64,000 nucleotides of DNA, taken from Flavobacterium sp. LC2016-12 (GTDB taxonomy: Bacteria; Bacteroidota; Bacteroidia; Flavobacteriales; Flavobacteriaceae). The stretch lies in assembly GCF_015351595.1 (NCBI RefSeq), contig NZ_JADKPT010000003.1, positions 248,001-312,000 of the forward strand, written 5' to 3'. The position numbers and the translations under genes were made by a program. Position 1 is the stretch's first letter. Each line of letters starts with the position of its first letter. Below, piece after piece: positions 1 to 64,000 of this stretch. Under the pieces are notes generated by a model that was not told the origin of the DNA, ran no database searches, and was given only the letters and a program-made list of their open reading frames with translations.

Positions 1-597
1 TTGATAATGTGATAAAATTCGATGCGCATTCTCTCCCCTTTTAACGTTGCTTTTGGCCGACTTTTGAACCACAGCAATAAACAAACGATTGTTTTGTGTC
101 ACTTTACTGACGTTATAATTCACATTCAACTTAATATCGTGTTGACTGGCATCTAAAGATAATTGGGCTACAGCGGATTTTGAAAGCGCTGACTTAATTC
201 CGTTTCGAACAGCAGTTTCCTGAGATGCGATATAATCTATTTTACCATTGATAATCAATTGTGGCGTATAGATGGGATCTTTCTCCATAAATTTAGCATA
301 ATCGTATTGTCGTTTGGTATAATCTGCTTTGCTAAAAATATCTTTCCAGCCCTGCTTGTCCCAATAATCAACATGATACGCCAGAACGTAAAGATTGAAA
401 TCTTTATATTCATTTTGAATTCTCCCCATCAATTCATCTGCCGGAGGACAACTCGAACAGCCTTCAGAAGTATATAATTCCAAAAGTGCAAAGCCTTTCA
501 CTGCTTTTTTCTCAGGATTGTTTTGTCCAAAAGCAGTTATTCCAATTAGAAGAATCACTGCAATAAAGAATACGGGTATTAATTTTACTTTTTTCAT
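1..597 (-). CDS. Secreted DUF1223 thioredoxin-fold protein (partial, cut by left edge)
   Basis: The reading frame is open from an ATG at 595-597 to base 1, giving 199 codons, so the C-terminus lies outside the window. It has a signal peptide (hydrophobic residues about 8-22, ending near AFGQ), then LLELYTSEGCSSCPPAD. The CSSC pair sits where thioredoxin-fold proteins carry CxxC, and the TSEGCSSCPPAD block is typical of DUF1223. The family is exported, its substrate is not settled, and a redox role is inference. The neighbour is the peroxide-resistance protein Ohr, on the same strand and downstream of its own terminator hairpin, so the two are probably separate units. Confidence 0.85.
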   Translation of the reverse strand, partial: MKKVKLIPVFFIAVILLIGITAFGQNNPEKKAVKGFALLELYTSEGCSSCPPADELMGRIQNEYKDFNLYVLAYHVDYWDKQGWKDIFSKADYTKRQYDYAKFMEKDPIYTPQLIINGKIDYIASQETAVRNGIKSALSKSAVAQLSLDASQHDIKLNVNYNVSKVTQNNRLFIAVVQKSAKSNVKRGENAHRILSHYQ

Positions 598-616
598 GAT
601 TTAAAATTTTATTTTA

Positions 617-642
617 AAAGCCTCAACTTTCGAAGAGGCTTT
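617..642 (-). terminator. Rho-independent terminator after ohr
   Basis: AAAGCCTC at 617-624 pairs with GAGGCTTT at 635-642, followed on the minus strand by an A/T-rich tract. It lies 5 bp beyond the ohr stop codon and before the DUF1223 start. Confidence 0.7.
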
Positions 643-646
643 CATT

Positions 647-1057
647 TTATAGAATATTAATTTCAACTTTAATATTTCCTCTTGTCGCTTTTGAATAAGG
701 ACAAGTCTGATGTGCTTCATCTGCTAATTTTCTTGCAGTTTCAGTATCTAAACCTGGTAGACTAATATTTAATCTTGCCTGTAAAGAATAGGCTCCGTCT
801 GTTACAGCCAAATCTACTTCTGCATCTACGGCAGTTTCGGCAGGCAATTTAATATTTAGTTTTGAAGCTGCGATTCCCATTGCGCCAATAAAACAAGCTG
901 ACCATCCCGCAGCAAAAAGCTGTTCCGGATTTGTCCCAGGACGTGAAGATCCCGGAGAACTCAATTTAATATTCAATTGATCATCTGAACTTTGAGATGC
1001 TCCTTCGCGACCACCAGTTGTGTGTGTTTTTCCTGTGTATAAGATTTTTGTTTCCAT
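647..1057 (-). CDS. ohr: Organic hydroperoxide resistance protein (Ohr/OsmC family)
   Basis: This 136-residue protein is a thiol peroxidase that reduces organic and fatty-acid hydroperoxides, using a lipoyl-type reductant in the characterised members of the family. It has the full Ohr signature: catalytic Cys55 in WSACFIGAM, resolving Cys119 in TCPYSKATRGN, Arg17 in GGREG and Glu45 in NPEQLFA. The length is normal for the family. It acts in the cytoplasm. No MarR-type OhrR gene lies next to it, so its regulation cannot be read from the context. Confidence 0.95.
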   Translation of the reverse strand: METKILYTGKTHTTGGREGASQSSDDQLNIKLSSPGSSRPGTNPEQLFAAGWSACFIGAMGIAASKLNIKLPAETAVDAEVDLAVTDGAYSLQARLNISLPGLDTETARKLADEAHQTCPYSKATRGNIKVEINIL

Positions 1058-1071
1058 GATTTTATTAATTA

Positions 1072-1099
1072 TTAATTGTTAATTGTTAATTGTTAATTG
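1072..1099. repeat. Short tandem repeat, 4 x TTAATTG
   Basis: Four perfect head-to-tail copies of the 7-mer TTAATTG occupy the ohr upstream region. Two copies of GTGAAATGTGA follow at about 1100-1130. This is simple-sequence DNA with no evident coding content. Copy-number change here could alter ohr promoter spacing. Confidence 0.8.
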
Positions 1100-1141
1100 T
1101 GAAATGTGAGTTGTGCGTTGTGAAATGTGATGTTTATCTTT

Positions 1142-2182
1142 TTACTTTTTACTAAAATTATCTACGTCTATAATAGCCTGTGCAAATGCTTTTGGATCTT
1201 CTTGTGGTACATTGTGTCCGATGCCATTTAGGATTCGGTGATCGTATTTTCCTGTGAATTTGTCTATGTACGCTTTTCCATCCGCGAAAGCGCCATCAAA
1301 ATCACTTCCTATGGTGATCGTCGGAACTTTAATCGCAGGTCTTGCTGACAAACGTTTTTCTAGACTATTGTATTTAGATTCTCCAGGTTCAAGAGATTGT
1401 CTCCATCTGTAATTATGAATAACAATTGCCACGTGATCCGGATTATCAAAAGACTGGGCAGTTTGATCGTAAGTTGCTTTGTCAAATTTCCATAAAGGAG
1501 AAGCTATTTGCCAGATTTGTTTATTGAACTCATAAGTATTTTGAGCGTATCCTAATTTTCCTCTTTCAGTAGCAAAATAATATTGGTACCACCATCCTAA
1601 TTCTGCTTTTGGAGGTAATGGTTTTAAGTTGGCTTCAAGATTGACAACCAAATAACCACTTACCGAAACCAATCCTTGTAAACGTTCTGGCCAAAGTGCC
1701 GCCATAACCACAGCTGTTCTTGCTCCCCAGTCAAAACCACCAATTACTGCTTTATCAATTTTAAGTGCATCCATCAAAGCAATAATATCGCTTGCTAATG
1801 CTGCTTGTTGTCCGTTTCTAAAAGTATCTTTTGAAAGAAAGGTTGTAGTTCCTGAACCTCTTAAATAAGGTGTGATTACTCTATAGCCTTTTGAAACTAA
1901 AATCGGAACTACTTCATTGTAACTATGAATATCGTAAGGCCAGCCGTGAAGCAAAATTACCGGTTTTCCGTTTGAAGGTCCTGCTTCAGTATATCCTACG
2001 TTTAATAAACCGGCGTTAATTTGTTTTAATGTGCCAAGAGAAGAGCTTACTCCTATTGGGTTTGTTTTTTGATTTTCTGATTGTGCATTGATTGATGTCA
2101 TGGCAAAGAAAAGAACAGCGATTAAAAATATTTTAGAAGTTAAAGCTGTAATACAGTTTGTAATTTTTGATATTATTTTCAT
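1142..2182 (-). CDS. Exported alpha/beta hydrolase, epoxide hydrolase/dehalogenase type
   Basis: From the ATG at 2180-2182 this is a 346-residue protein with a long signal peptide ending near INAQ. HGWP (about 79-82) forms the oxyanion region. The nucleophile elbow is GGFDWGA with Asp151, not Ser, which places it with soluble epoxide hydrolases and haloalkane dehalogenases. The catalytic His is in GIGHNVPQEDP near the C-terminus. A longer frame starting at TTG 2228-2230 is rejected because that TTG is part of the promoter -7 box. The gene carries the same upstream module as the cupin and the second epoxide hydrolase, so all three probably respond to one AraC-type activator. Its substrate is unknown. 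Confidence 0.88.
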   Translation of the reverse strand: MKIISKITNCITALTSKIFLIAVLFFAMTSINAQSENQKTNPIGVSSSLGTLKQINAGLLNVGYTEAGPSNGKPVILLHGWPYDIHSYNEVVPILVSKGYRVITPYLRGSGTTTFLSKDTFRNGQQAALASDIIALMDALKIDKAVIGGFDWGARTAVVMAALWPERLQGLVSVSGYLVVNLEANLKPLPPKAELGWWYQYYFATERGKLGYAQNTYEFNKQIWQIASPLWKFDKATYDQTAQSFDNPDHVAIVIHNYRWRQSLEPGESKYNSLEKRLSARPAIKVPTITIGSDFDGAFADGKAYIDKFTGKYDHRILNGIGHNVPQEDPKAFAQAIIDVDNFSKK

Positions 2183-2227
2183 AATTCCTGATTTTTTAAT
2201 TATTTGATTATTAGTTAATTTCTTCGT

Positions 2228-2301
2228 CAAAAGTAGTCTGGTTATGGTTATTCTGAAATGAGAAAATAGCTCAAACGGACGAAGTAAAAGGTGAAACGGA
2301 C
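2228..2301 (-). promoter_or_regulatory. Shared AraC-type operator and TAnnTTTG promoter, copy 1
   Basis: On the plus strand the -7 box reads CAAAAGTA at 2228-2235 (TACTTTTG on the coding strand). The half-sites AAACGGAC lie at 2273-2280 and 2294-2301, a 21-bp period. The gap from -7 box to first half-site is 37 bp, identical in the two other copies (2789-2862, 4478-4551). Two direct half-sites two helical turns apart fit an AraC-family activator. No adjacent AraC gene was found. Confidence 0.75.
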
Positions 2302-2331
2302 AGACTGAAAGTTGAAAATTTTGTTGATGAA

Positions 2332-2742
2332 TTACTTTTTCAAAACCAAAACAGGTTTTCCTTTTTCAACGATATAAGTTGCCAGTTCTGAAGCTTTTGC
2401 ATTAGTATTGTTTCTCGCAGCGTGCACTACACCTGGAGGAATAAAAAGTACCTCTCCAGCTTTTAATGTTACTGTTCCCTTACCTTCGACTTCATACTCT
2501 AATGAACCTTCCAAAACATAGATCACTTCTTCTCCAGGATGCGAATGTTTTCCGAAAGCGGAATGCGCATCAAAATCAATTTTGGCCTGTACTGTTTCGT
2601 ATCCGGCAACACTAAGATCGTGTCGTTGTAAATCGGTGCGTTTTATTCCTGATTGCTGGGCTGAAACTGCGCCTGAAATAAGTAATGCAAAAAAGCTAAG
2701 GATAGTAATTGCGTTTGCTCTGAAGTTTGAATTTGTTTTCAT
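2332..2742 (-). CDS. Exported cupin-domain protein
   Basis: This 136-residue protein has a signal peptide ending near AVSAQ and one cupin_2 barrel. Motif 1 is visible as GKHSHPGEEVIYVLEG (metal-ligand His, His, Glu) and motif 2 as LKAGEVLFIPPGVVHAARN (His). Small exported cupins of this type bind a divalent metal, and no reaction can be assigned from sequence. It shares the operator module at 2789-2862 with the two alpha/beta hydrolases, which suggests a common inducing compound. The ATG at 2740-2742 is supported by the signal peptide. Confidence 0.88.
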   Translation of the reverse strand: MKTNSNFRANAITILSFFALLISGAVSAQQSGIKRTDLQRHDLSVAGYETVQAKIDFDAHSAFGKHSHPGEEVIYVLEGSLEYEVEGKGTVTLKAGEVLFIPPGVVHAARNNTNAKASELATYIVEKGKPVLVLKK

Positions 2743-2788
2743 GTTATTTAATTTTTTAAGTTGTTTGATTATCAGTTAATTTCTTCGT

Positions 2789-2862
2789 CAAAAGTACTTC
2801 GACCATCCTTTTTTTGAAATCAGAAAATAGCTCAAACGGACAAACTAGGGAGTGAAATGGAC
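2789..2862 (-). promoter_or_regulatory. Shared AraC-type operator and TAnnTTTG promoter, copy 2
   Basis: Plus-strand CAAAAGTA at 2789-2796 is the -7 box (TACTTTTG on the minus strand). The half-sites are AAACGGAC at 2834-2841 and AAATGGAC at 2855-2862, again with 37-bp and 21-bp spacings. It drives the cupin gene. Confidence 0.75.
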
Positions 2863-2974
2863 AGGCTCAAAGCTGGGGTTTTATGAGTGTATCAAAAATT
2901 AAACAAGTCCGATAGTAATGAAACCTTTATAAAGCAATTACCATTTTTTGTTTCCTATTTTTTTAATTAAAAAA

Positions 2975-3007
2975 AGGTTCTGTTCCATAAAAATGGAATC
3001 AGAACCT
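2975..3007. terminator. Terminator hairpin after the epoxide hydrolase unit
   Basis: AGGTTCTGTTCCAT at 2975-2988 pairs with ATGGAATCAGAACCT at 2993-3007 (14 pairs, one bulged base), flanked by A and T runs. It ends the minus-strand unit that holds the small peptide and the epoxide hydrolase. Confidence 0.85.
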
Positions 3008-3026
3008 CTTTTTAAATTACTGTTGC

Positions 3027-3107
3027 TTAACCTATAACCTCACTCAACAATAGAGCGAATAATAATACCCATAATGTATGAGCAATAATTTTTACTGCAT
3101 TTTTCAT
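3027..3107 (-). CDS. Possible 26-residue single-pass membrane peptide
   Basis: A short frame starts at ATG 3105-3107 and ends with TAA at 3027-3029. The peptide begins MKNAVKIIAHT and continues with a Leu/Val/Ala-rich segment that could form one transmembrane helix, ending SEVIG. It lies 22 bp after the epoxide hydrolase stop on the same strand and 19 bp before the terminator hairpin, so it would be the last gene of that transcript. The ribosome-binding site is weak (AAAGAAAT region). No family is recognised. It could be a genuine small membrane protein or chance coding. Confidence 0.45.
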   Translation of the reverse strand: MKNAVKIIAHTLWVLLFALLLSEVIG

Positions 3108-3129
3108 TTTGTATTTCTTTTAAAATTTA

Positions 3130-4431
3130 TTATTTTCTTAATGATTTAAAAGCTGCGCGAAGTTCTTCTGTAAAAAGTTGTGGTTCTTCCCAAGAAGCGA
3201 AGTGACCGCCTTTGTTTACTTCATTAAAATAAATCAGATTTTTGTAGGCTTTCTCCGTCCAGCTTTTTGGTGCCTGATAAATTTCTCCAGGGAAAACAGT
3301 TACGGCAACCGGAATTTTAATTTCATTTGTTCTTTGCTCAACGACATTAAAATTGTTCGTGTTATTCTCCCAATATAAATTAGCAGATGAATTGGCTGTA
3401 TTTGTAAGCCAGTACAATGAAATATCATCCAGCATTTCATCTTTGGTTAATGATTTTTCAGCATCTCCTCCACTATACGTCCATTCGTTGAATTTATCTA
3501 AGAAGAAAGAAGCTAAACCTACTGGAGAATCTGTAAGTCCGTATCCTAAAGTTTGAGGTCTTGTGACCATCATTCCTGCATAACCACCACCTTTTGTGTA
3601 TAATTTATTAAGAGAAACAAAAGCCGCTTTTTCTTTTGCTGATAATCCTGCAGGTACCGGATCTCCGTCTTTAAGTGCTTTAGCAACATCTGCCGGAACT
3701 GTCGCTGGCATATTTACGTGAATAGCTAATAATCCTTCTGGTGCCTGACGTGCCATTGCATCTGCAATTACAGAACCCCAATCACCTCCTTGTGAAACAT
3801 AATGTTTATATCCTAAACGTTTAATCAACACATCCCAGGCAGTTCCAATTTTTTCTGGTCCCCAACCCGTTCCTTTTGGTTTTTCTGAAAAGCCATAACC
3901 CGGCATTGAAGGAATAACCAAATCAAAAGCATCTTCTGCTTTTCCTCCGTAAGCTGTAGGATCAGTTAAAGGTCCAACCACTTTTAAAAGTTCAAAAACA
4001 GAACCCGGCCATCCGTGAGTGATTATCAAGGGCAAAGCATTTTTATGTTTCGATTTAATATGGATAAACTGAATATCCAATCCATCGATGTTGGTTACAA
4101 ACTGTGGCAATGCATTTAGTTTCGCTTCTGCCTTATGCCAGTCATAATCGGTTCCCCAATATTTTACCAATTTTTGAATTTGTGCCAATTTTACTCCCTG
4201 AGACTGATCTGTAACTGTTTCCTGTTGTGGCCACCTTGTAGCATTTACGCGATTTTTAAGATCTTTAATTGCCTCTTGATTTACACTAATATGATACGGA
4301 CGAATAGCTTCTGAATCTTTTACTGCTTGAACTTCTTTTTTCTGTCCAAAACTGGTAGCTGCGATCAGCATAAAAGCTCCTGTTGCGATTGCGTTTAAGA
4401 AGCTGCGATTATTCTTTTGAGTTGTTTTCAT
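3130..4431 (-). CDS. Exported epoxide hydrolase with EHN N-terminal domain
   Basis: This 433-residue protein has a signal peptide ending near TSFGQ. An EHN domain follows (about 42-150, with the characteristic TRWP at 65-68 and a YWGTDYDW block), then an alpha/beta hydrolase core. HGWPG is at 139-143, the nucleophile is Asp217 in SQGGDWGS, and the C-terminal catalytic His is in GGHFASWEEP. This is the microsomal epoxide hydrolase (EphA/mEH) architecture, and family members open epoxides to diols. Its promoter module matches those of the other hydrolase and the cupin. It is probably periplasmic or on the outer face of the cell. Its natural substrate is unknown. Confidence 0.92.
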   Translation of the reverse strand: MKTTQKNNRSFLNAIATGAFMLIAATSFGQKKEVQAVKDSEAIRPYHISVNQEAIKDLKNRVNATRWPQQETVTDQSQGVKLAQIQKLVKYWGTDYDWHKAEAKLNALPQFVTNIDGLDIQFIHIKSKHKNALPLIITHGWPGSVFELLKVVGPLTDPTAYGGKAEDAFDLVIPSMPGYGFSEKPKGTGWGPEKIGTAWDVLIKRLGYKHYVSQGGDWGSVIADAMARQAPEGLLAIHVNMPATVPADVAKALKDGDPVPAGLSAKEKAAFVSLNKLYTKGGGYAGMMVTRPQTLGYGLTDSPVGLASFFLDKFNEWTYSGGDAEKSLTKDEMLDDISLYWLTNTANSSANLYWENNTNNFNVVEQRTNEIKIPVAVTVFPGEIYQAPKSWTEKAYKNLIYFNEVNKGGHFASWEEPQLFTEELRAAFKSLRK

Positions 4432-4477
4432 TTTTTTTTGATTTTTAAATTATTTGACTATCAGTTAATTTCTTCGT

Positions 4478-4551
4478 CAAAAGTATTTCGACAATACTTG
4501 TTTAAAAATCATTAAATAGTCCAAACGGACAAAGTGAGGAGTGAAATGGAC
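4478..4551 (-). promoter_or_regulatory. Shared AraC-type operator and TAnnTTTG promoter, copy 3
   Basis: Plus-strand -7 box CAAAAGTA at 4478-4485, half-sites AAACGGAC at 4523-4530 and AAATGGAC at 4544-4551. The spacing is the same as in copies 1 and 2. It drives the EHN epoxide hydrolase. Confidence 0.75.
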
Positions 4552-4584
4552 AGTGTGAAATATGAGATTTGAAATACTTTGCGA

Positions 4585-4718
4585 GTTAACCACAAAGGGC
4601 GCAAAGATTTTTTAAGTGCGCTTTTATAAAAACACAAAGGTCACAAAGCTATATGGATAATAACTTTGCGACCTTTGCGTATCCCGATAGCTATCGGCAT
4701 AGCGGCCTTTGCGGTTAA
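4585..4718. repeat. Intergenic inverted-repeat element, CAAAGGGCGC family, copy 1
   Basis: The arms are GTTAACCACAAAGGGCGC near 4585 and GCGGCCTTTGCGGTTAA at 4702-4718, with internal copies of CAAAG-type words. The palindrome TCCCGATAGCTATCGG at 4682-4697 is embedded in it. A relative lies at 7608-7705. The 335-bp gap 4432-4766 otherwise holds only the promoter copy 3 and a short run of GAAACYT-type repeats at about 4730-4757. Confidence 0.75.
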
Positions 4719-4766
4719 AATATTCCAACCTGAAACTTGAAACTTTGAAACCTGAAACAAAACAAT

Positions 4767-5510
4767 TTAAGCTAAAACCATTCCTCCATCCATAATAAAA
4801 TCAGCTCCTGTGATGAATTTTGAAGCATCACTGCTTAAATGTGAAACCATTTTTGCCACATCTTCTGAAGTTCCCATTTGTTTTAGCGGAATTCTATCAA
4901 CTACAACATCCATAATTGATTTTACAGTTGTTTCATCTAAACCTACTTTTTTCATTACTTCAGTTTCTGTTGGACCAGGACTAACCGAATTTACTCTGAT
5001 TTTTCGTGGCGCTAATTCTACCGCTGCTATTTTCATTACGGCATTCAGAGCAGTTTTACTTGATGAATAAATGGATGATCCTGCTCCGCTCATACTCGCA
5101 GTATTAGAAGAAAGAAATACTACAGATGCACCATCATTCAAAATCGGAATAAACTTGCTTAAAGTGAAGTAAGCTCCTTTTAAGTTGATATTCATAATAT
5201 CATCGTATAAGGTTTCTGTGGCTTTTTCAATAGTTCCTAAACCAGCGATTCCGGCGTTAATGAAAAGAATATCAACTTGTCCAAAATCTTCTTTTACTTT
5301 TAAAGCCAAATTTTCAATGTCCAAAACACGAGACTGATCAGCAATTATAGCATGAACTCCCAATTCTGAAGCTGCTTTTTCAATTGCTTCTTTTCTTCTT
5401 CCGGTAATGATAACCTTTGCTCCTTGTTCTTTAAGTTGTTTGGCTGTTGCATAACCAATTCCGCTATTTCCTCCGGTAATTACAACAACTTTATTTTTTA
5501 AATTGTCCAT
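4767..5510 (-). CDS. SDR-family NAD(P)-dependent oxidoreductase
   Basis: This 247-residue classical short-chain dehydrogenase has the cofactor loop TGGNSGIG at 12-19. It also has the NAG motif (INAGIAG), the catalytic Ser in FLSSNTAS, the Tyr and Lys in YSSSK, and the usual SPGPTETEV after the active site. An Arg-Arg after the second strand (TGRRKE) favours NADP(H). It is cytoplasmic, and its substrate cannot be assigned. It is transcribed away from an HxlR regulator across a 370-bp gap. That pairing is common for SDR genes, and the regulator probably controls it. Confidence 0.92.
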   Translation of the reverse strand: MDNLKNKVVVITGGNSGIGYATAKQLKEQGAKVIITGRRKEAIEKAASELGVHAIIADQSRVLDIENLALKVKEDFGQVDILFINAGIAGLGTIEKATETLYDDIMNINLKGAYFTLSKFIPILNDGASVVFLSSNTASMSGAGSSIYSSSKTALNAVMKIAAVELAPRKIRVNSVSPGPTETEVMKKVGLDETTVKSIMDVVVDRIPLKQMGTSEDVAKMVSHLSSDASKFITGADFIMDGGMVLA

Positions 5511-5598
5511 TTTTTTATGTTTTTAAATTAACGGTACAAAGTTAAATCTGAAAAGACATTGCTTTTTCAATGGTATCATAGAGTATACTGCGTGTGTG

Positions 5599-5828
5599 TT
5601 TTTTCACCATATAAGTGATATAAGTTGATATTATAGCAAATAATTTAGCTGCTTTGTATAATACTGATCAAGATCATATAAGAAAATAGCAATGAGTATT
5701 TTAGTACTTAAAATAAATGCGATAAAAATTACTCTAAATAAGTTCAGCTTAAATGACCTCATCCACAAAGATTACTCAAACGAACCACAAAGTTTAAATG
5801 AACTTATATCACTTATATGGTGAAAAAA
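5599..5828. repeat. Intergenic element with perfect 28-bp terminal inverted repeats
   Basis: The arm at 5599-5626 (starts TTTTTTCACCATATAAGTG) is the exact reverse complement of 5801-5828 (starts AACTTATATCACTTATATGG). About 174 bp lie between them, with no coding frame of note. The element fills most of the gap between the SDR and hxlR-type genes. It may be a MITE-like insertion, or the arms may be operator copies for the regulator. Confidence 0.8.
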
Positions 5829-5880
5829 TATCTACACGGTGAAAAAAAATGTTTTATATCTTAGTACAAATTAAATTTCA

Positions 5881-6249
5881 ATGGAGAGAAATCAGAAAGA
5901 AGAGTTTCAGGCGCTTCAGGATACTTTATATGTTTTAGGCGGGAAATGGAAATTGCCTATTATTAACTCCATTTGTAATGGAAACACCCGATTCAAGGAA
6001 ATTCAACAAAGTATTCCGGGAATAACTTCACGTATGCTTTCTAAAGAATTGAAAGATATGGAGCTCAATAATTTGGTAAAAAGAACAGAAGACCGTGATG
6101 CCAAAGTGCCTATACTTTATGAATCGACAGAATATTGCAAATCTTTTGGCCCCATTATATCTGAAATGATCAATTGGGGAATCTCGCATCGGGAACACAT
6201 TCGGAATAAAGAAAAAAATGCTGCTGTAACTAAAAAAATAAAGCCCTGA
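5881..6249 (+). CDS. HxlR-family winged-helix transcriptional regulator
   Basis: This 122-residue protein matches HxlR along its length: LGGKWKLPIINSICNGNTRFKEIQ, then IPGITSRMLSKELKDMELNNLV (recognition helix) and a wing with KRTEDRDAKVPILYE. The N-terminal redox-sensing Cys-Pro found in some family members is absent. The only cysteines are at INSICNG and EYCKSF. It is divergent from the SDR gene and probably regulates it. Its stop codon TGA lies inside the stem of the bidirectional terminator at 6241-6263. Confidence 0.92.
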   Translation: MERNQKEEFQALQDTLYVLGGKWKLPIINSICNGNTRFKEIQQSIPGITSRMLSKELKDMELNNLVKRTEDRDAKVPILYESTEYCKSFGPIISEMINWGISHREHIRNKEKNAAVTKKIKP

Positions 6250-6263
6250 AATTTCAGGGCTTT
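6241..6263. terminator. Bidirectional terminator between hxlR-type gene and lysine-rich gene
   Basis: AAGCCCTGAAATTTCAGGGC is a near-continuous palindrome flanked by A-rich and T-rich runs on both sides. It serves two convergent genes. The plus-strand gene ends within the stem. Confidence 0.9.
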
Positions 6264-6267
6264 ATTT

Positions 6268-6819
6268 TTATTTTTTCTTTTTCGATTTTGATTTCGATTT
6301 TTTAGCTTTCTTTTTGGCTATTTTTTTTGCCTTAGCTTTCTCTTTTGCTTTTTTTGCTTTGGCTTGCTTTTTAGCTTTTGCTTTTTGCTTTGCTTTTTTA
6401 GCTTTCTCTTTCTTTTTATCCTCTTTCGCTTTTTCTTTTTTCTTAGCTACTTGTTTTTTCTTTTTTGCTTTTTCTTTGTCTTTGTCTTTTGCGTCTTTTT
6501 CTTTCATCTTGTTCTTCTTCTTTTTAGATTTACTATTATTTTTATCTTCTGAAACAATTTCTTCTGTTTTTTCCAAAACCTCAGCCGAAACGGCTTCTTC
6601 TTTTTGTTCTATAGCTTCTGGAACTAAAACTTCAGCCTTTTTTACAGGTTTCTTTTTTGTTGTGGTAGTTTTTGACTTTACTGCTGCCGCTGGTTTTGAA
6701 TCCGTTGTTTCCGTTTTTATGTCATTGTCATTAGCAATTTCATTTTCAAGTGTTTGCTCACTGGCCTTTAAACTATCGTTTTCAGAGCTTTCATTTAATT
6801 CGTTTTCTTTTTCTTTCAT
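6268..6819 (-). CDS. Lysine-rich low-complexity protein (histone H1-like tail)
   Basis: This is a 183-residue protein without a recognisable fold. Residues 1-95 are acidic and Ser/Thr/Glu-rich with a basic patch TTTTKKKPVKK. Residues about 100-183 are almost wholly Lys, Ala, Glu and Ser in KAK/KKKEKAK runs, resembling the C-terminal tails of H1-like bacterial proteins. Such tails bind nucleic acid nonspecifically, so a nucleoid or RNA-binding role is inferred. The antisense strand gives long Phe-rich open frames that are artefacts of the AAR-rich coding. The start at ATG 6817-6819 is the first in frame. Confidence 0.75.
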   Translation of the reverse strand: MKEKENELNESSENDSLKASEQTLENEIANDNDIKTETTDSKPAAAVKSKTTTTKKKPVKKAEVLVPEAIEQKEEAVSAEVLEKTEEIVSEDKNNSKSKKKKNKMKEKDAKDKDKEKAKKKKQVAKKKEKAKEDKKKEKAKKAKQKAKAKKQAKAKKAKEKAKAKKIAKKKAKKSKSKSKKKK

Positions 6820-6923
6820 GTGCAGATATATTATTAGAGTGAAATTTTAAATAATTTTCAATGTTATTTATATTTTAACTGAATGTTAATTAATTATTAA
6901 CAAATATACCTTTAAAAATAACG

Positions 6924-6968
6924 CTCCAATGTTAAGTTTTGCTTCAGATTAAAAACTTAACATTGGAG
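6924..6968. promoter_or_regulatory. Perfect 17-bp dyad upstream of the XRE-cupin regulator (operator candidate)
   Basis: CTCCAATGTTAAGTTTT at 6924-6940 is exactly inverted at 6952-6968, with 11 bp between. It is centred about 60 bp before the regulator ATG and far from any T run that would make it a terminator. The position suits autoregulation by the HTH protein. Confidence 0.6.
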
Positions 6969-7008
6969 ACTATGTACTATATTTACAATTCAAACTACAG
7001 GTTTTATT

Positions 7009-7593
7009 ATGGAAGATTTTTTAATTGGTATTGGAAAAAGATTAAAAGAAATTAGAAAGAAAAATTCGCTAACCATTCATGAAGTTGCCAACAGAGCCGG
7101 CGTTAGCAATGGACTAATTTCGAGAATCGAAAACGGAAGAACTATTCCATCCCTGCCCGTTTTAATTGAGTTGATACAATCCTTAAATACTGATGTCAGT
7201 TACTTTTTTGAAGGTGTTGAAAATACCAAAAATGCAAAGTACCTGCATATTAAAAAAGAAGATTATCAAAAAATAGAGAAAGAAGACAGGGCCGAAACAA
7301 AAGGTTTTAATTACTATCATATCTTCAGTAAAAGTATTAATTCTATTGGTTTTGAAGCTGTAATACTTGACGTTGAACCCGATTGTAAACGTGAAAAAGT
7401 AATTACAGATGCCTGGGAATTTAAATACATCATCAAAGGAAGTGTGACTTATATTATTGATGATGTTGAAGTATTGGTCAGCGAAGGAGATTCTTTATGT
7501 TTTAATGGAAGACATCCGCACGTTCCTGAAAACAGAACTACCGAAAATTGTGTTATGTTAGTGCTTTACTTCTACTCTGAAAGTAATAGTTAA
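7009..7593 (+). CDS. XRE-family regulator with C-terminal cupin sensor domain
   Basis: This 194-residue protein has an HTH_3 domain at about 8-65 (RLKEIRKKNSLTIHEVANRAGVSNGLISRIENGRTIPSL) and a cupin_2 domain at about 110-190. The cupin includes KYIIKGSVTYIIDD and the metal-type His residues in FNGRHPHVP. Regulators with this layout usually sense a small metabolite of the genes they control. It is the first gene of the presumed organophosphorus locus and is preceded by a perfect dyad. It converges on the phosphodiesterase-like lipoprotein gene. The inducer is unknown. Confidence 0.9.
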   Translation: MEDFLIGIGKRLKEIRKKNSLTIHEVANRAGVSNGLISRIENGRTIPSLPVLIELIQSLNTDVSYFFEGVENTKNAKYLHIKKEDYQKIEKEDRAETKGFNYYHIFSKSINSIGFEAVILDVEPDCKREKVITDAWEFKYIIKGSVTYIIDDVEVLVSEGDSLCFNGRHPHVPENRTTENCVMLVLYFYSESNS

Positions 7594-7607
7594 TATTTAC
7601 TTCATAC

Positions 7608-7705
7608 TTAACCGCAAAGGGCGCAAGGGTTTTACGCCAGGTTCGCAAAGCTATACTATTAAACTTTGCGCCCTTTGCGTAGACCTTAGCGCCCTTTGCG
7701 GTTAA
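7608..7705. repeat. Intergenic inverted-repeat element, CAAAGGGCGC family, copy 2
   Basis: TTAACCGCAAAGGGCGC at 7608-7624 is exactly inverted at 7689-7705. An extra internal copy, TTTGCGCCCTTTGCG, lies near 7664-7679. It is related to 4585-4718 and is a non-coding Flavobacterium-type dispersed palindrome. Confidence 0.8.
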
Positions 7706-7726
7706 AAAACTTTGTGGTTAAATAAA

Positions 7727-7760
7727 AAAAGGTCATCTCCAGAAACAGAGACAACCTTTT
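7727..7760 (-). terminator. Terminator after the phosphodiesterase-like gene
   Basis: AAAAGGT...TCTC at 7727-7739 pairs with GAGA...ACCTTTT at 7748-7760, with a 2x2 internal loop. On the minus strand it is followed by a T-rich tract. It lies 24 bp past the stop codon. Confidence 0.7.
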
Positions 7761-7783
7761 AACAATAAAAAACACAAACTGAA

Positions 7784-9472
7784 TTAATTTCCTGCCGGAA
7801 GCCATGAGCGTCCGTCTAACGACCATCCTGAGTTGATCGGTACTCCAAACCATTGTAGAGAAGAATAGGCGATATCTGTCATTTTTGGAACAACTCCTGT
7901 CGCTGTTCCGCATTTTAAGGTAGCTGTACTTGTTGTCCATGTTGGCGTATTAGCAAACGTAAGAGGTATTTGTTTTGTACTTGAGTCTGTAAAACTGTTT
8001 CCCGAACCATTATTCCCTTTCCAATATCCGATAAGATTAGCATAATCCGGATGAGAAGAAGTCACAGAGGAGCATGTATAATTTAAAATAGAGGCTTCAG
8101 CCAATGCTTTATTCCATACACGAACTTCCGCTATATTTCCGTTTACATTGGCACCATACGTTAATGTTCCGTCTTGTCCAACGGCAAACGGTAATCCTGA
8201 AGTCAAACTTCCAAAAGTAGCAGGAATCGCTGCCTGACCAACAAAAGCGCCATCCTGATACGTTTTAACCAATTTTGCTGTACGATCTACCACCAAAGTT
8301 AAATGATGCCACTTTCCGTCATTGATCGTACCTCCGGAAATATCAACACGACTTTGAGTATCGCCAATGTTTACTTTCCATACTCCACCCGTATTGGCAC
8401 AAATTACAAATCCGCGGTTTTTACCACTTGCCCAGTTTTTGTTAGAAACCAAAGACGGATCACTAGAATAACCGGAAGTTTTTACTCTGCATTCTACCGT
8501 AAAACTTGAAGTTCCGAAATTGTATAGCGCATTCGTTGTTGACGCATATTTGTTATTTGCATTAAAACTGGCAAAACTACCTGTAATTGATGTTGTAGGA
8601 TCAACTGGTTTTTCAATTTTTGTTGAAGTGAAATTCTTATTATTGAAGATGGTAAAAATATTTCTTTCTTCATAAGATGATCCTCCGTGCGATCCTGTTG
8701 AACCTGTAACTATTCCCCCATGATCGGGTGCTACAATAACCAACCAGTCTTCATTGGCATAATTGGGTCTATTTTTTAAAGCAGTTAAAATTTCGCCGAT
8801 ATAACCATCTGTAGTTTCGATACTAGATTTGTATTGTGGTACATTCAATGAAAATCCATAGCTATGGCCAGCGTGATCCACATCATCAAAATGTAAAAAT
8901 AAGGCATCTGGATTGTCGTTTGTCAAGGCTGCTACAACTTCATTTTTTACCGCTAAATCTGTTGTAACAGTTTTTTCCAAATCAATTCCATCCACAATAT
9001 AAGTATTGATCGGCGCCCAATGTACAATTGACATGGTTCTTAAAGAAGCGTTGTAAGTCTCAAGTCGCTTTAAAAAACTTGGATACGTTCCAAAATTAGG
9101 ACTTGAAAAAGAGTTATCCGTAACACCATGCTTCAAATGCGTAACACCGCTAAGCATCGTCGACCAGCCGTTTCCGCTCCAGGTTGGTGCTTCTGTTAAA
9201 GCATCCAAACTGTAAACTGAATTTGGTAATAAAGCATGCACATTTGGGGTGTTGGCACCCATTAAAGCATCTCCGCGACAGCCATCAATACCTATAATAA
9301 GCAGTTTTTTAACTCCGCCGGCAACAAGTGCTGTCTTAGCAGTTTTGGAATTCGTTTTATTCACATTTACAGCGCTCTCGTCGCTCATAAGCGCTGCATC
9401 GTTGGTACAAGATGTAACTAAAAGTACACTTGCCAGAATTGTAACGTAACTTAATCTAAAAATCTTTTTCAT
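7784..9472 (-). CDS. Alkaline-phosphatase-superfamily phosphodiesterase lipoprotein with LamG-type domain
   Basis: This 562-residue lipoprotein (lipobox LLVTSC, Cys22) is probably surface or periplasmic. Residues about 55-290 form a nucleotide pyrophosphatase/phosphodiesterase-like core: metal Asp in IIGIDGCRGDAL, the nucleophile region PTWSGNGWSTMLSG, HFDDVDHAGHSYGF, and VAPDHGG with the last Asp/His ligands. Residues about 310-480 form a concanavalin/LamG sandwich (SFTVECRVKTSG, GKWHHLTLVVDR). The combination suggests release of a phospho- or phosphono-group from a glycan or lipid. That substrate is inferred from the neighbours: phosphonatase-like HAD, FAD oxidase, GlpT-like carrier and TonB receptors. 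Confidence 0.85.
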   Translation of the reverse strand: MKKIFRLSYVTILASVLLVTSCTNDAALMSDESAVNVNKTNSKTAKTALVAGGVKKLLIIGIDGCRGDALMGANTPNVHALLPNSVYSLDALTEAPTWSGNGWSTMLSGVTHLKHGVTDNSFSSPNFGTYPSFLKRLETYNASLRTMSIVHWAPINTYIVDGIDLEKTVTTDLAVKNEVVAALTNDNPDALFLHFDDVDHAGHSYGFSLNVPQYKSSIETTDGYIGEILTALKNRPNYANEDWLVIVAPDHGGIVTGSTGSHGGSSYEERNIFTIFNNKNFTSTKIEKPVDPTTSITGSFASFNANNKYASTTNALYNFGTSSFTVECRVKTSGYSSDPSLVSNKNWASGKNRGFVICANTGGVWKVNIGDTQSRVDISGGTINDGKWHHLTLVVDRTAKLVKTYQDGAFVGQAAIPATFGSLTSGLPFAVGQDGTLTYGANVNGNIAEVRVWNKALAEASILNYTCSSVTSSHPDYANLIGYWKGNNGSGNSFTDSSTKQIPLTFANTPTWTTSTATLKCGTATGVVPKMTDIAYSSLQWFGVPINSGWSLDGRSWLPAGN

Positions 9473-9549
9473 TGGGTTGAATTGTTTTAATGGGTTACTA
9501 TTTATTTACTTATAAAGAATTCTATTTTAATACGTTGCGAACATTTTAA

Positions 9550-9799
9550 ACACATAGGAACATAGCATAAAATATGTAAAAAGGCATTTCACTTTTTTGA
9601 AAACACATAGCGATGTGTATCATTATTCACGCAGATCCATTAGATTTTTATTTTTAATCTTCTATCCAAAAAAGCTATCGGGAGTGGCTCTATTTTTAAT
9701 ACATAAAAACATTATTTATTTTAAATAAAGGGCATAGCTATGTGTTTTCAAAAAAGTGAAACGCCTTTCTGAGTGCCTAAAATCTATGTTACTATGTGT
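9550..9799. repeat. Intergenic element with ~62-bp imperfect terminal inverted repeats
   Basis: The arm 9550-9611 (starts ACACATAGGAACATAG) is inverted at 9737-9799. The inner 30 bp differ at one position (CACTTTTTTGAAAACACATA core). The centre contains AGCTATCGGGAGTGGCT at 9673-9689, also found at 10633-10649. The gap 9473-9815 holds nothing else that can be read as a gene. Confidence 0.8.
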
Positions 9800-9815
9800 T
9801 AAAAAAAAGAGCTCT

Positions 9816-10496
9816 TTAATTCTCAATACTATATAAAGAGGCCAGAGATTCTAAAATATAATCCGGATTTGCTTCTTCGAGTTGTGAGCGTGTTTGCGCT
9901 CCAGATAAAACGCCTATCGTAATACCACACATTGCATTTTTTCCTTCCTCGATATCAATAGCCGAATCTCCTGCTTTTAATACTTTTGAAGCATCTGTAA
10001 TAGCAAACAACTGCATCGCTTTATGGATCATATCCGGAAAAGGACGCCCCAATGCAACATCATCAGCTGTAATTAAAGCATCAAACTGATTGTCTTTTTT
10101 CCAGTTTAATTTTTCTAATAATGTATTGGCGACATGACTGCTGTAGCCTGTGTTTAAAACTACTTTTACACCATCTTTTTTAAGGTTTTGAAGTACATTT
10201 TCAACGCCTTCAATTGGTAACACTTTTGCAGATAAATATTCCTGGTCTAATATCTCTTTGAAATATTCAAAGATTAAATTTGATGTATTTGAATCTGTAT
10301 TGTTGACGTGCTTCAGAATATCTTTTATCGCCTGATGTTTTTCTTTTCCTGCACCTAACGACAGTACCAATTGCAACGAAACTTCAATTCCGAATTTATT
10401 GATGGCTTTGTGCAGTGATTTGTAAACTATATTTTGTTCGTTTATTGTTGTTCCGGCCATATCAAAAACGACCATTTCAATTTCATTAATTTTCAT
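9816..10496 (-). CDS. Phosphonatase-like HAD hydrolase (PhnX-like)
   Basis: This 226-residue HAD enzyme has the phosphonatase form of motif I, FDMAGTT (Asp12, Ala14, small residue and TT), not the DxDGT of ordinary phosphatases. In the cap region GAGKEKHQAI places Lys51 three residues before His54, the spacing of the Schiff-base Lys and the His in phosphonoacetaldehyde hydrolase. Motif II is VVLNTGYSS, motif III/IV is AGDSAIDIEEGKNA. The expected chemistry is C-P cleavage of a phosphono-aldehyde. The adjacent FAD oxidase could make the aldehyde from an aminophosphonate. It is cytoplasmic. The family also includes enzymes of unproven substrate, so the gene is not named phnX. Confidence 0.88.
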   Translation of the reverse strand: MKINEIEMVVFDMAGTTINEQNIVYKSLHKAINKFGIEVSLQLVLSLGAGKEKHQAIKDILKHVNNTDSNTSNLIFEYFKEILDQEYLSAKVLPIEGVENVLQNLKKDGVKVVLNTGYSSHVANTLLEKLNWKKDNQFDALITADDVALGRPFPDMIHKAMQLFAITDASKVLKAGDSAIDIEEGKNAMCGITIGVLSGAQTRSQLEEANPDYILESLASLYSIEN

Positions 10497-10564
10497 TTTG
10501 TGTGTTTTATTTTTTGAACATGTATTTACATGTTTCTTGAATGTAATTGTGCTTAATTTTTCAC

Positions 10565-10600
10565 GCAGATTAAGGCAGATTGAAGCAGATTAAGGCAGAT
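10565..10600. repeat. Four 10-bp tandem units beginning GCAGATT
   Basis: GCAGAT recurs at 10565, 10575, 10585 and 10595 with a 10-bp period (units GCAGATTAAG/GCAGATTGAA). It is non-coding and lies between the HAD and FAD-oxidase genes. Confidence 0.8.
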
Positions 10601-10625
10601 TTTTTTAAATCTTTTTAATCCTTTA

Positions 10626-10643
10626 TCCCGATAGCTATCGGGA
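10626..10643. repeat. Perfect 18-bp palindrome TCCCGATAGCTATCGGGA
   Basis: The same palindrome occurs with one change at 4682-4699, and its right half plus AGTGGCT is repeated at 9673-9689. It is dispersed in intergenic DNA only. A genome-specific recognition or repeat element is likely, and its function is unknown. Confidence 0.75.
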
Positions 10644-10656
10644 GTGGCTAAAAAAA

Positions 10657-11814
10657 TTAAACATTAAAAATTTTATCTATATTATGTTTGGCAAAGCCGG
10701 CGCTTCCGGTCATTCCTTTACCTCCAATTCCGGTTATAATGTGGATATTCTCCTCAATCGTATGCTCAAAAATATCTTTGGTTTTGCATTGTGAATACAT
10801 GCCAAACCATCTGTTTTGGATTTCATACGTTGGCAAATCGATTATTTTTTTGGCTTCTTCAATCATGAAATTGTCAATGTCCATATTTAAATCAAATCCA
10901 AGGGAATCAATATCTTTTGCCGGCGCATATTCGTGTGAATCTCCCAAAATTACAGATCCGTCCAGCGCTTGCTTGAATAAAATATGGACACCATATTTCT
11001 TCTCAAAACTATCGGGATTTTCTTTTGCCTTTATTGCGGCATACGATTTACATTCTTCAAAAGATTCATATCTTCTGATCGTTAATCCTGTCAAAATAGA
11101 ACCATCTAATTTATAGTTATTTTGAGGTTTAGTTTGCAGCATCTGAAGTTTCGAAACAACCAAATCGCTGTTGTTGTAAATTTCTGGGTATAGAATTTTG
11201 AAATCACTTCCGTTACAGATTATAATTTTTGAAGCTTTGTATTCTTGTCCTGCCGAAGTGGTTGCCACTACTCCATCATTTCTGTTTTCAACATTCAAAA
11301 CAGTGGTATTCATAAATAAATCAAGGCCTAAATTGGCTGTCATGTAATCATGCAATTTATGAATCATTGTCGAGGGTTCAACTGTTACTTCCTGTGGAAA
11401 GAATAAACCTCCCGTACAATAATCAGATCGCAATCCGGCATATTTGACCAGACATTGTTCTTTTGTCAGCAAATTAGATTCGTAATCATTTGATATATTG
11501 ATTTGATGCAACTCTTCGATCAATTGCATTTCTTCTTCGTTTGAAGCTAAATAAACGGTGCCGTTTTGGCGAATGCTGATATCAAACTGCGACTGAATAT
11601 CTTTATAAATTTTTAAACTTTCTTTTCCGAAGTTTTGCCATTTTCTGTCCATTCCAGATGGTACAACCTGACCAAAATTTCGAACAGTGGCGCCTTCCGG
11701 TTTGCTGTTTTTTTCCAGAATAGCAACCGACATTCCTTTGTGTAAAGCGTGGTAGGCATGAAATGTGCCTAAAACTCCCGACCCTACAATTATTAAATCA
11801 TATTTCTCTTTCAT
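10657..11814 (-). CDS. FAD-dependent amine-oxidase-like enzyme (TIGR03364-type, phosphonate-associated)
   Basis: This 385-residue DAO-fold flavoenzyme has the N-terminal Rossmann signature IIVGSGVLGTFHAYHALHKG. It has GATVRNFGQV near residue 42, typical of glycine-oxidase/sarcosine-oxidase relatives, and C-terminal GIGGKGMTGSAGFA closing the FAD site. Families of this type are repeatedly found beside phosphonatase-like hydrolases. The inferred role is oxidative deamination of an (N-substituted) aminoalkylphosphonate, handing the aldehyde to the HAD enzyme encoded 160 bp downstream. It is cytoplasmic. The carrier gene upstream on the same strand is 47 bp away, so the two are probably co-transcribed. 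Confidence 0.85.
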   Translation of the reverse strand: MKEKYDLIIVGSGVLGTFHAYHALHKGMSVAILEKNSKPEGATVRNFGQVVPSGMDRKWQNFGKESLKIYKDIQSQFDISIRQNGTVYLASNEEEMQLIEELHQINISNDYESNLLTKEQCLVKYAGLRSDYCTGGLFFPQEVTVEPSTMIHKLHDYMTANLGLDLFMNTTVLNVENRNDGVVATTSAGQEYKASKIIICNGSDFKILYPEIYNNSDLVVSKLQMLQTKPQNNYKLDGSILTGLTIRRYESFEECKSYAAIKAKENPDSFEKKYGVHILFKQALDGSVILGDSHEYAPAKDIDSLGFDLNMDIDNFMIEEAKKIIDLPTYEIQNRWFGMYSQCKTKDIFEHTIEENIHIITGIGGKGMTGSAGFAKHNIDKIFNV

Positions 11815-11861
11815 GTGTTTGTGTTTGTGTAATTTATTTTATTCTATTTCTTTTCCTTTGT

Positions 11862-13142
11862 TCAGGTGTATAAAGGAGTGGTGTTAATTTTTATTGTTTT
11901 TTTGAATTTGCGCTTAAAGTAATTAAACGACATTATGGTTGTAATTATCCCGACAAAGGATAACAGATAAATACAAGTGGTAAAAAAGCTTAAGAGTGAA
12001 ATATTCTTGTCACCAAAATTTTTGAAAAACAAGACCAAAACGCTTCCTAAATAACCAAAAGCATCGGCGATGTAAATTAAAAAACCAGTGTTTCCGTCTA
12101 TTTTATAAGTGGCAATCATTCGGTCGAAAAACAGACCGTTAAACGGAACATAACAAACGTACATTCCAAAACCTGAAATGATCATCCACGGAAGTGGCCC
12201 CATTAAATGCTTTTGAAATAAAAAAGTCGTTAAGCCGATAAGCAATGAACCAATAAACAAAACCAGATGATACCTTTTAAACGCCTTGTAGTTGTTTTTC
12301 ATACTTCCTAAGAAACCTAAAATTACCAGAACTGAAATGGCAATTGGAATTTCTGAATACATATAGATAGAAATACTTTCTTTATATCCTAAAGTATCCC
12401 ATAATTCCCTTGCAAAATTATCCCTGAATTCCCTCATGGCCGTTAGCATTGCATAAAAGATAATAATGGCCGTTAACGGAAAAGCAAATTGCTGAAATAA
12501 TGAAGCGCGTTCTTTTTTACTCAACGGTCTTCTTTTTGATTTCAAAGCTAAATCTTCGCTATCCGGATTTGGGATTTTCTCCAAAAACAATGAAAATACT
12601 ATTAACGGAATTATAAAAATCAATCCCGAAACAAAAGGCATCCAAAACTCATTGCATCCCAAAACCTTCAAGACAAAGGAACCGACAGACTTTGCCGCGC
12701 CCGAAGAAACTATAAAACTGGAACATAAAATAACGCCTAATAATTCGGTTGTTTTTCTTCCTTCAATATAAGAGAAAACGATTCCCCAAATCATTCCGAG
12801 AGGCAGTCCGTTTATGAATAAAAATGCAATATTATAAGGTGCCGGTACTATTGCAAAACCTAATAATGCCAATTCTGCAATCGCAATAAAGCTTATTAAA
12901 TAAAGTATTCTTTTTGATGATTTTAATTCTGAAATAACCTTGATTCCCAAAAACTTAGAAAACGTATAACCTAAAACCTGCGCTAAAATCAGCAATATTT
13001 TATAGTCAATTCCCCAGAAAGACATATGGTCAAATGTGGCTACAGTAAAAGGTTTCCTGAAAGCATACATACAAAAATAAGTACCAAATGCCGCTATGGA
13101 TGTTTTTAATATAAACCTGAAATTAGATGTTTTTTTAGACAT
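11862..13142 (-). CDS. MFS-type carrier, DUF5690 / GlpT-UhpT-like
   Basis: This 426-residue polytopic protein has about 12 predicted helices. The N-terminal YFCMYAFRKPFT resembles the substrate-side signature of organophosphate:phosphate antiporters, and FRDNFARELW sits in the central region. It is located in the inner membrane. With the FAD oxidase and the phosphonatase-like enzyme it probably imports an organophosphonate or phosphate ester. The specificity is inference from context. It starts at ATG 13140-13142. Confidence 0.82.
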   Translation of the reverse strand: MSKKTSNFRFILKTSIAAFGTYFCMYAFRKPFTVATFDHMSFWGIDYKILLILAQVLGYTFSKFLGIKVISELKSSKRILYLISFIAIAELALLGFAIVPAPYNIAFLFINGLPLGMIWGIVFSYIEGRKTTELLGVILCSSFIVSSGAAKSVGSFVLKVLGCNEFWMPFVSGLIFIIPLIVFSLFLEKIPNPDSEDLALKSKRRPLSKKERASLFQQFAFPLTAIIIFYAMLTAMREFRDNFARELWDTLGYKESISIYMYSEIPIAISVLVILGFLGSMKNNYKAFKRYHLVLFIGSLLIGLTTFLFQKHLMGPLPWMIISGFGMYVCYVPFNGLFFDRMIATYKIDGNTGFLIYIADAFGYLGSVLVLFFKNFGDKNISLLSFFTTCIYLLSFVGIITTIMSFNYFKRKFKKTIKINTTPLYT

Positions 13143-13286
13143 TAGTTCCTTAAGATTAAAATGATAATGTGGTATAAAATTGAGATTGGATATCCTTTTT
13201 TAGAAACCCGTTGAATGCAGTCGATTAAAAAAAATAAACTGTAAAAATAAAACCTTCCAACATCCAACGGGTTAACTTATAGTTGT

Positions 13287-16163
13287 CTATAAATTATATT
13301 TAAGTCCTAAATTGAATTTCGCTCCATAGTATTCCACCTGTTTTGGTCGGTTTGGCGTTTCTCCAAAATGATACATTAAAGGCTCATTCAGAACGTTATT
13401 TACATCACTGAAGATGGTAAAATGGTCACCAAATTTATAAGAAGCTGAAAAATCAAGTGAGTTGTATTTACCATAATAAATATCGTTCATGTCGGTATTT
13501 TTGGCATTGGCATCAAAACTTGTTGCGTAGGCTCCTTTGTGGTTAAAAGCTGCTCTCACGTTAAGTTTTCCGCTTTCATAAAATAATTGTAAGTTGTATA
13601 ATTCTTTGGCCTGATAAGGAGTTGACACTTTTCTTCCGTTTGGATTATTAGCATTTTTACCCAATGTCATTTCAGAATTCATAAGTGTTGCATTGATCTG
13701 AGTTCCGAAATATTTCAGGAATCCAGGCAAGAAGCTGAATCTTTTTGTGAATCCGAATTCCACTCCGCCAATCCATGCGTTACCACCGTTTGTTGGCGAA
13801 CTGATTTCGATATCAGGAATTCCGTTAATAGTTCCCTGGTAAGTATCATCAAAAATTGGATCTGTAATTGATTTGTAGAAAACTCCGGCATTGATAATTC
13901 CCACTTCATCAAGGAAATATTCTCCCAATAAATCAAAGTTCCAAGAGTAAGTTGGATTCAAATTTGGATTCCCACCTGCGTATTCACCATCAATAGTATT
14001 CAAAGAACCCGCTGGAGAAATGTCTCCAAAGTTGGGTCTTGCAAAAGTTCTCGTTGTTGCAAAACGAAGATTTAAATTATCAACCGGAGTATATTTTACA
14101 TGTAACATTGGCAATACTGAAGTGTAATTTTTAGTGTTTTCAGCATCAACCACTACATCATTTTCTACCGTTTTTCCGGTTACTTTTGTATTGGTATTCG
14201 TAACTCTCACCCCTCCTAAAACTGTCCATTTATCAGTAGCTAAATACGTTGCCATTGCATAAAAAGAAGAGGTTGTTTCGTCTACATTAAAGTTTCTTCC
14301 TAATCCTTTTCCTAATTCCGGAATTTGAGAATCTGTTGGATTTAAAACTAAATTGCCTTGTGAAGTATTAAAAAAATTCGTCATTCCACCAGTAGATAAA
14401 ACCGGCCCGAAACTGTTTCCGATATTCGTTCCTGTTTCTTTTCTCATATAGTCTGTTCCTCCAGGCTGAAGAATTAAATCCTGACTGTAATCTGATAAAA
14501 ATGGTGTTGCCGATCCTGTCCAATTGTAATATTCATCTCTAAATGTGGCGATACGATCTTTGTCTGTTAATTTCGCACCGAATTTCATTTTAAGTTTTTC
14601 ATTAAAATTGTGCTCGTAGTTTACAGCCGCAATAATGTTATCTCTTTCTACAATGCTGATTTTATACAACTCTAAAGTGGAAAATTTCATTTTTGTCGGA
14701 TCTGTTTGGAAATTTGGATCTGAGAAAAAGTCAAATATTGATTTTGGATTATTTGGATCCAGCATACCGCCGTCAGCAGCCCAATACGCTCTTGGTCCTC
14801 CTGCTCCGCCATTTGCAACGGGAACAGTATTCATATATTCCGGTTTAACACCAACTCCGGTTTGGTTGAATTGCATTAAGAAATAACTGTTGTCTTCTGC
14901 ATTTGGAATATTTCCATATTTAAACTGATTTCTGTAAGAAGCCAGACTCCAGTCTAGATTTCCATTTGCCAATTGATGTTTTCCGCCCAAATCAATACCA
15001 ATAAATTGTGTCATTAATTCGTTATGAATATCTTGTTGCTCAACAGTTAAAGCGTTGGTTGTACTACTGAATTTGTCAAAACGGATTCTGTGTTTGTAAT
15101 GTGTTTCTTCATCTGTAAGTCCGCCATAAGTTGCTTTCAGGAAAATTTTATCTCTTGAAGACGGATTAAATTCCATTGCACCATTTAAACCTGTCGTTTT
15201 TCTAACTCCGGTATAATCACGCAATTCTAATCTGTAAACACCCTGATCTCCTTGTCTTCTGGCTTCGTAATTGTCTGTAGCCCAGTTTCTGTCCCAGTAG
15301 GTTCCGTTTATAATGTAACCGAATTTTCCGTTTTTACTTTTGTCACCAATAGTAAGTGATCCGCTGTAAATTCCTTTATCTGATTTTTCATTGTAACCAC
15401 TAAAAACACTTGCTTTAATGGTTCTTTTGGTTGGAGCAGTCTGCGTGGTAAAATTTACGCTTCCACCAATGGCATCTCCATCCATATCTGGTGTAATGGC
15501 TTTTGTAGCTTCAACATAAGCGATTAAATCTGACGGAAAAAAGTCGAATGCTGTTGCTCTTGAAGTGGTTTCTTCTTCAGCAGTTGGAATTCTGTTTCCA
15601 TTAATTGTAGTTGATGACCAGAAAGGCGGCAAACCTCTTACCGAAACAAAACGTCCCTCACCCTGATCTCTTTCAATCGAAACTCCGGGCATACGCTGTA
15701 CCGTTTCTGCAGCATTACGATCCGGAAGTTTTCCTATTCCATCGGCAGCAATTACGTTTACAATGCTCATTGATTTCTTTTGCATGTTCAGCGCTCTTGC
15801 TTCACTATTTCTTTGGGTCATTCCGCTTACTACTACTTCGTTTAATTCTTTTGAATTCGTAGAAAGTCTGATGATTCCTAAACTTACTTTTTGATTGTCC
15901 TTAACTTCAACCGTAATGGTTTTTGTTTCATATCCTATATAAGCAATTTGCAATTCAAAATTTCCTGTTCTAACATCCTGAATCGTAAAAGAACCACTGA
16001 AATCAGTTGTTGTTTTTTGATTATTTGACAATATAATAGTGGCTCCCGGCAATGGAGACTGTGAATCTGTAATGGTTCCGCTGATGGTTCCTTTTTGCGC
16101 TGTCATGTTTTGTGCAAAGAGTATAGCAGAAAAAATAAAAATTGCCTTGTAAATTGTTTTCAT
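13287..16163 (-). CDS. TonB-dependent receptor with N-terminal carboxypeptidase-like domain (paralogue A)
   Basis: From ATG 16161-16163 this is 958 residues, with a signal peptide ending at NMTAQ. A CarboxypepD_reg-like domain (about 25-105) precedes the plug (KLPDRNAAETVQRMPGV, EGRFVSVRG, DAIGGSVNF) and a beta-barrel ending in an aromatic-rich strand with FNLGLKY. An upstream in-frame ATG gives MLICFNKFN, but the signal peptide argues for the internal start. It moves a large or scarce substrate across the outer membrane. It is paralogous to the receptor at 17922-20777 on the other side of the AraC regulator. A short inverted repeat, AACCCGTTG at 13205-13213 with its partner at 13265-13273, follows its stop. 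Confidence 0.92.
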   Translation of the reverse strand: MKTIYKAIFIFSAILFAQNMTAQKGTISGTITDSQSPLPGATIILSNNQKTTTDFSGSFTIQDVRTGNFELQIAYIGYETKTITVEVKDNQKVSLGIIRLSTNSKELNEVVVSGMTQRNSEARALNMQKKSMSIVNVIAADGIGKLPDRNAAETVQRMPGVSIERDQGEGRFVSVRGLPPFWSSTTINGNRIPTAEEETTSRATAFDFFPSDLIAYVEATKAITPDMDGDAIGGSVNFTTQTAPTKRTIKASVFSGYNEKSDKGIYSGSLTIGDKSKNGKFGYIINGTYWDRNWATDNYEARRQGDQGVYRLELRDYTGVRKTTGLNGAMEFNPSSRDKIFLKATYGGLTDEETHYKHRIRFDKFSSTTNALTVEQQDIHNELMTQFIGIDLGGKHQLANGNLDWSLASYRNQFKYGNIPNAEDNSYFLMQFNQTGVGVKPEYMNTVPVANGGAGGPRAYWAADGGMLDPNNPKSIFDFFSDPNFQTDPTKMKFSTLELYKISIVERDNIIAAVNYEHNFNEKLKMKFGAKLTDKDRIATFRDEYYNWTGSATPFLSDYSQDLILQPGGTDYMRKETGTNIGNSFGPVLSTGGMTNFFNTSQGNLVLNPTDSQIPELGKGLGRNFNVDETTSSFYAMATYLATDKWTVLGGVRVTNTNTKVTGKTVENDVVVDAENTKNYTSVLPMLHVKYTPVDNLNLRFATTRTFARPNFGDISPAGSLNTIDGEYAGGNPNLNPTYSWNFDLLGEYFLDEVGIINAGVFYKSITDPIFDDTYQGTINGIPDIEISSPTNGGNAWIGGVEFGFTKRFSFLPGFLKYFGTQINATLMNSEMTLGKNANNPNGRKVSTPYQAKELYNLQLFYESGKLNVRAAFNHKGAYATSFDANAKNTDMNDIYYGKYNSLDFSASYKFGDHFTIFSDVNNVLNEPLMYHFGETPNRPKQVEYYGAKFNLGLKYNL

Positions 16164-16208
16164 GGTTAATTGTTTACAAATATTAAATTTATTGAAGCAA
16201 ATTAACAA

Positions 16209-16604
16209 TGAATTTTACAAATAGTGAAAAAACGAGAATTATGTAATTGTTAAAAAAAAGGAAATTTAAGGGCTACAATTTGTTAAGGATTTGTAAAAAA
16301 ACAGGAAATGCAGTTTACTGAAAACTAACACTTTTAAAGCTTTTTCTCTTTAAAATTAAGGCCTCGCAACACTTTACGAAACAATGAAAAGAGAAGTAAT
16401 ATAGCTTCTATTTCAAAAACTTACTAAAGTGCCTTTTTTTACTATTTGTAAACTTTTTAAAATTTACTGCAATTTCATTTTATAAATTTCTTCAAAAATG
16501 AAATCTAAAATGATTGCCAATTTTTGCAGGTTCCCTTAGCTTAATCTTTTGGTAACCTTATGATAATTCTCATCGAGTAGTTTTGTTTATCAATACAACT
16601 TATT
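16209..16604. other. Divergent control region between receptor A and the AraC regulator
   Basis: This AT-rich 396-bp gap has no coding frame. It contains the TAnnTTTG box TAGTTTTG at 16578-16585 just before the AraC gene. No clear dyad was seen in the rest. Confidence 0.6.
16578..16585 (+). promoter_or_regulatory. Promoter -7 box TAGTTTTG of the AraC gene
   Basis: Matches the Bacteroidota consensus TAnnTTTG, 20 bp before the ATG at 16605. A TTTTGG at about 16548 could supply the -33 element, though the spacing is slightly long. Confidence 0.5.
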
Positions 16605-17702
16605 ATGTTATTCCTTCTTTATTTAACCTCGATCCAATCTTTAATTACTGCTTTATTAATCTTTTTTAATAAAAAATTCAGGCAGGAAGATTTTTACCTT
16701 AGTCTCTTTTTCGGAACAATATTCTTTCACCTTATATATAAGATCTCCATACTCTTCTTTTATCAGGATGCCAATCTTTTTGAAAAACTACATGGAAGTT
16801 TCTCTTTCCTCTACGGTCCGTTGCTTTATTTTTATATGCTGTCGGTATTTGGTAAACCAATTTCAACCCGAAAGATCTGTTACCATTGCATTCCGTTCTT
16901 TATAGGTTTTGCTTTCAACATAGTTGTAGTGTTTATTGCGGTAACCAATCCCGTATTCCCAAAAATCATTAAACTTTCTAACCTTATTGTGATGCTGCTT
17001 TTAATGTCCTCTTTTCTCGGTTATAGTATTTATTGTTTAAAGTATATTCGTTCTTCTAATCTCGATACAACAAGAATTTTCAATTTAAAAATCAGTATTG
17101 TAAAAGTTATAGGAAGTGTTTACTGTTCTTTAGGAATCTTAACTGTTTTGGGACTTGTATTGTTGGCTTTTAATATGGAGATGATCGTAAACCTTCGCTT
17201 TGTTTACTATTGTCTGATGCTTTTTATCTTCATTTATGTCATTCACATTCGCTTTGCCATATTTTTTGAGATTCAAAAACTGGTCATTGAACTTAAAAAC
17301 GAAGAGAAGTATAAAAACTACGAATTGAAATCGGATGAAATGAATGAGATCATCAACGCTGTTCAATCTTATTTCAAAACCAAAAAAGGCCATTTAGATT
17401 CTGAATTTAACTTAGATAAACTTTCAGCTGATTTAAATATCTCAAAAGTAAAAATCACGCAAGCGCTCAATGTCGAATTAAAAACCAATTTCTATCAATA
17501 CGTCAATTCCCTTAGAGTTGAAGAAGCCAAAAGATTAATTGATAAAAAACAAGATGCCAATTTTGTCACTATTGGTTACGAAAGCGGATTTAAAAACAAA
17601 TCGACTTTTTATAAATATTTCAAACAAATTACCGGAGCAACTCCAAGTGATTACAAAAAAGTACTTGAAGAAGCTTTATCATCAGAAAATGCATTCTCGT
17701 AA
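16605..17702 (+). CDS. Membrane-anchored AraC-family regulator
   Basis: In this 365-residue protein, residues 1-215 form about seven hydrophobic helices. Residues 255-355 are a double-HTH AraC domain (FNLDKLSADLNISKVKITQALN, then VTIGYESGFKNKSTFYKYFKQITGATPSDYKK). The 7TM-AraC layout suggests direct sensing of a periplasmic or membrane signal. It sits between two paralogous TonB receptors and probably controls both. Each has its own promoter facing away from the regulator or on the same strand. The inverted repeat at 17832-17864 before receptor B is a candidate site. Confidence 0.9.
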   Translation: MLFLLYLTSIQSLITALLIFFNKKFRQEDFYLSLFFGTIFFHLIYKISILFFYQDANLFEKLHGSFSFLYGPLLYFYMLSVFGKPISTRKICYHCIPFFIGFAFNIVVVFIAVTNPVFPKIIKLSNLIVMLLLMSSFLGYSIYCLKYIRSSNLDTTRIFNLKISIVKVIGSVYCSLGILTVLGLVLLAFNMEMIVNLRFVYYCLMLFIFIYVIHIRFAIFFEIQKLVIELKNEEKYKNYELKSDEMNEIINAVQSYFKTKKGHLDSEFNLDKLSADLNISKVKITQALNVELKTNFYQYVNSLRVEEAKRLIDKKQDANFVTIGYESGFKNKSTFYKYFKQITGATPSDYKKVLEEALSSENAFS

Positions 17703-17831
17703 AGCCTATTATTTTATAAGAAAAGTATTTCCATATCAAATGCAATTTCAAAATAACAAGTCCTTCATATTTAGTTAACCATTTGATATTATTCACAAAT
17801 ATTTAATAATCAATAACTTAAAAATAATTCT

Positions 17832-17892
17832 AGTCTTTTTTGTACGCCTAAATTTAAAAAGACTTCCGGAAAATAACCATCAGATAGTTTTG
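17832..17892 (+). promoter_or_regulatory. Promoter region of TonB receptor B
   Basis: AGTCTTTTT at 17832-17840 is inverted at 17856-17864 (AAAAAGACT). The -7 box TAGTTTTG follows at 17885-17892, 29 bp before the ATG. The dyad would sit near -30 to -60 and may bind the AraC protein. Confidence 0.5.
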
Positions 17893-17921
17893 CAGCAGAA
17901 AATAAAAATTAACTACACACA

Positions 17922-20777
17922 ATGAAAAAACTACTATTGTTATTTGCTTTGATTTTATCCGGAAATCAACTTATAGCGCAAAATTATGCTTCAATGATCG
18001 GAAAAGTTTCTGATGGAAAAACGTTTTTACCAGGAGTAAATATTTCGATTTTAGAAAGAAAAACGGGAACCTCGACAGACTTTGATGGTAATTTTCAAGT
18101 TTCGAATTTATCGGGAGAAAAGCTTACAGTCTCATTTAGTTATATGGGCTACCAAACGATTACCAAAGAAATAAAATTAGTTTCGGGTATTAATAATCTG
18201 GGAACTGTTACGCTTGCTGCAGAAGAAGGTGCTTTAAAAGAAATTATTGTGAAAGGTTTTACTGGGCCATCTCAAATCAAAGCCTTAAGTATGAAAAAGA
18301 AATCACTTGCTATTATGGATGTGCTTTCTGCAGATGCTGTTGGAAAACTACCAGACCGCAACGCTGCTGAAGCGGTTCAAAGAATGCCAAGTGTAAGTGT
18401 AAACCGTTATCATGGAGAAGCCAATCAGGTGAGTGTACGTGGAACGCCTTACGGATGGACATCAACTTTGTACAACGGAACAAGATTGCCAAGTGCTTCT
18501 GTTGCCGGAACAAGAAACACACTTTTAGACGCTATTCCTACTGAAATGATTCAGTATATCCAGTTATCAAAAGCTATAACTCCTGATATGGAAGGCGATG
18601 CCATTGGTGGATCTGTGAATTTCATATCCAGAACGGCACCTAAAAAAACAATGCTAAACGCGAGTCTTGGTGGCGGTTACAATCAAAAAGCTGAAAAAGG
18701 TTCTTATAATGCGTCTTTAGTTTACGGACAAAGATTCTTTAAAGATAAATTGGGAGTTGTATTGGCAGCTTCTATTTGGGACAGAAATTTCGCTACTGAT
18801 GAAATGGTAGTGGATTACAATATCAACGCTCCTGTACAATCTCAAAAATATGGTATCAATACCGTTAATGCTAAAAGATATTTTGGGCAAAGAACTACAA
18901 AAGCAATAAGCGGTGGAATTGATTTTGAATTGAACGATAAGAATAAATTTTTCGGGAAATTCTTGTATGATAAATTCAGAGATGTGCGTCCGGTTTATGA
19001 ATCATTTTATGACTTTGCCAAAAAGAGATACACTTTTAGCTACCGTTATTCTGATTATAAAACAGATTTAAACGGAGTAGAAATTGGCGGAGAACACAGA
19101 ATTGGTTCTAAGTTGAAATTTGACTGGTCGTTTGCTAACAACGAAATGACCTATCTTTTAGATACCCCTCCAAATATGCCTACTGATATGAGAGGGTTAC
19201 CAATTGCACAGTTTTCTCAAAAGTTGGTTGGCGATTTTGGTGTAAGATCATCAGACGGAGCAGTTTATAATACTTTTGATTCTCCTGACGGAAATGGTGT
19301 AAACATCTACAACATCGATCCAAAACTGACTAATCCAACGGATGTCATGGATCCGACAAGATTAACTTTACAACAATTGGTCATTACACAATTGGACCAA
19401 AGAGATCATGATAAAGTGGGACAGATTAATTTTAATTATGATGCTACTGACAAATTTGTAATCAAAGCAGGTTCAAAATTAAGATTCAAAGATTATCAAG
19501 GACAGCAAACACCAATCGTTTATTTACCTGGTGCGGCTTTAGGAATTCCGGGGTCGCCAGCGTTACTTCCGATGAGCAGTTTACAAACGGAACCGTATCC
19601 AAATGCTAATAATTTCTTCTCAGAAATTGGAAGTCCGTTTAATAACCTAATTGTAAATCCGATTACAAAAAATCAATTGTTTGATATTTTCACACCTTCC
19701 TACTTAAAAGCAAATGGTTTTGCAGATTATTCTCCGGCCTCTAATGTAACAACAAAATTTAAAGGCGAAGAAAATGTTTTCAGCGCTTATGTTATGGGTG
19801 TTTATGATTTAACTGAAAAAACAAAAATCATTGCCGGTGCCCGAAACGAAGAAACGAATGTTACGATGAGCAGTACCGCTTATAATTCTCAAACTAAAGT
19901 GGCAACGCCAATTACCAAAACATCATCGTATAATGCGTTTTTGCCAATGGTTCATTTAAAATATGCTTTCAATGAAAACATCAATTTCAGAGCAGCTTAT
20001 ACGAGAACTTTTTCAAGACCAAATTTACCCGATTTAAATCCGAGTGAAATTATTGATGTTACTGCCGGAGTTCCAAAAATCACCAGAGGAAATACTGATT
20101 TAAAGCCTACTTTCTCTAATAACTTAGATTTTATGGGAGAGTATTTCTTAAAAGACATCGGGTTAATTACTGCGGGAGTTTTCTATAAAGATATTAGCGA
20201 CTATATTTTCAGGGATATTTCTGCAGAAAGAATCAATAACGTGGATTATATCGTTACGCAGCCAAAAAATATTAAAGATGCAAGTTTACTAGGTTTTGAA
20301 TTTGGAATCACAAAAAGATTTACAGAATGGAATGGTTTCTGGGGCGGATTTGGAATTGATTTTAATACTTCAATTATAAAATCAAAATTAGAAGTTTCGA
20401 GATATGATGCACAAGGAAATGTAACCGCTACGGACGAAACTACATTACCAAATCAATCTAAGTTGCTGTTTAATTCTTCTCTTTTCTACGAAAAATATGG
20501 CTTCATGTTTAGAATCGCCGGAAATTACAGAGGAAAATCAGTAGAAACAATCAATCAAAATTTAGGTCCTGATTATTATATCTCGGCTATGCCCAATTTC
20601 ACTGTTGATTTCTCTGCAGATTATTCAATCAGCAATAAAATCAAAGTTTTTATGGAAGTTAGAAATCTTACTAACGAACCCTTCAAACAATTTATGGGGA
20701 ATAATGAAGGCCGAATCACCAACAGCGAATGGTCCTCTATCAATGGTCAGTTAGGTCTTAAATACCAAATTCTATAA
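17922..20777 (+). CDS. TonB-dependent receptor with N-terminal carboxypeptidase-like domain (paralogue B)
   Basis: This 951-residue protein has a signal peptide ending at LIAQN. A regulatory beta-sandwich (about 24-110) precedes the plug (DAVGKLPDRNAAEAVQRMPSV, NQVSVRGTP, GDAIGGSVNF) and a 22-strand-type barrel ending in LGLKYQIL. The plug shares long near-identical stretches with receptor A (for example AITPDM.GDAIGGSVNF), so both arose by duplication and may import related ligands. It is located in the outer membrane. Downstream after 99 bp and a hairpin is the secreted phosphatase-fold gene, probably part of the same transcript. Confidence 0.93.
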   Translation: MKKLLLLFALILSGNQLIAQNYASMIGKVSDGKTFLPGVNISILERKTGTSTDFDGNFQVSNLSGEKLTVSFSYMGYQTITKEIKLVSGINNLGTVTLAAEEGALKEIIVKGFTGPSQIKALSMKKKSLAIMDVLSADAVGKLPDRNAAEAVQRMPSVSVNRYHGEANQVSVRGTPYGWTSTLYNGTRLPSASVAGTRNTLLDAIPTEMIQYIQLSKAITPDMEGDAIGGSVNFISRTAPKKTMLNASLGGGYNQKAEKGSYNASLVYGQRFFKDKLGVVLAASIWDRNFATDEMVVDYNINAPVQSQKYGINTVNAKRYFGQRTTKAISGGIDFELNDKNKFFGKFLYDKFRDVRPVYESFYDFAKKRYTFSYRYSDYKTDLNGVEIGGEHRIGSKLKFDWSFANNEMTYLLDTPPNMPTDMRGLPIAQFSQKLVGDFGVRSSDGAVYNTFDSPDGNGVNIYNIDPKLTNPTDVMDPTRLTLQQLVITQLDQRDHDKVGQINFNYDATDKFVIKAGSKLRFKDYQGQQTPIVYLPGAALGIPGSPALLPMSSLQTEPYPNANNFFSEIGSPFNNLIVNPITKNQLFDIFTPSYLKANGFADYSPASNVTTKFKGEENVFSAYVMGVYDLTEKTKIIAGARNEETNVTMSSTAYNSQTKVATPITKTSSYNAFLPMVHLKYAFNENINFRAAYTRTFSRPNLPDLNPSEIIDVTAGVPKITRGNTDLKPTFSNNLDFMGEYFLKDIGLITAGVFYKDISDYIFRDISAERINNVDYIVTQPKNIKDASLLGFEFGITKRFTEWNGFWGGFGIDFNTSIIKSKLEVSRYDAQGNVTATDETTLPNQSKLLFNSSLFYEKYGFMFRIAGNYRGKSVETINQNLGPDYYISAMPNFTVDFSADYSISNKIKVFMEVRNLTNEPFKQFMGNNEGRITNSEWSSINGQLGLKYQIL

Positions 20778-20811
20778 GATTCATTTCTTTTCAAACACTT
20801 TTAAATAATAG

Positions 20812-20844
20812 TTAATGCAAGCTGATTTTTTCAGTTTGCATTAA
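20812..20844 (+). promoter_or_regulatory. Intercistronic hairpin between receptor B and the phosphatase gene
   Basis: TTAATGCAAGCTGA at 20812-20825 pairs with TCAGTTTGCATTAA at 20831-20844 (13 pairs plus one G-T). No T run follows, so it is more likely an mRNA processing or partial-termination element than a full terminator. Confidence 0.55.
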
Positions 20845-20876
20845 AACTCTAATCTCTAATTTAAAAAATAAATAAT

Positions 20877-21695
20877 ATGAAAACTCAAACACTTTTACGT
20901 ACTACTGCAATCTTTTTAATGATTGCTTTTCAAACTCAGGCTCAAAAAAATATGGAAATCGAGAACAGCCCGAACTTCAGATCATTATCCGGAATTCATA
21001 ACAAAGACGGCAAAAAAATCAAGGAAGATATTATTTTCAGATCAGGTAATTTTTCTAAACTCACAGAGAACGATATTAAAAAATTCGACGCTTTAAACAT
21101 CACTACGATTGTAGATTTTAGAAACGACGATGAAATAAAAAAAGATCCTGACTTTATTCCAGCAGGAGAAAAAATTGAAACTAAAAGAGCTAATATCGGT
21201 TCTATTAATGGCAAAGAAATGGAACAATTTATGAAAATTATGATGTCACCAACTTTCAACGAAGCTCAGGCAGATTCATTAATGGTTGCTGCCAATGCAG
21301 GATTTGCAGAAAGCGCAAAAGACTTTAAACCTTTCTTTGATGAAGTGAAGAAAAAAGAAACTGTTGTTTTGTTTCACTGTACAGCTGGTAAAGACAGAAC
21401 AGGATTTGCTTCTTCTTTATTGTTGCATATTTTAGATGTTTCTGATGAAGAAATCATGAAAGATTACCTAAGATCTAATGAAGCCATCGCAAAAACAGAT
21501 TTAAGCAAATACAAAGCCTACGGAATTCCGGAAGAAAGAATGGCAAAATTAATGGGCGTAAAACAAGCTTACTTAGAATCAGCGTGGAATGCCGCTATTA
21601 AGAAATATGGCAGTATTGATAAAATGTTATTAGTAGAATATGGCATTGATAAAAAAGTCAAAAAGCAAATTCAGAAAAAATATTTGGTGAAATAG
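20877..21695 (+). CDS. Exported tyrosine-phosphatase-fold protein (Y_phosphatase3/MptpB type)
   Basis: In this 272-residue protein a signal peptide ends near TQAQ. The P-loop is HCTAGKDRTG (Cys168, Arg174), the form found in the atypical tyrosine/lipid phosphatases related to MptpB. The N-terminal NFRSLSGI and IIFRSGNFSKL are also characteristic of that family. Members hydrolyse phosphotyrosine and phosphoinositide substrates. Here, next to TonB receptors and organophosphorus genes, periplasmic release of phosphate from an imported ester is plausible but unproven. Confidence 0.9.
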   Translation: MKTQTLLRTTAIFLMIAFQTQAQKNMEIENSPNFRSLSGIHNKDGKKIKEDIIFRSGNFSKLTENDIKKFDALNITTIVDFRNDDEIKKDPDFIPAGEKIETKRANIGSINGKEMEQFMKIMMSPTFNEAQADSLMVAANAGFAESAKDFKPFFDEVKKKETVVLFHCTAGKDRTGFASSLLLHILDVSDEEIMKDYLRSNEAIAKTDLSKYKAYGIPEERMAKLMGVKQAYLESAWNAAIKKYGSIDKMLLVEYGIDKKVKKQIQKKYLVK

Positions 21696-21713
21696 TTTCG
21701 TTTTTTTTTAATT

Positions 21714-21747
21714 AAGCCGCTTAAAGCAATTTAAGCGGCTTTTTTTA
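21714..21747 (+). terminator. Terminator after the phosphatase gene
   Basis: AAGCCGCTTAAA at 21714-21725 and TTTAAGCGGCTT at 21730-21741 form a perfect 12-bp stem with a GCAA loop, followed by a T run. Confidence 0.92.
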
Positions 21748-21828
21748 TTATCTGAATATGAGCACAATACAATGGCAATCATATAAAATTTACGCTTAAA
21801 ATTGTAAGTATTCAAGTGTTTTGCATAG

Positions 21829-21836
21829 TAGCTTTG
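21829..21836 (+). promoter_or_regulatory. Promoter -7 box TAGCTTTG of the FAD-Rieske gene
   Basis: Matches TAnnTTTG. The same octamer TAGCTTTG occurs before the acidic-protein gene (24965-24972), which may indicate co-regulation of this stress-type cluster. Confidence 0.5.
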
Positions 21837-21910
21837 ATAAGTACTTAATACAGGTAAACTATCGCAAAAACCACAATTCCAACTGATTATAACTTTTAAA
21901 CTTTACGACC

Positions 21911-23533
21911 ATGAACGAATCAAACAATACTTTAAAAAGCTCCAGTATTACTTCAGGCGATAATGTCTCGTTTTGGATTGATTCTACACAGATAATTTCC
22001 TCTGGTAAACCAGATCAGGATATAGACACAGAAGTACTTATTATTGGTGGCGGAATTGCGGGTTTAACGACTGCTTATAAATTACTCAAAGCCGGAAAAA
22101 GAATAGTTCTGGTTGAAGATGGTTTTATAGGAAGTGGCGAAACCGGGCGTACAACAGCACATTTAACCTGCGCTTTAGACGACCGATATTATTTTCTTGA
22201 AAAAATATTTGGAGAAAATGCTGCCAAACTTGCGGCCGAAAGCCATACGGAAGCCATTGATGAAATTGAAAAAATTGTTTCTGAATTAAATATCGATTGT
22301 TCTTTTAAAAGAGTAAATGGTTATTTATTCCTTCATCCAACTGATAAAGAAGAAAATCTGGATAAGGAGTTTCATGTTACACAAAAAGCAGGATTAAAAA
22401 CCTCTATTTTAAAAGCTATTCCCGGATTGGCTAATGTCGAAAATCAAAGGTGTCTGGCTTTTGCGAATCAGGCACAATTTCATATTTTACATTATTTAAA
22501 AGGTCTTGCCGATGCTGTAACTTCCTTAGGAGGCGTTATTTATACCGAAGCCCATGCAGAAGATATTACTAAAAAAGGAGCTAAAGTGAACGGATATAAT
22601 TTTTCAGCACAGCATATTGTAGTAGCGACAAACAGTCCGGTAAATGATGTTTTGACCATGCACACCAAGCAACATGCGTATAGAACTTATGTTATTGCAG
22701 GTAAAATTCCGAAAGGGCAACTTCCTTATGCGCTATGGTGGGATACAGGCGATCAGCAATCTAAATGGGTTTCTCAGCCTTATCATTATGTGCGTCTGGA
22801 AAATTATGATGACAAATACGATTTGTTAATTTCCGGTGGAGAAGATCACAAAACGGGTCAGTTAGATGAAGATGGAATATCAGCTACCGAACGTTATGAC
22901 AGACTCGAAGCATGGACGCGAAATTATTTTCCGATGCTGGAAGACGATCTGACTTACAGATGGTCAGGTCAGGTTATGGAACCGGTAGATTCTTTGGGAT
23001 TTATGGGAAAGAATCCTGGTGATGACAATATTTATATTATTACAGGTGATTCCGGAAACGGAATGACGCACACCACAATTGGAGCTATGATTATTTGCGA
23101 TAGTATAATGGGAGTTAAAAATAAATATCAGGATTTATACAACCCATCCCGTATTACCCTTAAAATTGCAGTTGACTTTGCAAAAGAAATGGGGAATATG
23201 GCGTCGCAGTATGTTGATTGGATTACTTCATCTGACTTAAAAAATACTGCAGATTTACCAGCTGGAGAAGGTGGCGTAATTTCATCCGGATTGAAGAGAA
23301 TTGCCGTTTACCGGGATTATGATAATTCCTTGAAAGCATTTTCTGCAGTCTGCCCACATCTGGGCTGTATTGTAAACTGGAATGCTGATGAAAAATCTTT
23401 TGACTGTCCTTGTCATGGTTCCCGATTTTCGACTGAAGGATCTGTTATAAATGGTCCGGCGCAAATCGATTTACATAAAATTCATATCAAACAAAAAACA
23501 CATAGCTCCACACAAAAAGAGAAGCCTTTCTAA
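21911..23533 (+). CDS. FAD-dependent oxidoreductase fused to a Rieske [2Fe-2S] domain
   Basis: This 540-residue protein has a DAO-fold N-terminal part, with LIIGGGIAGLTTAYKLLKAGK near residue 44 and GSGETGRTTAHLT, and a second FAD contact in YIITGDSGNGMTHTTIGA. The C-terminal 80 residues are a Rieske domain with both ligand pairs, CPHLGC and CPCHGS. The fusion passes electrons between flavin and iron-sulfur cluster, and the physiological substrate is unknown. There is no signal peptide, so it is cytoplasmic. It heads a run of stress/envelope-type genes (SRPBCC, DUF202, acidic protein). Confidence 0.9.
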   Translation: MNESNNTLKSSSITSGDNVSFWIDSTQIISSGKPDQDIDTEVLIIGGGIAGLTTAYKLLKAGKRIVLVEDGFIGSGETGRTTAHLTCALDDRYYFLEKIFGENAAKLAAESHTEAIDEIEKIVSELNIDCSFKRVNGYLFLHPTDKEENLDKEFHVTQKAGLKTSILKAIPGLANVENQRCLAFANQAQFHILHYLKGLADAVTSLGGVIYTEAHAEDITKKGAKVNGYNFSAQHIVVATNSPVNDVLTMHTKQHAYRTYVIAGKIPKGQLPYALWWDTGDQQSKWVSQPYHYVRLENYDDKYDLLISGGEDHKTGQLDEDGISATERYDRLEAWTRNYFPMLEDDLTYRWSGQVMEPVDSLGFMGKNPGDDNIYIITGDSGNGMTHTTIGAMIICDSIMGVKNKYQDLYNPSRITLKIAVDFAKEMGNMASQYVDWITSSDLKNTADLPAGEGGVISSGLKRIAVYRDYDNSLKAFSAVCPHLGCIVNWNADEKSFDCPCHGSRFSTEGSVINGPAQIDLHKIHIKQKTHSSTQKEKPF

Positions 23534-23712
23534 TTGAAAATCTTCTTCAAAAATTTCAGTGTTTAAGAATTTTAAAAAAAAATACTGATAAAAATTTCCT
23601 TTCTATCAAGCTTAATTCTGTAATAATCAGGATTAATCGTGTAAAAGAAAAACAGCCTAAAGAGCTTAATTTTAATCTCGTAACAATTGCACATCAATAA
23701 AAATATAGAATT

Positions 23713-24393
23713 ATGGAAACAGCCACAACATCTCAGAAAAAAGTTTCTAATTCAGGAACTTCAAAACTTAAAACAAACGTTTCAGCCCTGGAAAGATTTT
23801 TAATGGTAACCAGCGGCGGATATCTGTTGTATAAAGGATTATCAAAAGAAGATAAAAATATCACGCAAATAGGTTCAGGAGGCGCAATGCTTTTACGCGG
23901 ACTGTCAGGATATTGCCCGGTGTATGATGCTGTCGATCATCTTAAAAACGATAAAGCTTCCAATATAAACATTCGTGTTAACAGTATCATTAATAAACCT
24001 ATAAGTGAAGTTTATAATTTTTGGCGCGATTTCGAAAATTTTCCAAAATTCATGAACCATCTGGAATCTGTAAAACCGCTGAATTACACTACCTCTAAAT
24101 GGACAGCAAAAGGGCCGGCCGGAATAGGCAAATTAACCTGGAAAGCCGAAATTATAAAAGATGAAAAAGAAAGATTAATCAGTTGGAATTCTCTTCCGGA
24201 ATCCTCCATAAAAAATGCCGGAAAAGTTGTCTTTAGACCAAGCGGAAAAAATACGGAAATCATTGTAACTATTTCTTATCACGCACCACTCGGAGTTGCC
24301 GGAGAAAGCGCTGCAAAATTGCTTAATCCGTATTTTGAAAAACTGGTAAAAGATGATATCATGAATTTCAAAACCTATATAGAATCTGTTTAA
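23713..24393 (+). CDS. DUF2892-SRPBCC protein
   Basis: In this 226-residue protein, residues 25-80 match the short DUF2892 membrane-associated segment (ALERFLMVTSGGYLLYKGLS, RGLSGYCPVYDAV). Residues 90-226 form an SRPBCC/polyketide-cyclase-like fold (PISEVYNFWRDFENFPKFMNHLESV, TWKAEIIKDEKERLISW). Such proteins bind hydrophobic ligands, and no enzymatic residue stands out. It is probably membrane-associated. Followed by a strong terminator at 24414-24446. Confidence 0.85.
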   Translation: METATTSQKKVSNSGTSKLKTNVSALERFLMVTSGGYLLYKGLSKEDKNITQIGSGGAMLLRGLSGYCPVYDAVDHLKNDKASNINIRVNSIINKPISEVYNFWRDFENFPKFMNHLESVKPLNYTTSKWTAKGPAGIGKLTWKAEIIKDEKERLISWNSLPESSIKNAGKVVFRPSGKNTEIIVTISYHAPLGVAGESAAKLLNPYFEKLVKDDIMNFKTYIESV

Positions 24394-24413
24394 CTGATTT
24401 CACATAAAAAATA

Positions 24414-24446
24414 AAACCTGTAAAGAGAAATTCTTTACAGGTTTTT
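24414..24446 (+). terminator. Terminator after the SRPBCC gene
   Basis: AAACCTGTAAAG at 24414-24425 is exactly inverted at 24433-24444, with a 7-nt loop and trailing T residues. Confidence 0.9.
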
Positions 24447-24486
24447 CCCTTTTGTTATTATAATATTAAGATATACATTGAACACA

Positions 24487-24876
24487 ATGGAGAATAATAA
24501 AAAAATGATCAACGAACAAATGTCTAATGAAAGAACATTTTTGTCATGGGTTCGAACTGGCATCGGAATAATGGTTTTTGGTTTTGTAATCGTAAAATTC
24601 TCTTTGTTTGTGAATCAATTACCAGCCAGTTTTTTTCGTGAAACCAATATTCCTAAAAATGGATTAACCATAATTATAGGTATAGCATTAGTCCTTACAG
24701 GTGCTATTACCATTTTTTTATCATATTGGAAATACAGACAAACCCACAAACTGCTGCAAAAAGGCGAATACTTATATTCTACATTACTGATAACAGTTCT
24801 GACCGTTGTTATTTTTCTGATGAGTATTATTATAATTACTTATTTAATTATGGCTGCTTATCCGTTTTCTTCTTAA
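24487..24876 (+). CDS. DUF202-family inner-membrane protein
   Basis: From ATG 24487 this is 129 residues. It has the DUF202 signature NERTFLSWVRTGIGIMVFGFVIVKF, followed by a second and a third hydrophobic helix (TIIIGIALVLTGAITIFLSYW and LLITVLTVVIFLMSIIII). A TTG nine bases upstream also opens the frame, but the ATG is the better start. DUF202 proteins are small bacterial membrane proteins of unknown function (YidH-like). Confidence 0.88.
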   Translation: MENNKKMINEQMSNERTFLSWVRTGIGIMVFGFVIVKFSLFVNQLPASFFRETNIPKNGLTIIIGIALVLTGAITIFLSYWKYRQTHKLLQKGEYLYSTLLITVLTVVIFLMSIIIITYLIMAAYPFSS

Positions 24877-24964
24877 AAAAAACAGACAGTATTGAAATTA
24901 TATATAGCTGATAATAATACAATTGTATTTCAAAAACTTATAATTTTTTTCTGTTTCTGGTTAA

Positions 24965-24972
24965 TAGCTTTG
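24965..24972 (+). promoter_or_regulatory. Promoter -7 box TAGCTTTG of the acidic-protein gene
   Basis: Identical to the box before the FAD-Rieske gene, 28 bp before the ATG at 25001. Confidence 0.45.
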
Positions 24973-25000
24973 TAAGTATTAATTATTAAATCTTATTATT

Positions 25001-25306
25001 ATGAATACTTCAAACCACAGAAACAGCAGATCAGATAATGAAGCCATTACTTCTGAAACAATGGAAAATAAAGATCCGGCAATTAATCAGCATCAGAATA
25101 GTTACAAAGACAGAGAGCCTTATAACACTGATAATTCAGATGGACAAAATCTCGATGATAACGATGATATTAATATTCAAAAAAACAGCAATCGAACAAT
25201 TGATGCCGAAAGAGATTTAAGCGACAAAAATGATCCGAACCGAAGAACGTTGGACGAATATAGCGCCAATAAAGCGGAACCGGATGATGAGGAAGAGGAA
25301 GAATAA
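25001..25306 (+). CDS. Acidic, Asn/Asp-rich small protein (unknown)
   Basis: This 101-residue protein has no hydrophobic segment and no recognised fold. It is rich in Asn, Asp and Glu and ends in DDEEEEE. It is probably soluble and intrinsically disordered. A protein of similar character lies at 49581-49937. It has its own TAnnTTTG promoter and a strong terminator, so it is a monocistronic unit. Disordered stress protection is a guess only. Confidence 0.75.
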   Translation: MNTSNHRNSRSDNEAITSETMENKDPAINQHQNSYKDREPYNTDNSDGQNLDDNDDINIQKNSNRTIDAERDLSDKNDPNRRTLDEYSANKAEPDDEEEEE

Positions 25307-25340
25307 GCATGTTAAAATGTTATTCAAATTCTTAAACTAA

Positions 25341-25377
25341 AAAAGGGATTGTTTCATGAAACAATCCCTTTTTTTGA
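25341..25377. terminator. Bidirectional terminator
   Basis: AAAAGGGATTGTTTC at 25341-25355 pairs with GAAACAATCCCTTTT at 25358-25372 over 15 bp. It separates the acidic-protein gene from the convergent siderophore receptor. Confidence 0.92.
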
Positions 25378-25388
25378 AGTAAAGCTGC

Positions 25389-27800
25389 TTAAAACTTAAA
25401 TGTTATATTAGCGGTAACACGTGTTGGGGTTTGCGCTGCAAGTCTGTAAGACCAATATTTTTCATTTGTTAAGTTGTCCACTTTAAGGCCAATTCTATAT
25501 TTTGGCTGATCGTAAAAAAGGGACGCATCCAAAACGGTATAAGCCGGAATCGAAAATTTGAAAGTTGTTGTATTCGTCTGGTAATATTCGCTTCCGTAAA
25601 TACCTCCAAAACCAATTCCTAAACCTTGTGCACGGCCCGTAACAAGCCTGTAACTTGCCCATAAATTTGCCGTTTGAGGTGATCCTGCGGTTGTTGGTCG
25701 TAATCCCTGAACGCTCGCATTGCTCTTTTCGTATTTACTATCGTTATACGTATAACCTGCCACAATGTTTAATCCTGAAATTGGATTGGCTATTAACTCG
25801 GCTTCAAAACCTCTGCTTACCTGAGTTCCGTCCTGAATTGAAAAGTTAGCATGATCAGGATCGTCACGTGTTATATTGGTCACGGCAATATCATAATAGC
25901 TTAAGGTAGCTGATATTTTACTAAGATCAAATTTGAAACCACCTTCCCATTGATTGGCCTGATTTGGTTTGAAAGTATTACCTTCAAAATCTGAACCGGA
26001 AACATTACTGAAACCATTCATGTAGTTACCAAAAGCTGCGATTTTATCTTTCACAATTTGATAAACTACTCCAAATTTTGGAGAGAAAGCGGTTTGATTG
26101 TAGTTTCCAGCAATAGAATCTTTGGTAGGATAATAGGTTCCATGATTTTCATATTTATCCACACGAATTCCACCCATTACTAACAATTTATCTGTTACAT
26201 TTAAAACATCAGAAACGTAGACACTGTACGTATCTTCATCAGTAGAAACGTAGTTATTAAAAGTAGCGCCTGCAAACATTGGCTGTACTTTTTGGATGTT
26301 AAAATCGTTATAAGCGTCGCCAGGTTTTTTATAATCCATTGCCGGCATATTAACGATGGCATCGTTTCGGGTAGCACGCAGACTATAGAAATCAAGACCG
26401 GCTACTACTCTATTTTTAAGTTGGCCAATATTGAATTTTCCAATAAAATTTTGCTGAATATCCGTTCCATAAAAGGGTGATTCCTGATAGGTTACCTGTT
26501 GTCTTATTGTTGTAGGCGACCTCATTTGCAAAGCCACCACATAACCATCAGACGATGATCTTGTTCTGGACAAAATAGTTTGAGAATCCCAACTATCTGA
26601 CATTTTATACTTTAGCTGAGCAAAAATATTATATTGTTGACTCGTGTAATTAATAGTATTATTGGCAAAAGATAATTTATATGGCATATCTAGTTCCTCA
26701 ATACTGCTTTCAGTGTTTGCTACCACGAACGGCGCAAGTCTGGTTGGTGAAGTTGCTTTGTACATGCTGAATTCTATGTCAATTAAAAGACTTAATCTGT
26801 CATTGATAGCATAGGAGAAACTTGGAGCAATTGAGAAGTTTTTATTGAATCCGGCATCCTGAAAACTTCTTTCACTATGCAATGCCGTATTGATTCGTAA
26901 CAAAGCTGTTTTATCTTCGTTTAAAGGTGTATTTACATCAAAAGTCAAACGGTTCAAATCCCAACTTGCTGCAGAATACGAAACTTCTCCTTTAAAAGTA
27001 TCAAAAGGCTTTTTAGTTACACGATTAAATAATCCACCAAATGATGATAAAGTACTTCCGAAAAGTGTTGCAGATGGCCCTTTGATAACTTCAATACGCT
27101 CTAAATTGGAAGGATCAATAGTGGTGTAAGTAAAACTTCCAACACCATTTCTAACGACCTGCGGAGTTGGAAACCCTCTTGAAATGGAAGTCGTACGGCC
27201 TTGATTTCTTACTTCGGCGATACCTGCTCCCGGTACATTCTTAAAAGCACTATTGTAGTCAGTAACTACCTGCTCTTTCATTAATTCCTTACTTACTACT
27301 ATGTAAACCTGAGAGTTTTCGATGTTCTTTAAAGGCATTTTGGCAACGTCAAAACTTTCTTTTTTAGCAAAACGATTTCCTCCCGTGCGAATTACTACAT
27401 CTTCCAGATTTTGAATGGAAGAATTTACTTTGATGTCAATTGAAACCGTTGGATTTTGCTCTGTAATCTCGGTACTTTCGAGAGATGATTCGTAACCAGT
27501 CATCGTAACTTCTAAAGTATATTTTCCGAAGGGTACTTTTTTAAATTCGAAATTTCCAGCCGAATTGGTAACTGCGTTTTTATTAATCTCTATTAATTTC
27601 ACGATTACACCCTGACTGGCATTTCCATCATTAGTAATCACACTACCTGAAATTGAACCGGTTGCAGTTGTTTGCCCCTGTACACTGGTATTAAACAACA
27701 AAAACATCAATATTAAAAATACTGATGTAAACGATAAACCTGCTATTCTTTTATTTAGTACTTGTATATAATCTGAAATTGAAAGTATTGCTCTCCTCAT
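25389..27800 (-). CDS. TonB-dependent siderophore receptor (FhuA type)
   Basis: This 803-residue protein has a long N-terminal signal/anchor segment (hydrophobic about 22-42, ending SVQGQ). A carboxypeptidase-like beta-sandwich (about 47-135) precedes the plug (DYNSAFKNVPGAGIAEVRNQGRT, ERIEVIKGPSATLFGSTLSSFGG) and a barrel ending in ANITFKF. The plug motifs are those of ferric-siderophore receptors. It is divergent from a PepSY membrane protein, the usual partner for ferrisiderophore reduction or release. The region between holds the palindrome ATATATTT-CT-AAATATAT near 27846, not a classical Fur box. Confidence 0.92.
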   Translation of the reverse strand: MRRAILSISDYIQVLNKRIAGLSFTSVFLILMFLLFNTSVQGQTTATGSISGSVITNDGNASQGVIVKLIEINKNAVTNSAGNFEFKKVPFGKYTLEVTMTGYESSLESTEITEQNPTVSIDIKVNSSIQNLEDVVIRTGGNRFAKKESFDVAKMPLKNIENSQVYIVVSKELMKEQVVTDYNSAFKNVPGAGIAEVRNQGRTTSISRGFPTPQVVRNGVGSFTYTTIDPSNLERIEVIKGPSATLFGSTLSSFGGLFNRVTKKPFDTFKGEVSYSAASWDLNRLTFDVNTPLNEDKTALLRINTALHSERSFQDAGFNKNFSIAPSFSYAINDRLSLLIDIEFSMYKATSPTRLAPFVVANTESSIEELDMPYKLSFANNTINYTSQQYNIFAQLKYKMSDSWDSQTILSRTRSSSDGYVVALQMRSPTTIRQQVTYQESPFYGTDIQQNFIGKFNIGQLKNRVVAGLDFYSLRATRNDAIVNMPAMDYKKPGDAYNDFNIQKVQPMFAGATFNNYVSTDEDTYSVYVSDVLNVTDKLLVMGGIRVDKYENHGTYYPTKDSIAGNYNQTAFSPKFGVVYQIVKDKIAAFGNYMNGFSNVSGSDFEGNTFKPNQANQWEGGFKFDLSKISATLSYYDIAVTNITRDDPDHANFSIQDGTQVSRGFEAELIANPISGLNIVAGYTYNDSKYEKSNASVQGLRPTTAGSPQTANLWASYRLVTGRAQGLGIGFGGIYGSEYYQTNTTTFKFSIPAYTVLDASLFYDQPKYRIGLKVDNLTNEKYWSYRLAAQTPTRVTANITFKF

Positions 27801-28046
27801 ATTTATATTTATTTAAACTGATTCTAAATTGAGCGCAAAAGAACAATATATTTCTAAATATATCAACAGCAAATTGCTATTTTTTCAAAATAAATTCGGC
27901 TCTAAATTTTAAACTAACAAGTGCCTAAACTGCTTGATTTGTAGTAAGTGTTATTTGGAATGTTTCTAAAATACATCTACATTTGCGCAGCTTGTTTGAA
28001 AAACTTTTCAAAAAACAGCCTCTAATTTTAGTATACGCTTTATAAA

Positions 28047-29147
28047 ATGAATCAGAAACAAATTAAAAATATAGTACGCCAGGTCCATTTATGGTTAGGT
28101 TTGGCAACCGGAATAATTGTTTTTATAATTAGTATTACCGGCTGTATTTATGTTTTTGAGGAAGAAATAAGAGGCTTGAGCAAAAAAGAAGATTTACTTG
28201 TTCCGATTCAGGAAAAGCCATTTGTTGGCATTGAGAAAATTGTCCTCAATTTTCAAAAAACAGAGGCCGATCAAAAAATCACTTCAATCAAAGTAGATCA
28301 AAAAACTTCTAACGCTGCTGTAGAACTTTCTACAAAAAAGAAAACATATTATTTTAATCCTTACGATGGTACTTTAATTTCCACTGGCACTCAGGATTGG
28401 TTAACTACAGTCAGAAAACTTCATACTTCATTACTTTTAGGCGACACCGGAAGTTTTATTCAGAAATGGTCTGTAGTTATTTTCACGCTCATGTTACTAA
28501 CCGGGCTAATATTATGGTTTCCAGCTCGGATAAAAGCAATTACACAAGCTTTGACAATTAAATGGAAAGGAACATTTAAACGCGTTAACTACGATTTACA
28601 TAATGTATTGGGATTCTACGCTTCCTTTTTTCTGATTGTTATTGCCCTCACCGGTTTGTTTTTTGCTTTTAAAGGCGTAAAAAGCGCAGCGGCATTCTTA
28701 ACAGGAAGTGAAGTTAATGAAGGCATAAAAGTAGAATCAAAAGCAATTATTAAAGAAGAACCATTGGCGGTACTTTATAATCGAATTTACACAACTGCCA
28801 TACAACAATATCCAGGAGCCAATACAGTAACCTTGTCAATAAGAAAAGACGGAGGTCTTAGATTGAGAATGTTATATCCATACGAATGGTCCCGAAAACA
28901 AAATACCTTTTTCTTTGATGCTTCAACGGGGCAATTGCTTCGTTATAAATTATATAAAGATTTTAATACTGTTGATATTATCGAAGCTAGTAATTACGAT
29001 CTTCATACCGGAAAAATCTTTGGTCTTTTTGGAAAAATAATTGCCTTCTTAGCCAGTTTAATTGCAGCCAGTTTACCAATAACCGGGTTTATTATTTGGT
29101 TGAAAAAGAAGAAAAAGAAGAAAAAAACGCAAATAAAAGCAGTTTAA
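28047..29147 (+). CDS. PepSY-associated TM-helix protein (siderophore-iron reductase-like)
   Basis: In this 366-residue protein there are four main membrane segments: LWLGLATGIIVFIISITGC, VVIFTLMLLTGLILWFP, FYASFFLIVIALTGLFFAF, and IIAFLASLIAASLPITGFIIW near the end. PepSY-type periplasmic stretches lie between them. Conserved His residues in VHLWLGL, KLHTSLL, DLHNVLG and DLHTGKIFG resemble haem ligands of FhuF/PiuB-type ferrisiderophore reductases. The C-terminus is a poly-Lys tail. Divergent from the siderophore receptor, it probably helps reduce or release imported iron at the inner membrane. Confidence 0.88.
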   Translation: MNQKQIKNIVRQVHLWLGLATGIIVFIISITGCIYVFEEEIRGLSKKEDLLVPIQEKPFVGIEKIVLNFQKTEADQKITSIKVDQKTSNAAVELSTKKKTYYFNPYDGTLISTGTQDWLTTVRKLHTSLLLGDTGSFIQKWSVVIFTLMLLTGLILWFPARIKAITQALTIKWKGTFKRVNYDLHNVLGFYASFFLIVIALTGLFFAFKGVKSAAAFLTGSEVNEGIKVESKAIIKEEPLAVLYNRIYTTAIQQYPGANTVTLSIRKDGGLRLRMLYPYEWSRKQNTFFFDASTGQLLRYKLYKDFNTVDIIEASNYDLHTGKIFGLFGKIIAFLASLIAASLPITGFIIWLKKKKKKKKTQIKAV

Positions 29148-29164
29148 TTTAAGCGTATAAAAAT

Positions 29165-29194
29165 AAAGGGGAGCCACAACCAGGGCTCCCTTTT
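29165..29194. terminator. Bidirectional terminator between PepSY gene and katG
   Basis: GGGGAGCC at 29168-29175 pairs with GGCTCCC at 29184-29190, with flanking A and T runs, serving two convergent genes. Confidence 0.88.
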
Positions 29195-29218
29195 ATTTTT
29201 TATTCTACTGAAAAGAAA

Positions 29219-31929
<2,711 letters not shown>

Positions 31930-32478
31930 TTAGCATTGTCCGGCTGAGCATAATTCGTCAAGATCACAGGCTGATAAATTTATCGTTTTTAAAAAACTTT
32001 TTACTTTATTTTTTGCTTCCTGATTGGTTCCCATATAGAATATTTCGTTTCCATTTTGAGTTTGACATTTAGATAAAATAACTCCCGGTTCTAGCACATT
32101 AAAAATACGAATTACATGTGCGCCAGGTAATAGTGAAGTTATAATTTCACTTGAAGACTTTACCTCTGCAATTGGTGATAGAAGACTTTCAGTATTAAAA
32201 AAAGGATTATTGGTATGCAATAGTATTTTTTCAGACATATCAGGCAGACCATCAAAAAAGCCGTTAAGTTCTTCCCTGGGAACAAATAGTACAATCATTT
32301 TAGCTTTAACTGCTTTATCTTTTGTAACTAATTTTACTTTATCTCCCATTTTTTCTACAATAGGTCTTAAACTTTCAATACATCTAGGATGGCTGATTAA
32401 TACTTCATGACCAGATTTTGCAGCTCTGGAAGCAATATCCAAAGTCATATTGCACGCTCCTATAATACCTATTTTCAT
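31930..32478 (-). CDS. Rossmann-fold protein, F420-reductase/NADP-binding-like
   Basis: This 182-residue protein resembles the N-terminal NAD(P)-binding domain of F420-dependent NADP reductases and 6-phosphogluconate-type enzymes. It begins MKIGIIGACNMTLDIASRA, where the usual GxGxxG is changed to GACNMT. VLISHPR, MIVLFVPREEL and LLHTNNPFF follow in family order. Half-length compared with full reductases, and it has a Cys pair at the C-terminus (CDLDELCSAGQC). The altered glycine motif makes the cofactor use uncertain. Confidence 0.72.
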   Translation of the reverse strand: MKIGIIGACNMTLDIASRAAKSGHEVLISHPRCIESLRPIVEKMGDKVKLVTKDKAVKAKMIVLFVPREELNGFFDGLPDMSEKILLHTNNPFFNTESLLSPIAEVKSSSEIITSLLPGAHVIRIFNVLEPGVILSKCQTQNGNEIFYMGTNQEAKNKVKSFLKTINLSACDLDELCSAGQC

Positions 32479-32656
32479 AATCTTTATTATTGTTGATCTC
32501 AGCCCGATTTAAAAGATGAAATTCATTTATTTTAATATGTGTTAATAATACATTTTTAAACAAATATAACCGTATAAGACAGGAAGCACTACAAGTGTTT
32601 GTGCTAATAAATCTACAACGCTGTAGATTTAAAACTACAAATTCAAAATATTGTAT

Positions 32657-32664
32657 TATGTTTG
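32657..32664 (+). promoter_or_regulatory. Promoter -7 box TATGTTTG of the reg_prop sensor kinase
   Basis: Matches TAnnTTTG. Transcription would begin near 32671, so the GTG at 32675 is too close to serve as start and the ATG at 32702 (preceded by AGAGG) is preferred. Confidence 0.5.
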
Positions 32665-32701
32665 TTAAGTTTGTGTGTATAAAACTTGTCAGAGGTCAAA
32701 A

Positions 32702-35700
32702 ATGACGTTGTTTACTGCTTTTCGCTGTTATTTCCTTATAGTATTGCTAATTTCTGTTAAAGGAATTAGTCAGAAAAACTACGAGGCCACATGGTACACG
32801 GCTGATAATAATGAATTACCTCAAAGTAGTGTAAAAGCAATTGTACAGGATAAATATAATTTTATCTGGATGACAACCGAAAATGGTTTGGTACGTTATG
32901 ACGGAAATTCTTTTCTTATTTATAATTCTGCTAACACGAATATACAACAGTGTCGTTTTACCGAAATTTTAGGGAACATCCAAAAAGACAGTTTGTACTG
33001 TTATAACGACAATAAAAATGAACTGGTCCTTATAAATGGTCGTAAAATACAACTAGTCAAAAAAGAAGATTATCCTTCTTATAAAATCATCCGAAATAAA
33101 AAGCGATATTATTATCATGATGGGATTCCATCAAATAATACAATAGATCCTCATGATCCCTATTACATTAAGCTATCAAATGGAAATATTTTTTTTATTG
33201 ACAGTAAACAAGTAGAATTATGCGATTCAAAAATGAAAAGCATTTACAAAATAGCATATAAAAGCGATAGCGTTTTTAACTTTTTTAGTATAAATGATGA
33301 TCTCTTCTATCTTAATTCCGATGGCAGTTACGATTGTTTTTCTAAAGATGGAAAATCGGCCAAAAAACAGAAATTGGCTATTTTTAAATCAAAACATAAA
33401 CTATATTGGAATATCACTGCTCAACAGGTTTTTCTATATTCAAATAATAAAATTTACCTCTTAACATCTGACAAAAATCAATTATTAATAAAGCCAATAG
33501 TTGAATTTAAAAATTTTGAGAAAAGCAATATCATTTCGATTTTTTATGATCAAAAAAATCAAAAACTCTATTTAGGAAGTTATACAAATGGAGTATGTGT
33601 AATTACTTTTCCTAATTTTAAAACTGTAAAAAAAGATCCTCTAAAAGCCGCAGAAGTCTATTATGCAGCCTTACCTTTAACGGACAGTACTATCATTACG
33701 GCCGAAGGGTATATAGTGAATAACAAAAGGGTTATCGATAGTCTCCCTTTTGTAAAAACTGTTTATCTAAATGACCATCTCAGCATCGAGAAAGATGATG
33801 ACAAAAATTTATGGATTATTAGCCGATTTAGCATTCAGTGCTATCTAAAAAAATCAGGATATAAAAAATATATTACTTATAAATTTACACAGGCTCCAAA
33901 AACAATTTTTAAGGACAAAGACAACACGATCTGGATCAGTCTGGAAAATGATGAATTTCATAAAGCAAAATTATGTTACATAAAAAATGGTGTGGTGACA
34001 GATGTAACAACCTTAAAAGAAAACATCAATTACCTTACTCAGTTTGATAACAATACTCTTTTCATGGGGACTGACAAAGGTTTATTTACCTATAAAAAAG
34101 ACTCCAAAAAATTCTTTTTCATTAAAAAGTCTGAAAAACTAAACATACGAAGTGTTTTTATCGATAGTGAAAAAAAAGTATGGCTGACTACTTATGAAAA
34201 AGGCTTTTTTCTTTTCTCCAATAACACTTTGCATTCTTTTCCAAAAGATGAAGACAATTATCTAAATTCATCACATTCTATTGTCGAAGATAAAAAAGGT
34301 TTTTTCTGGATTCCTACCAACAAAGGACTGTTTCAAATATCCCGCAAAGCGTTACTAGCATATCATAAAAATAAAATAGGAGTACTTTATTACCATCAAT
34401 ACGATAAAAAAGAAGGCTTTCTAACTAATGAGTTTAACGGTGGATGCCAGCCAAACAGTAATTATCTTAAAAATAACGAGATTGTTTTTCCATCAATGAA
34501 TGGTTTTGTATTTTTTAATCCTGATAAATTAACACCTTTACTACCGGAAAAAAAACTTTTTATTGACAAAGTCATTGTAGACCAAAAGGTTCTTGCACCA
34601 AAAGATACTATAGTACTGAAAAACAATTTTCAAAGGGTAAGTTTTATAATTGCTTATCCTTATTATGGCAATCCTAAAAATATTAACCTGCAGGCAAGAC
34701 TTGACAAAACTCCTAATAGTAGATGGGAAAAAATCAGAGATCAAAATTCAATCTCTTTTACTACACTTCCTCCCGGAGAATATACCCTTACTATCAGAAA
34801 TCTTTCGGGATTTGATGGAAAATATATCTACAAAAAAGTTACTATTATAGTACCGGCAATGTTTCACCAAACAATATGGTTTACGATATTGTGTTATGCG
34901 TTGACCATTTTATTTATAATTTTCTTGTGGTTCGTAAGATTGTATTATATAAAGTTAAAAAATGTACAGCTTAAGGAAGTCATTGATAAAAAAACTAAAA
35001 AATTAGCCAGAACCGTCAGCAAACTACGAAAAACAGAAAAAAATCTAAAACAAGAAATTAGACAACAGGAAACTTTAGTAAAAAGTATAAGTCATGATAT
35101 AAAAAGTCCTTTAAAATTTCTAACCGCTTCCCTAAATCATTTGTCTGATAATGCAAATATTCAACAGGATGAAAAACTAAAAAGACAAATAGAAACGATA
35201 CAATTATCATCGGATCAACTATATGAATATGTTGAGAATCTTATAAAATATTCAACCATCTTTATAGAAGGAAGAAAACTCGAAGACAAAAGTTATTCTT
35301 TATATGATTTAATTGAGGAAAAAATTCAGATTTTTGAAAAAATTGCAAAATCAGAAAATACAATAATAATTAATAAAGTTTCGCAAGATTTTTTTATCAA
35401 AACAAATTATAAGGCATTATCTATTATTATTCATAATCTATTAGATAACGCAACCAAAAACACTAATGGTGGACAAATAGAATTGCAATGTGCAACGAAA
35501 GACAATATGCTTTCGTTAATGATTATGGATAATGGAAAAGGTATGAGTAAAGAACTTATTGATTATTATCTTGATTTTTACAAAAATCCAATTGTGAAAA
35601 ATTATCATCTTGGTTTACACATGATTATTGAGCTTCTCCTTATCATTAAAGGAAATATAAATATTTCGAGTACGGTTAATGAAGGAACTATTATTGAAAT

Positions 35701-35719
35701 TATAGTTAATTATAACTAA
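32702..35719 (+). CDS. Sensor histidine kinase with reg_prop beta-propeller and Y_Y_Y domain
   Basis: This 1005-residue one-component-like sensor is built in the Bacteroidota style. After a signal segment comes a periplasmic propeller of reg_prop blades (VKAIVQDKYNFIWMTTENGLVRYDG, SHSIVEDKKGFFWIPTNKGLFQIS). A Y_Y_Y immunoglobulin-like domain (about 700-740, PPGEYTLTIRNLSGFDG) follows, then one membrane helix (WFTILCYALTILFIIFLWFV) and a coiled coil. The catalytic part has HisKA (SISHDIKSPLKFL) and HATPase (NLLDNATKN, DNGKGMS). There is no C-terminal receiver or AraC domain. It meets the LuxR-type regulator tail to tail with zero gap, and the two are probably partners. Confidence 0.92.
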   Translation: MTLFTAFRCYFLIVLLISVKGISQKNYEATWYTADNNELPQSSVKAIVQDKYNFIWMTTENGLVRYDGNSFLIYNSANTNIQQCRFTEILGNIQKDSLYCYNDNKNELVLINGRKIQLVKKEDYPSYKIIRNKKRYYYHDGIPSNNTIDPHDPYYIKLSNGNIFFIDSKQVELCDSKMKSIYKIAYKSDSVFNFFSINDDLFYLNSDGSYDCFSKDGKSAKKQKLAIFKSKHKLYWNITAQQVFLYSNNKIYLLTSDKNQLLIKPIVEFKNFEKSNIISIFYDQKNQKLYLGSYTNGVCVITFPNFKTVKKDPLKAAEVYYAALPLTDSTIITAEGYIVNNKRVIDSLPFVKTVYLNDHLSIEKDDDKNLWIISRFSIQCYLKKSGYKKYITYKFTQAPKTIFKDKDNTIWISLENDEFHKAKLCYIKNGVVTDVTTLKENINYLTQFDNNTLFMGTDKGLFTYKKDSKKFFFIKKSEKLNIRSVFIDSEKKVWLTTYEKGFFLFSNNTLHSFPKDEDNYLNSSHSIVEDKKGFFWIPTNKGLFQISRKALLAYHKNKIGVLYYHQYDKKEGFLTNEFNGGCQPNSNYLKNNEIVFPSMNGFVFFNPDKLTPLLPEKKLFIDKVIVDQKVLAPKDTIVLKNNFQRVSFIIAYPYYGNPKNINLQARLDKTPNSRWEKIRDQNSISFTTLPPGEYTLTIRNLSGFDGKYIYKKVTIIVPAMFHQTIWFTILCYALTILFIIFLWFVRLYYIKLKNVQLKEVIDKKTKKLARTVSKLRKTEKNLKQEIRQQETLVKSISHDIKSPLKFLTASLNHLSDNANIQQDEKLKRQIETIQLSSDQLYEYVENLIKYSTIFIEGRKLEDKSYSLYDLIEEKIQIFEKIAKSENTIIINKVSQDFFIKTNYKALSIIIHNLLDNATKNTNGGQIELQCATKDNMLSLMIMDNGKGMSKELIDYYLDFYKNPIVKNYHLGLHMIIELLLIIKGNINISSTVNEGTIIEIIVNYN

Positions 35720-36346
35720 TTATTCAAAAGATTTATAAAGATTGATCAATTCTACCAAATTGTTAATTTTAAGCTTCTCAAATACTCTGGCTTTATAAGT
35801 ACTAACTGTGGACATGTGAATATCCAACATATTTGATATTTCAAGGTTACCATTGCCATTTATTAATAATTGAGCTATCTGAAGTTCTCTTTTAGATAAA
35901 ACTTCTAGTGGATTTATAATCTTTATACTCGTCTTAGCATCGACTAATTTAGTAAGAAGTTCAGCAGAAATATACGTAGACGATTCAAAAATAGAGTTAA
36001 TGGCAAACATCATTTTTTCCTCACTTGAGAGCTTGTTCAAATAACCATTCGCACCAGCAGAAATGTACTTTAAAGCATATTGTTCTTCTTCATGGGCAGA
36101 GAAAATAAGAATCCTGACCGCAGGTTGAATTGCTCTCAAATCAGTAATCATCTCTTTACTTTTTCCTCCAGGAATATTAATATCTAAAATAATTAAATCA
36201 AAGGAAGTTTCTCTTACTAGTGCTATTGCTTCAAAGAAATTTTCTGCATTGAAGATCTGTACATCTTCAATTTGTTTTTCTAAAACCATGGCGACCCCAT
36301 TTCGGACAACTAAATGATCATCAACTATTAAAATTTTCTTAGTCAT
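35720..36346 (-). CDS. NarL/LuxR-family response regulator
   Basis: This 208-residue protein has a receiver domain 3-120 (ILIVDDHLVVRNGVA; phospho-acceptor Asp in LIILDINIPGG; Lys in YLNKLSSEEK) and a C-terminal GerE HTH 145-205 (LSKRELQIAQLLINGNGNLEISNMLDIHMSTVSTYKARVFEKL). The stop codons of this gene and of the reg_prop kinase abut at 35719/35720, an end-to-end arrangement that could allow antisense interference. It probably acts as that kinase's output. Confidence 0.93.
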   Translation of the reverse strand: MTKKILIVDDHLVVRNGVAMVLEKQIEDVQIFNAENFFEAIALVRETSFDLIILDINIPGGKSKEMITDLRAIQPAVRILIFSAHEEEQYALKYISAGANGYLNKLSSEEKMMFAINSIFESSTYISAELLTKLVDAKTSIKIINPLEVLSKRELQIAQLLINGNGNLEISNMLDIHMSTVSTYKARVFEKLKINNLVELINLYKSFE

Positions 36347-36581
36347 AATTAAATTTAAGTTGTTACAAAAATAAATTATTTAGCTATTCGAATTCGTTTC
36401 TTATAACAGTATTTAATAAAACTAAGTATATTATTATCAATTATCTTCTTTTAAACCGTTAAAAAGCTAAAGAGTTACTATAACAGACGCAAAAAAATAA
36501 GGATAAACAAAACAAACACAATATTTTTTTATACAATTGATATTCACTAACTTGCAGTATATTCTTCTAAACTCATTCATT

Positions 36582-37718
36582 ATGAAAAAACTTTTTTTGT
36601 CATTATTTGTGGTTGTAGTATGTTTCTCTAATCAGTCTGTATTTTCTCAAACAAAAGATGACGATGTGCCACCATTAGGGTTACCCGGAGATAATCTGGA
36701 TTTATATGCAGTACTTGATCTTTTTCAAAAGTCAAAAACCATTGAAGAGTTTGAAAAGTCATTAAATCAAAAAGAGACAAAAATCAATAATCTGGATCTG
36801 AATCTTGACAAAAAAGTTGACTTTATTAAAGTCGTAACCAAAAAAGATGGCAATGCATTTACGTTTGTACTTCAGGTAAATGTAAGCGAAAAGGAAACTC
36901 AGGATGTTGCTGTTATTTTAGTAAACAAAGACAAGAACGGAAAAGTATCTTTGCAAATAGTTGGAGATGAAGACCTTTATGGGAAAAATTATGTAATTGA
37001 GCCAAAAACTAAAAGTGATTCAGTAACTGCGAATCCCGCCTATGTAGGATCCGATCCGGTAACGGTGAATGTTCCTGCTACTACTACAGTTGTCGTAGAA
37101 TCGGCCCCCATAGTACAGTATGTATATTCTCCTGCCTATGTCCCTTATTATCCACCTTATTATTACGGCTTTTATCCTCCTTACTTTGCAGCCTTTACAG
37201 TGCTGGCAGTAGGTATTTATCGTCATAACAACTGGTATCATGGCGGTTATTATGGTGGTCATTATGGCGGTGGAAATACGGTAATTATTAACAACAGAAA
37301 TCAAATTAACCATTATAATAACGACAGAAACCGATCCAATACCGTTAACAATAATCGAGCAAACGGAAAGTATGGTGATAACCGTGGAAATAACAGCAAT
37401 CGCCCAACGGCGGGAACATCAGATCGTGGAAACAACAGTAATAGGCCAAGTGCAGGAACTTCAGATCGTGGGTCTAACGTAAATCGTGGTTCGATCTCAG
37501 ATCGATCATCCAAAGTAAATCGCCCATCGGCAGGTACTTCAGACCGATCTTCAAACATAAATCGTCCATCAACTTCAAATCGTTCATCGAACTCAAGTTT
37601 TGATTCAGGTCGTACCAGAAGCAGCGGCGGAGGTGGCTTTAGCGGTGGCAGCAGAGGTGGCGGTGGAGGTTTTCACGGCGGCGGTGGCTTTGGCGGTGGC
37701 GGCGGAAGAAGACGTTAA
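36582..37718 (+). CDS. Exported Tyr/Pro- and Gly/Asn-rich surface protein
   Basis: This 378-residue protein starts at ATG 36582 (MKKLFLSLFVVVV), with the signal peptide ending near VFSQ. An upstream frame start would bury the signal. Residues 25-140 form a small folded domain of unknown type (NLDLNLDKKVDFIKVVTKKDG). Then come a Tyr/Pro-rich stretch (YYPPYYYGFYPPYF), a short hydrophobic segment, and a C-terminal low-complexity part. That part has repeats of NRPSAGTSDR and a terminal Gly-rich run ending GGRRR. It is probably cell-surface or periplasmic, with unknown function. Confidence 0.82.
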   Translation: MKKLFLSLFVVVVCFSNQSVFSQTKDDDVPPLGLPGDNLDLYAVLDLFQKSKTIEEFEKSLNQKETKINNLDLNLDKKVDFIKVVTKKDGNAFTFVLQVNVSEKETQDVAVILVNKDKNGKVSLQIVGDEDLYGKNYVIEPKTKSDSVTANPAYVGSDPVTVNVPATTTVVVESAPIVQYVYSPAYVPYYPPYYYGFYPPYFAAFTVLAVGIYRHNNWYHGGYYGGHYGGGNTVIINNRNQINHYNNDRNRSNTVNNNRANGKYGDNRGNNSNRPTAGTSDRGNNSNRPSAGTSDRGSNVNRGSISDRSSKVNRPSAGTSDRSSNINRPSTSNRSSNSSFDSGRTRSSGGGGFSGGSRGGGGGFHGGGGFGGGGGRRR

Positions 37719-37733
37719 TAAAATCTTTTCCCC

Positions 37734-37778
37734 AAAAAAAGTGGACTAAAACTTATTAGGTTTTAGTCCACTTTTTTT
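37734..37778. terminator. Bidirectional terminator
   Basis: AGTGGACTAAAAC pairs with GTTTTAGTCCACT through a 7-nt loop, with A7 before and T7 after. It separates two convergent genes. Confidence 0.93.
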
Positions 37779-37797
37779 ATTTGTAAATTTGGTCTCT

Positions 37798-38289
37798 TTA
37801 TTTTACTTCCATATCGGAAGCACTCATATCTCTGACACAAACATATTTACCATCTCTTTTTTCGAATAAACTTAGATAGTTACCACTATTGATAACAGTT
37901 TTACTAACGGAATCTGTTACGGTATATGCACCGCTCTCTACAACCTGATTTCCATCATTTGAAACAAAAACTTCATTTGTTTTAAAAGAAATTATATTAG
38001 AATTTGCGCCTAGATCCGCTATTAAAAATTCGGAAATTGCCTGCTTACCAACCAGCGGTTTTCTATGTTGATAATAACTTATCGCATCATCAGCATAATA
38101 ACCAATTTTTTTTACCTCCCCAGAATTATAAGTTGCAGCAAATTCATCTTCTTTTGCCTGAATTTCCTTTTTTATTTGCTCTTTATCAACTACTACGACG
38201 GGCTTTTCTTCTTCCTTCTTAGTATTACAGGCTAACATTGAAACTAGCACACTTCCTAATAATAATCCTTTTAAAATCTTGTTTTTCAT
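37798..38289 (-). CDS. Lipoprotein with NTF2/DUF4440-like fold
   Basis: In this 163-residue lipoprotein (lipobox SMLAC, Cys21), residues 35-160 match SnoaL/DUF4440-type small domains: KEDEFAATYNSGEVKKIGYYADDAISYY, KQAISEFLIADLGANS, and a closing NYLSLFEKRDGKYVCVRDMSAS. These bind small ligands and are often non-enzymatic. It is envelope-located and its function is unknown. Confidence 0.85.
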   Translation of the reverse strand: MKNKILKGLLLGSVLVSMLACNTKKEEEKPVVVVDKEQIKKEIQAKEDEFAATYNSGEVKKIGYYADDAISYYQHRKPLVGKQAISEFLIADLGANSNIISFKTNEVFVSNDGNQVVESGAYTVTDSVSKTVINSGNYLSLFEKRDGKYVCVRDMSASDMEVK

Positions 38290-38440
38290 ATGTTAAAAGT
38301 TTAGAGTCTTACACATTAAAAGTACTATAAAATTCTCAATATCAGATAATTTACTTTAAAAAATATTAAACTAAAGCTCATAAAATATTTACTTGTAAAT
38401 CAATCATGTCCTAAAACAGGAGACAATATACCTCATCTCT

Positions 38441-39664
38441 CTAATATGGAATATAAATATTAAAAGTAGCGCCCTGCATCGGTTCGCCAACTGCATTTAT
38501 ATGACCATTGTGGTTTTCTACAATTTTCTTGACAATTGCCAGTCCAATTCCGGTTCCTTCGTATACATCTCTTCCGTGTAATTTCTGAAAAACACCAAAA
38601 ATTTTCTCGCTGTGTTGGGGTTCAAAACCAATACCATTATCTCCAAAACTAATGTGACAATAATTTACATCAGTTGCGAGGTTTTCGATTTGTAAATCAA
38701 ATCCATAAACCAAACGGCTTTTTATTGTAATTTCTAATGGTGTTTCTGTTCTTGCAAATTTGATGGCGTTATGAATCAGGTTTTCCATTAACTGGACAAA
38801 CTGAAAAGGAATTATTTTAGCTGTATCATGAAAATCAGTTGTGATCGTAGCTCCTTTTTCGTTTAGATTTTCATGTAGCGCCTCTTTTACATCTTTAATT
38901 ATAGTATTCAAATCAACTGTTTCATACCTTCTGTCGACAAGAGTGGCTCTCGAGAAAGTAAGCAGACTGTTAATCAGCTCACGCATTCTGTTACAGGCAT
39001 ATAAAATTCGGTCGAATTTAGTTTTACCATCGTCAGTTAAATTAGCATATTCATTAGACATAATAAGATTGGCAAAAGTCTGAATCTTTCTCAACGGCTC
39101 CTGCAAATCATGGCTTGATATATAGGTAAAGGCATCAAGTTCCATGTTTTTCTTTTTCAGCTCATCGGCATGTTTTTCGATCGCTGCGTATTGAGAAGCG
39201 AGTTCTTTATTGGCTTTTAAAATCATTTCGTTCAGAGCATGCGTCTCTTCCTCCTTCTTTCTTAATTCCTGATTTTTCCGAAACAATTCGGTGAAAACCA
39301 TCACTTTTGCCTGCAATATTTCCGGTGACAAAGGTTTAATCATATAATCAACAGCACCGGACTGATATCCTTTGAAAATATATTCATTGGTGTTCATATT
39401 GGCGGTTAAAAAGATAATAGGAACATGTTTTAGTTTTTCACTTTGGCGAATCATTTCAGCCGTTTCAAAACCATCCATCAATGGCATTTGTACATCCATT
39501 AGGATAATAGCAAAATCCTGGTTTTTCAGCAGAATCCGCAACGCATCTTTTCCTGATGTTGCTTCAACAAACTGATAACCACGGTCAGCCAGAATGACTT
39601 GTAAAGAAAGTAAGTTTTCTTTTTTGTCATCGACTATTAAGATTTTAATTGCGTTGTCTCCCAT
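38441..39664 (-). CDS. Response regulator-histidine kinase (receiver first)
   Basis: This 407-residue soluble protein has a receiver at 6-125 (ILIVDDKKENLLSLQ; Asp in IILMDVQMPLMDGFE; Lys in MIKPLS). A coiled coil (about 130-180) leads to HisKA (YISSHDLQEPLRKIQTFANLI) and HATPase (LIHNAIKFA, GDNGIGFEPQ, GTGIGLAIVKKIVENHNG). The order REC-HK is seen in intermediate kinases of phosphorelays. It is encoded 26 bp downstream of the giant HAMP-repeat kinase and is probably a partner of it. Confidence 0.93.
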   Translation of the reverse strand: MGDNAIKILIVDDKKENLLSLQVILADRGYQFVEATSGKDALRILLKNQDFAIILMDVQMPLMDGFETAEMIRQSEKLKHVPIIFLTANMNTNEYIFKGYQSGAVDYMIKPLSPEILQAKVMVFTELFRKNQELRKKEEETHALNEMILKANKELASQYAAIEKHADELKKKNMELDAFTYISSHDLQEPLRKIQTFANLIMSNEYANLTDDGKTKFDRILYACNRMRELINSLLTFSRATLVDRRYETVDLNTIIKDVKEALHENLNEKGATITTDFHDTAKIIPFQFVQLMENLIHNAIKFARTETPLEITIKSRLVYGFDLQIENLATDVNYCHISFGDNGIGFEPQHSEKIFGVFQKLHGRDVYEGTGIGLAIVKKIVENHNGHINAVGEPMQGATFNIYIPY

Positions 39665-39690
39665 TAGGTTTTACATTGAATATGAAATTA

Positions 39691-42600
39691 TTATTTAAGC
39701 CACACACGCATTAATGAAGACAATTGCTCCACGTTTACAGGTTTCGTCATATAATCTGAAGCCCCTGATTCTATACAACGCTGTCTGTCGCCTTTCATTG
39801 CTTTTGCGGTTACGGCAATAATGGTAAGATCTTTATGTCTGGCATCTTTACGAATGCGTTTCATGGTTTCGTAACCGTCCATTTCCGGCATCATAATATC
39901 CATCAAAACAATATCTATATCTTTACTCTCATTCAGAAGATCAATCGCTTCCTGACCGCTTTCTGCGCTGATTACATCTAATCCGTATCGTTCCAAAGCA
40001 GTTGTTAAAGCAAAAAGATTACGCACATCATCATCAACCAATAACACTTTTTTGCCCGGCAGCACATCTTCCCTTAAGTAAAAAGATTCGATGATTTCTT
40101 TCATTTCATCTGGTAGTTCTTTATGAACACGATGCATAAACAAAGCTGTCTGATCGATCAACTCTTCCATCGAACCTGCACTTTTTGTAATAATACTATG
40201 CGCAAATCGATTAAGTCTTGATCGTTGCTTTTTATTGACATCTCCCGCTGAATGGATAATAATGGCGGTTTCCTGTCCGGCAATATTATTCTCCAGATCT
40301 GTAATAATATCGAGTCCGTCAGCATCTGGTAAAACCAAATCTAAGATAATACAATCAAATGATTTTTCCTGAATCAATCTAACAGCTTCAGCTGCTGTTG
40401 CTGCACTCGAAATTCTAATATCATCACCATCAACTGCATTTACAATTCTGCTCAGTTCCTGTTCATTGTCATCTACAACTAACAGATTTTTTATTTTCTT
40501 ATTTTTGAAATCGTGAATATCATTAAAAAGATACGACAGCGAATCATTCTTAACCGGTTTTAAGAAAAAGTTCCTTGCACCACGTTTTAATCCTTTGTTT
40601 CGCTCATCTTCACCCGAAATAATATAAACCGGAATGTGTCGTAAATTGAAATCGGTTTTCAAACGGTCCAGAATTTTCCAGCCACTGGTATCCGGCATGT
40701 TTAAATCCATTGTAATCGCATGCGGATGAAACTGATTAATAAAATCAACCACATCATTCCCTTTTGTGGTTACAATCGCCTTAATTCCGTTGATATGCGC
40801 TTGCTCGAGCATAATTTTGGCAAATGTCAGATTATCTTCTGCAATCAATAAAATTTTATCACCCGGCTTAATATCGGTTCTGTCATCGCCTATTTCATCC
40901 ACAAAAAACAAATCAATATCAGAGCGGTTAAATTTCTCTGAAGGCAATGATTTGATACGGCCTTTTACATCTGTTTCTTCTTCTACATCAATATCAATAA
41001 TTTCAGAAATATCTACATATTGAAGTGGAAGGAACAACGTAAATTTACTTCCAACATTCATTTCACTTTCAAGTTCAATACTTCCTCCTAATAAATCAGA
41101 AAGTCCACGGCTAATGGATAATCCCAAACCGGTTCCTCCATATTTACGGCTCGTTGAACCTTCGGCTTGTTGGAAAGCTTCGAATATGATATTTTGCTTT
41201 TCTTTGGAAATTCCAATTCCAGTATCCGAAATTTCGAAAGCAACAACTGCATCTGCTTTATCCAGACTAAGATTTGCCATTTTCCAATTGTTATTGGCTT
41301 TGTATATTTTTAATTGTACTTCTCCTTTTTCGGTAAACTTGAATGAATTCGACAGCAGGTTTTTCAAAATCTGATTTAATCGCTGTGAATCGGTTTCTAT
41401 CAATTCCGGAAGTTCGTCATCCATACTGATTTTAAAACGAAGATGTTTCGCCGCTGCAATCGGATTAAAAGTAGATTCCACAAATCGGCTGATTTCGTCA
41501 AAACTGATCGGATTGTAATCCACAGAAATATAACCGGATTCGATTTTCGAAAGATCCAGAATATCATTAATTAACTGAATTAAATCGTCTCCACAAGAAT
41601 TGATCGTTTTGGCAAACTGAATTTGTTTTTCTGAAAGATTTCCGTCTCTGTTGGCGATTAATTCGTTGGCAAGAATTTGCAAACTGTTTAATGGTGTTCT
41701 TAACTCATGCGACATATTCGCCAGGAACTCCGACTTGTATTTTGATGTTAGCGTCAGCTGATCTGCTTTCTCTTCCAAAGCTTTTCTGGCGACCTCAACC
41801 TCTTGATTTTTGAGTTCCACTTCTTCTTTTTGATTCGCCAATAAGAAAGCTTTTTCTTCCAGCTCTTCGTTGGTATTTTTCAAAACTTCCTGCTGACTTT
41901 TTAGCTCGCTTGCCAACGATTGAGATTGCACCAAAAGTTCTTCTGTTCGTGAATTTGATTCGATCGTATTCAATACAATTCCGATACTTTCCGTCAATCC
42001 TTCCAAGAAATCTAAGTGAGTCTGGCTGAAAGTATCTAGTGATGCCAATTCAATAACAGCTTTAAGTTGTCCTTCAAATAAAACCGGTAAAATAATTACA
42101 TCCTGAGGCTTAGCCGAACCCAGACCCGAATTAATTCTGATATAATCTTTTGGAACATTGCTCAGAATAATTCTTTCTTTCTCAATCGCAACCTGACCAA
42201 TAAGACCTTCTCCCATAGCGTATTGCGTTGGTGAATTCTTTCTTTTGATATAGGCATACGAGGCAATCAAATTCAGTTTTGAGTCCTCAAAATTCTCATC
42301 TTCCTGCAAAATATAGAAGAGTCCGTGTTGTGCGGTTACCACCGTTGCCAACTCAGAAAGGATTTTTTTGGTAACCGAATTCAGTTCTTTTTGTCCCTGA
42401 AGCATTTGGGTAAATTTAGCCAAATTCGATTTCAGCCAGTCTTGTTCCTGATTTCTTAGTGTTGTTGCTTTCAGGTTCGAAATCATTTGGTTGATGGTAT
42501 CCTTAAGTGCCTCTACCTCACCTTTTGCTTCAACACCAATAGTTCGTGTTAAATCTCCTTGGGTTACCGCAGAAGCCACCTCAGAAATTGCACGTACCTG

Positions 42601-45600
42601 TGTCGTTAAATTCGCCGCCAGTTGGTTTACGTTTTCGGTTAAGTTTTTCCATGTTCCTGAAGCTCCCGGCACATTGGCCTGACCTCCCAGTTTTCCTTCA
42701 GCCCCTACCTCACGTGCCACGGTTGTTACCTGATCGGAGAAGGTCGCCAGCGTATCAATCATTTCGTTGATTGTGTCCGTTAATTGAGCAACCTCCCCTT
42801 TGGCATCAATGGATAGTTTTTGTTTCAGATTTCCTTTTGCTACGGAGGTTACTACTTTTGCAATTCCACGTACTTGTGAAGTTAAGTTCGATGCCATTAA
42901 GTTAACCGAATCCGTTAAATCTTTCCATGTTCCCGCAACCCCTTTTACTTCCGACTGACCTCCTAATTTTCCTTCTGTTCCCACTTCACGCGCCACACGG
43001 GTTACCTCAGATGAAAACGAATTCAACTGTTCCACCATCGTGTTGAAAGTATTTTTCAAATCCAGAATCTCCCCTTTTACGTCAACGGTAATTTGTTTAG
43101 AAAGGTCACCATTGGCTACGGCTTTGGTTACATCGGCAATATTACGCACCTGACCTGTTAAGTTGGACGCCATCTGATTTACCGAATCCGTTAAATCTTT
43201 CCAGGTTCCCGCAACTCCCGGTACGAAAGCCTGTCCGCCCAGTTTTCCTTCTGTTCCTACCTCTCTGGATACACGGGTTACCTCCGAAGCAAAACTTCGA
43301 AGCTGATCCACCATAGTATTTACTGTTTCTTTTAATTGAAGAATCTCTCCACGTACGTCAGCGGTAATTTTTTTTGACATATCTCCGTTGGCCACGGCAA
43401 TCGTCACCTCGGCAATATTACGTACCTGAGTGGTTAAGTTACCCGCCATCTGGTTTACCGAATCGGTCAAATCCTTCCAGGTTCCGGCAACACCCGGTAC
43501 ATTTGCCTGCCCTCCTAATTTCCCTTCTGTACCCACCTCACGCGCCACACGAGTTACCTCGGATGCAAATTCACGAAGCTGGTCCACCATAGTATTTAGC
43601 GTTTCTTTCAATTGCAGAATCTCCCCACGAACGTCAACGGTAATTTTTCGGGACATATCTCCGTTGGCTACGGCAATCGCCACATCGGCAATATTACGTA
43701 CCTGAGCGGTAAGATTTCCTGCCATTTGATTCACCGAATCGGTTAAATCTTTCCAGGTTCCGGCAACTCCCGGCACATTCGCCTGTCCTCCCAGTTTTCC
43801 TTCCGTTCCTACCTCTCTTGACACACGGGTTACCTCCGAAGCAAAGCCTCGAAGCTGATCCACCATGGTATTAATTGTATTTTTAAGCTCTAAAATTTCT
43901 CCTTTTACGTCAACGGTAATCTGGAGTGATAAATCGCCTTTTGCTACCGCTGTGGTTACCTCAGCAATATTACGTACCTGACCTGTTAAATTCGATGCCA
44001 TCTGGTTCACCGAATCCGTTAAATCTTTCCAGGTTCCACCAACACCTTCTACTTGCGCCTGACCTCCTAGTTTTCCTTCGGTACCCACCTCACGAGCCAC
44101 ACGGGTTACCTCAGATGCAAACGAGTTCAGCTGGCCCACCATGGTATTAATAGTGTTTTTAAGCTCCAGAATTTCTCCTTTTGTATCTACGGTAATCTGG
44201 CGTGATAAATCGCCTTTTGCTACCGCTGTAGTCACCTCTGCAATATTACGTACCTGACCTGTTAAGTTCGATGCCATCTGATTCACAGAATCTGTTAAAT
44301 CTTTCCATGTTCCTCCAACTCCTTTTACTTTGGCCTGGCCTCCCAGTTTACCTTCGGTACCAACTTCAAGTGCCACACGGGTTACCTCGGAAGAGAAAGA
44401 GTTTAACTGATCCACCATCGTATTAATGGTTTTCTTCAACTCCAGAATTTCCCCTTCGGCTACAGCCGTAATCTTTTTCGATAAATCTCCATTGGCCACC
44501 GCGGTTGTTACCTCGGCAATATTACGTACCTGACCCGTTAAGTTCGATGCCATCTGATTCACCGAATCGGTTAAATCTTTCCAGGTTCCACCAACACCTT
44601 TTACTTTGGCCTGACCTCCTAGTTTACCTTCTGAACCTACCTCACGTGCCACACGGGTTACCTCGGCACCAAAGGAGTTCAGCTGATCCACCATGGTATT
44701 GATCGTATTTTTAAGTTCGAGGATTTCTCCCGCTACGTTTACTGTAATTTTTTTTGATAAATCGCCTTTTGCTACCGCTGTTGTTACCTCAGCAATGTTA
44801 CGTACCTGTCCTGTTAAGTTGGATGCCATCTGATTCACCGAATCGGTCAAATCTTTCCAAACACCACCAACTCCTCTTACTTTTGCCTGACCTCCCAGTT
44901 TTCCTTCAGAACCAACCTCAACCGCCACACGTGTAACCTCAGAAGAAAAGGAATTCAGCTGATCCACCATCGTGTTAATCGTATTTTTAAGTTCGAGGAT
45001 TTCTCCTTTTACGTCAACGGTAATCTTTTTAGACAAATCTCCTTTTGCTACTGCGGTTGTTACATCGGCAATATTACGAACCTGACCGGTTAAGTTGGAT
45101 GCCATCTGATTCACCGAATCCGTTAAATCTTTCCAGGTTCCTCCAACTCCTTTTACCTGTGCCTGACCACCCAGTTTTCCTTCGGTTCCTACCTCTCTCG
45201 CCACACGGGTTACCTCAGATGAAAACGAGTTCAGCTGATCCACCATCGTATTAATAGTGTTCTTCAACTCCAAAATTTCTCCTTTTACGTCAACGGTAAT
45301 CTTTTTAGACAAATCTCCTTTTGCTACCGCTGTGGTTACATCGGCAATATTACGTACCTGACCCGTTAAGTTACTTGCCATTTTATTTACCGAGTCGGTC
45401 AAATCTTTCCAAACACCACCAACACCTCTCACTTTTGCCTGACCTCCCAGTTTACCTTCTGTACCTACCTCACGTGCCACGCGTGTAACCTCCATCGAAA
45501 ACAGATTCAACTGCTTTACCATTCCGTTTACCTCTTTTGCAATTCTGAGGAATTCTCCCTGCAATGGATTTCCTTCAATAGAAAGCGGCATTTCCTGAGA

Positions 45601-46050
45601 TAAATTTCCTTTTGCCACTGAGGTAATTACGTGTGCAATTTCGATCGTTGGGTGCACCAGATCTGAAATCAGCGTATTTACCGAGTCAACGCAGGAACTC
45701 CACGAACCTCGAGCGCCGTCAAGTGCTACTCGATTGGTTAGTTTTCCTTGTTTACCAATGCTTTTTCCAACCTTTTGAAATTCGAAAACCATACGTTCAT
45801 TCAGGTCGATGATTTCATTCAAAGTATCACAGATTGATCTTTTAATTCCATTCTGATCCGTTGGGAAACGTTGCGTGAAATTACCATTTTTGACTTTCAG
45901 TAAAATCTTTAAAAACTCTGCATCAGTCAAAATAGATTCTTCTGACTCTCCTTTTTTGCCTCTCGGCTGTGAAGGTTTATCTCCTGAAACAATTGGCAAT
46001 TCAAGGATGTCCTGAACTTCTTCAATATTAATTTCGTTTGTTTTTTTCAT
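39691..46050 (-). CDS. Giant cytoplasmic hybrid histidine kinase with tandem HAMP repeats and three receivers
   Basis: This 2119-residue protein has no transmembrane helix. Residues about 40-190 are two divergent HAMP-like units. Residues about 190-1200 are eleven nearly identical 92-residue units ([29 protein letters not shown]). Then follow a GAF domain (about 1220-1370), a long coiled coil, HisKA ([14 protein letters not shown]), HATPase ([28 protein letters not shown]) and three receivers ([38 protein letters not shown]). The design resembles fungal group III (Nik1) kinases, whose HAMP repeats sense osmotic or fungicide stress. It lies in the middle of a minus-strand signalling operon. 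Confidence 0.95.
42465..45495 (-). repeat. Eleven tandem 276-bp coding repeats (HAMP units)
   Basis: Each unit encodes about 92 residues with the words [16 protein letters not shown] and VKGEILELK. Neighbouring units differ mainly in the linker (KVRGVGG, QVKGVGG, NVPGVAG), which suggests recent duplication and conversion. The array is prone to copy-number change and assembly collapse. Confidence 0.92.
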
Positions 46051-46105
46051 ATTCCCAATTCTTTATCGAATGATTAAAAAAATCTGATACTTTTTTTTTT
46101 AGCTT

Positions 46106-46123
46106 ACCTGATGATCATCAGGT
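46106..46123. repeat. 18-bp palindrome ACCTGATGATCATCAGGT
   Basis: A perfect dyad 1 bp past the stop of the receiver gene and 56 bp before the giant kinase start. It lacks a T run on the minus strand, so it is more likely an mRNA or operator element than a terminator. Confidence 0.6.
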
Positions 46124-46124
46124 T

Positions 46125-46553
46125 TTAAATTTCGTCAAACAATATTTTCCTTAAATGAAATTGCACAAATGCGTCCATAGAATCTGATCTTTTTGTGTTA
46201 TCATTATAATTAAGCGGTTTGATAATATAACCTGCTATTCCTAATTTTTCTGCTTCTGAACGATCCATTTCCTCTGAAGATGTTGTCATGATAAACACTT
46301 TTAAATCTTTTAGCTTTTTATCTTCCCGCAATACTTTAAGAAATTCTATTCCGTTCATCCTTGGCATGTTAATATCCAATAGAATCACGTCGGGAATTAA
46401 TGCTAATTCCGGGTTTCTCAGTATTTTTAGGGCTTCAATTCCGTTATAAGCCGTGTGAAGAACATATTCACTTTCTAATTTCTTTAAGGATCGTTCTACA
46501 CTAATCACGTCCAGTTCGTCATCTTCAACTAATAAAATGGTTGGCTTTTTCAT
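46125..46553 (-). CDS. Single-domain response regulator (Rcp1-like)
   Basis: From ATG 46551-46553 this is a 142-residue receiver: ILLVEDDELDVISVERSL, phospho-Asp in VILLDINMPRMNGIEFL, Thr in FIMTTSSEE and Lys in IIKPLNYND. It has no output domain. The longer frame to 46592 overlaps the kinase gene and is unlikely. It starts 4 bp after the CHASE3-type kinase stop, so the two are translationally close and probably a cognate pair. Confidence 0.93.
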   Translation of the reverse strand: MKKPTILLVEDDELDVISVERSLKKLESEYVLHTAYNGIEALKILRNPELALIPDVILLDINMPRMNGIEFLKVLREDKKLKDLKVFIMTTSSEEMDRSEAEKLGIAGYIIKPLNYNDNTKRSDSMDAFVQFHLRKILFDEI

Positions 46554-46557
46554 ATGC

Positions 46558-48000
46558 TTAATTATTTCTCCATGTAAAAATAAATTCGGCACCTTCGCCT
46601 AATTTCGATTTAACAATAATACTTTCCTGCTGATCATCAATTATTTTCTTGACTATTGCCAGCCCAACTCCGGTACTTTCCTGTTCATTTTGTTCCCGTA
46701 ATGTCTGAAATATTTCGAATATTTTTTCGTGATATTCTACTGCAATTCCAATTCCGTTGTCTTTAACAGAAAATTCATGAACGCCCCCAAATGTTTTGCA
46801 GCTTATCTGAATCACTCCGTCTTCTTGTGGTGTATATTTTACAGCATTACTAATCAAATTGGCAAATACCTGTTCGAGTTTAATTCTTTCGGTAAATAAA
46901 TCAGGAAGATTCCCTATTTCAAGTTTAAAATTTCTCGGAACAATAGAATCCGCAATTTCACGTACCAAAGCATTTGTATCTATATTTTCTGAAGGCGCTT
47001 TCAGGTTCAGACGGGCATAATCCAGTAAACCATTAATAAGTGCTTCCATGCGTCTTGTTTTCTGCGGAATAATACTGAGATATCTTTTAATTTCTGGCGA
47101 TAGTTCCTTTTCATGATCCTCTTCAATCCAGCTCACAACGTTATGAATACCGCGAATTGGCGCTTTCAGATCGTGCGAAACCACATAGGCAAACTTATTC
47201 AGCTCAGCATTTCTGTTTTTAAGTTCATGAATATTTTTATCCAGCTTGCCAGACATTCTGTTGAGCGATTTTGACAAGGCAGTCAGCTCATCGTTTCTGG
47301 TATCTTTCACCATTGTAAAATTCCCTTTGGAAATATTTTCAGCAAGACGAACCATTGCCGTAATTCTTTTATTGGTGATATACATAATAAACACTGTACT
47401 TAACAAACCTACTATAACAGTAAGCGTTAGAAATATAAAAGAAAAAGTATGCGCATATTTTAATGAAGTTAACAACATCTCTGTATGGTGTTTTCTTCTT
47501 TTATATTCGATTTTATCAAATCGCGTGAACTTCTCGGAAATAGCGTCATTTATATTTTTACCGACATGTCTCTTCAGAGTAGTATTAAAAAGATTTTTAT
47601 AAGAGTATGGATATTCTCGTCTACTCTTTATCAATTCTTTCGAATAACGAACCCAATCACTATGAAGCGTACTGATAGAATCTAGTATAGCACGTTGTTC
47701 ATTCTTGCTCCCAATACGAATTTCCTGTTCTTTTATTAGTAAAGGCACTCTTTTTAGTCCGATAAAATAAGAATCCAGAAAGGTATAATCTTCTGTCAGC
47801 AGAAAACCTCGAAAAGCACTCTGCATTTCGATAATCGATTTATGGGTTTTATTTGAATTCCGAATAATCTCCTCAGATCTGGCCAGAAACTGCGAGTTCA
47901 ATTGCACTTTTTTCGACAGCAAATAATTGGTGTAAGAGTCCGCAACGGACAACAAAATCACCAAAGTAAAAGCCACAAAAATTTGAGTAGATAATTTCAT
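46558..48000 (-). CDS. CHASE3-HAMP sensor histidine kinase
   Basis: This 480-residue membrane kinase has TM1 (STQIFVAFTLVILLSVADSY), a helical CHASE3-type periplasmic domain (about 35-180, with QSAFRGFLLTED) and TM2 (FSFIFLTLTVIVGLLSTVFIM). HAMP (ISKGNFTMVKDTRNDELTALSKS), HisKA (YVVSHDLKAPIRGIHNVVSW) and HATPase (NLISNAVKYTPQ, DNGIGIAVEY, GVGLAIVKKIIDD) follow. Phytochrome-type HisKA sequence. It heads the minus-strand signalling operon, and the receiver behind it is probably its target. Confidence 0.93.
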   Translation of the reverse strand: MKLSTQIFVAFTLVILLSVADSYTNYLLSKKVQLNSQFLARSEEIIRNSNKTHKSIIEMQSAFRGFLLTEDYTFLDSYFIGLKRVPLLIKEQEIRIGSKNEQRAILDSISTLHSDWVRYSKELIKSRREYPYSYKNLFNTTLKRHVGKNINDAISEKFTRFDKIEYKRRKHHTEMLLTSLKYAHTFSFIFLTLTVIVGLLSTVFIMYITNKRITAMVRLAENISKGNFTMVKDTRNDELTALSKSLNRMSGKLDKNIHELKNRNAELNKFAYVVSHDLKAPIRGIHNVVSWIEEDHEKELSPEIKRYLSIIPQKTRRMEALINGLLDYARLNLKAPSENIDTNALVREIADSIVPRNFKLEIGNLPDLFTERIKLEQVFANLISNAVKYTPQEDGVIQISCKTFGGVHEFSVKDNGIGIAVEYHEKIFEIFQTLREQNEQESTGVGLAIVKKIIDDQQESIIVKSKLGEGAEFIFTWRNN

Positions 48001-48153
48001 TTAATTACAATTAAAAGGCCATATCACACTATGCAACAATCGTTTACTCAATAAAATTAAGAAAAATAATAAAATCTTTTCCAAATTATTTTTAAGTGTC
48101 TTTTGTATTGATGAACCTTCCGCGGCTATAATCAAGGATAAAGCTGCCAACAC

Positions 48154-48576
48154 TTAAACTGAAAAAGTATATTGACTTAAAATCTTCTTTAAGTCGTTAA
48201 AATTGTTTGGTTTGGATATAAAATCATCGGCCCCATGCGCTATGGCTTCACGAATGATATCATCCAGTTGCGAGGTCGAAAAGATAATAATCGGAATTTC
48301 TTTTAATCCTTCTTCCTTTTTAATTTCAGTTAAGAATTCAAGGCCGGACATAAGAGGCATGTTTAAATCCAGAAAAATTACATCCGGAGAAATTTCCCTT
48401 TGTATTAATTTTCGCAATGCTTCTACCGGATCATAAATTGCGGTATAGGTAGCCACAGACACTGATTCCAATGCTTCCATGAATAACTCACAGTCATCTG
48501 AATCGTCATCAATTTGTAAAATATTACTATAAGTCAGTTGCTTATTTGGTACTACTGGTGTGTAAAGTTCTTTCAA
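48154..48576 (-). CDS. Single-domain response regulator
   Basis: This 140-residue receiver has the acidic pocket ILQIDDDSDDCELFMEAL, phospho-Asp in VIFLDLNMPLMSGLEFL, and Lys in FISKPNNFND. It is closely similar to the regulator at 48911-49279 (shared LQIDDD.DDCE, SGLEFLTEIKK/SGIELLAEIKK, and KPNNF/KPSNF), so the pair arose by duplication and now points in opposite directions. No output domain. Confidence 0.93.
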   Translation of the reverse strand: MKELYTPVVPNKQLTYSNILQIDDDSDDCELFMEALESVSVATYTAIYDPVEALRKLIQREISPDVIFLDLNMPLMSGLEFLTEIKKEEGLKEIPIIIFSTSQLDDIIREAIAHGADDFISKPNNFNDLKKILSQYTFSV

Positions 48577-48910
48577 TAATTCTTTCTTTTAAATTAAAAA
48601 TAGAGTCAAGGTTTAGCTTTAAATTTTATTCAATATAACCTACAAATATGGAAGTATTAATTTTTATGCTTTTACATAATTTCAGATTAATGTTATATGG
48701 TTTCAATCTCAACATTATAATGAAACGTAAAACTAAAATAGACGTCTTGTTTATACGGCAAGTTTTTTTGATCTCTCTAATTCAAAAAAGTACTCATAAT
48801 CTTACTATTCAATAAAAAAACAGTCCAAAAATTACTTTATTATCCCTAAAAAGATTTAAATTTACTAGGATGCTTATCCGATAAAAAAGTCAAAACAAAT
48901 AGCCCCACCT
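48577..48910. other. Divergent gap between duplicated receivers
   Basis: This 334-bp AT-rich region has no readable gene. It presumably contains both promoters. No clear operator was seen. Confidence 0.5.
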
Positions 48911-49279
48911 ATGAAGTATAAAAATATTTTGCAAATTGATGATGATTTTGATGATTGCGAATTCTTTCAGCAGGCACTGGAGGCAGTCTCACCAGCATCA
49001 TATATGGCACTTCATAATCCTATCGAAGCACTGCAAAAATTGGTTGATAAGGAGATCAATCCAGATTTGATTTTCCTTGATATCAATATGCCTTTAATGA
49101 GTGGTATTGAACTTTTAGCAGAAATAAAAAAAAGAGAGGCCATTAAAAATATTCCAGTTATTATATTCTCCACAGCTCCTGTGTCAGCAAATCTGGCAAA
49201 ATTACTTGATGCTAAAGATTATATTACAAAACCAAGTAATTTTAATGAGCTTAAAAACATCTTAAGAGAAATTTTATAA
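48911..49279 (+). CDS. Single-domain response regulator (paralogue)
   Basis: This 122-residue receiver has ILQIDDDFDDCEFFQQAL, phospho-Asp in LIFLDINMPLMSGIEL, and Lys in YITKPSNFNE. It is the paralogue of the 48154-48576 receiver. No output domain. Its kinase may be one of the nearby proteins. Confidence 0.92.
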   Translation: MKYKNILQIDDDFDDCEFFQQALEAVSPASYMALHNPIEALQKLVDKEINPDLIFLDINMPLMSGIELLAEIKKREAIKNIPVIIFSTAPVSANLAKLLDAKDYITKPSNFNELKNILREIL

Positions 49280-49580
49280 TGCTCTTTTGAAGAAAAAACT
49301 CTTCGTAATTACGAAAGAAACTTTTGAGAAGGCTATATTTCACAGGCTTTTACTCTTAAAATGATTTTACAACTATTTTACAAATTTCATGCACTGATAG
49401 CAATTTTAAACGTTGCATTATTTTCTTTGTAGTAAAATGTTTTGTTCTGATTGCATAAAATTAAATCAAAACACTGATAATTATACAATTAGAAATTAGA
49501 ATCTTGTAAGTAAAAGTCGTTTTTCAACTCTAAATTTGGTTTTAAAAATTAGAAACTATTAATAATTAAAACCAATAGAT
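49280..49580. other. Gap with 14-bp palindrome
   Basis: TTCGTAATTACGAA at 49302-49315 is a perfect palindrome. A TTTTCTTTG word near 49420-49430 resembles a promoter box. There is nothing else to report in this 301-bp stretch. Confidence 0.5.
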
Positions 49581-49937
49581 ATGAACACTTTAAATCAAAC
49601 TACAGAATCGTCTGTCCAAGATCCTCTGGACGAAAGTACAAGTTATGTTGATCAATATGAAAACATTCCGCTAGACGATGACAATCCTGAGGAAGAAACT
49701 ATAGTAAACGAAGATGACGCTATTACAAATGATGAGGAGAATTTGGATCAGGAATTCTTAGATGCCCTGCAAGAAGATGAGGATGAAGAAGAAATATACG
49801 ATGATCAAAATAATCTGGATAAAGATGATCTGGCAGATAATGACCTTAATGATCTCGAAGGCGATCATCTGAACAACCCGGATCTCGACAGAGAAGAGCA
49901 AAATATTCGAAATAGAGATTCATTAAAAATTGATTAA
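49581..49937 (+). CDS. Highly acidic small protein (unknown)
   Basis: This 118-residue protein is dominated by Asp, Glu and Asn (EDEDEEEIYDDQNN). No hydrophobic segment or recognised fold. In composition it matches the acidic protein at 25001-25306. It is likely disordered. It is followed after 31 bp by a small membrane protein on the same strand, so the two are probably co-transcribed. Confidence 0.75.
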   Translation: MNTLNQTTESSVQDPLDESTSYVDQYENIPLDDDNPEEETIVNEDDAITNDEENLDQEFLDALQEDEDEEEIYDDQNNLDKDDLADNDLNDLEGDHLNNPDLDREEQNIRNRDSLKID

Positions 49938-49968
49938 ATAGCTATCCCTAACTAATAAATCTAAAATC

Positions 49969-50268
49969 ATGGAAAATATTTTTAACACTGAAAACCTGGC
50001 AAATTTAGGGCAAACACTAGAAAAGAAATTCTCTGGTATTTCGTCAAATACATTTCTGTGCGTGGGAGCTGGCTCATTGTTTCTGGCAGCAACATTAAAA
50101 CTGGCTGGAAATGGTTCGGCTGGTTCGTTTTTTGGAAAATGGGCAATTCCGCTTTTAGCCATTGGCTGCTATAAAAATTATTCAGATTCGTCTGTTTCGC
50201 AAACCACCAGCAATAAAAATGCAGAAAAAGAAAGCGTAGCAGATAATGATTCAATTGCGAGTACTTAA
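49969..50268 (+). CDS. Small two-helix membrane protein (unknown)
   Basis: This 99-residue protein has two hydrophobic stretches (FLCVGAGSLFLAATLKLAG and FFGKWAIPLLAIGCY) and a polar C-terminal tail. No family is recognised. It is located in the membrane, possibly under the same promoter as the acidic protein before it, and ends at the hairpin 50279-50333. Confidence 0.72.
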   Translation: MENIFNTENLANLGQTLEKKFSGISSNTFLCVGAGSLFLAATLKLAGNGSAGSFFGKWAIPLLAIGCYKNYSDSSVSQTTSNKNAEKESVADNDSIAST

Positions 50269-50278
50269 ATATCAATTG

Positions 50279-50333
50279 ATGTGTTTCATCTATTTTCAAT
50301 AGTCAATAAAAATAGATGAAGCACATTGATTTT
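50279..50333 (+). terminator. Terminator; contains a decoy ATG
   Basis: ATGTGTTTCATCTATTTT at 50279-50296 pairs with its near-exact complement at 50309-50326, followed by T-rich sequence. The ATG at 50316 lies in this stem, which argues that the next gene starts at 50358. Confidence 0.8.
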
Positions 50334-50357
50334 TATTGCTCCAAAAAATTACCTGTT

Positions 50358-50843
50358 ATGAATCTTTATCTAATTTTTCAAATAATAATTGTAGCAATTG
50401 CCGCAACATCAACCATGACCTTATTTAGTTATGCAGCATCCGCGCGTTATAGAGAAGTATACAAAGAGCCCTTATTACTTACTTATTTGATGCATAATTT
50501 TAAAATCAACCTCTCAAATGCTTCAAAAAACATATTGGGCTGGATGATACATTATGGCATTGGGGTGTTTTTTGTAATTGTTTACCATTACTTTTGGGCA
50601 AGTAACATATTCCAATTATCCATTTTACACGCGCTTATACTAGGCATTGCCAGTGGAATTATCGGAATCATCAGTTGGATGATTTTCTTTAAAATTTCGC
50701 ATTTTCAGCAGCGTATTGATTTCAGAGGCTTTTACATACAATTATTCATTGCCCATATTATTTTTGCCCTTACTGCTACTGCAGTTTATGCTATTTCAAT
50801 AACTGTCACTTTACTAACAAATGCTTATTTTACGCCAAAGTGA
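50358..50843 (+). CDS. Four-helix membrane protein (unknown)
   Basis: From ATG 50358 this is a 161-residue polytopic protein with about four helices (LIFQIIIVAIAATSTMTLF, YGIGVFFVIVYHYFW, ALILGIASGIIGIISWMIF, FIAHIIFALTATAVYAIS). No recognised signature residues. It has a strong terminator 44 bp downstream. It is located in the inner membrane and its function is unknown. Confidence 0.78.
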   Translation: MNLYLIFQIIIVAIAATSTMTLFSYAASARYREVYKEPLLLTYLMHNFKINLSNASKNILGWMIHYGIGVFFVIVYHYFWASNIFQLSILHALILGIASGIIGIISWMIFFKISHFQQRIDFRGFYIQLFIAHIIFALTATAVYAISITVTLLTNAYFTPK

Positions 50844-50886
50844 TTTGTCAAAATCCAAGAAATTAAAATCTTTCACACTAATTCAT

Positions 50887-50927
50887 AAAAAAAGAATGGC
50901 GCTAATTAATAGCGCCATTCTTTTTTT
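50887..50927. terminator. Bidirectional terminator
   Basis: GAATGGCGCTA pairs with TAGCGCCATTC with a 5-nt loop, with A and T runs on both sides, between convergent genes. Confidence 0.93.
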
Positions 50928-50948
50928 AAATTCTAATTTTATTTTATT

Positions 50949-52181
50949 TTATTTCTTGTCAATTTTATAAAGTCGGCCCTGGTCAGTAATTGCATATAAG
51001 GCTCCGTCATTGCCTTGTGTAATATCTCTAAAACGTTGGTCCTCTCCTTCTAAAAGTCTTTCTTCACCAATTACTTTATTGTTTTCTATGGCGAGACGAA
51101 CAATATGCATACCGCTTAAAGCTCCAATAAAAAGGTTGTTTTGCCATTCCGGAATACGATTTCCAGTGTAGAAAGTCATTCCGCTTGGCGACACCACCGG
51201 ATCCCAATAATAAACCGGTTGTTCCATGCCATCTTGTTTCTGAATCCCTGCTCCTATTGCTGGTCCGTCATATTCAATTCCGTAGGTAATAACAGGCCAT
51301 CCGTAATTAGCACCTGGTTTTAAACGGTTAATTTCGTCTCCACCTCTTGGTCCGTGCTCGGCTAGCCAAATTTCGTTGGTCACCGGATTAAGAGCCAATC
51401 CTTGTGGGTTTCGGTGTCCAATCGAATACAATTCTGGCAAAGCACCGGCTCCAGTAAAGGGTGGATTCCCTGTTGCGGCTTGTCCGTTTTTAGTTATTCT
51501 GACTACTTTTCCTAAGGCTGCTGTGACAGATTGAGCTAATGGTCTGGTTTGTAATACAGAACGTTCTCCTGTACTAACAACCAAATTTCCGGTTTGATCA
51601 AAAAGGATACGTCCGCCATAATGCAGATTACTAGGGTTTGCGGGATTAGCACGATAAATTACGACCGCGCCTTCTATCGTTTTTTCATCTGCCGATAATT
51701 TCCCTTTAGCTACTGACGTCTGATTTCCGCCTGATGATGCTTCAGAAAAAACCCAATAAATCATTCGGTTTGTAGAAAATTCAGGATCAAGACACAATCC
51801 TAACAATCCTCCCTGACCATCGGGATTCACTGTTGGAATTCCCGTTATTGGACTGCTTACCTCTCCTGCGACAGTAACAATACGCATTGTTCCCGCTTTT
51901 TGAGTAACCAATAATCTTCCATCAGGAAGACTTTTTACTCCCCACGGGCTAGTTAAGGATGAAGTTATGACTTTTCCTTCGTAGCCGGTATTCGTTTGTA
52001 AACCACCAATTCGCGTTTGTCCTGCAAAGGCCGGACTATAGGTGGTATTGGCAGGTTTATTTTCTACCGGGTTCGTTGGTGTTCCGGGATCCGGATTTAT
52101 AACAGGATCTTTGTCATTTGAGCAGCCACAAGCAATAAGCAAGGCACTCGACAAAATGGTAATGTAGTTACGGTGTAGCAT
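50949..52181 (-). CDS. PQQ-dependent soluble-glucose-dehydrogenase-like lipoprotein
   Basis: This 410-residue lipoprotein (lipobox IACGC region, residue about 17-20) has a six-bladed GSDH/sorbosone-dehydrogenase propeller: SPWGVKSLPDGRLLVTQKAG, GLLGLCLDPEFSTNRMIYW, GHRNPQGLALNPVTNEIWLAEHGPRGGDEIN and YYWDPVVSPSGMTFYTG. The His, Arg and Asp residues of the PQQ site in GHRNPQG are present. It oxidises an aldose in the periplasm or on the cell surface, with PQQ from outside or from biosynthesis elsewhere. Confidence 0.93.
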   Translation of the reverse strand: MLHRNYITILSSALLIACGCSNDKDPVINPDPGTPTNPVENKPANTTYSPAFAGQTRIGGLQTNTGYEGKVITSSLTSPWGVKSLPDGRLLVTQKAGTMRIVTVAGEVSSPITGIPTVNPDGQGGLLGLCLDPEFSTNRMIYWVFSEASSGGNQTSVAKGKLSADEKTIEGAVVIYRANPANPSNLHYGGRILFDQTGNLVVSTGERSVLQTRPLAQSVTAALGKVVRITKNGQAATGNPPFTGAGALPELYSIGHRNPQGLALNPVTNEIWLAEHGPRGGDEINRLKPGANYGWPVITYGIEYDGPAIGAGIQKQDGMEQPVYYWDPVVSPSGMTFYTGNRIPEWQNNLFIGALSGMHIVRLAIENNKVIGEERLLEGEDQRFRDITQGNDGALYAITDQGRLYKIDKK

Positions 52182-52876
52182 CGATATGTAGGTTAAGGAT
52201 TAATAATCAATTAACTGAATACTAGTTATTTGCATCAAATATCCAAAATCTGAAACGAATAACTTTATATAATTAATCGTAAATTTTATACAATTTATTG
52301 TAAATCAGGTTAAAATATATTTTTCGAATTTATTTGAATAGCAATATTAATCGTTGCTTACTTTTTAAACTTATTATTTAGATAACAAACAATTTCAATA
52401 ATAGTCTTAACTTTTAGTTTTTATTCTGAAATAGACTTTTGAGACGTGACCTAAACGATTTAATATAGTATAGCGTTGCATTATATTGTTCTCCAAGGTT
52501 GAAACCTCGGCCTGTGTTTAAAATAAATTGTCGCAATAAAACTCAAATATAGCCCGAGGTTTCAACCTTGGGAGACATAACGTAACATCCTAATACATTA
52601 CAATCATATGGTAATGCATTTGTTTTGTCCTAATGGTTTAAAATAGATTGTCACAATAAAATTCAATTATAACCCAATGTTTCAACCTTGGGAAGCAAAA
52701 CGCAATAAAATCTGATAATTATGAAATCGTCAGACTGAATGTTATAAAAATTTTCCTCTTTTTCAATTTTATATTTGTTGTATTAGCCAGTATTACAATT
52801 CGGTAAATTATTTTAAGCTGTATTTCTATATAGTTTGGGGTTATTCACTCATTTTCTAACGCTTCAATTCTAACTT
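52182..52876. other. Long non-coding gap with repeat elements
   Basis: This 695-bp AT-rich interval contains the palindromic element at 52490-52575 and a partial second copy at about 52637-52702. No gene-like frame or recognisable RNA was seen. The ligD promoter must lie in the last 100 bp. Confidence 0.6.
52490..52575. repeat. Inverted-repeat element, CCAAGGTTGAAACCTCGG arms, plus partial copy
   Basis: The arm at 52490-52510 is inverted at 52554-52575 with one extra base. The right half recurs at about 52637-52702 (AAATAGATTGTCACAATAAA and TTTCAACCTTGGG), so it is a dispersed intergenic repeat. Confidence 0.82.
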
Positions 52877-55423
52877 ATGTCACTTTCCAAATACAACAAA
52901 AAAAGAGATTTTAAGCAAACACAAGAACCAAAAGGTAAAGTTGAAAAATCTGCCAATAAATTGATTTTTGTGGTGCAAAAACATGCCGCTTCGCATTTGC
53001 ATTATGACTTTAGACTTGAAATGGATGGTGTTCTTAAAAGTTGGGCAGTTCCAAAAGGACCTTCAATGGATCCTGATGTGAAGCGACTTGCTATGATGGT
53101 TGAAGATCATCCTTATAGTTATAAAGATTTTGAAGGAACTATTCCGGCTGGAAATTATGGTGCCGGAAATGTTATTGTTTGGGATAATGGAACTTATATT
53201 CCTTCAGAGAAAACAGCATCGCCTGAACGAACCTTGTTGGCAAATTTAAAAAAAGGGCGTTTGAGTTTTGTTCTGAATGGTAAAAAACTCAAAGGTGAAT
53301 TCTCTTTAGTTAAATTAAATGGAAAACAGGAAAATGCCTGGTTACTGATTAAAAAAAATGATAAATATGTGAATGATACCGACATATTAGAAAAAGATAA
53401 ATCAGTAATTTCCAAAAGGACTTTAGCTGATTTGGGTGAAAAAACAAAAGAAGTAGCAACTTCTAAAGAAGAAAATCAAACCCAACAAACAATTAAAAAG
53501 ACGGACAAACCTGCCGAATTCATTAAACCGATGTTGGCCACAATCACCGATAAGGCATTTGATGATGAAGACTGGATTTTCGAAAACAAATACGACGGTT
53601 ACAGAACTATCGCGGTCATTAACCCAAATGAAGATGTTGAATTATACAGCAGAAACGAAATTTCTTTCAATACCAATTTTAAACCTATTGCTGAAGAATT
53701 AAAAAAAATCGATCATGCAGTTGTATTAGATGGTGAGGTTGTAGTAGAAGATGAACAAGGCAAAGCCAGTTTTCAATTGCTTCAGAATTATCTTAAAACA
53801 GGTTTTGGAAATTTAAAATATTATGTATTCGATCTGTTGAATTTAGATGGAAACCTGGTTACTAAACTATCCACTCTGGATCGAAAAGAGCTTTTAAAAA
53901 TTCTATTCAACAAATATAAATTCAACAATATATTCTATGCCGATCATTCTGTTGGAGACGGAATAAAACAGTTTGAACTTGCTACAAAAAATAAAGAAGA
54001 AGGGATTGTGGCCAAAAAAGCTGACAGTATTTATTTATCAGACAAACGCTCACATGACTGGCTAAAAATTAAAACCGCCAATCAGGAGGAAGTAATTATT
54101 ATTGGAATAACTGAACCTAAGAATTCCAGAAAGCATTTTGGTGCTATTTTAATGGCACAGTATTACGGAAAAAGACTTCAGTATATTGGAAAATGCGGTA
54201 CCGGTTTTACAGAACAAATATTAGAAGAATTGTATACTAAATTACAGCCGTATTTTATTGCCGACTCTCCTTTAACTGAAAAAACAGGTCTTCGAGATAC
54301 AATTCAGTGGGTAAAACCAAAGTTGGTCTGCCAGATCAAATTCTCTGAATGGACAGCTGATAAACGCCTGAGACATCCCGTTTATCTCGGTTTGAGAATA
54401 GACAAAAAACCAAATGAAGTTTTTCTGCCAACTGATACTAAAAATAAAACGGAATTAAAAAAAGAAGAAAAAATGACTGATACTACTCAAAAAAACAAAA
54501 CAGAAAATGATTATGATTTGAAAGTGGGAAAAACGGTTCTTCATTTGACTAATCAAAATAAAATATATTTTCCGGATGACAAAATTACCAAAGGTGACAT
54601 TGTTCAGTATTACAATGAAGTAGCTGACTTTATACTTCCCTATCTTAAAAATCGTCCGCAATCGATGAACCGTTTCCCAAACGGAATAGCCGGTACCAGT
54701 TTTTACCAAAAAGAAGTGGACGTCGAAAAAAGTCCGTCCTGGCTGAAAACAAAAAAAATTTTCTCAGAATCGAATGATGCTGATGTAAACTATTTGATTT
54801 GCAACAATAAAGAAACCTTACTTTATATGGCAAATTTGGGTTGTATTGAAATCAATCCGTGGAATTCTACCATACAGCATATAGAAAATCCGGATTGGCT
54901 GGTTATCGATATAGATCCTGATAACCAAGATTTTACCGAAGTTGTAAAGACAGCTTTAACCGTAAAAGAAGTCATGGATGAACTGGAAACCGAATGTTTA
55001 TGCAAAACTTCAGGAGCTACCGGATTACATGTTTATATTCCGTTAGGGGCTCAATATGACTATGATTCGACTAAAATCTTAGCTGAATTAATAGCCAAAG
55101 AAGTACAATCACGCTTACCGGATACCACAACTTTGGAAAGAAGCATCAAAAAAAGAGATCGCAAAATTTATATCGACTTTTTACAAAACAGACATGGGCA
55201 AACATTGGCAGCACCGTATTCCGTTCGCCCTAAACCGGGTGCGACAGTTTCTACACCTTTAGAATGGAGTGAAGTAAACGATGATTTGCATCCGTCTCAA
55301 TTTACTATCAAAAATGTTTTGAGTCGTTTTGAGAAAAAAGGTGATTTATGGAAACCCGTTTTAGAAAAAGGAGCCAACGTCAAAAAAATCATCAAAAAAA
55401 TTGAAGATCGCCACAGAAGTTAA
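52877..55423 (+). CDS. ligD: Multifunctional NHEJ DNA ligase LigD
   Basis: This 848-residue protein has the PE-LIG-POL order. The N-terminal 3'-phosphoesterase is at about 10-165 ([26 protein letters not shown]). The ATP-dependent ligase is at about 220-540, with the adenylation Lys in [10 protein letters not shown] and the C-terminal OB fold. A Lys-rich linker leads to the primase-polymerase (about 560-845, [33 protein letters not shown]). It repairs double-strand breaks with Ku. Its stop overlaps the Ku stop by 4 bp in convergent orientation. Confidence 0.97.
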
Positions 55424-56202
55424 GATGATTTTTTCTTTTTAGTTTCCAGACTGGCTTTTAGCATTTCCATAAGATCATCTGTCTGTTTGTGGACCACTTT
55501 AAGTTCTGTCGGTTTTTTAGGCGCTTTTCCTTTGGCTTTCTTTTTAATGATATCTAAAAGTTTGGCGGTATATTCATCTTTAAAACTGCTGATATCAAAT
55601 TTCTCGGTTAGCTGATCAATTAATTTTTCAGCCATATCCATTTCTTTTGCACTTGTAGATTTAGCGACTGGCGGAAGTTTTAATTCGGATGGATCCCTAA
55701 CTTCCTGTTCAAAACGGATTCGGTTTAAAACAATTACATCTTTATAGGGTTTTAAAATCGCCAGGCTTTCTTTATTTCGCAGCACAAAACTCGTTACGCC
55801 CACTTTTCCGGACGCCGCCAGCGCATCACGAAGCAAAGCATAGGCTTTCATTGCGCCTTTATCTGGTTCCAAAAAATAAGGCTGTTCGTAGTAAATACTA
55901 TCAATTTCTTTTTCAGCGACAAAACTTTGAATATCAATCGTTTTGGTTTTTATCGCATCGGCAGCCTGAAAATCCTCTTCCTCCAGAATTACATATTTGT
56001 CTTCGATTTTATAACCTTTTATGATGTTTCCGTAAGCTACTTCTTTTCCTGTATTTTCATTAAATCTTTTAAATATAATGTTTGAAAGGTCTTTTGCATC
56101 GAGCATATCCAAATCAAGACTACTCTCCTGCACTGCCGAAAATAACTTAATCGGAATATTAATTAAACCAAAACTGATTGAACCTGTCCATATTGACCTC
56201 AT
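55420..56202 (-). CDS. ku: NHEJ DNA-end-binding protein Ku
   Basis: This 260-residue protein is a prokaryotic Ku: [24 protein letters not shown] at the N-terminus, then HATPase-unrelated core blocks [35 protein letters not shown] and the Lys-rich C-terminal tail that recruits LigD. It is the homodimeric ring that loads on DNA ends. Convergent with ligD (shared 4 bp at the stops). The cassette array starts 244 bp upstream of its start codon. Confidence 0.96.
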
Positions 56203-56373
56203 GATTTCTTTGTTTTAAATTGACCTTAAATTTAAGGCAGAGTCGTGATTTTCTATTATATGATATTGGGAATGTTTTATAAAATAATGCGTTGAAATAG
56301 GTTTTTACATTTTGGTTGTTGCGTAATTTATATAATTTGGATAAAAGAAATTGCTATATTTGGTAATGAATAA

Positions 56374-56446
56374 TGTGTGATTAAAACTACACATATCTAC
56401 CTTGATTTGGGTAGCTTTGTGTGATTATGTCACACATATAAATAAG
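56374..56446. promoter_or_regulatory. Candidate attI-like region at the array's left edge
   Basis: Upstream of the first cassette, TGTGTGATTA occurs at 56374-56383 and 56418-56427, followed by the inverted TCACACA at 56430-56436. An imperfect dyad joins CTACACATATCTACC (56387-56401) with GGTAGCTTTGTGTG. The sequence then reads AAATAAG before the crossover. No attC arm lies left of it. Direct and inverted repeats next to the first GTT are what an attI would show, but no integrase is adjacent. The gap 56203-56522 has no gene. Confidence 0.4.
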
Positions 56447-56522
56447 TTATGCGATATTTTGGCCAAAAAAGGAAGAATCGAATAATTCAATTAAACATAT
56501 TATACTTTATAAATTTTAAAAA

Positions 56523-56969
56523 ATGAGTGAAATAATAATTGGAAGTCTTTATCATCAAATTTTAGATAATCTTTTAAAAGAAATAGATTTGTCTATACTT
56601 CCTTTATATGGAGAAAATGAAATTTATAGAATGAATTCGGATAGATATGGTAAAGTAAAAATAAAATTAGATATTGAAAAAGATACTGAAAAAATAGAAT
56701 ATGCCCGTAGCATAAATAACAAATGTGTAAATCCCACGAATTTTTACACATATGAATGGGAAGTTAAGGAAGAAAAACTTCCGAAATATTTTGAAGAGTA
56801 TATTAAACCCGAAATATTACGATTTATTGAAATTTTGTCCACATTTAACAATGATAAAGCTATTGTTTTAAAATTTTCCGTTGTTGATGGAGAATATAAA
56901 AATTCAGAAAGACCCGCACATCATCTTGCTACAAAATATGCTTTAATTGAATTATTTAGACAAGTATAA
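56523..56969 (+). CDS. Cassette 1: unknown soluble protein
   Basis: This 148-residue protein has no signal peptide or membrane segment and no recognised family. It starts MSEIIIGSLYHQILDN. It has mixed charge, with a segment FYTYEWEVKEEKLPKYFEEYIKPE and a C-terminal PAHHLATKYALIELF. The start codon lies 76 bp after the cassette's GTTATGCGAT and the stop lies 9 bp before the site arm. It is the first gene of the array and could be expressed from a promoter left of it. Confidence 0.75.
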   Translation: MSEIIIGSLYHQILDNLLKEIDLSILPLYGENEIYRMNSDRYGKVKIKLDIEKDTEKIEYARSINNKCVNPTNFYTYEWEVKEEKLPKYFEEYIKPEILRFIEILSTFNNDKAIVLKFSVVDGEYKNSERPAHHLATKYALIELFRQV

Positions 56970-56978
56970 AAAAACATC

Positions 56979-57110
56979 GCATAACACACACTACAAGCAA
57001 TTTGGGCATTTGGCTTAATTGAAAGATTGGTTTGTATTTGAAAGATTTGGCAAATCCGAAAGATAACGCTGATTTAACCCCAAACTGCTTGTAGCGCGGG
57101 AACGTTGTAG
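56979..57110 (+). other. attC-like site 1
   Basis: Left outer arm GCATAAC at 56979-56985, inner stem CTACAAGCAATTTGGG at 56991-57006 with CCCAAACTGCTTGTAG at 57079-57094, right outer GTTGTAG at 57104-57110. Length 132 bp. Cassette 1 starts GTTATGCGATATTTT and ends AAAACATCGCATAAC: 14 of 15 complementary. Confidence 0.88.
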
Positions 57111-57139
57111 CCAATTTTAAAGAACCGAAGAAGAAATCA

Positions 57140-57844
57140 ATGACATTACAGAAAATTAAAAACGCATTTAACCAATATTTTAAAATTTGGTGGATTCCTA
57201 TTCTAAGCTACTTAATTCCCTTTGGAATATATTTAATTGGCGATGGTTTTAAAAGTGATGCAATAATAGATTTTTCTTTAGTAATATTTTTTATCAATAT
57301 TTTAGGCAATATAACTTCATCAATTGTTCAGATTGTTATTAAAAAATGGTTTTACTTAATTCCTCAAATCGGAATTTCTTTTTTCCTTTTTTTCTATGTC
57401 TCTATTTTTTTTACTTTTTCCCCTCCGGATTATTATGGAGCAAACAAAACTATACCGAAGGGCATTGAAATATACAAACCGATAGAAAACGAACCAACTA
57501 AAACGGAATTTGAAAAATATGATTTGATTTTATCATCAGGTGGGCAACCTGGAATTTACAACTATTATACAAACAAAAAACCAACTGAATCAGGTAATTT
57601 CTATATTAAAGCTTTCGAAATAACATCAAATGATAAATTATCGGAAGACAGAATGAAGATACGCTCAAAAGTTAAAGTAGAAAATTTTGAAACTACAATT
57701 TATTCAGGGGAGTTTACAATTTATGAAGGCCCTTGGGGAGATAAATATGGTGCAAGAATTGAATTATGGTTTGAACCTTCAAATGGGAATAAGGATTATA
57801 AAATTGCCGAAAGAAATTACATTGTTGAAGGTTGGATGAGATAA
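57140..57844 (+). CDS. Cassette 2: unknown membrane protein
   Basis: This 234-residue protein has three hydrophobic helices in its first 95 residues (WWIPILSYLIPFGIYLIG, AIIDFSLVIFFINILGNITSSIV, FYLIPQIGISFFLFFYVSIFF), then a soluble domain of about 130 residues with no recognised family. The soluble part has two strands-like blocks (KYDLILSSGGQPGIYNYYT, RIELWFEPSNGN). The start is 35 bp after the site and the stop 7 bp before the next arm, a tight fit to the cassette. Confidence 0.75.
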   Translation: MTLQKIKNAFNQYFKIWWIPILSYLIPFGIYLIGDGFKSDAIIDFSLVIFFINILGNITSSIVQIVIKKWFYLIPQIGISFFLFFYVSIFFTFSPPDYYGANKTIPKGIEIYKPIENEPTKTEFEKYDLILSSGGQPGIYNYYTNKKPTESGNFYIKAFEITSNDKLSEDRMKIRSKVKVENFETTIYSGEFTIYEGPWGDKYGARIELWFEPSNGNKDYKIAERNYIVEGWMR

Positions 57845-57853
57845 AAAAACTGG

Positions 57854-57985
57854 CTACAACACACGCTACAAGCAATTTGGGCATTTGGCTTAATGGGAAA
57901 ATTGGTTTGTATTTGGAAGATTTGGCAAATCCGAAAGATAATGCTGATTTACTCCCAAACTGCTTGTAGCGAGAGAACGTTATAT
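57854..57985 (+). other. attC-like site 2
   Basis: Left arm CTACAAC at 57854-57860, inner stem 57864-57881 with 57954-57971, right GTTATAT at 57979-57985. Length 132 bp. Cassette 2 starts GTTGTAGCCAATTTT and ends AAAACTGGCTACAAC: 14 of 15 complementary. Confidence 0.88.
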
Positions 57986-58179
57986 GATAGTTATCGCCGA
58001 AAATACGCTAACGAAAATCATAAGAAAATCACGCATTTAGTTGCGCATAAAAATTGAAAAGAGAAATTCTGAAATTCGAGTTTTTAAAAAGTTGATGTTT
58101 AATAGCGAAAACTTGAAAACAGGAATATGAAAAGCAGAAACTTGAAAATTGGGTGAAATTAGACCGAAATAGCAAAAAA

Positions 58180-58605
58180 ATGAAAACAATTAATTTAGAA
58201 TTTTCACTTAAAGCAATTTGGATTGTATTTATTCTAATTACTATTTATATTTTTAGTTGGATAACATTTCTCAATTTCACATTTGGAAATATTGTAACGA
58301 CTAAATACACAATATGGAATCTTATCATTCCAAATATTTTCACACTCGGAATATTAATTATTTATACAAAAGAAATATTAATGGGATATAATCCTAAATC
58401 CAAAAGCCGAAATTTAAAGTCATTTGTTTTCTTTACTATACTAATATTAATTTTGACTTTAATACAAATTCCACAATTCGAAATAATATTTGATGAAAAT
58501 AATTCAAAATATTGGCAAATAGTTTTGTCTCTAATAATTGTCTTAACTTCATATTTTGGAATTATTTTAAATAGAGTTTTAAAAATTAAAGGATTGAAAA
58601 ATTAG
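58180..58605 (+). CDS. Cassette 3: four-helix membrane protein (unknown)
   Basis: From ATG 58180 this is a 141-residue protein. An in-frame GTG at 58153 would add nine polar residues. Four hydrophobic helices are visible (AIWIVFILITIYIFSWITF, WNLIIPNIFTLGILIIYT, FVFFTILILILTLIQIP, WQIVLSLIIVLTSYFGIIL). No family is recognised. The 200 bp between the site and the start hold no other frame, so it may have a leader or its own promoter. Confidence 0.75.
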   Translation: MKTINLEFSLKAIWIVFILITIYIFSWITFLNFTFGNIVTTKYTIWNLIIPNIFTLGILIIYTKEILMGYNPKSKSRNLKSFVFFTILILILTLIQIPQFEIIFDENNSKYWQIVLSLIIVLTSYFGIILNRVLKIKGLKN

Positions 58606-58640
58606 CTGTTAAAATCGTACTTTCGACAAAAATAACCATC

Positions 58641-58772
58641 ATATAACAGCCGTTACACAAGATTTGGGCATTATGCTGAATTTAAAAATAGTCTTCTATT
58701 TGGAAGATTTGGCAAATCCGAAGAAAGGTCTTAATTTAACCCCAAACCTCGTGTAGCGTCAGAACGTTAGCA
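58641..58772 (+). other. attC-like site 3
   Basis: Left arm ATATAAC at 58641-58647 and right GTTAGCA at 58766-58772, 132 bp. The inner stem is a variant (TTACACAAGATTTGGG with CCCAAACCTCGTGTAG), with base changes on both arms that keep the pairing. Cassette 3 starts GTTATATGATAGTTAT and its end matches 15 of 16. Confidence 0.87.
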
Positions 58773-58828
58773 GTAATAAAACCAGAACTTGTGTCCTAAA
58801 AAGGCTTATTAAAAGTAAAATATTGATT

Positions 58829-59179
58829 ATGAAGGAAAATGAATTTGATTTCCTAAAAGGGAATAAAGGAAGTAATGGCGAAATCACTCCTTTCTTTATT
58901 AGAAAAATTGAATTAACTAATGAAGTAACCGGAAATGAAAAATTTCTACAATGCTTAAATTTATGTTTGACTCAAGATTTATCCAATAATGATTCTCAAA
59001 TTTCTATTGAATTCTATAACATCAATAATAAAGATATTCTTAACCTCGGTTTACCACAACTAACAGGACTTCAAATCGACAATATCGCGAATAGACAAAT
59101 GGAAAATTGCAATTTTCACGTTTTTGATTATGAAGACGGAGAATATGATTTCTATTGCGAAAAAATAAATATCAAATAA
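58829..59179 (+). CDS. Cassette 4: small unknown protein
   Basis: This 116-residue protein from ATG 58829 begins MKENEFDFLKGNKGSNGE. No hydrophobic segment. It has a C-terminal acidic part (CNFHVFDYEDGEYDFYCEKINIK). No family is recognised. It is soluble and in the cytoplasm. The cassette is the shortest complete one (554 bp). Confidence 0.72.
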   Translation: MKENEFDFLKGNKGSNGEITPFFIRKIELTNEVTGNEKFLQCLNLCLTQDLSNNDSQISIEFYNINNKDILNLGLPQLTGLQIDNIANRQMENCNFHVFDYEDGEYDFYCEKINIK

Positions 59180-59193
59180 TATCACTTTACTAC

Positions 59194-59326
59194 TGCTAAC
59201 AGGTGCTACAACGGATTTGGGCATTTGGCTTAATGGAAAGATAGTTTCGTATTTGGGATGTTTTGGCTAATCCGAAAATAGAGCTCAATTTAGTCCCAAA
59301 CCCGCTGTAGTACCAGAACGTTGGCG
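59194..59326 (+). other. attC-like site 4
   Basis: Left arm TGCTAAC at 59194-59200, right GTTGGCG at 59320-59326, 133 bp. The inner stem is GCTACAACGGATTTGGG with CCCAAACCCGCTGTAGT, with covarying positions compared with sites 1 and 2. Cassette 4 starts GTTAGCAGTAATAAA and its end matches 14 of 15. Confidence 0.87.
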
Positions 59327-59351
59327 GTTATTTCACAACGGAAGCAAGATA

Positions 59352-59810
59352 ATGGAAGAAAACGAAGATAAAAAGGAAATATATTTTAAACGTGTTTATG
59401 ACAATATCAAAAATATTGGTTATCATACAACCGCAATAATGGAAGAAGAAAACTTCACTCCTTTTGCGTACTCGACGGGCATATTTGAAAACTTTAAAAT
59501 ACCTGAATTATTCATTTCAGGACTTGGGCCAAATCTATCAGGTGAACTAATTAAAAACTATGTCGAAAAATTTAAATTTGGAAAAGTTCCTTTAAATGAA
59601 AGACTTGATAATTTAAACGAAAAGTTTCCAGTTTACTTAATAAAAGTTGGTAATGAAGACTTGACCGAATATACTCTAACTTCAATTAAATTTTATGAAA
59701 AGCGTAATTATGAATATTTGCAACTCGTTTTTCCAGATTTAAATGGAAATTTTCCGAATGAAAGTAACTATGATTACGACCAAAAAATAATTGGAGAATT
59801 CAACGCTTAA
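59352..59810 (+). CDS. Cassette 5: DUF4262 protein
   Basis: This 152-residue protein has the DUF4262 motifs IKNIGYHTTAIMEEENFTPFAYSTGIF (fragments), IPELFISGL and YLQLVFPDLNGNFPNE. The family is small, soluble and of unknown function. The start is 25 bp after the site and the stop 13 bp before the next arm. Confidence 0.85.
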   Translation: MEENEDKKEIYFKRVYDNIKNIGYHTTAIMEEENFTPFAYSTGIFENFKIPELFISGLGPNLSGELIKNYVEKFKFGKVPLNERLDNLNEKFPVYLIKVGNEDLTEYTLTSIKFYEKRNYEYLQLVFPDLNGNFPNESNYDYDQKIIGEFNA

Positions 59811-59823
59811 ATAAAGAAACAAC

Positions 59824-59955
59824 CGCCAACACACGCTACAAGCAATTTGGGCATTAGGCTTAATGGAAAAATTGGTTTGTATTTGGAAGATTTGGCAAAT
59901 CCGAAGAATGGGCTTAATTTAGTCCCAAACTGCGTGTAGCGGGGGAACGTTAGCG
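59824..59955 (+). other. attC-like site 5
   Basis: Left arm CGCCAAC at 59824-59830, right GTTAGCG at 59949-59955, 132 bp. Inner stem CGCTACAAGCAATTTGGG with CCCAAACTGCGTGTAGCG. Cassette 5 starts GTTGGCGGTTATTTC and ends GAAACAACCGCCAAC: 14 of 15 complementary. Confidence 0.88.
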
Positions 59956-60000
59956 GATATTTTGAGAAAAAATCGTAAATAAGAGATAATCAATTATATA

Positions 60001-60783
60001 ATGAAAATAAATATATTAATAAGGATTTCTATTTTTGCGTTTATGTTTATAAGTTTAATTGGTTGCAAACAACTAAATAATGAACCAAATCTGGAAAAAG
60101 CAATTTCCGATTTAATGGATAATTTTCCGCAATTCAGAAAAGGTAAATCAAAGCAAATAGAATATTATAAACTCGTTAGAAGTGTTACTTATGGAGAAAA
60201 TGAGTTTAAACTTCAACTCCGTTCTGAACCTGATAGTGTGAATGACCCACAAAAAATTTTAGTATTAATTAATTCACGGAATCAATGTTGTGCTATTCCT
60301 TTTTTATCAAATACATACAGAGATTATTGGGGTTTTAAAAACGAAAAAACAATTTCAAATGTAAAAAAGACTAAAACTAATTTCAATCAAGAATTTAGTC
60401 AGGCTTTGAATACATTAAAATTAAATGACACATTAGGAACAGGTCGTAAAGTAATTTCTGAAATGATGTTTTCTTTATTAAATTGTAAAATTGTAACAGA
60501 AAAAGATAGTACAGAAGTACTGAATGGTTATTCAAATGAAAATCACAACCTTGAAAATGAATTGTTTGACCCTTTAACAAGAATAAGATTTAGAAAAAAT
60601 TATCAAGAATTATCAAAGGATTGGCATAAATATGAATGTTGTCCAGATTATAATTCTTACTATGACACCAAAAATTATAGAATTTATCAAATTATAAATA
60701 ACGAAGGCTTCTATAATAAACCATTAAAATTAGTAATAAAATGTTATAGACAAAATGCTGTTTTTAACCATATCTCACTATAA
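60001..60783 (+). CDS. Cassette 6: unknown lipoprotein
   Basis: This 260-residue protein has a lipobox-like FISLIGC (Cys22) after a hydrophobic start, so it is an envelope lipoprotein. The mature part has no recognised family. A double-Cys block (RNQCCAIPF) and a second (KYECCPDYN) could form disulfides outside the cytoplasm. The start lies 51 bp after the site and the stop 15 bp before the next arm. Confidence 0.8.
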   Translation: MKINILIRISIFAFMFISLIGCKQLNNEPNLEKAISDLMDNFPQFRKGKSKQIEYYKLVRSVTYGENEFKLQLRSEPDSVNDPQKILVLINSRNQCCAIPFLSNTYRDYWGFKNEKTISNVKKTKTNFNQEFSQALNTLKLNDTLGTGRKVISEMMFSLLNCKIVTEKDSTEVLNGYSNENHNLENELFDPLTRIRFRKNYQELSKDWHKYECCPDYNSYYDTKNYRIYQIINNEGFYNKPLKLVIKCYRQNAVFNHISL

Positions 60784-60798
60784 AAATAAAAAAACATC

Positions 60799-60930
60799 CG
60801 CTAACACACGCTACAAGCAATTTGGGTTTTAGGCTTAATTTGAAGTTGGTTGTGTGTCAGAAATATTTGGCAAAACCGAAAGTTTAGGCTAATTTAGTCC
60901 CAAACTGCTTGTGGCGCGAGAACGTTGGCG
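60799..60930 (+). other. attC-like site 6
   Basis: Left arm CGCTAAC at 60799-60805, right GTTGGCG at 60924-60930, 132 bp. Inner stem CGCTACAAGCAATTTGGG with CCCAAACTGCTTGTGGCG. Cassette 6 starts GTTAGCGGATATTTT and its end matches 14 of 15. Confidence 0.88.
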
Positions 60931-60960
60931 GTAATTATAAAGACGATAAACAAGACAACA

Positions 60961-61254
60961 ATGAGTATTCTAAAGAACATTTTCGGGCTGAAGAAATCCA
61001 AAGAAAACGAATTCCCGGAAAGAATAATAATTACCAATGAGAATATTGACAGTTGGCCAAAGTTTGACCAGTTATATAAAAATGGAAAAATTAAGGAAGA
61101 CTCAAAAGGCAGACTTCGGTATTTACACGGTGCGCCTGTTGGTGAATTACTGTTGGTAAGAATTGACAAGAACGGTAAACCCCTTTATAAAGAATCTGCG
61201 TCCGAATGGTTTGACCCAGAAAGCAAAAAAGCAATAGAATTTATTTGGACTTAA
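60961..61254 (+). CDS. Cassette 7, first gene: small unknown protein
   Basis: From ATG 60961 this is a 97-residue protein. A TTG at 60925 also opens the frame but sits in the recombination site's GTT. It begins MSILKNIFGLKKSKENEF and includes GRLRYLHGAPVGELLLVRID. No family is recognised. It is soluble. It shares the cassette with the DUF4184 gene 18 bp downstream, so this is a two-gene cassette. Confidence 0.72.
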   Translation: MSILKNIFGLKKSKENEFPERIIITNENIDSWPKFDQLYKNGKIKEDSKGRLRYLHGAPVGELLLVRIDKNGKPLYKESASEWFDPESKKAIEFIWT

Positions 61255-61272
61255 ACTAACAAAATCGAGATA

Positions 61273-62016
61273 ATGCCATTTACATTTTCACATCCAGCAA
61301 TAATTTTACCATTGACATATTTGCCCCGCAAATGGTTCTCTTTGACTGGGCTTGTAATCGGAAGTTTGACACCTGACTTTGAATATTTTTTAAGAATGAG
61401 AGTTAAGAGTAATTACAGTCACACTTTAGAAGGTATAATTTGGTTTGACTTGCCATTAGGTTTAGTACTTGCTTTTACTTTTCACAATATAGTTCGCAAC
61501 AGTTTATTTGAAAACTTGCCGACTTTTTTAAAGTCAAAACTTTCCACATTTAAACAATTTAATTGGAATCGCTTCTTCTACAAAAATTGGTTGGTAGTGG
61601 TAATTTCAATTTTAATTGGTACAGCTTCACATCTATTTTGGGACAGCTTTACACATAACCACGGCTACTTCGTTGAAGCCATTCCGAGCTTGATAAACAC
61701 TATTGACATTTTTGGAGGACAAATCCCGATATTTAAAATTTTACAACATTCTAGTACATTAATTGGTGGTCTTATAATTGCTCTTTCATTTTATAAACTA
61801 CCTACAGAAAACAATGTAAATAAAAAAATTAACTTGAAATACTGGGCAATTTTTACAGGTCTAACTTTGACAATTATTTCAATCAGAATTTTAAATGGAC
61901 TTGAAATTAAACAATATGGAAATCTAATCGTTACAGCAATTTCGGCTGGAATAATTTCATTAATTTTAACTCCATTGGAAACAAGAATAACTGGCGGTAA
62001 CACTTGCTACAAGTGA
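61273..62016 (+). CDS. Cassette 7, second gene: DUF4184 membrane protein
   Basis: This 247-residue protein has five or more hydrophobic helices. It has the DUF4184 motifs: MPFTFSHPAIILPL, GSLTPDFEYF, HTLEGIIWFDLPLGL and HLFWDSFTHNHGYFVE. The conserved His and Asp residues suggest a metal site of a membrane hydrolase, function unknown. The coding sequence runs into the attC-like site: its last codons are part of the outer arm and the inner stem, ending TGA at 62014-62016. Confidence 0.88.
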   Translation: MPFTFSHPAIILPLTYLPRKWFSLTGLVIGSLTPDFEYFLRMRVKSNYSHTLEGIIWFDLPLGLVLAFTFHNIVRNSLFENLPTFLKSKLSTFKQFNWNRFFYKNWLVVVISILIGTASHLFWDSFTHNHGYFVEAIPSLINTIDIFGGQIPIFKILQHSSTLIGGLIIALSFYKLPTENNVNKKINLKYWAIFTGLTLTIISIRILNGLEIKQYGNLIVTAISAGIISLILTPLETRITGGNTCYK

Positions 62017-62127
62017 TTTGGGCAATTGGCTTAATGGAAAAATGGTTTTGTATTTGGGAATTTTGTGACAACCGAAAGATAAATCTTAACTTAGCCCCAA
62101 ACCACTTGTAGCAAGGGAACGTTGTGT
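61995..62127 (+). other. attC-like site 7 (with inverted block in the left arm)
   Basis: Left arm CGGTAAC at 61995-62001, right GTTGTGT at 62121-62127, 133 bp. Inner stem TTGCTACAAGTGATTTGGG with CCCAAACCACTTGTAGCAA. Cassette 7 starts GTTGGCGGTAATTAT. Its end should read TACCGCCAAC but reads TGGCGGTAAC, so six bases are inverted while the flanks still fit. See findings. Confidence 0.82.
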
Positions 62128-62156
62128 GCTATTTATCAGAAAACAGAGAAATAAAA

Positions 62157-62729
62157 ATGAAATTTATGTTTCCAATAAAGTTCGAAAAACAAAGACGGTT
62201 AATATTATTATTTTCACTTTTAATTATGACTGCTTGTCAGAAAGTAAAAAATGAGGATTCTCAAAGAATTATCTCTGATAATTATTCAATAATTGTCCCC
62301 TCAGATTTTGAAAGAACAAACAACCTTAACGGATTATCAAAAGTCCAATTTCAAATTAAAGAAGAAGATTTATATTTTATTGTATTAGAAGAACCTAAAA
62401 AAGGATTTGAAAATGCAATTAGATTAAAATTACACAATTCAACTGCAGATTTAACCGGATATTTTAAAGTAGTTACAAATCATTTTAAAGAAATAACTAA
62501 AAATTTTGAGTTGAATGACTTTGGAAGAACAAAGATAGATTACTGTAATGCCTATCTTTTTTCAATGTCAGGAATAGAACTTGAAAACAATAAAAGTGTG
62601 TTTTATAGATTTGGAATAATTGAAGATAATGAGAACTATTATCAAATAATGTCTTGGACAAACATAAAGAACAAACAAAAACTAATAGGAAAAATGGATA
62701 AAATAATTCATTCATTTGAACTGAGGTAA
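62157..62729 (+). CDS. Cassette 8: unknown lipoprotein
   Basis: From ATG 62157 this is a 190-residue protein with a lipobox LIMTAC after a hydrophobic start (RRLILLFSLLIMTAC). The longer frame begins inside the recombination site's right arm and is unlikely. The mature part has no recognised family. It is likely envelope-anchored. Confidence 0.78.
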   Translation: MKFMFPIKFEKQRRLILLFSLLIMTACQKVKNEDSQRIISDNYSIIVPSDFERTNNLNGLSKVQFQIKEEDLYFIVLEEPKKGFENAIRLKLHNSTADLTGYFKVVTNHFKEITKNFELNDFGRTKIDYCNAYLFSMSGIELENNKSVFYRFGIIEDNENYYQIMSWTNIKNKQKLIGKMDKIIHSFELR

Positions 62730-62740
62730 AAATAAACAGC

Positions 62741-62873
62741 ACAAAACAGCCACTACAACGGATTTAGGCATTTGGCTTAATGGAAAAATGATTTTGTATT
62801 TGGGAAGATTTGGCAAATCCGAAAACAAGGCTTAATTTAGTCCCAAACCCGCTGTAGTGCCAAAACGTTGTGC
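62741..62873 (+). other. attC-like site 8
   Basis: Left arm ACAAAAC at 62741-62747, right GTTGTGC at 62867-62873, 133 bp. Inner stem ACTACAACGGATTTAGG with CCCAAACCCGCTGTAGT, a covarying variant. Cassette 8 starts GTTGTGTGCTATTTAT and its end matches 14 of 16. Confidence 0.85.
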
Positions 62874-62901
62874 GTCATTTTAACGGAAAAACGAAATATC
62901 T

Positions 62902-63438
62902 TTGGAAAAAAAAATATTTGAAACTGAAAGAATTCCATTTAAAGAAAGATGCAAAAAAGATATTAAAATTAAATTTTTTGTCTTTTTAATTTTTGCATCA
63001 ATCCCAATATTTTCTTGTAGTGAATTTAATATTATTTCAATATTATTTATTCTCTTTTTTTTATTTGTCTTCTTATTTATAACTTATGATGAATCAAAAG
63101 AATTTGTATATAAAATTGAATTTGAAAATGAAAACATAAATATTTTTGGTAGCAATTTTGATAATGATTGGATTGAAAAATTTGAAATTAAGAAAGTAAA
63201 CATCCAAATTAGAAATCGTGTATCAAAAACGGGAAGTGTAATTGGATATAAGATAGTATTCAAAAGCGCTAAGAAAAAAATCACATTAAACAGATTATAT
63301 AACTGGAATAATTTTGCTTTACACCAGATATTCACAGAGTTTAAAAAATTGAAAGGGGAAAAAATAATAATTGATGAGAAGTCATTAATCGATGGAATAA
63401 AGAAAAAAGCAGAAGATGAAGGCGAGTGGAAATACTAA
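62902..63438 (+). CDS. Cassette 9: unknown two-helix membrane protein
   Basis: This 178-residue protein starts at TTG 62902, because no ATG occurs early in the frame. Two hydrophobic helices lie at about 24-40 and 43-62. The soluble part (about 65-178) has PH-domain-like beta character but no confident family. The start choice is uncertain. It ends 12 bp before the next arm. Confidence 0.68.
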   Translation: MEKKIFETERIPFKERCKKDIKIKFFVFLIFASIPIFSCSEFNIISILFILFFLFVFLFITYDESKEFVYKIEFENENINIFGSNFDNDWIEKFEIKKVNIQIRNRVSKTGSVIGYKIVFKSAKKKITLNRLYNWNNFALHQIFTEFKKLKGEKIIIDEKSLIDGIKKKAEDEGEWKY

Positions 63439-63450
63439 CCAAAAAACGAC

Positions 63451-63582
63451 GCACAACGCACGCTACAAGCAATTTGGGTATTAGGCTTAATTTGAAGTTG
63501 GTTTTGTATTTGGAAGATTTGGCAAATCCGAAGAATGGCCTTAATTTACTCCCAAACTGCTTGTAGCGCGAGAACGTTGTGC
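63451..63582 (+). other. attC-like site 9
   Basis: Left arm GCACAAC at 63451-63457, right GTTGTGC at 63576-63582, 132 bp. Inner stem CGCTACAAGCAATTTGGG with CCCAAACTGCTTGTAGCG. Cassette 9 starts GTTGTGCGTCATTTT and its end matches 14 of 15. Confidence 0.88.
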
Positions 63583-63610
63583 AACATTATAAAAAGCCGA
63601 ATAGAACTCT

Positions 63611-64000
63611 ATGAAAAGCATTCTACCATTTCTTATTATTTTGATTTTTACTTCTTGTAGAAAAGAAAATACTGTTAGCAAAGAAATTGTAATCCCGAAA
63701 AGCAATAACAGTGTAGTAAAGAAGGACAATTTGAAAGTTATTGATACAACTATAATTTTGTCAAACATTCCAAACTCAAATGACAATTGTATTAGCATAA
63801 CCGAATTAGAGGTCGAAAAATATCTCTATAAATATTTTAAATCTCAAGGAGCGCTCCCAAGAAATGAAATTAAAGATTATTCAAATGAGAATATGTGTAT
63901 TGATTATGACACAATTTATAATCTAAAATCAAACAAAACTTGTAGTGCAATTGTAAGATATTGGTTAAAGCCTGTAGATTTAAACGGTACTTGTGTTCAA
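63611..64000 (+). CDS. Cassette 10: unknown lipoprotein (cut by right edge)
   Basis: Open from ATG 63611 to the last base, 130 codons without stop. It begins MKSILPFLIILIFTSC, a lipobox (FTSC, Cys16), followed by a polar region with several Cys residues (DNCISITE, NMCIDYD, KTCSAIV, NGTCVQ). No family is recognised. It is the last visible cassette. Confidence 0.75.
   Translation, partial: MKSILPFLIILIFTSCRKENTVSKEIVIPKSNNSVVKKDNLKVIDTTIILSNIPNSNDNCISITELEVEKYLYKYFKSQGALPRNEIKDYSNENMCIDYDTIYNLKSNKTCSAIVRYWLKPVDLNGTCVQ

Follow-up and report, generated by a model that had tools for sequence, protein, structure and literature searches.

A probable integron-type cassette array in Flavobacterium and its association with tyrosine recombinases lacking the additional domain of IntI

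The last part of a 64,000-nucleotide stretch of the genome of Flavobacterium sp. LC2016-12 (on contig C3; henceforth the window) consists of similar palindromic sites that alternate with genes, which raises the question of whether they form an integron and, if so, which enzyme might move its cassettes. The nine sites described in a first-pass annotation, all in the same orientation and lying between ten plus-strand units, are present, and their length is 124-125 nt if the left-box AAC and the GTT of the following unit are taken as limits, or approximately 132-133 nt, as annotated, when the left box is added. The array covers approximately positions 56446-64000 and starts with an attI-like leader, absent from the earlier annotation, that precedes the first of at least ten cassettes (Table 1). 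With a covariance model it could be followed past the end of the window to approximately C3:318100, and a search of Rfam over 20 kb around the array (C3:296001-316000) matched nothing. The annotated rule that the head of each unit is the reverse complement of its tail holds for units 1-6 and 9 (14 of 15 positions) and for unit 8 (13 of 15), but fails for unit 7 (10 of 15); in units 1-6 and 9 the sole mismatch between the first and last 15 nt is located at position 11. When heads and tails of the window units were permuted, the observed score was reached in 0 of 20,000 tries, with an input in which the first head was one base off, so that the observed score was lowered. Units 7 and 8 deviate from the rule of complementary ends, and unit 7, whose ends are non-complementary, probably represents two fused cassettes. 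The left neighbour of the array is ku (PF02735), as annotated. With regard to ku as the empty site, no ku match reaches into attI among the matches listed for 121 genus genomes; in two relatives ku adjoins a gene that is located approximately 23 kb away in the present genome, so that other genes have moved as well.

Table 1. Features of the cassette array and its leader in the window.
Feature	Position	Strand	Remarks
TATATTTG, putative promoter motif 5' of attI-like leader	56355..56362	+	sequence; taken here to be a Bacteroidota-type -7 promoter motif
attI-like leader	56388..56446	+	last base is G of the G/TT crossover; inverted repeat GTGTGA..TCACAC
Cassette 1, CDS 56523-56969 (148 aa)	56447..57104	+	ends 14/15; no Pfam match of product
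attC-like site 1 (AAC..GTT)	56983..57106	+	
Cassette 2, CDS 57140-57844	57105..57979	+	ends 14/15
attC-like site 2	57858..57981	+	
Cassette 3, CDS 58180-58605	57980..58766	+	ends 14/15; G524 match
attC-like site 3	58645..58768	+	
Cassette 4, CDS 58829-59179	58767..59320	+	ends 14/15; whole copy in G888
attC-like site 4	59198..59322	+	
Cassette 5, CDS 59352-59810, DUF4262 (Pfam)	59321..59949	+	ends 14/15; G864 copy
attC-like site 5	59828..59951	+	
Cassette 6, CDS 60001-60783, lipoprotein-like start (by eye)	59950..60924	+	ends 14/15
attC-like site 6	60803..60926	+	
Unit 7, two genes: 60961-61254; 61273-62016, DUF4184 (Pfam)	60925..62121	+	ends 10/15
attC-like site 7	61999..62123	+	
Cassette 8, CDS 62157-62729	62122..62867	+	ends 13/15
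attC-like site 8	62745..62869	+	
Cassette 9, CDS 62902-63438	62868..63576	+	ends 14/15; G817, G865, G536 matches
attC-like site 9	63455..63578	+	
Cassette 10, CDS from 63611, incomplete at window end	63577..64000	+	

The window contains no tyrosine recombinase, as had been noted, and the only three matches to PF00589 in the genome are found on contigs C7, C12 and C16. The array is nevertheless not without a candidate integrase: the one at C7:79044-80087 (347 aa) heads another array. As it has no additional domain, this enzyme is not of the anticipated IntI type. It scores 202 bits against TIGR02249, below the cut-off of 265 and with positions 178-237 unmatched, and 228 bits against NF040815 of NCBIfam, above the cut-off of 220. 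The family to which it belongs lacks the 41-residue additional domain (I2) of IntI and carries an N-terminal extension of approximately 60 residues. The spacing between the motifs GKGxKxR and HxLRH is 59 residues in 73 of 76 members and 100 residues in 16 of 19 true IntI loci, the remaining three sequences in either set having no motif match; this count used 76 of 80 family loci, as L076, L079 and L085 were skipped and L052 has a stop. In a tree of 16 family members, 18 of 20 IntI loci (L123 and L126 had no usable ORF) and 10 of 12 other recombinases (L019 and L029 (partial) being omitted), IntI (18 rows, 100/100) and the I2-less family (16 rows, 98/97) form separate clades; note that in an AU test a single clade uniting the two was not rejected (p 0.159). 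The profile of the I2-less integrase matches in 63 of 295 Bacteroidia genomes at E <= 1e-100, and two Chryseobacterium plasmids carry the integrase at 68% together with a leader. The phage records searched at E <= 1e-60 contained none.

Cassette arrays are closely linked to this family. The regions downstream of 80 integrase loci (361,831 bp) contain 153 head-tail pairs of cassette ends, as opposed to a single one in 703,622 bp upstream, and for a further 20 remoter integrases the numbers are 23 pairs in 78,356 bp downstream versus 1 in 178,633 bp upstream. The 153 pairs comprise only 140 heads and 142 tails, because with duplicated cassettes some heads fit several tails. As the head-tail detector is strand-symmetric, the direction of the arrays rests on the site profile, which gave 66 matches from 19 of the 80 loci, 64 of them downstream and on the integrase strand. 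Among the 36 loci having at least 5 kb downstream, four integrases had no detected cassettes; in the remoter set this was the case for 12 of 20, eleven of them with less than 2.4 kb downstream. Seven of 20 other I2-less recombinases from the same bacterial family head similar arrays. Turning to the leader, 31 nt at its end in the window (56419-56449) recur unchanged in the leader that follows the C7 integrase, which fits an action of this enzyme in trans without proving it. In relatives, TA-N2-7-AGTTR is found 75-140 nt 3' of the integrase stop in 70 of 73 cases (versus 8.5% of shuffles), and TAnnTTTG within 75 nt 3' of the stop in 52 of 78 leaders (versus 4.2% of shuffles). As in integrons, an attI, here by predicted function, is thus adjacent to the integrase with a G/TT crossover, and the cassettes start directly at the leader.

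These data bear on the alternative that the host Xer recombinases move the cassettes, comparable to Xer-dependent modules and phages, with the C7 protein as a bystander. In the case of CTXphi, single-stranded substrates are reported to be able to hijack XerCD (PMC4792948). The two further recombinases of the genome (C12, 298 aa, and C16, 297 aa) are presumed to be Xer by their size, and the C7 integrase itself resembles XerA, XerC and XerD in its best profile matches and XerA in its structure match (PDB 5hxy), with similar matches of its structure model (pLDDT 79.6, pTM 0.51) to XerA and to IntI. The substrates of Xer enzymes are short double-stranded dif sites, whereas the I2-less family heads cassette arrays. 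As arrays begin behind this family in many genera and the leader 3' of the integrase stop codon ends in the crossover, we consider this alternative very improbable. The C12 and C16 recombinases could also take part.

The structure of the cassette ends was analyzed in the relatives' pairs. The ends of a cassette lie approximately 800 bp apart and are complementary to each other in a box of 15 nt, except for an A.C mismatch fixed at position 11: this head position is an A in 153 of 153 pairs, facing C in 129, and pairing resumes at positions 12-15 (137, 127, 129 and 124 of 153) and drops to 23 at position 16. Counting one head per tail, the A is found in 142 of 142 and the opposite C in 118, with pairing at 12-15 in 127, 119, 121 and 117 of 142 and at position 16 in 19. 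According to PMC2727003, the R boxes of integrons pair over 9-11 consecutive nt. The I2-less arrays do not conform to this: nine or ten nt pair, 151 of the 153 pairs have a break at position 11, pairing is found again over 12-15, and some R boxes are a variant with a single-base bulge. The sequence GTTRRRY was dropped as a discriminator; it occurs in 8 of 153 heads here, yet true IntI arrays have it in no more than 13 of 62.

In the inner (L) stem, 110 of 135 sites carry a second A.C, or G.T in the bottom strand, at position 15. Among 24 sites of the present genome this stem shows covariation, with 58 doubly changed cells versus 23.4 ± 3.5 in shuffles (0 of 500 reached the observed value); pair types are no more numerous than in the shuffles (21 vs 19.5). 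As evidenced by the folding analysis, the bottom strand of reconstituted sites is the more stable one in 138 of 145 cases, compared to 40 of 140 controls, while in the window alone only 6 of 9 sites fold better as bottom strand. The folding and the inner-stem A.C count were limited to sites of at least 100 nt, and the strand-stability count to units of up to 2500 bp. These arrays consist of cassettes whose ends are complementary and whose attC sites are palindromic.

The box pattern also addresses a second alternative, namely that the window represents the remnant of a classical integron, a CALIN of ordinary IntI-type attC sites with intI lost or located elsewhere. The overall geometry and the G/TT crossover are the same as in IntI arrays, and true IntI does occur in the phylum, our scan having found it in 84 of 296 genomes. 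However, true IntI arrays analyzed with the same script have position 11 paired in 48 of 62 cases and 18-25 of 62 thereafter, that is, neither the mismatch at 11 nor the re-pairing at 12-15; IntI above cut-off is absent from the present genome and, among the matches listed, from 18 genus genomes; and the leader of the window matches that of the I2-less integrase. A classical remnant thus appears very improbable.

Cassettes of this type are found in different genomes. One of 703 bp is shared at 99.6% identity between F. saccharophilum, where it is located at attI, and the C7 array, with both borders at GTT, in spite of only 84% identity between the integrases of the two genomes. Cassette 4 is present as a whole in G888 (95%, both borders GTT) and cassette 5 as a 92% copy in G864, where the contig stops inside the site, in both cases directly behind an attI-like leader. 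A 94.5% match to cassette 3 in G524 runs from 58171 to 58770 and ends 4 nt beyond the crossover G, and cassette 9 has internal matches of 83-93% in G817, G865 and G536. Out of 11 pairs of shared cassettes inspected, some of them within a genome, eight have their end at the GTT of the following site, two run off the contig, and one (L051) does not fit; cassettes are thus exchanged between genomes at the crossover point. The first-pass annotation had named a plain dispersed intergenic family, together with a lack of cassette-level variation, as speaking against its own reading. Such an attC look-alike, a dispersed intergenic palindromic repeat resembling REP or MITE elements, is hardly credible: the sites of one genome are alike in sequence and two stand singly outside arrays, but 41 of 43 genome-wide site matches (E < 1e-3) are clustered, complementarity with a fixed mismatch links the distant ends of one cassette, homology between genomes stops at G/TT, cassettes of relatives stand downstream of the integrase, and cassettes recur individually in other genomes. 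Of the original integron reading, the cassette/attC geometry and the mobility of the cassettes hold, but the box pattern is unlike that of true IntI arrays and the candidate integrase is not of IntI type.

We conclude that the window very probably holds an integron-type array and that the I2-less recombinase of C7 probably excises its cassettes and captures them in the form of folded single-stranded hairpins. An excised circle would reunite the cassette's own head and tail into one site, and the bottom strand of this site would fold into a hairpin with two recombinase boxes flanking a bulge. In both boxes the A.C of the top strand would become a G.T wobble that marks the bottom strand as the substrate, and genes would therefore enter in the direction in which they are expressed. 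Joining of the hairpin to double-stranded attI by the recombinase would result in capture, and joining to another site in excision and reshuffling. A putative leader promoter would express the first cassettes, and the window array, which lacks an integrase, would depend on one supplied in trans.

Tyrosine recombinases and strand-biased circles are also reported for strand-biased circularizing integrative elements (SE; PMC9345347). With IntI integrons the present system shares an attI beside the gene of a tyrosine recombinase, uniformly oriented cassettes in tandem, the R''-L''-L'-R' layout, the G/TT crossover, cassette-specific R boxes, the better folding of the bottom strand and the occurrence of integrase-free arrays. 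It differs in the shorter motif spacing and the N-terminal extension of its integrase, in the 15-nt R box with its fixed A.C at position 11, in the co-directional arrangement of integrase and array and in the promoter motif between integrase stop and attI; the A.C in the L stem is a further feature, with figures from the I2-less arrays alone.

Integrons are defined by IntI together with its additional domain, and our literature search found no report of an integron-type system run by I2-less integrases. The additional domain is reported to be necessary (PMC9668308), so that an I2-less enzyme carrying out the integron reaction would go against current expectation. According to PMC9024848, IntegronFinder surveys found almost no integrons in Bacteroidetes, and an earlier study only In0, followed by one complete integron in Salinibacter. 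Among the 85 genomes listed with a true IntI match in our scan, only 1 is assigned to the class of the present genome. We consider it likely that Bacteroidota possess a second great family of integrons without the I2 domain, in which a widespread integrase clade recognizes the folded ends of cassettes through a wobble code: fixed places of the two boxes are occupied by A.C in the top strand and by G.T in the bottom strand, so that strand choice lies in base pairs rather than in extrahelical bases; this would be an integron invented independently or, alternatively, a state preceding I2. If this is correct, the class Bacteroidia has had integrons all along, and with them a second code for strand choice, a natural test of how a tyrosine recombinase lacking I2 comes to use folded single strands as substrates, and a large reservoir of cassette genes of unknown nature.

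Nine attC-like sites in one orientation and ten plus-strand units run from ku to the window end, as the first-pass annotation had described them, with ku to their left on the minus strand. Together with ligD on the plus strand, ku forms a bacterial end-joining pair (window 52877-56202) directly left of the array; among the listed genus relatives, no ku match reaches into attI. The integron-type reading was extended to the full genome (5.0 Mb in 38 contigs, with the window at C3:248001-312000) with a covariance model built from 24 of its own sites. It yielded 46 matches with E <= 0.1, and for 43 of these E is below 1e-3; two of the three weaker ones are antisense echoes of stronger matches. By position the 43 fall into two arrays on C3, two ranges on C7, one array on C4 and two single sites (table). 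Pfam matches over cut-off were found in just two of the ten window proteins scanned, and for the tenth unit, of whose gene the beginning was scanned, Pfam gave no hit.

Features of the array system in the genome of the window (window coordinates for ku and window leader; contig coordinates otherwise)
Feature	Position	Strand	Remark
ku	55423-56202	minus	PF02735
Window leader	56388-56446		31 nt at its end identical to the C7 leader
Window array	C3, continuing to ~318100		covariance matches
Second C3 array	88.7-93.7k		covariance matches; preceded by a leader
C7 integrase	C7:79044-80087		347 aa; directly ahead of the C7 array, same direction
C7 arrays	80.7-89.0k and 127-142k		covariance matches
C4 array	254-256k		covariance matches; a decayed leader lies on C4
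Single sites outside arrays	C7:11767, C6:135965		covariance matches
Cassette 5 protein			DUF4262, over Pfam cut-off
Unit 7, protein of second gene			DUF4184, also Zn_dep_PLPC, over cut-off

Measured from the left-box AAC as far as the GTT that opens the following unit, each site in the window is 124-125 nt long. The predicted stem pairs number 16, and ten of them show double changes. Across the 24 own-genome sites 58 cells are doubly changed, versus 23.4 ± 3.5 in shuffled columns, the observed number being reached in 0 of 500 shuffles; the count of pair types in the stem is not above that of shuffled columns. The head of a unit and its reverse-complemented tail agree at 14 of 15 nt in units 1-6 and 9, with position 11 as the sole failure, and at 13 of 15 in unit 8. 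Unit 7 (window 60925-62121) contains two genes and has unpaired ends (10/15); it may represent two cassettes that became fused when the site between them was lost. Because the two ends of a unit are separated by hundreds of bases of chromosome, their pairing is sensible only in a circle or a folded strand, and we infer that the unit would exist in such a form, where head and tail meet.

The first-pass annotation had no integrase in view. The search beyond the window supplied a candidate on C7, one of only three tyrosine recombinases (PF00589) in the whole genome, but it is not of the IntI type. Its nearest named relatives are from Flavobacterium. The protein passes NCBIfam NF040815 (228 bits, cut-off 220), titled 'site-specific tyrosine recombinase/integron integrase', and falls below the cut-off of TIGR02249 (202 vs 265), in whose alignment positions 178-237 are missing; against IntI4 (2a3v), 57 residues face 15. 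Two catalytic motifs are spaced 59 residues apart in 73 of 76 members of the first integrase family, the relatives of the C7 protein, whereas 16 of 19 true IntI loci have 100 residues between them; the other three in either set have no motif match. These distances and alignment gaps indicate that the first family lacks the additional domain (I2, 41 residues), which passages of PMC9668308 give as the defining feature of IntI. In a 46-row tree with long branches IntI forms one clade (100/100) and the first family another (98/97), with other Bacteroidota recombinases drawn between them at weak support. Note that the AU test did not reject a single clade of both (p 0.159), and an independent origin from IntI is thus not demonstrated. 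Some of these proteins already carry the database name 'integron integrase', which hints at their link to integrons.

Linkage of integrase and array was examined at 80 integrase loci from a scan of titled genome records. The own-genome site profile gave 66 matches in 19 of them, 64 downstream and on the integrase strand. A geometry detector, which seeks an 8-nt GTT head and an AAC tail that complement each other, together with a hairpin extending to the following GTT, and whose counts come from one script with fixed thresholds, scored 153 head-tail pairs over 361,831 bp of downstream sequence (39 of 80 loci) and a single pair in 703,622 bp upstream of the same loci. Contigs often break downstream, where more than 1 kb is available in 54 of the 80; among loci offering 5 kb or more, 32 of 36 have cassettes. 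For 20 remoter integrases chosen from a class-wide search, the yield was 23 pairs in 78,356 bp downstream (8/20 loci) versus 1 in 178,633 bp upstream, with short or odd sites at a few loci.

The integrase stop codon is followed by a conserved, attI-like stretch of ~100 nt with inverted repeats. TAnnTTTG occurs in 52 of 78 leaders (4.2% in shuffles), and among leaders no shorter than 120 nt, 70 of 73 end in TA-N2-7-AG/TTR at the first cassette head, versus 8.5% of shuffles. In 51 of 74 leaders a last inverted repeat (5 bp or longer) could be recognized, and its arm recurs upstream within the same leader in 44 of these 51 (mean of 9 in a control with arms swapped from leader to leader). The arms differ between species yet recur within one leader (loci L031-L110 and window 56388-56446), as if they were read by a species-specific part of a protein. 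Owing to the match between its leader and that of C7, the window array is read as being served in trans by the C7 integrase.

While matching at positions 1-8 is built into the detector, the 153 pairs reveal a pattern beyond it. Head and tail pair at position 9 in 144 cases, at position 10 in 93 and at position 11 in 2; pairing resumes at positions 12, 13, 14 and 15 (137, 127, 129 and 124) and stands at 23 at position 16. Head position 11 is an A in all 153, with a C opposite in 129, and allowing each tail a single head (142 pairs) leaves the pattern unchanged. When heads are set against tails of other cassettes from the same locus, the matching fraction is 0.3-0.7 over positions 4-10 and 0.4-0.5 over 12-15. 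In the inner stem, position 15 after AAC is an A.C in 110 of 135 sites. For comparison, the detector was run on 20 true IntI loci with the permitted site lengths widened slightly, and it recovered 62 cassettes in 17 of them; these pair at positions 9, 10 and 11 in 58, 50 and 48 cases, but at positions 12-18 in 18-25. R-box mismatch followed by re-pairing is therefore distinctive of the first integrase family. A top-strand A.C corresponds to a G.T wobble on the bottom strand, and of 145 sites joined to their own head, 138 fold more stably as bottom strand, by a mean of 4.0 kcal/mol (40/140 for equal-length stretches 900 nt before the site; 6/9 for window sites alone). Whereas in classical attC the strand is chosen through extrahelical bases, according to passages of PMC2727003, we propose from sequence and folding that in these sites the paired wobble would select the bottom strand.

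Genome comparisons, with one genome per species, bear on cassette mobility. As evidenced by blast between arrays, a 703-bp cassette is 99.6% identical between F. saccharophilum and the C7 array, the integrases of the two genomes being 84% identical. The homology extends from the G of GTT to the next GTTA, and the left flank is attI in F. saccharophilum, where the cassette comes first, and a site in the other genome. Another cassette, shared at 94% identity, follows the leader as the first of its array in F. denitrificans and has a different place in Paenimyroides. Among 11 inspected pairs, some of them within-genome copies, 8 end in GTT, 2 run off the contig and 1 (locus L051) is a misfit. Window DNA matched 74 of 249 genus genomes at E <= 1e-40, in many of them through sites only, and at 26 inspected loci the longest match lay within one window unit and its adjoining site, or within a lone site. 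Copies of cassettes 4 (95%) and 5 (92%) lie directly behind an attI-like leader in genomes G888 and G864, respectively. Matches of 68-80%, which may be ordinary homologues, were left uncounted as cassettes. At loci L216 and L226 gene and tail box match window cassettes 6 and 2 and the inner site differs, as if inner stems had been replaced within a genome. The longest cassette ORF in relatives runs with the array in 107 cases and against it in 20, with none of 60 aa in 18.

Within the class, the first-family integrase profile reaches E <= 1e-100 in 63 of 295 genomes. In the phylum, 84 of 296 genomes have true IntI over cut-off, and among 85 genomes listed with an IntI match only one is marked as belonging to the window's class. 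The integrase also occurs in records titled as Rhizobium and Bifidobacterium breve MAGs (L042, L073), probably misbinned Bacteroidota contigs. Searches of open-access literature turned up no title or abstract opening that describes integron-type arrays associated with I2-less integrases from Bacteroidota. A third set of 20 further recombinases, picked from the best TIGR02249 hits in genomes of the same bacterial family, is I2-less throughout (58-59 inter-motif residues in 20/20). It yielded 39 downstream pairs, spread over 7 of the 20 loci, and 2 upstream pairs at one other locus; the system is thus wider than the first integrase family. The I2-less recombinases at L194-L196, L198 and L202-L204, from the same bacterial family and outside the first integrase clade, stand at the head of arrays whose boxes show the same A.C. 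Recombinases about 46-52% identical over part of the C7 integrase length are found on plasmids of Klebsiella, Aeromonas, Parabacteroides and Rufibacter. Two Chryseobacterium plasmids (L213, L214) encode a 68% identical integrase together with an attI-like leader, and the system can thus sit on plasmids.
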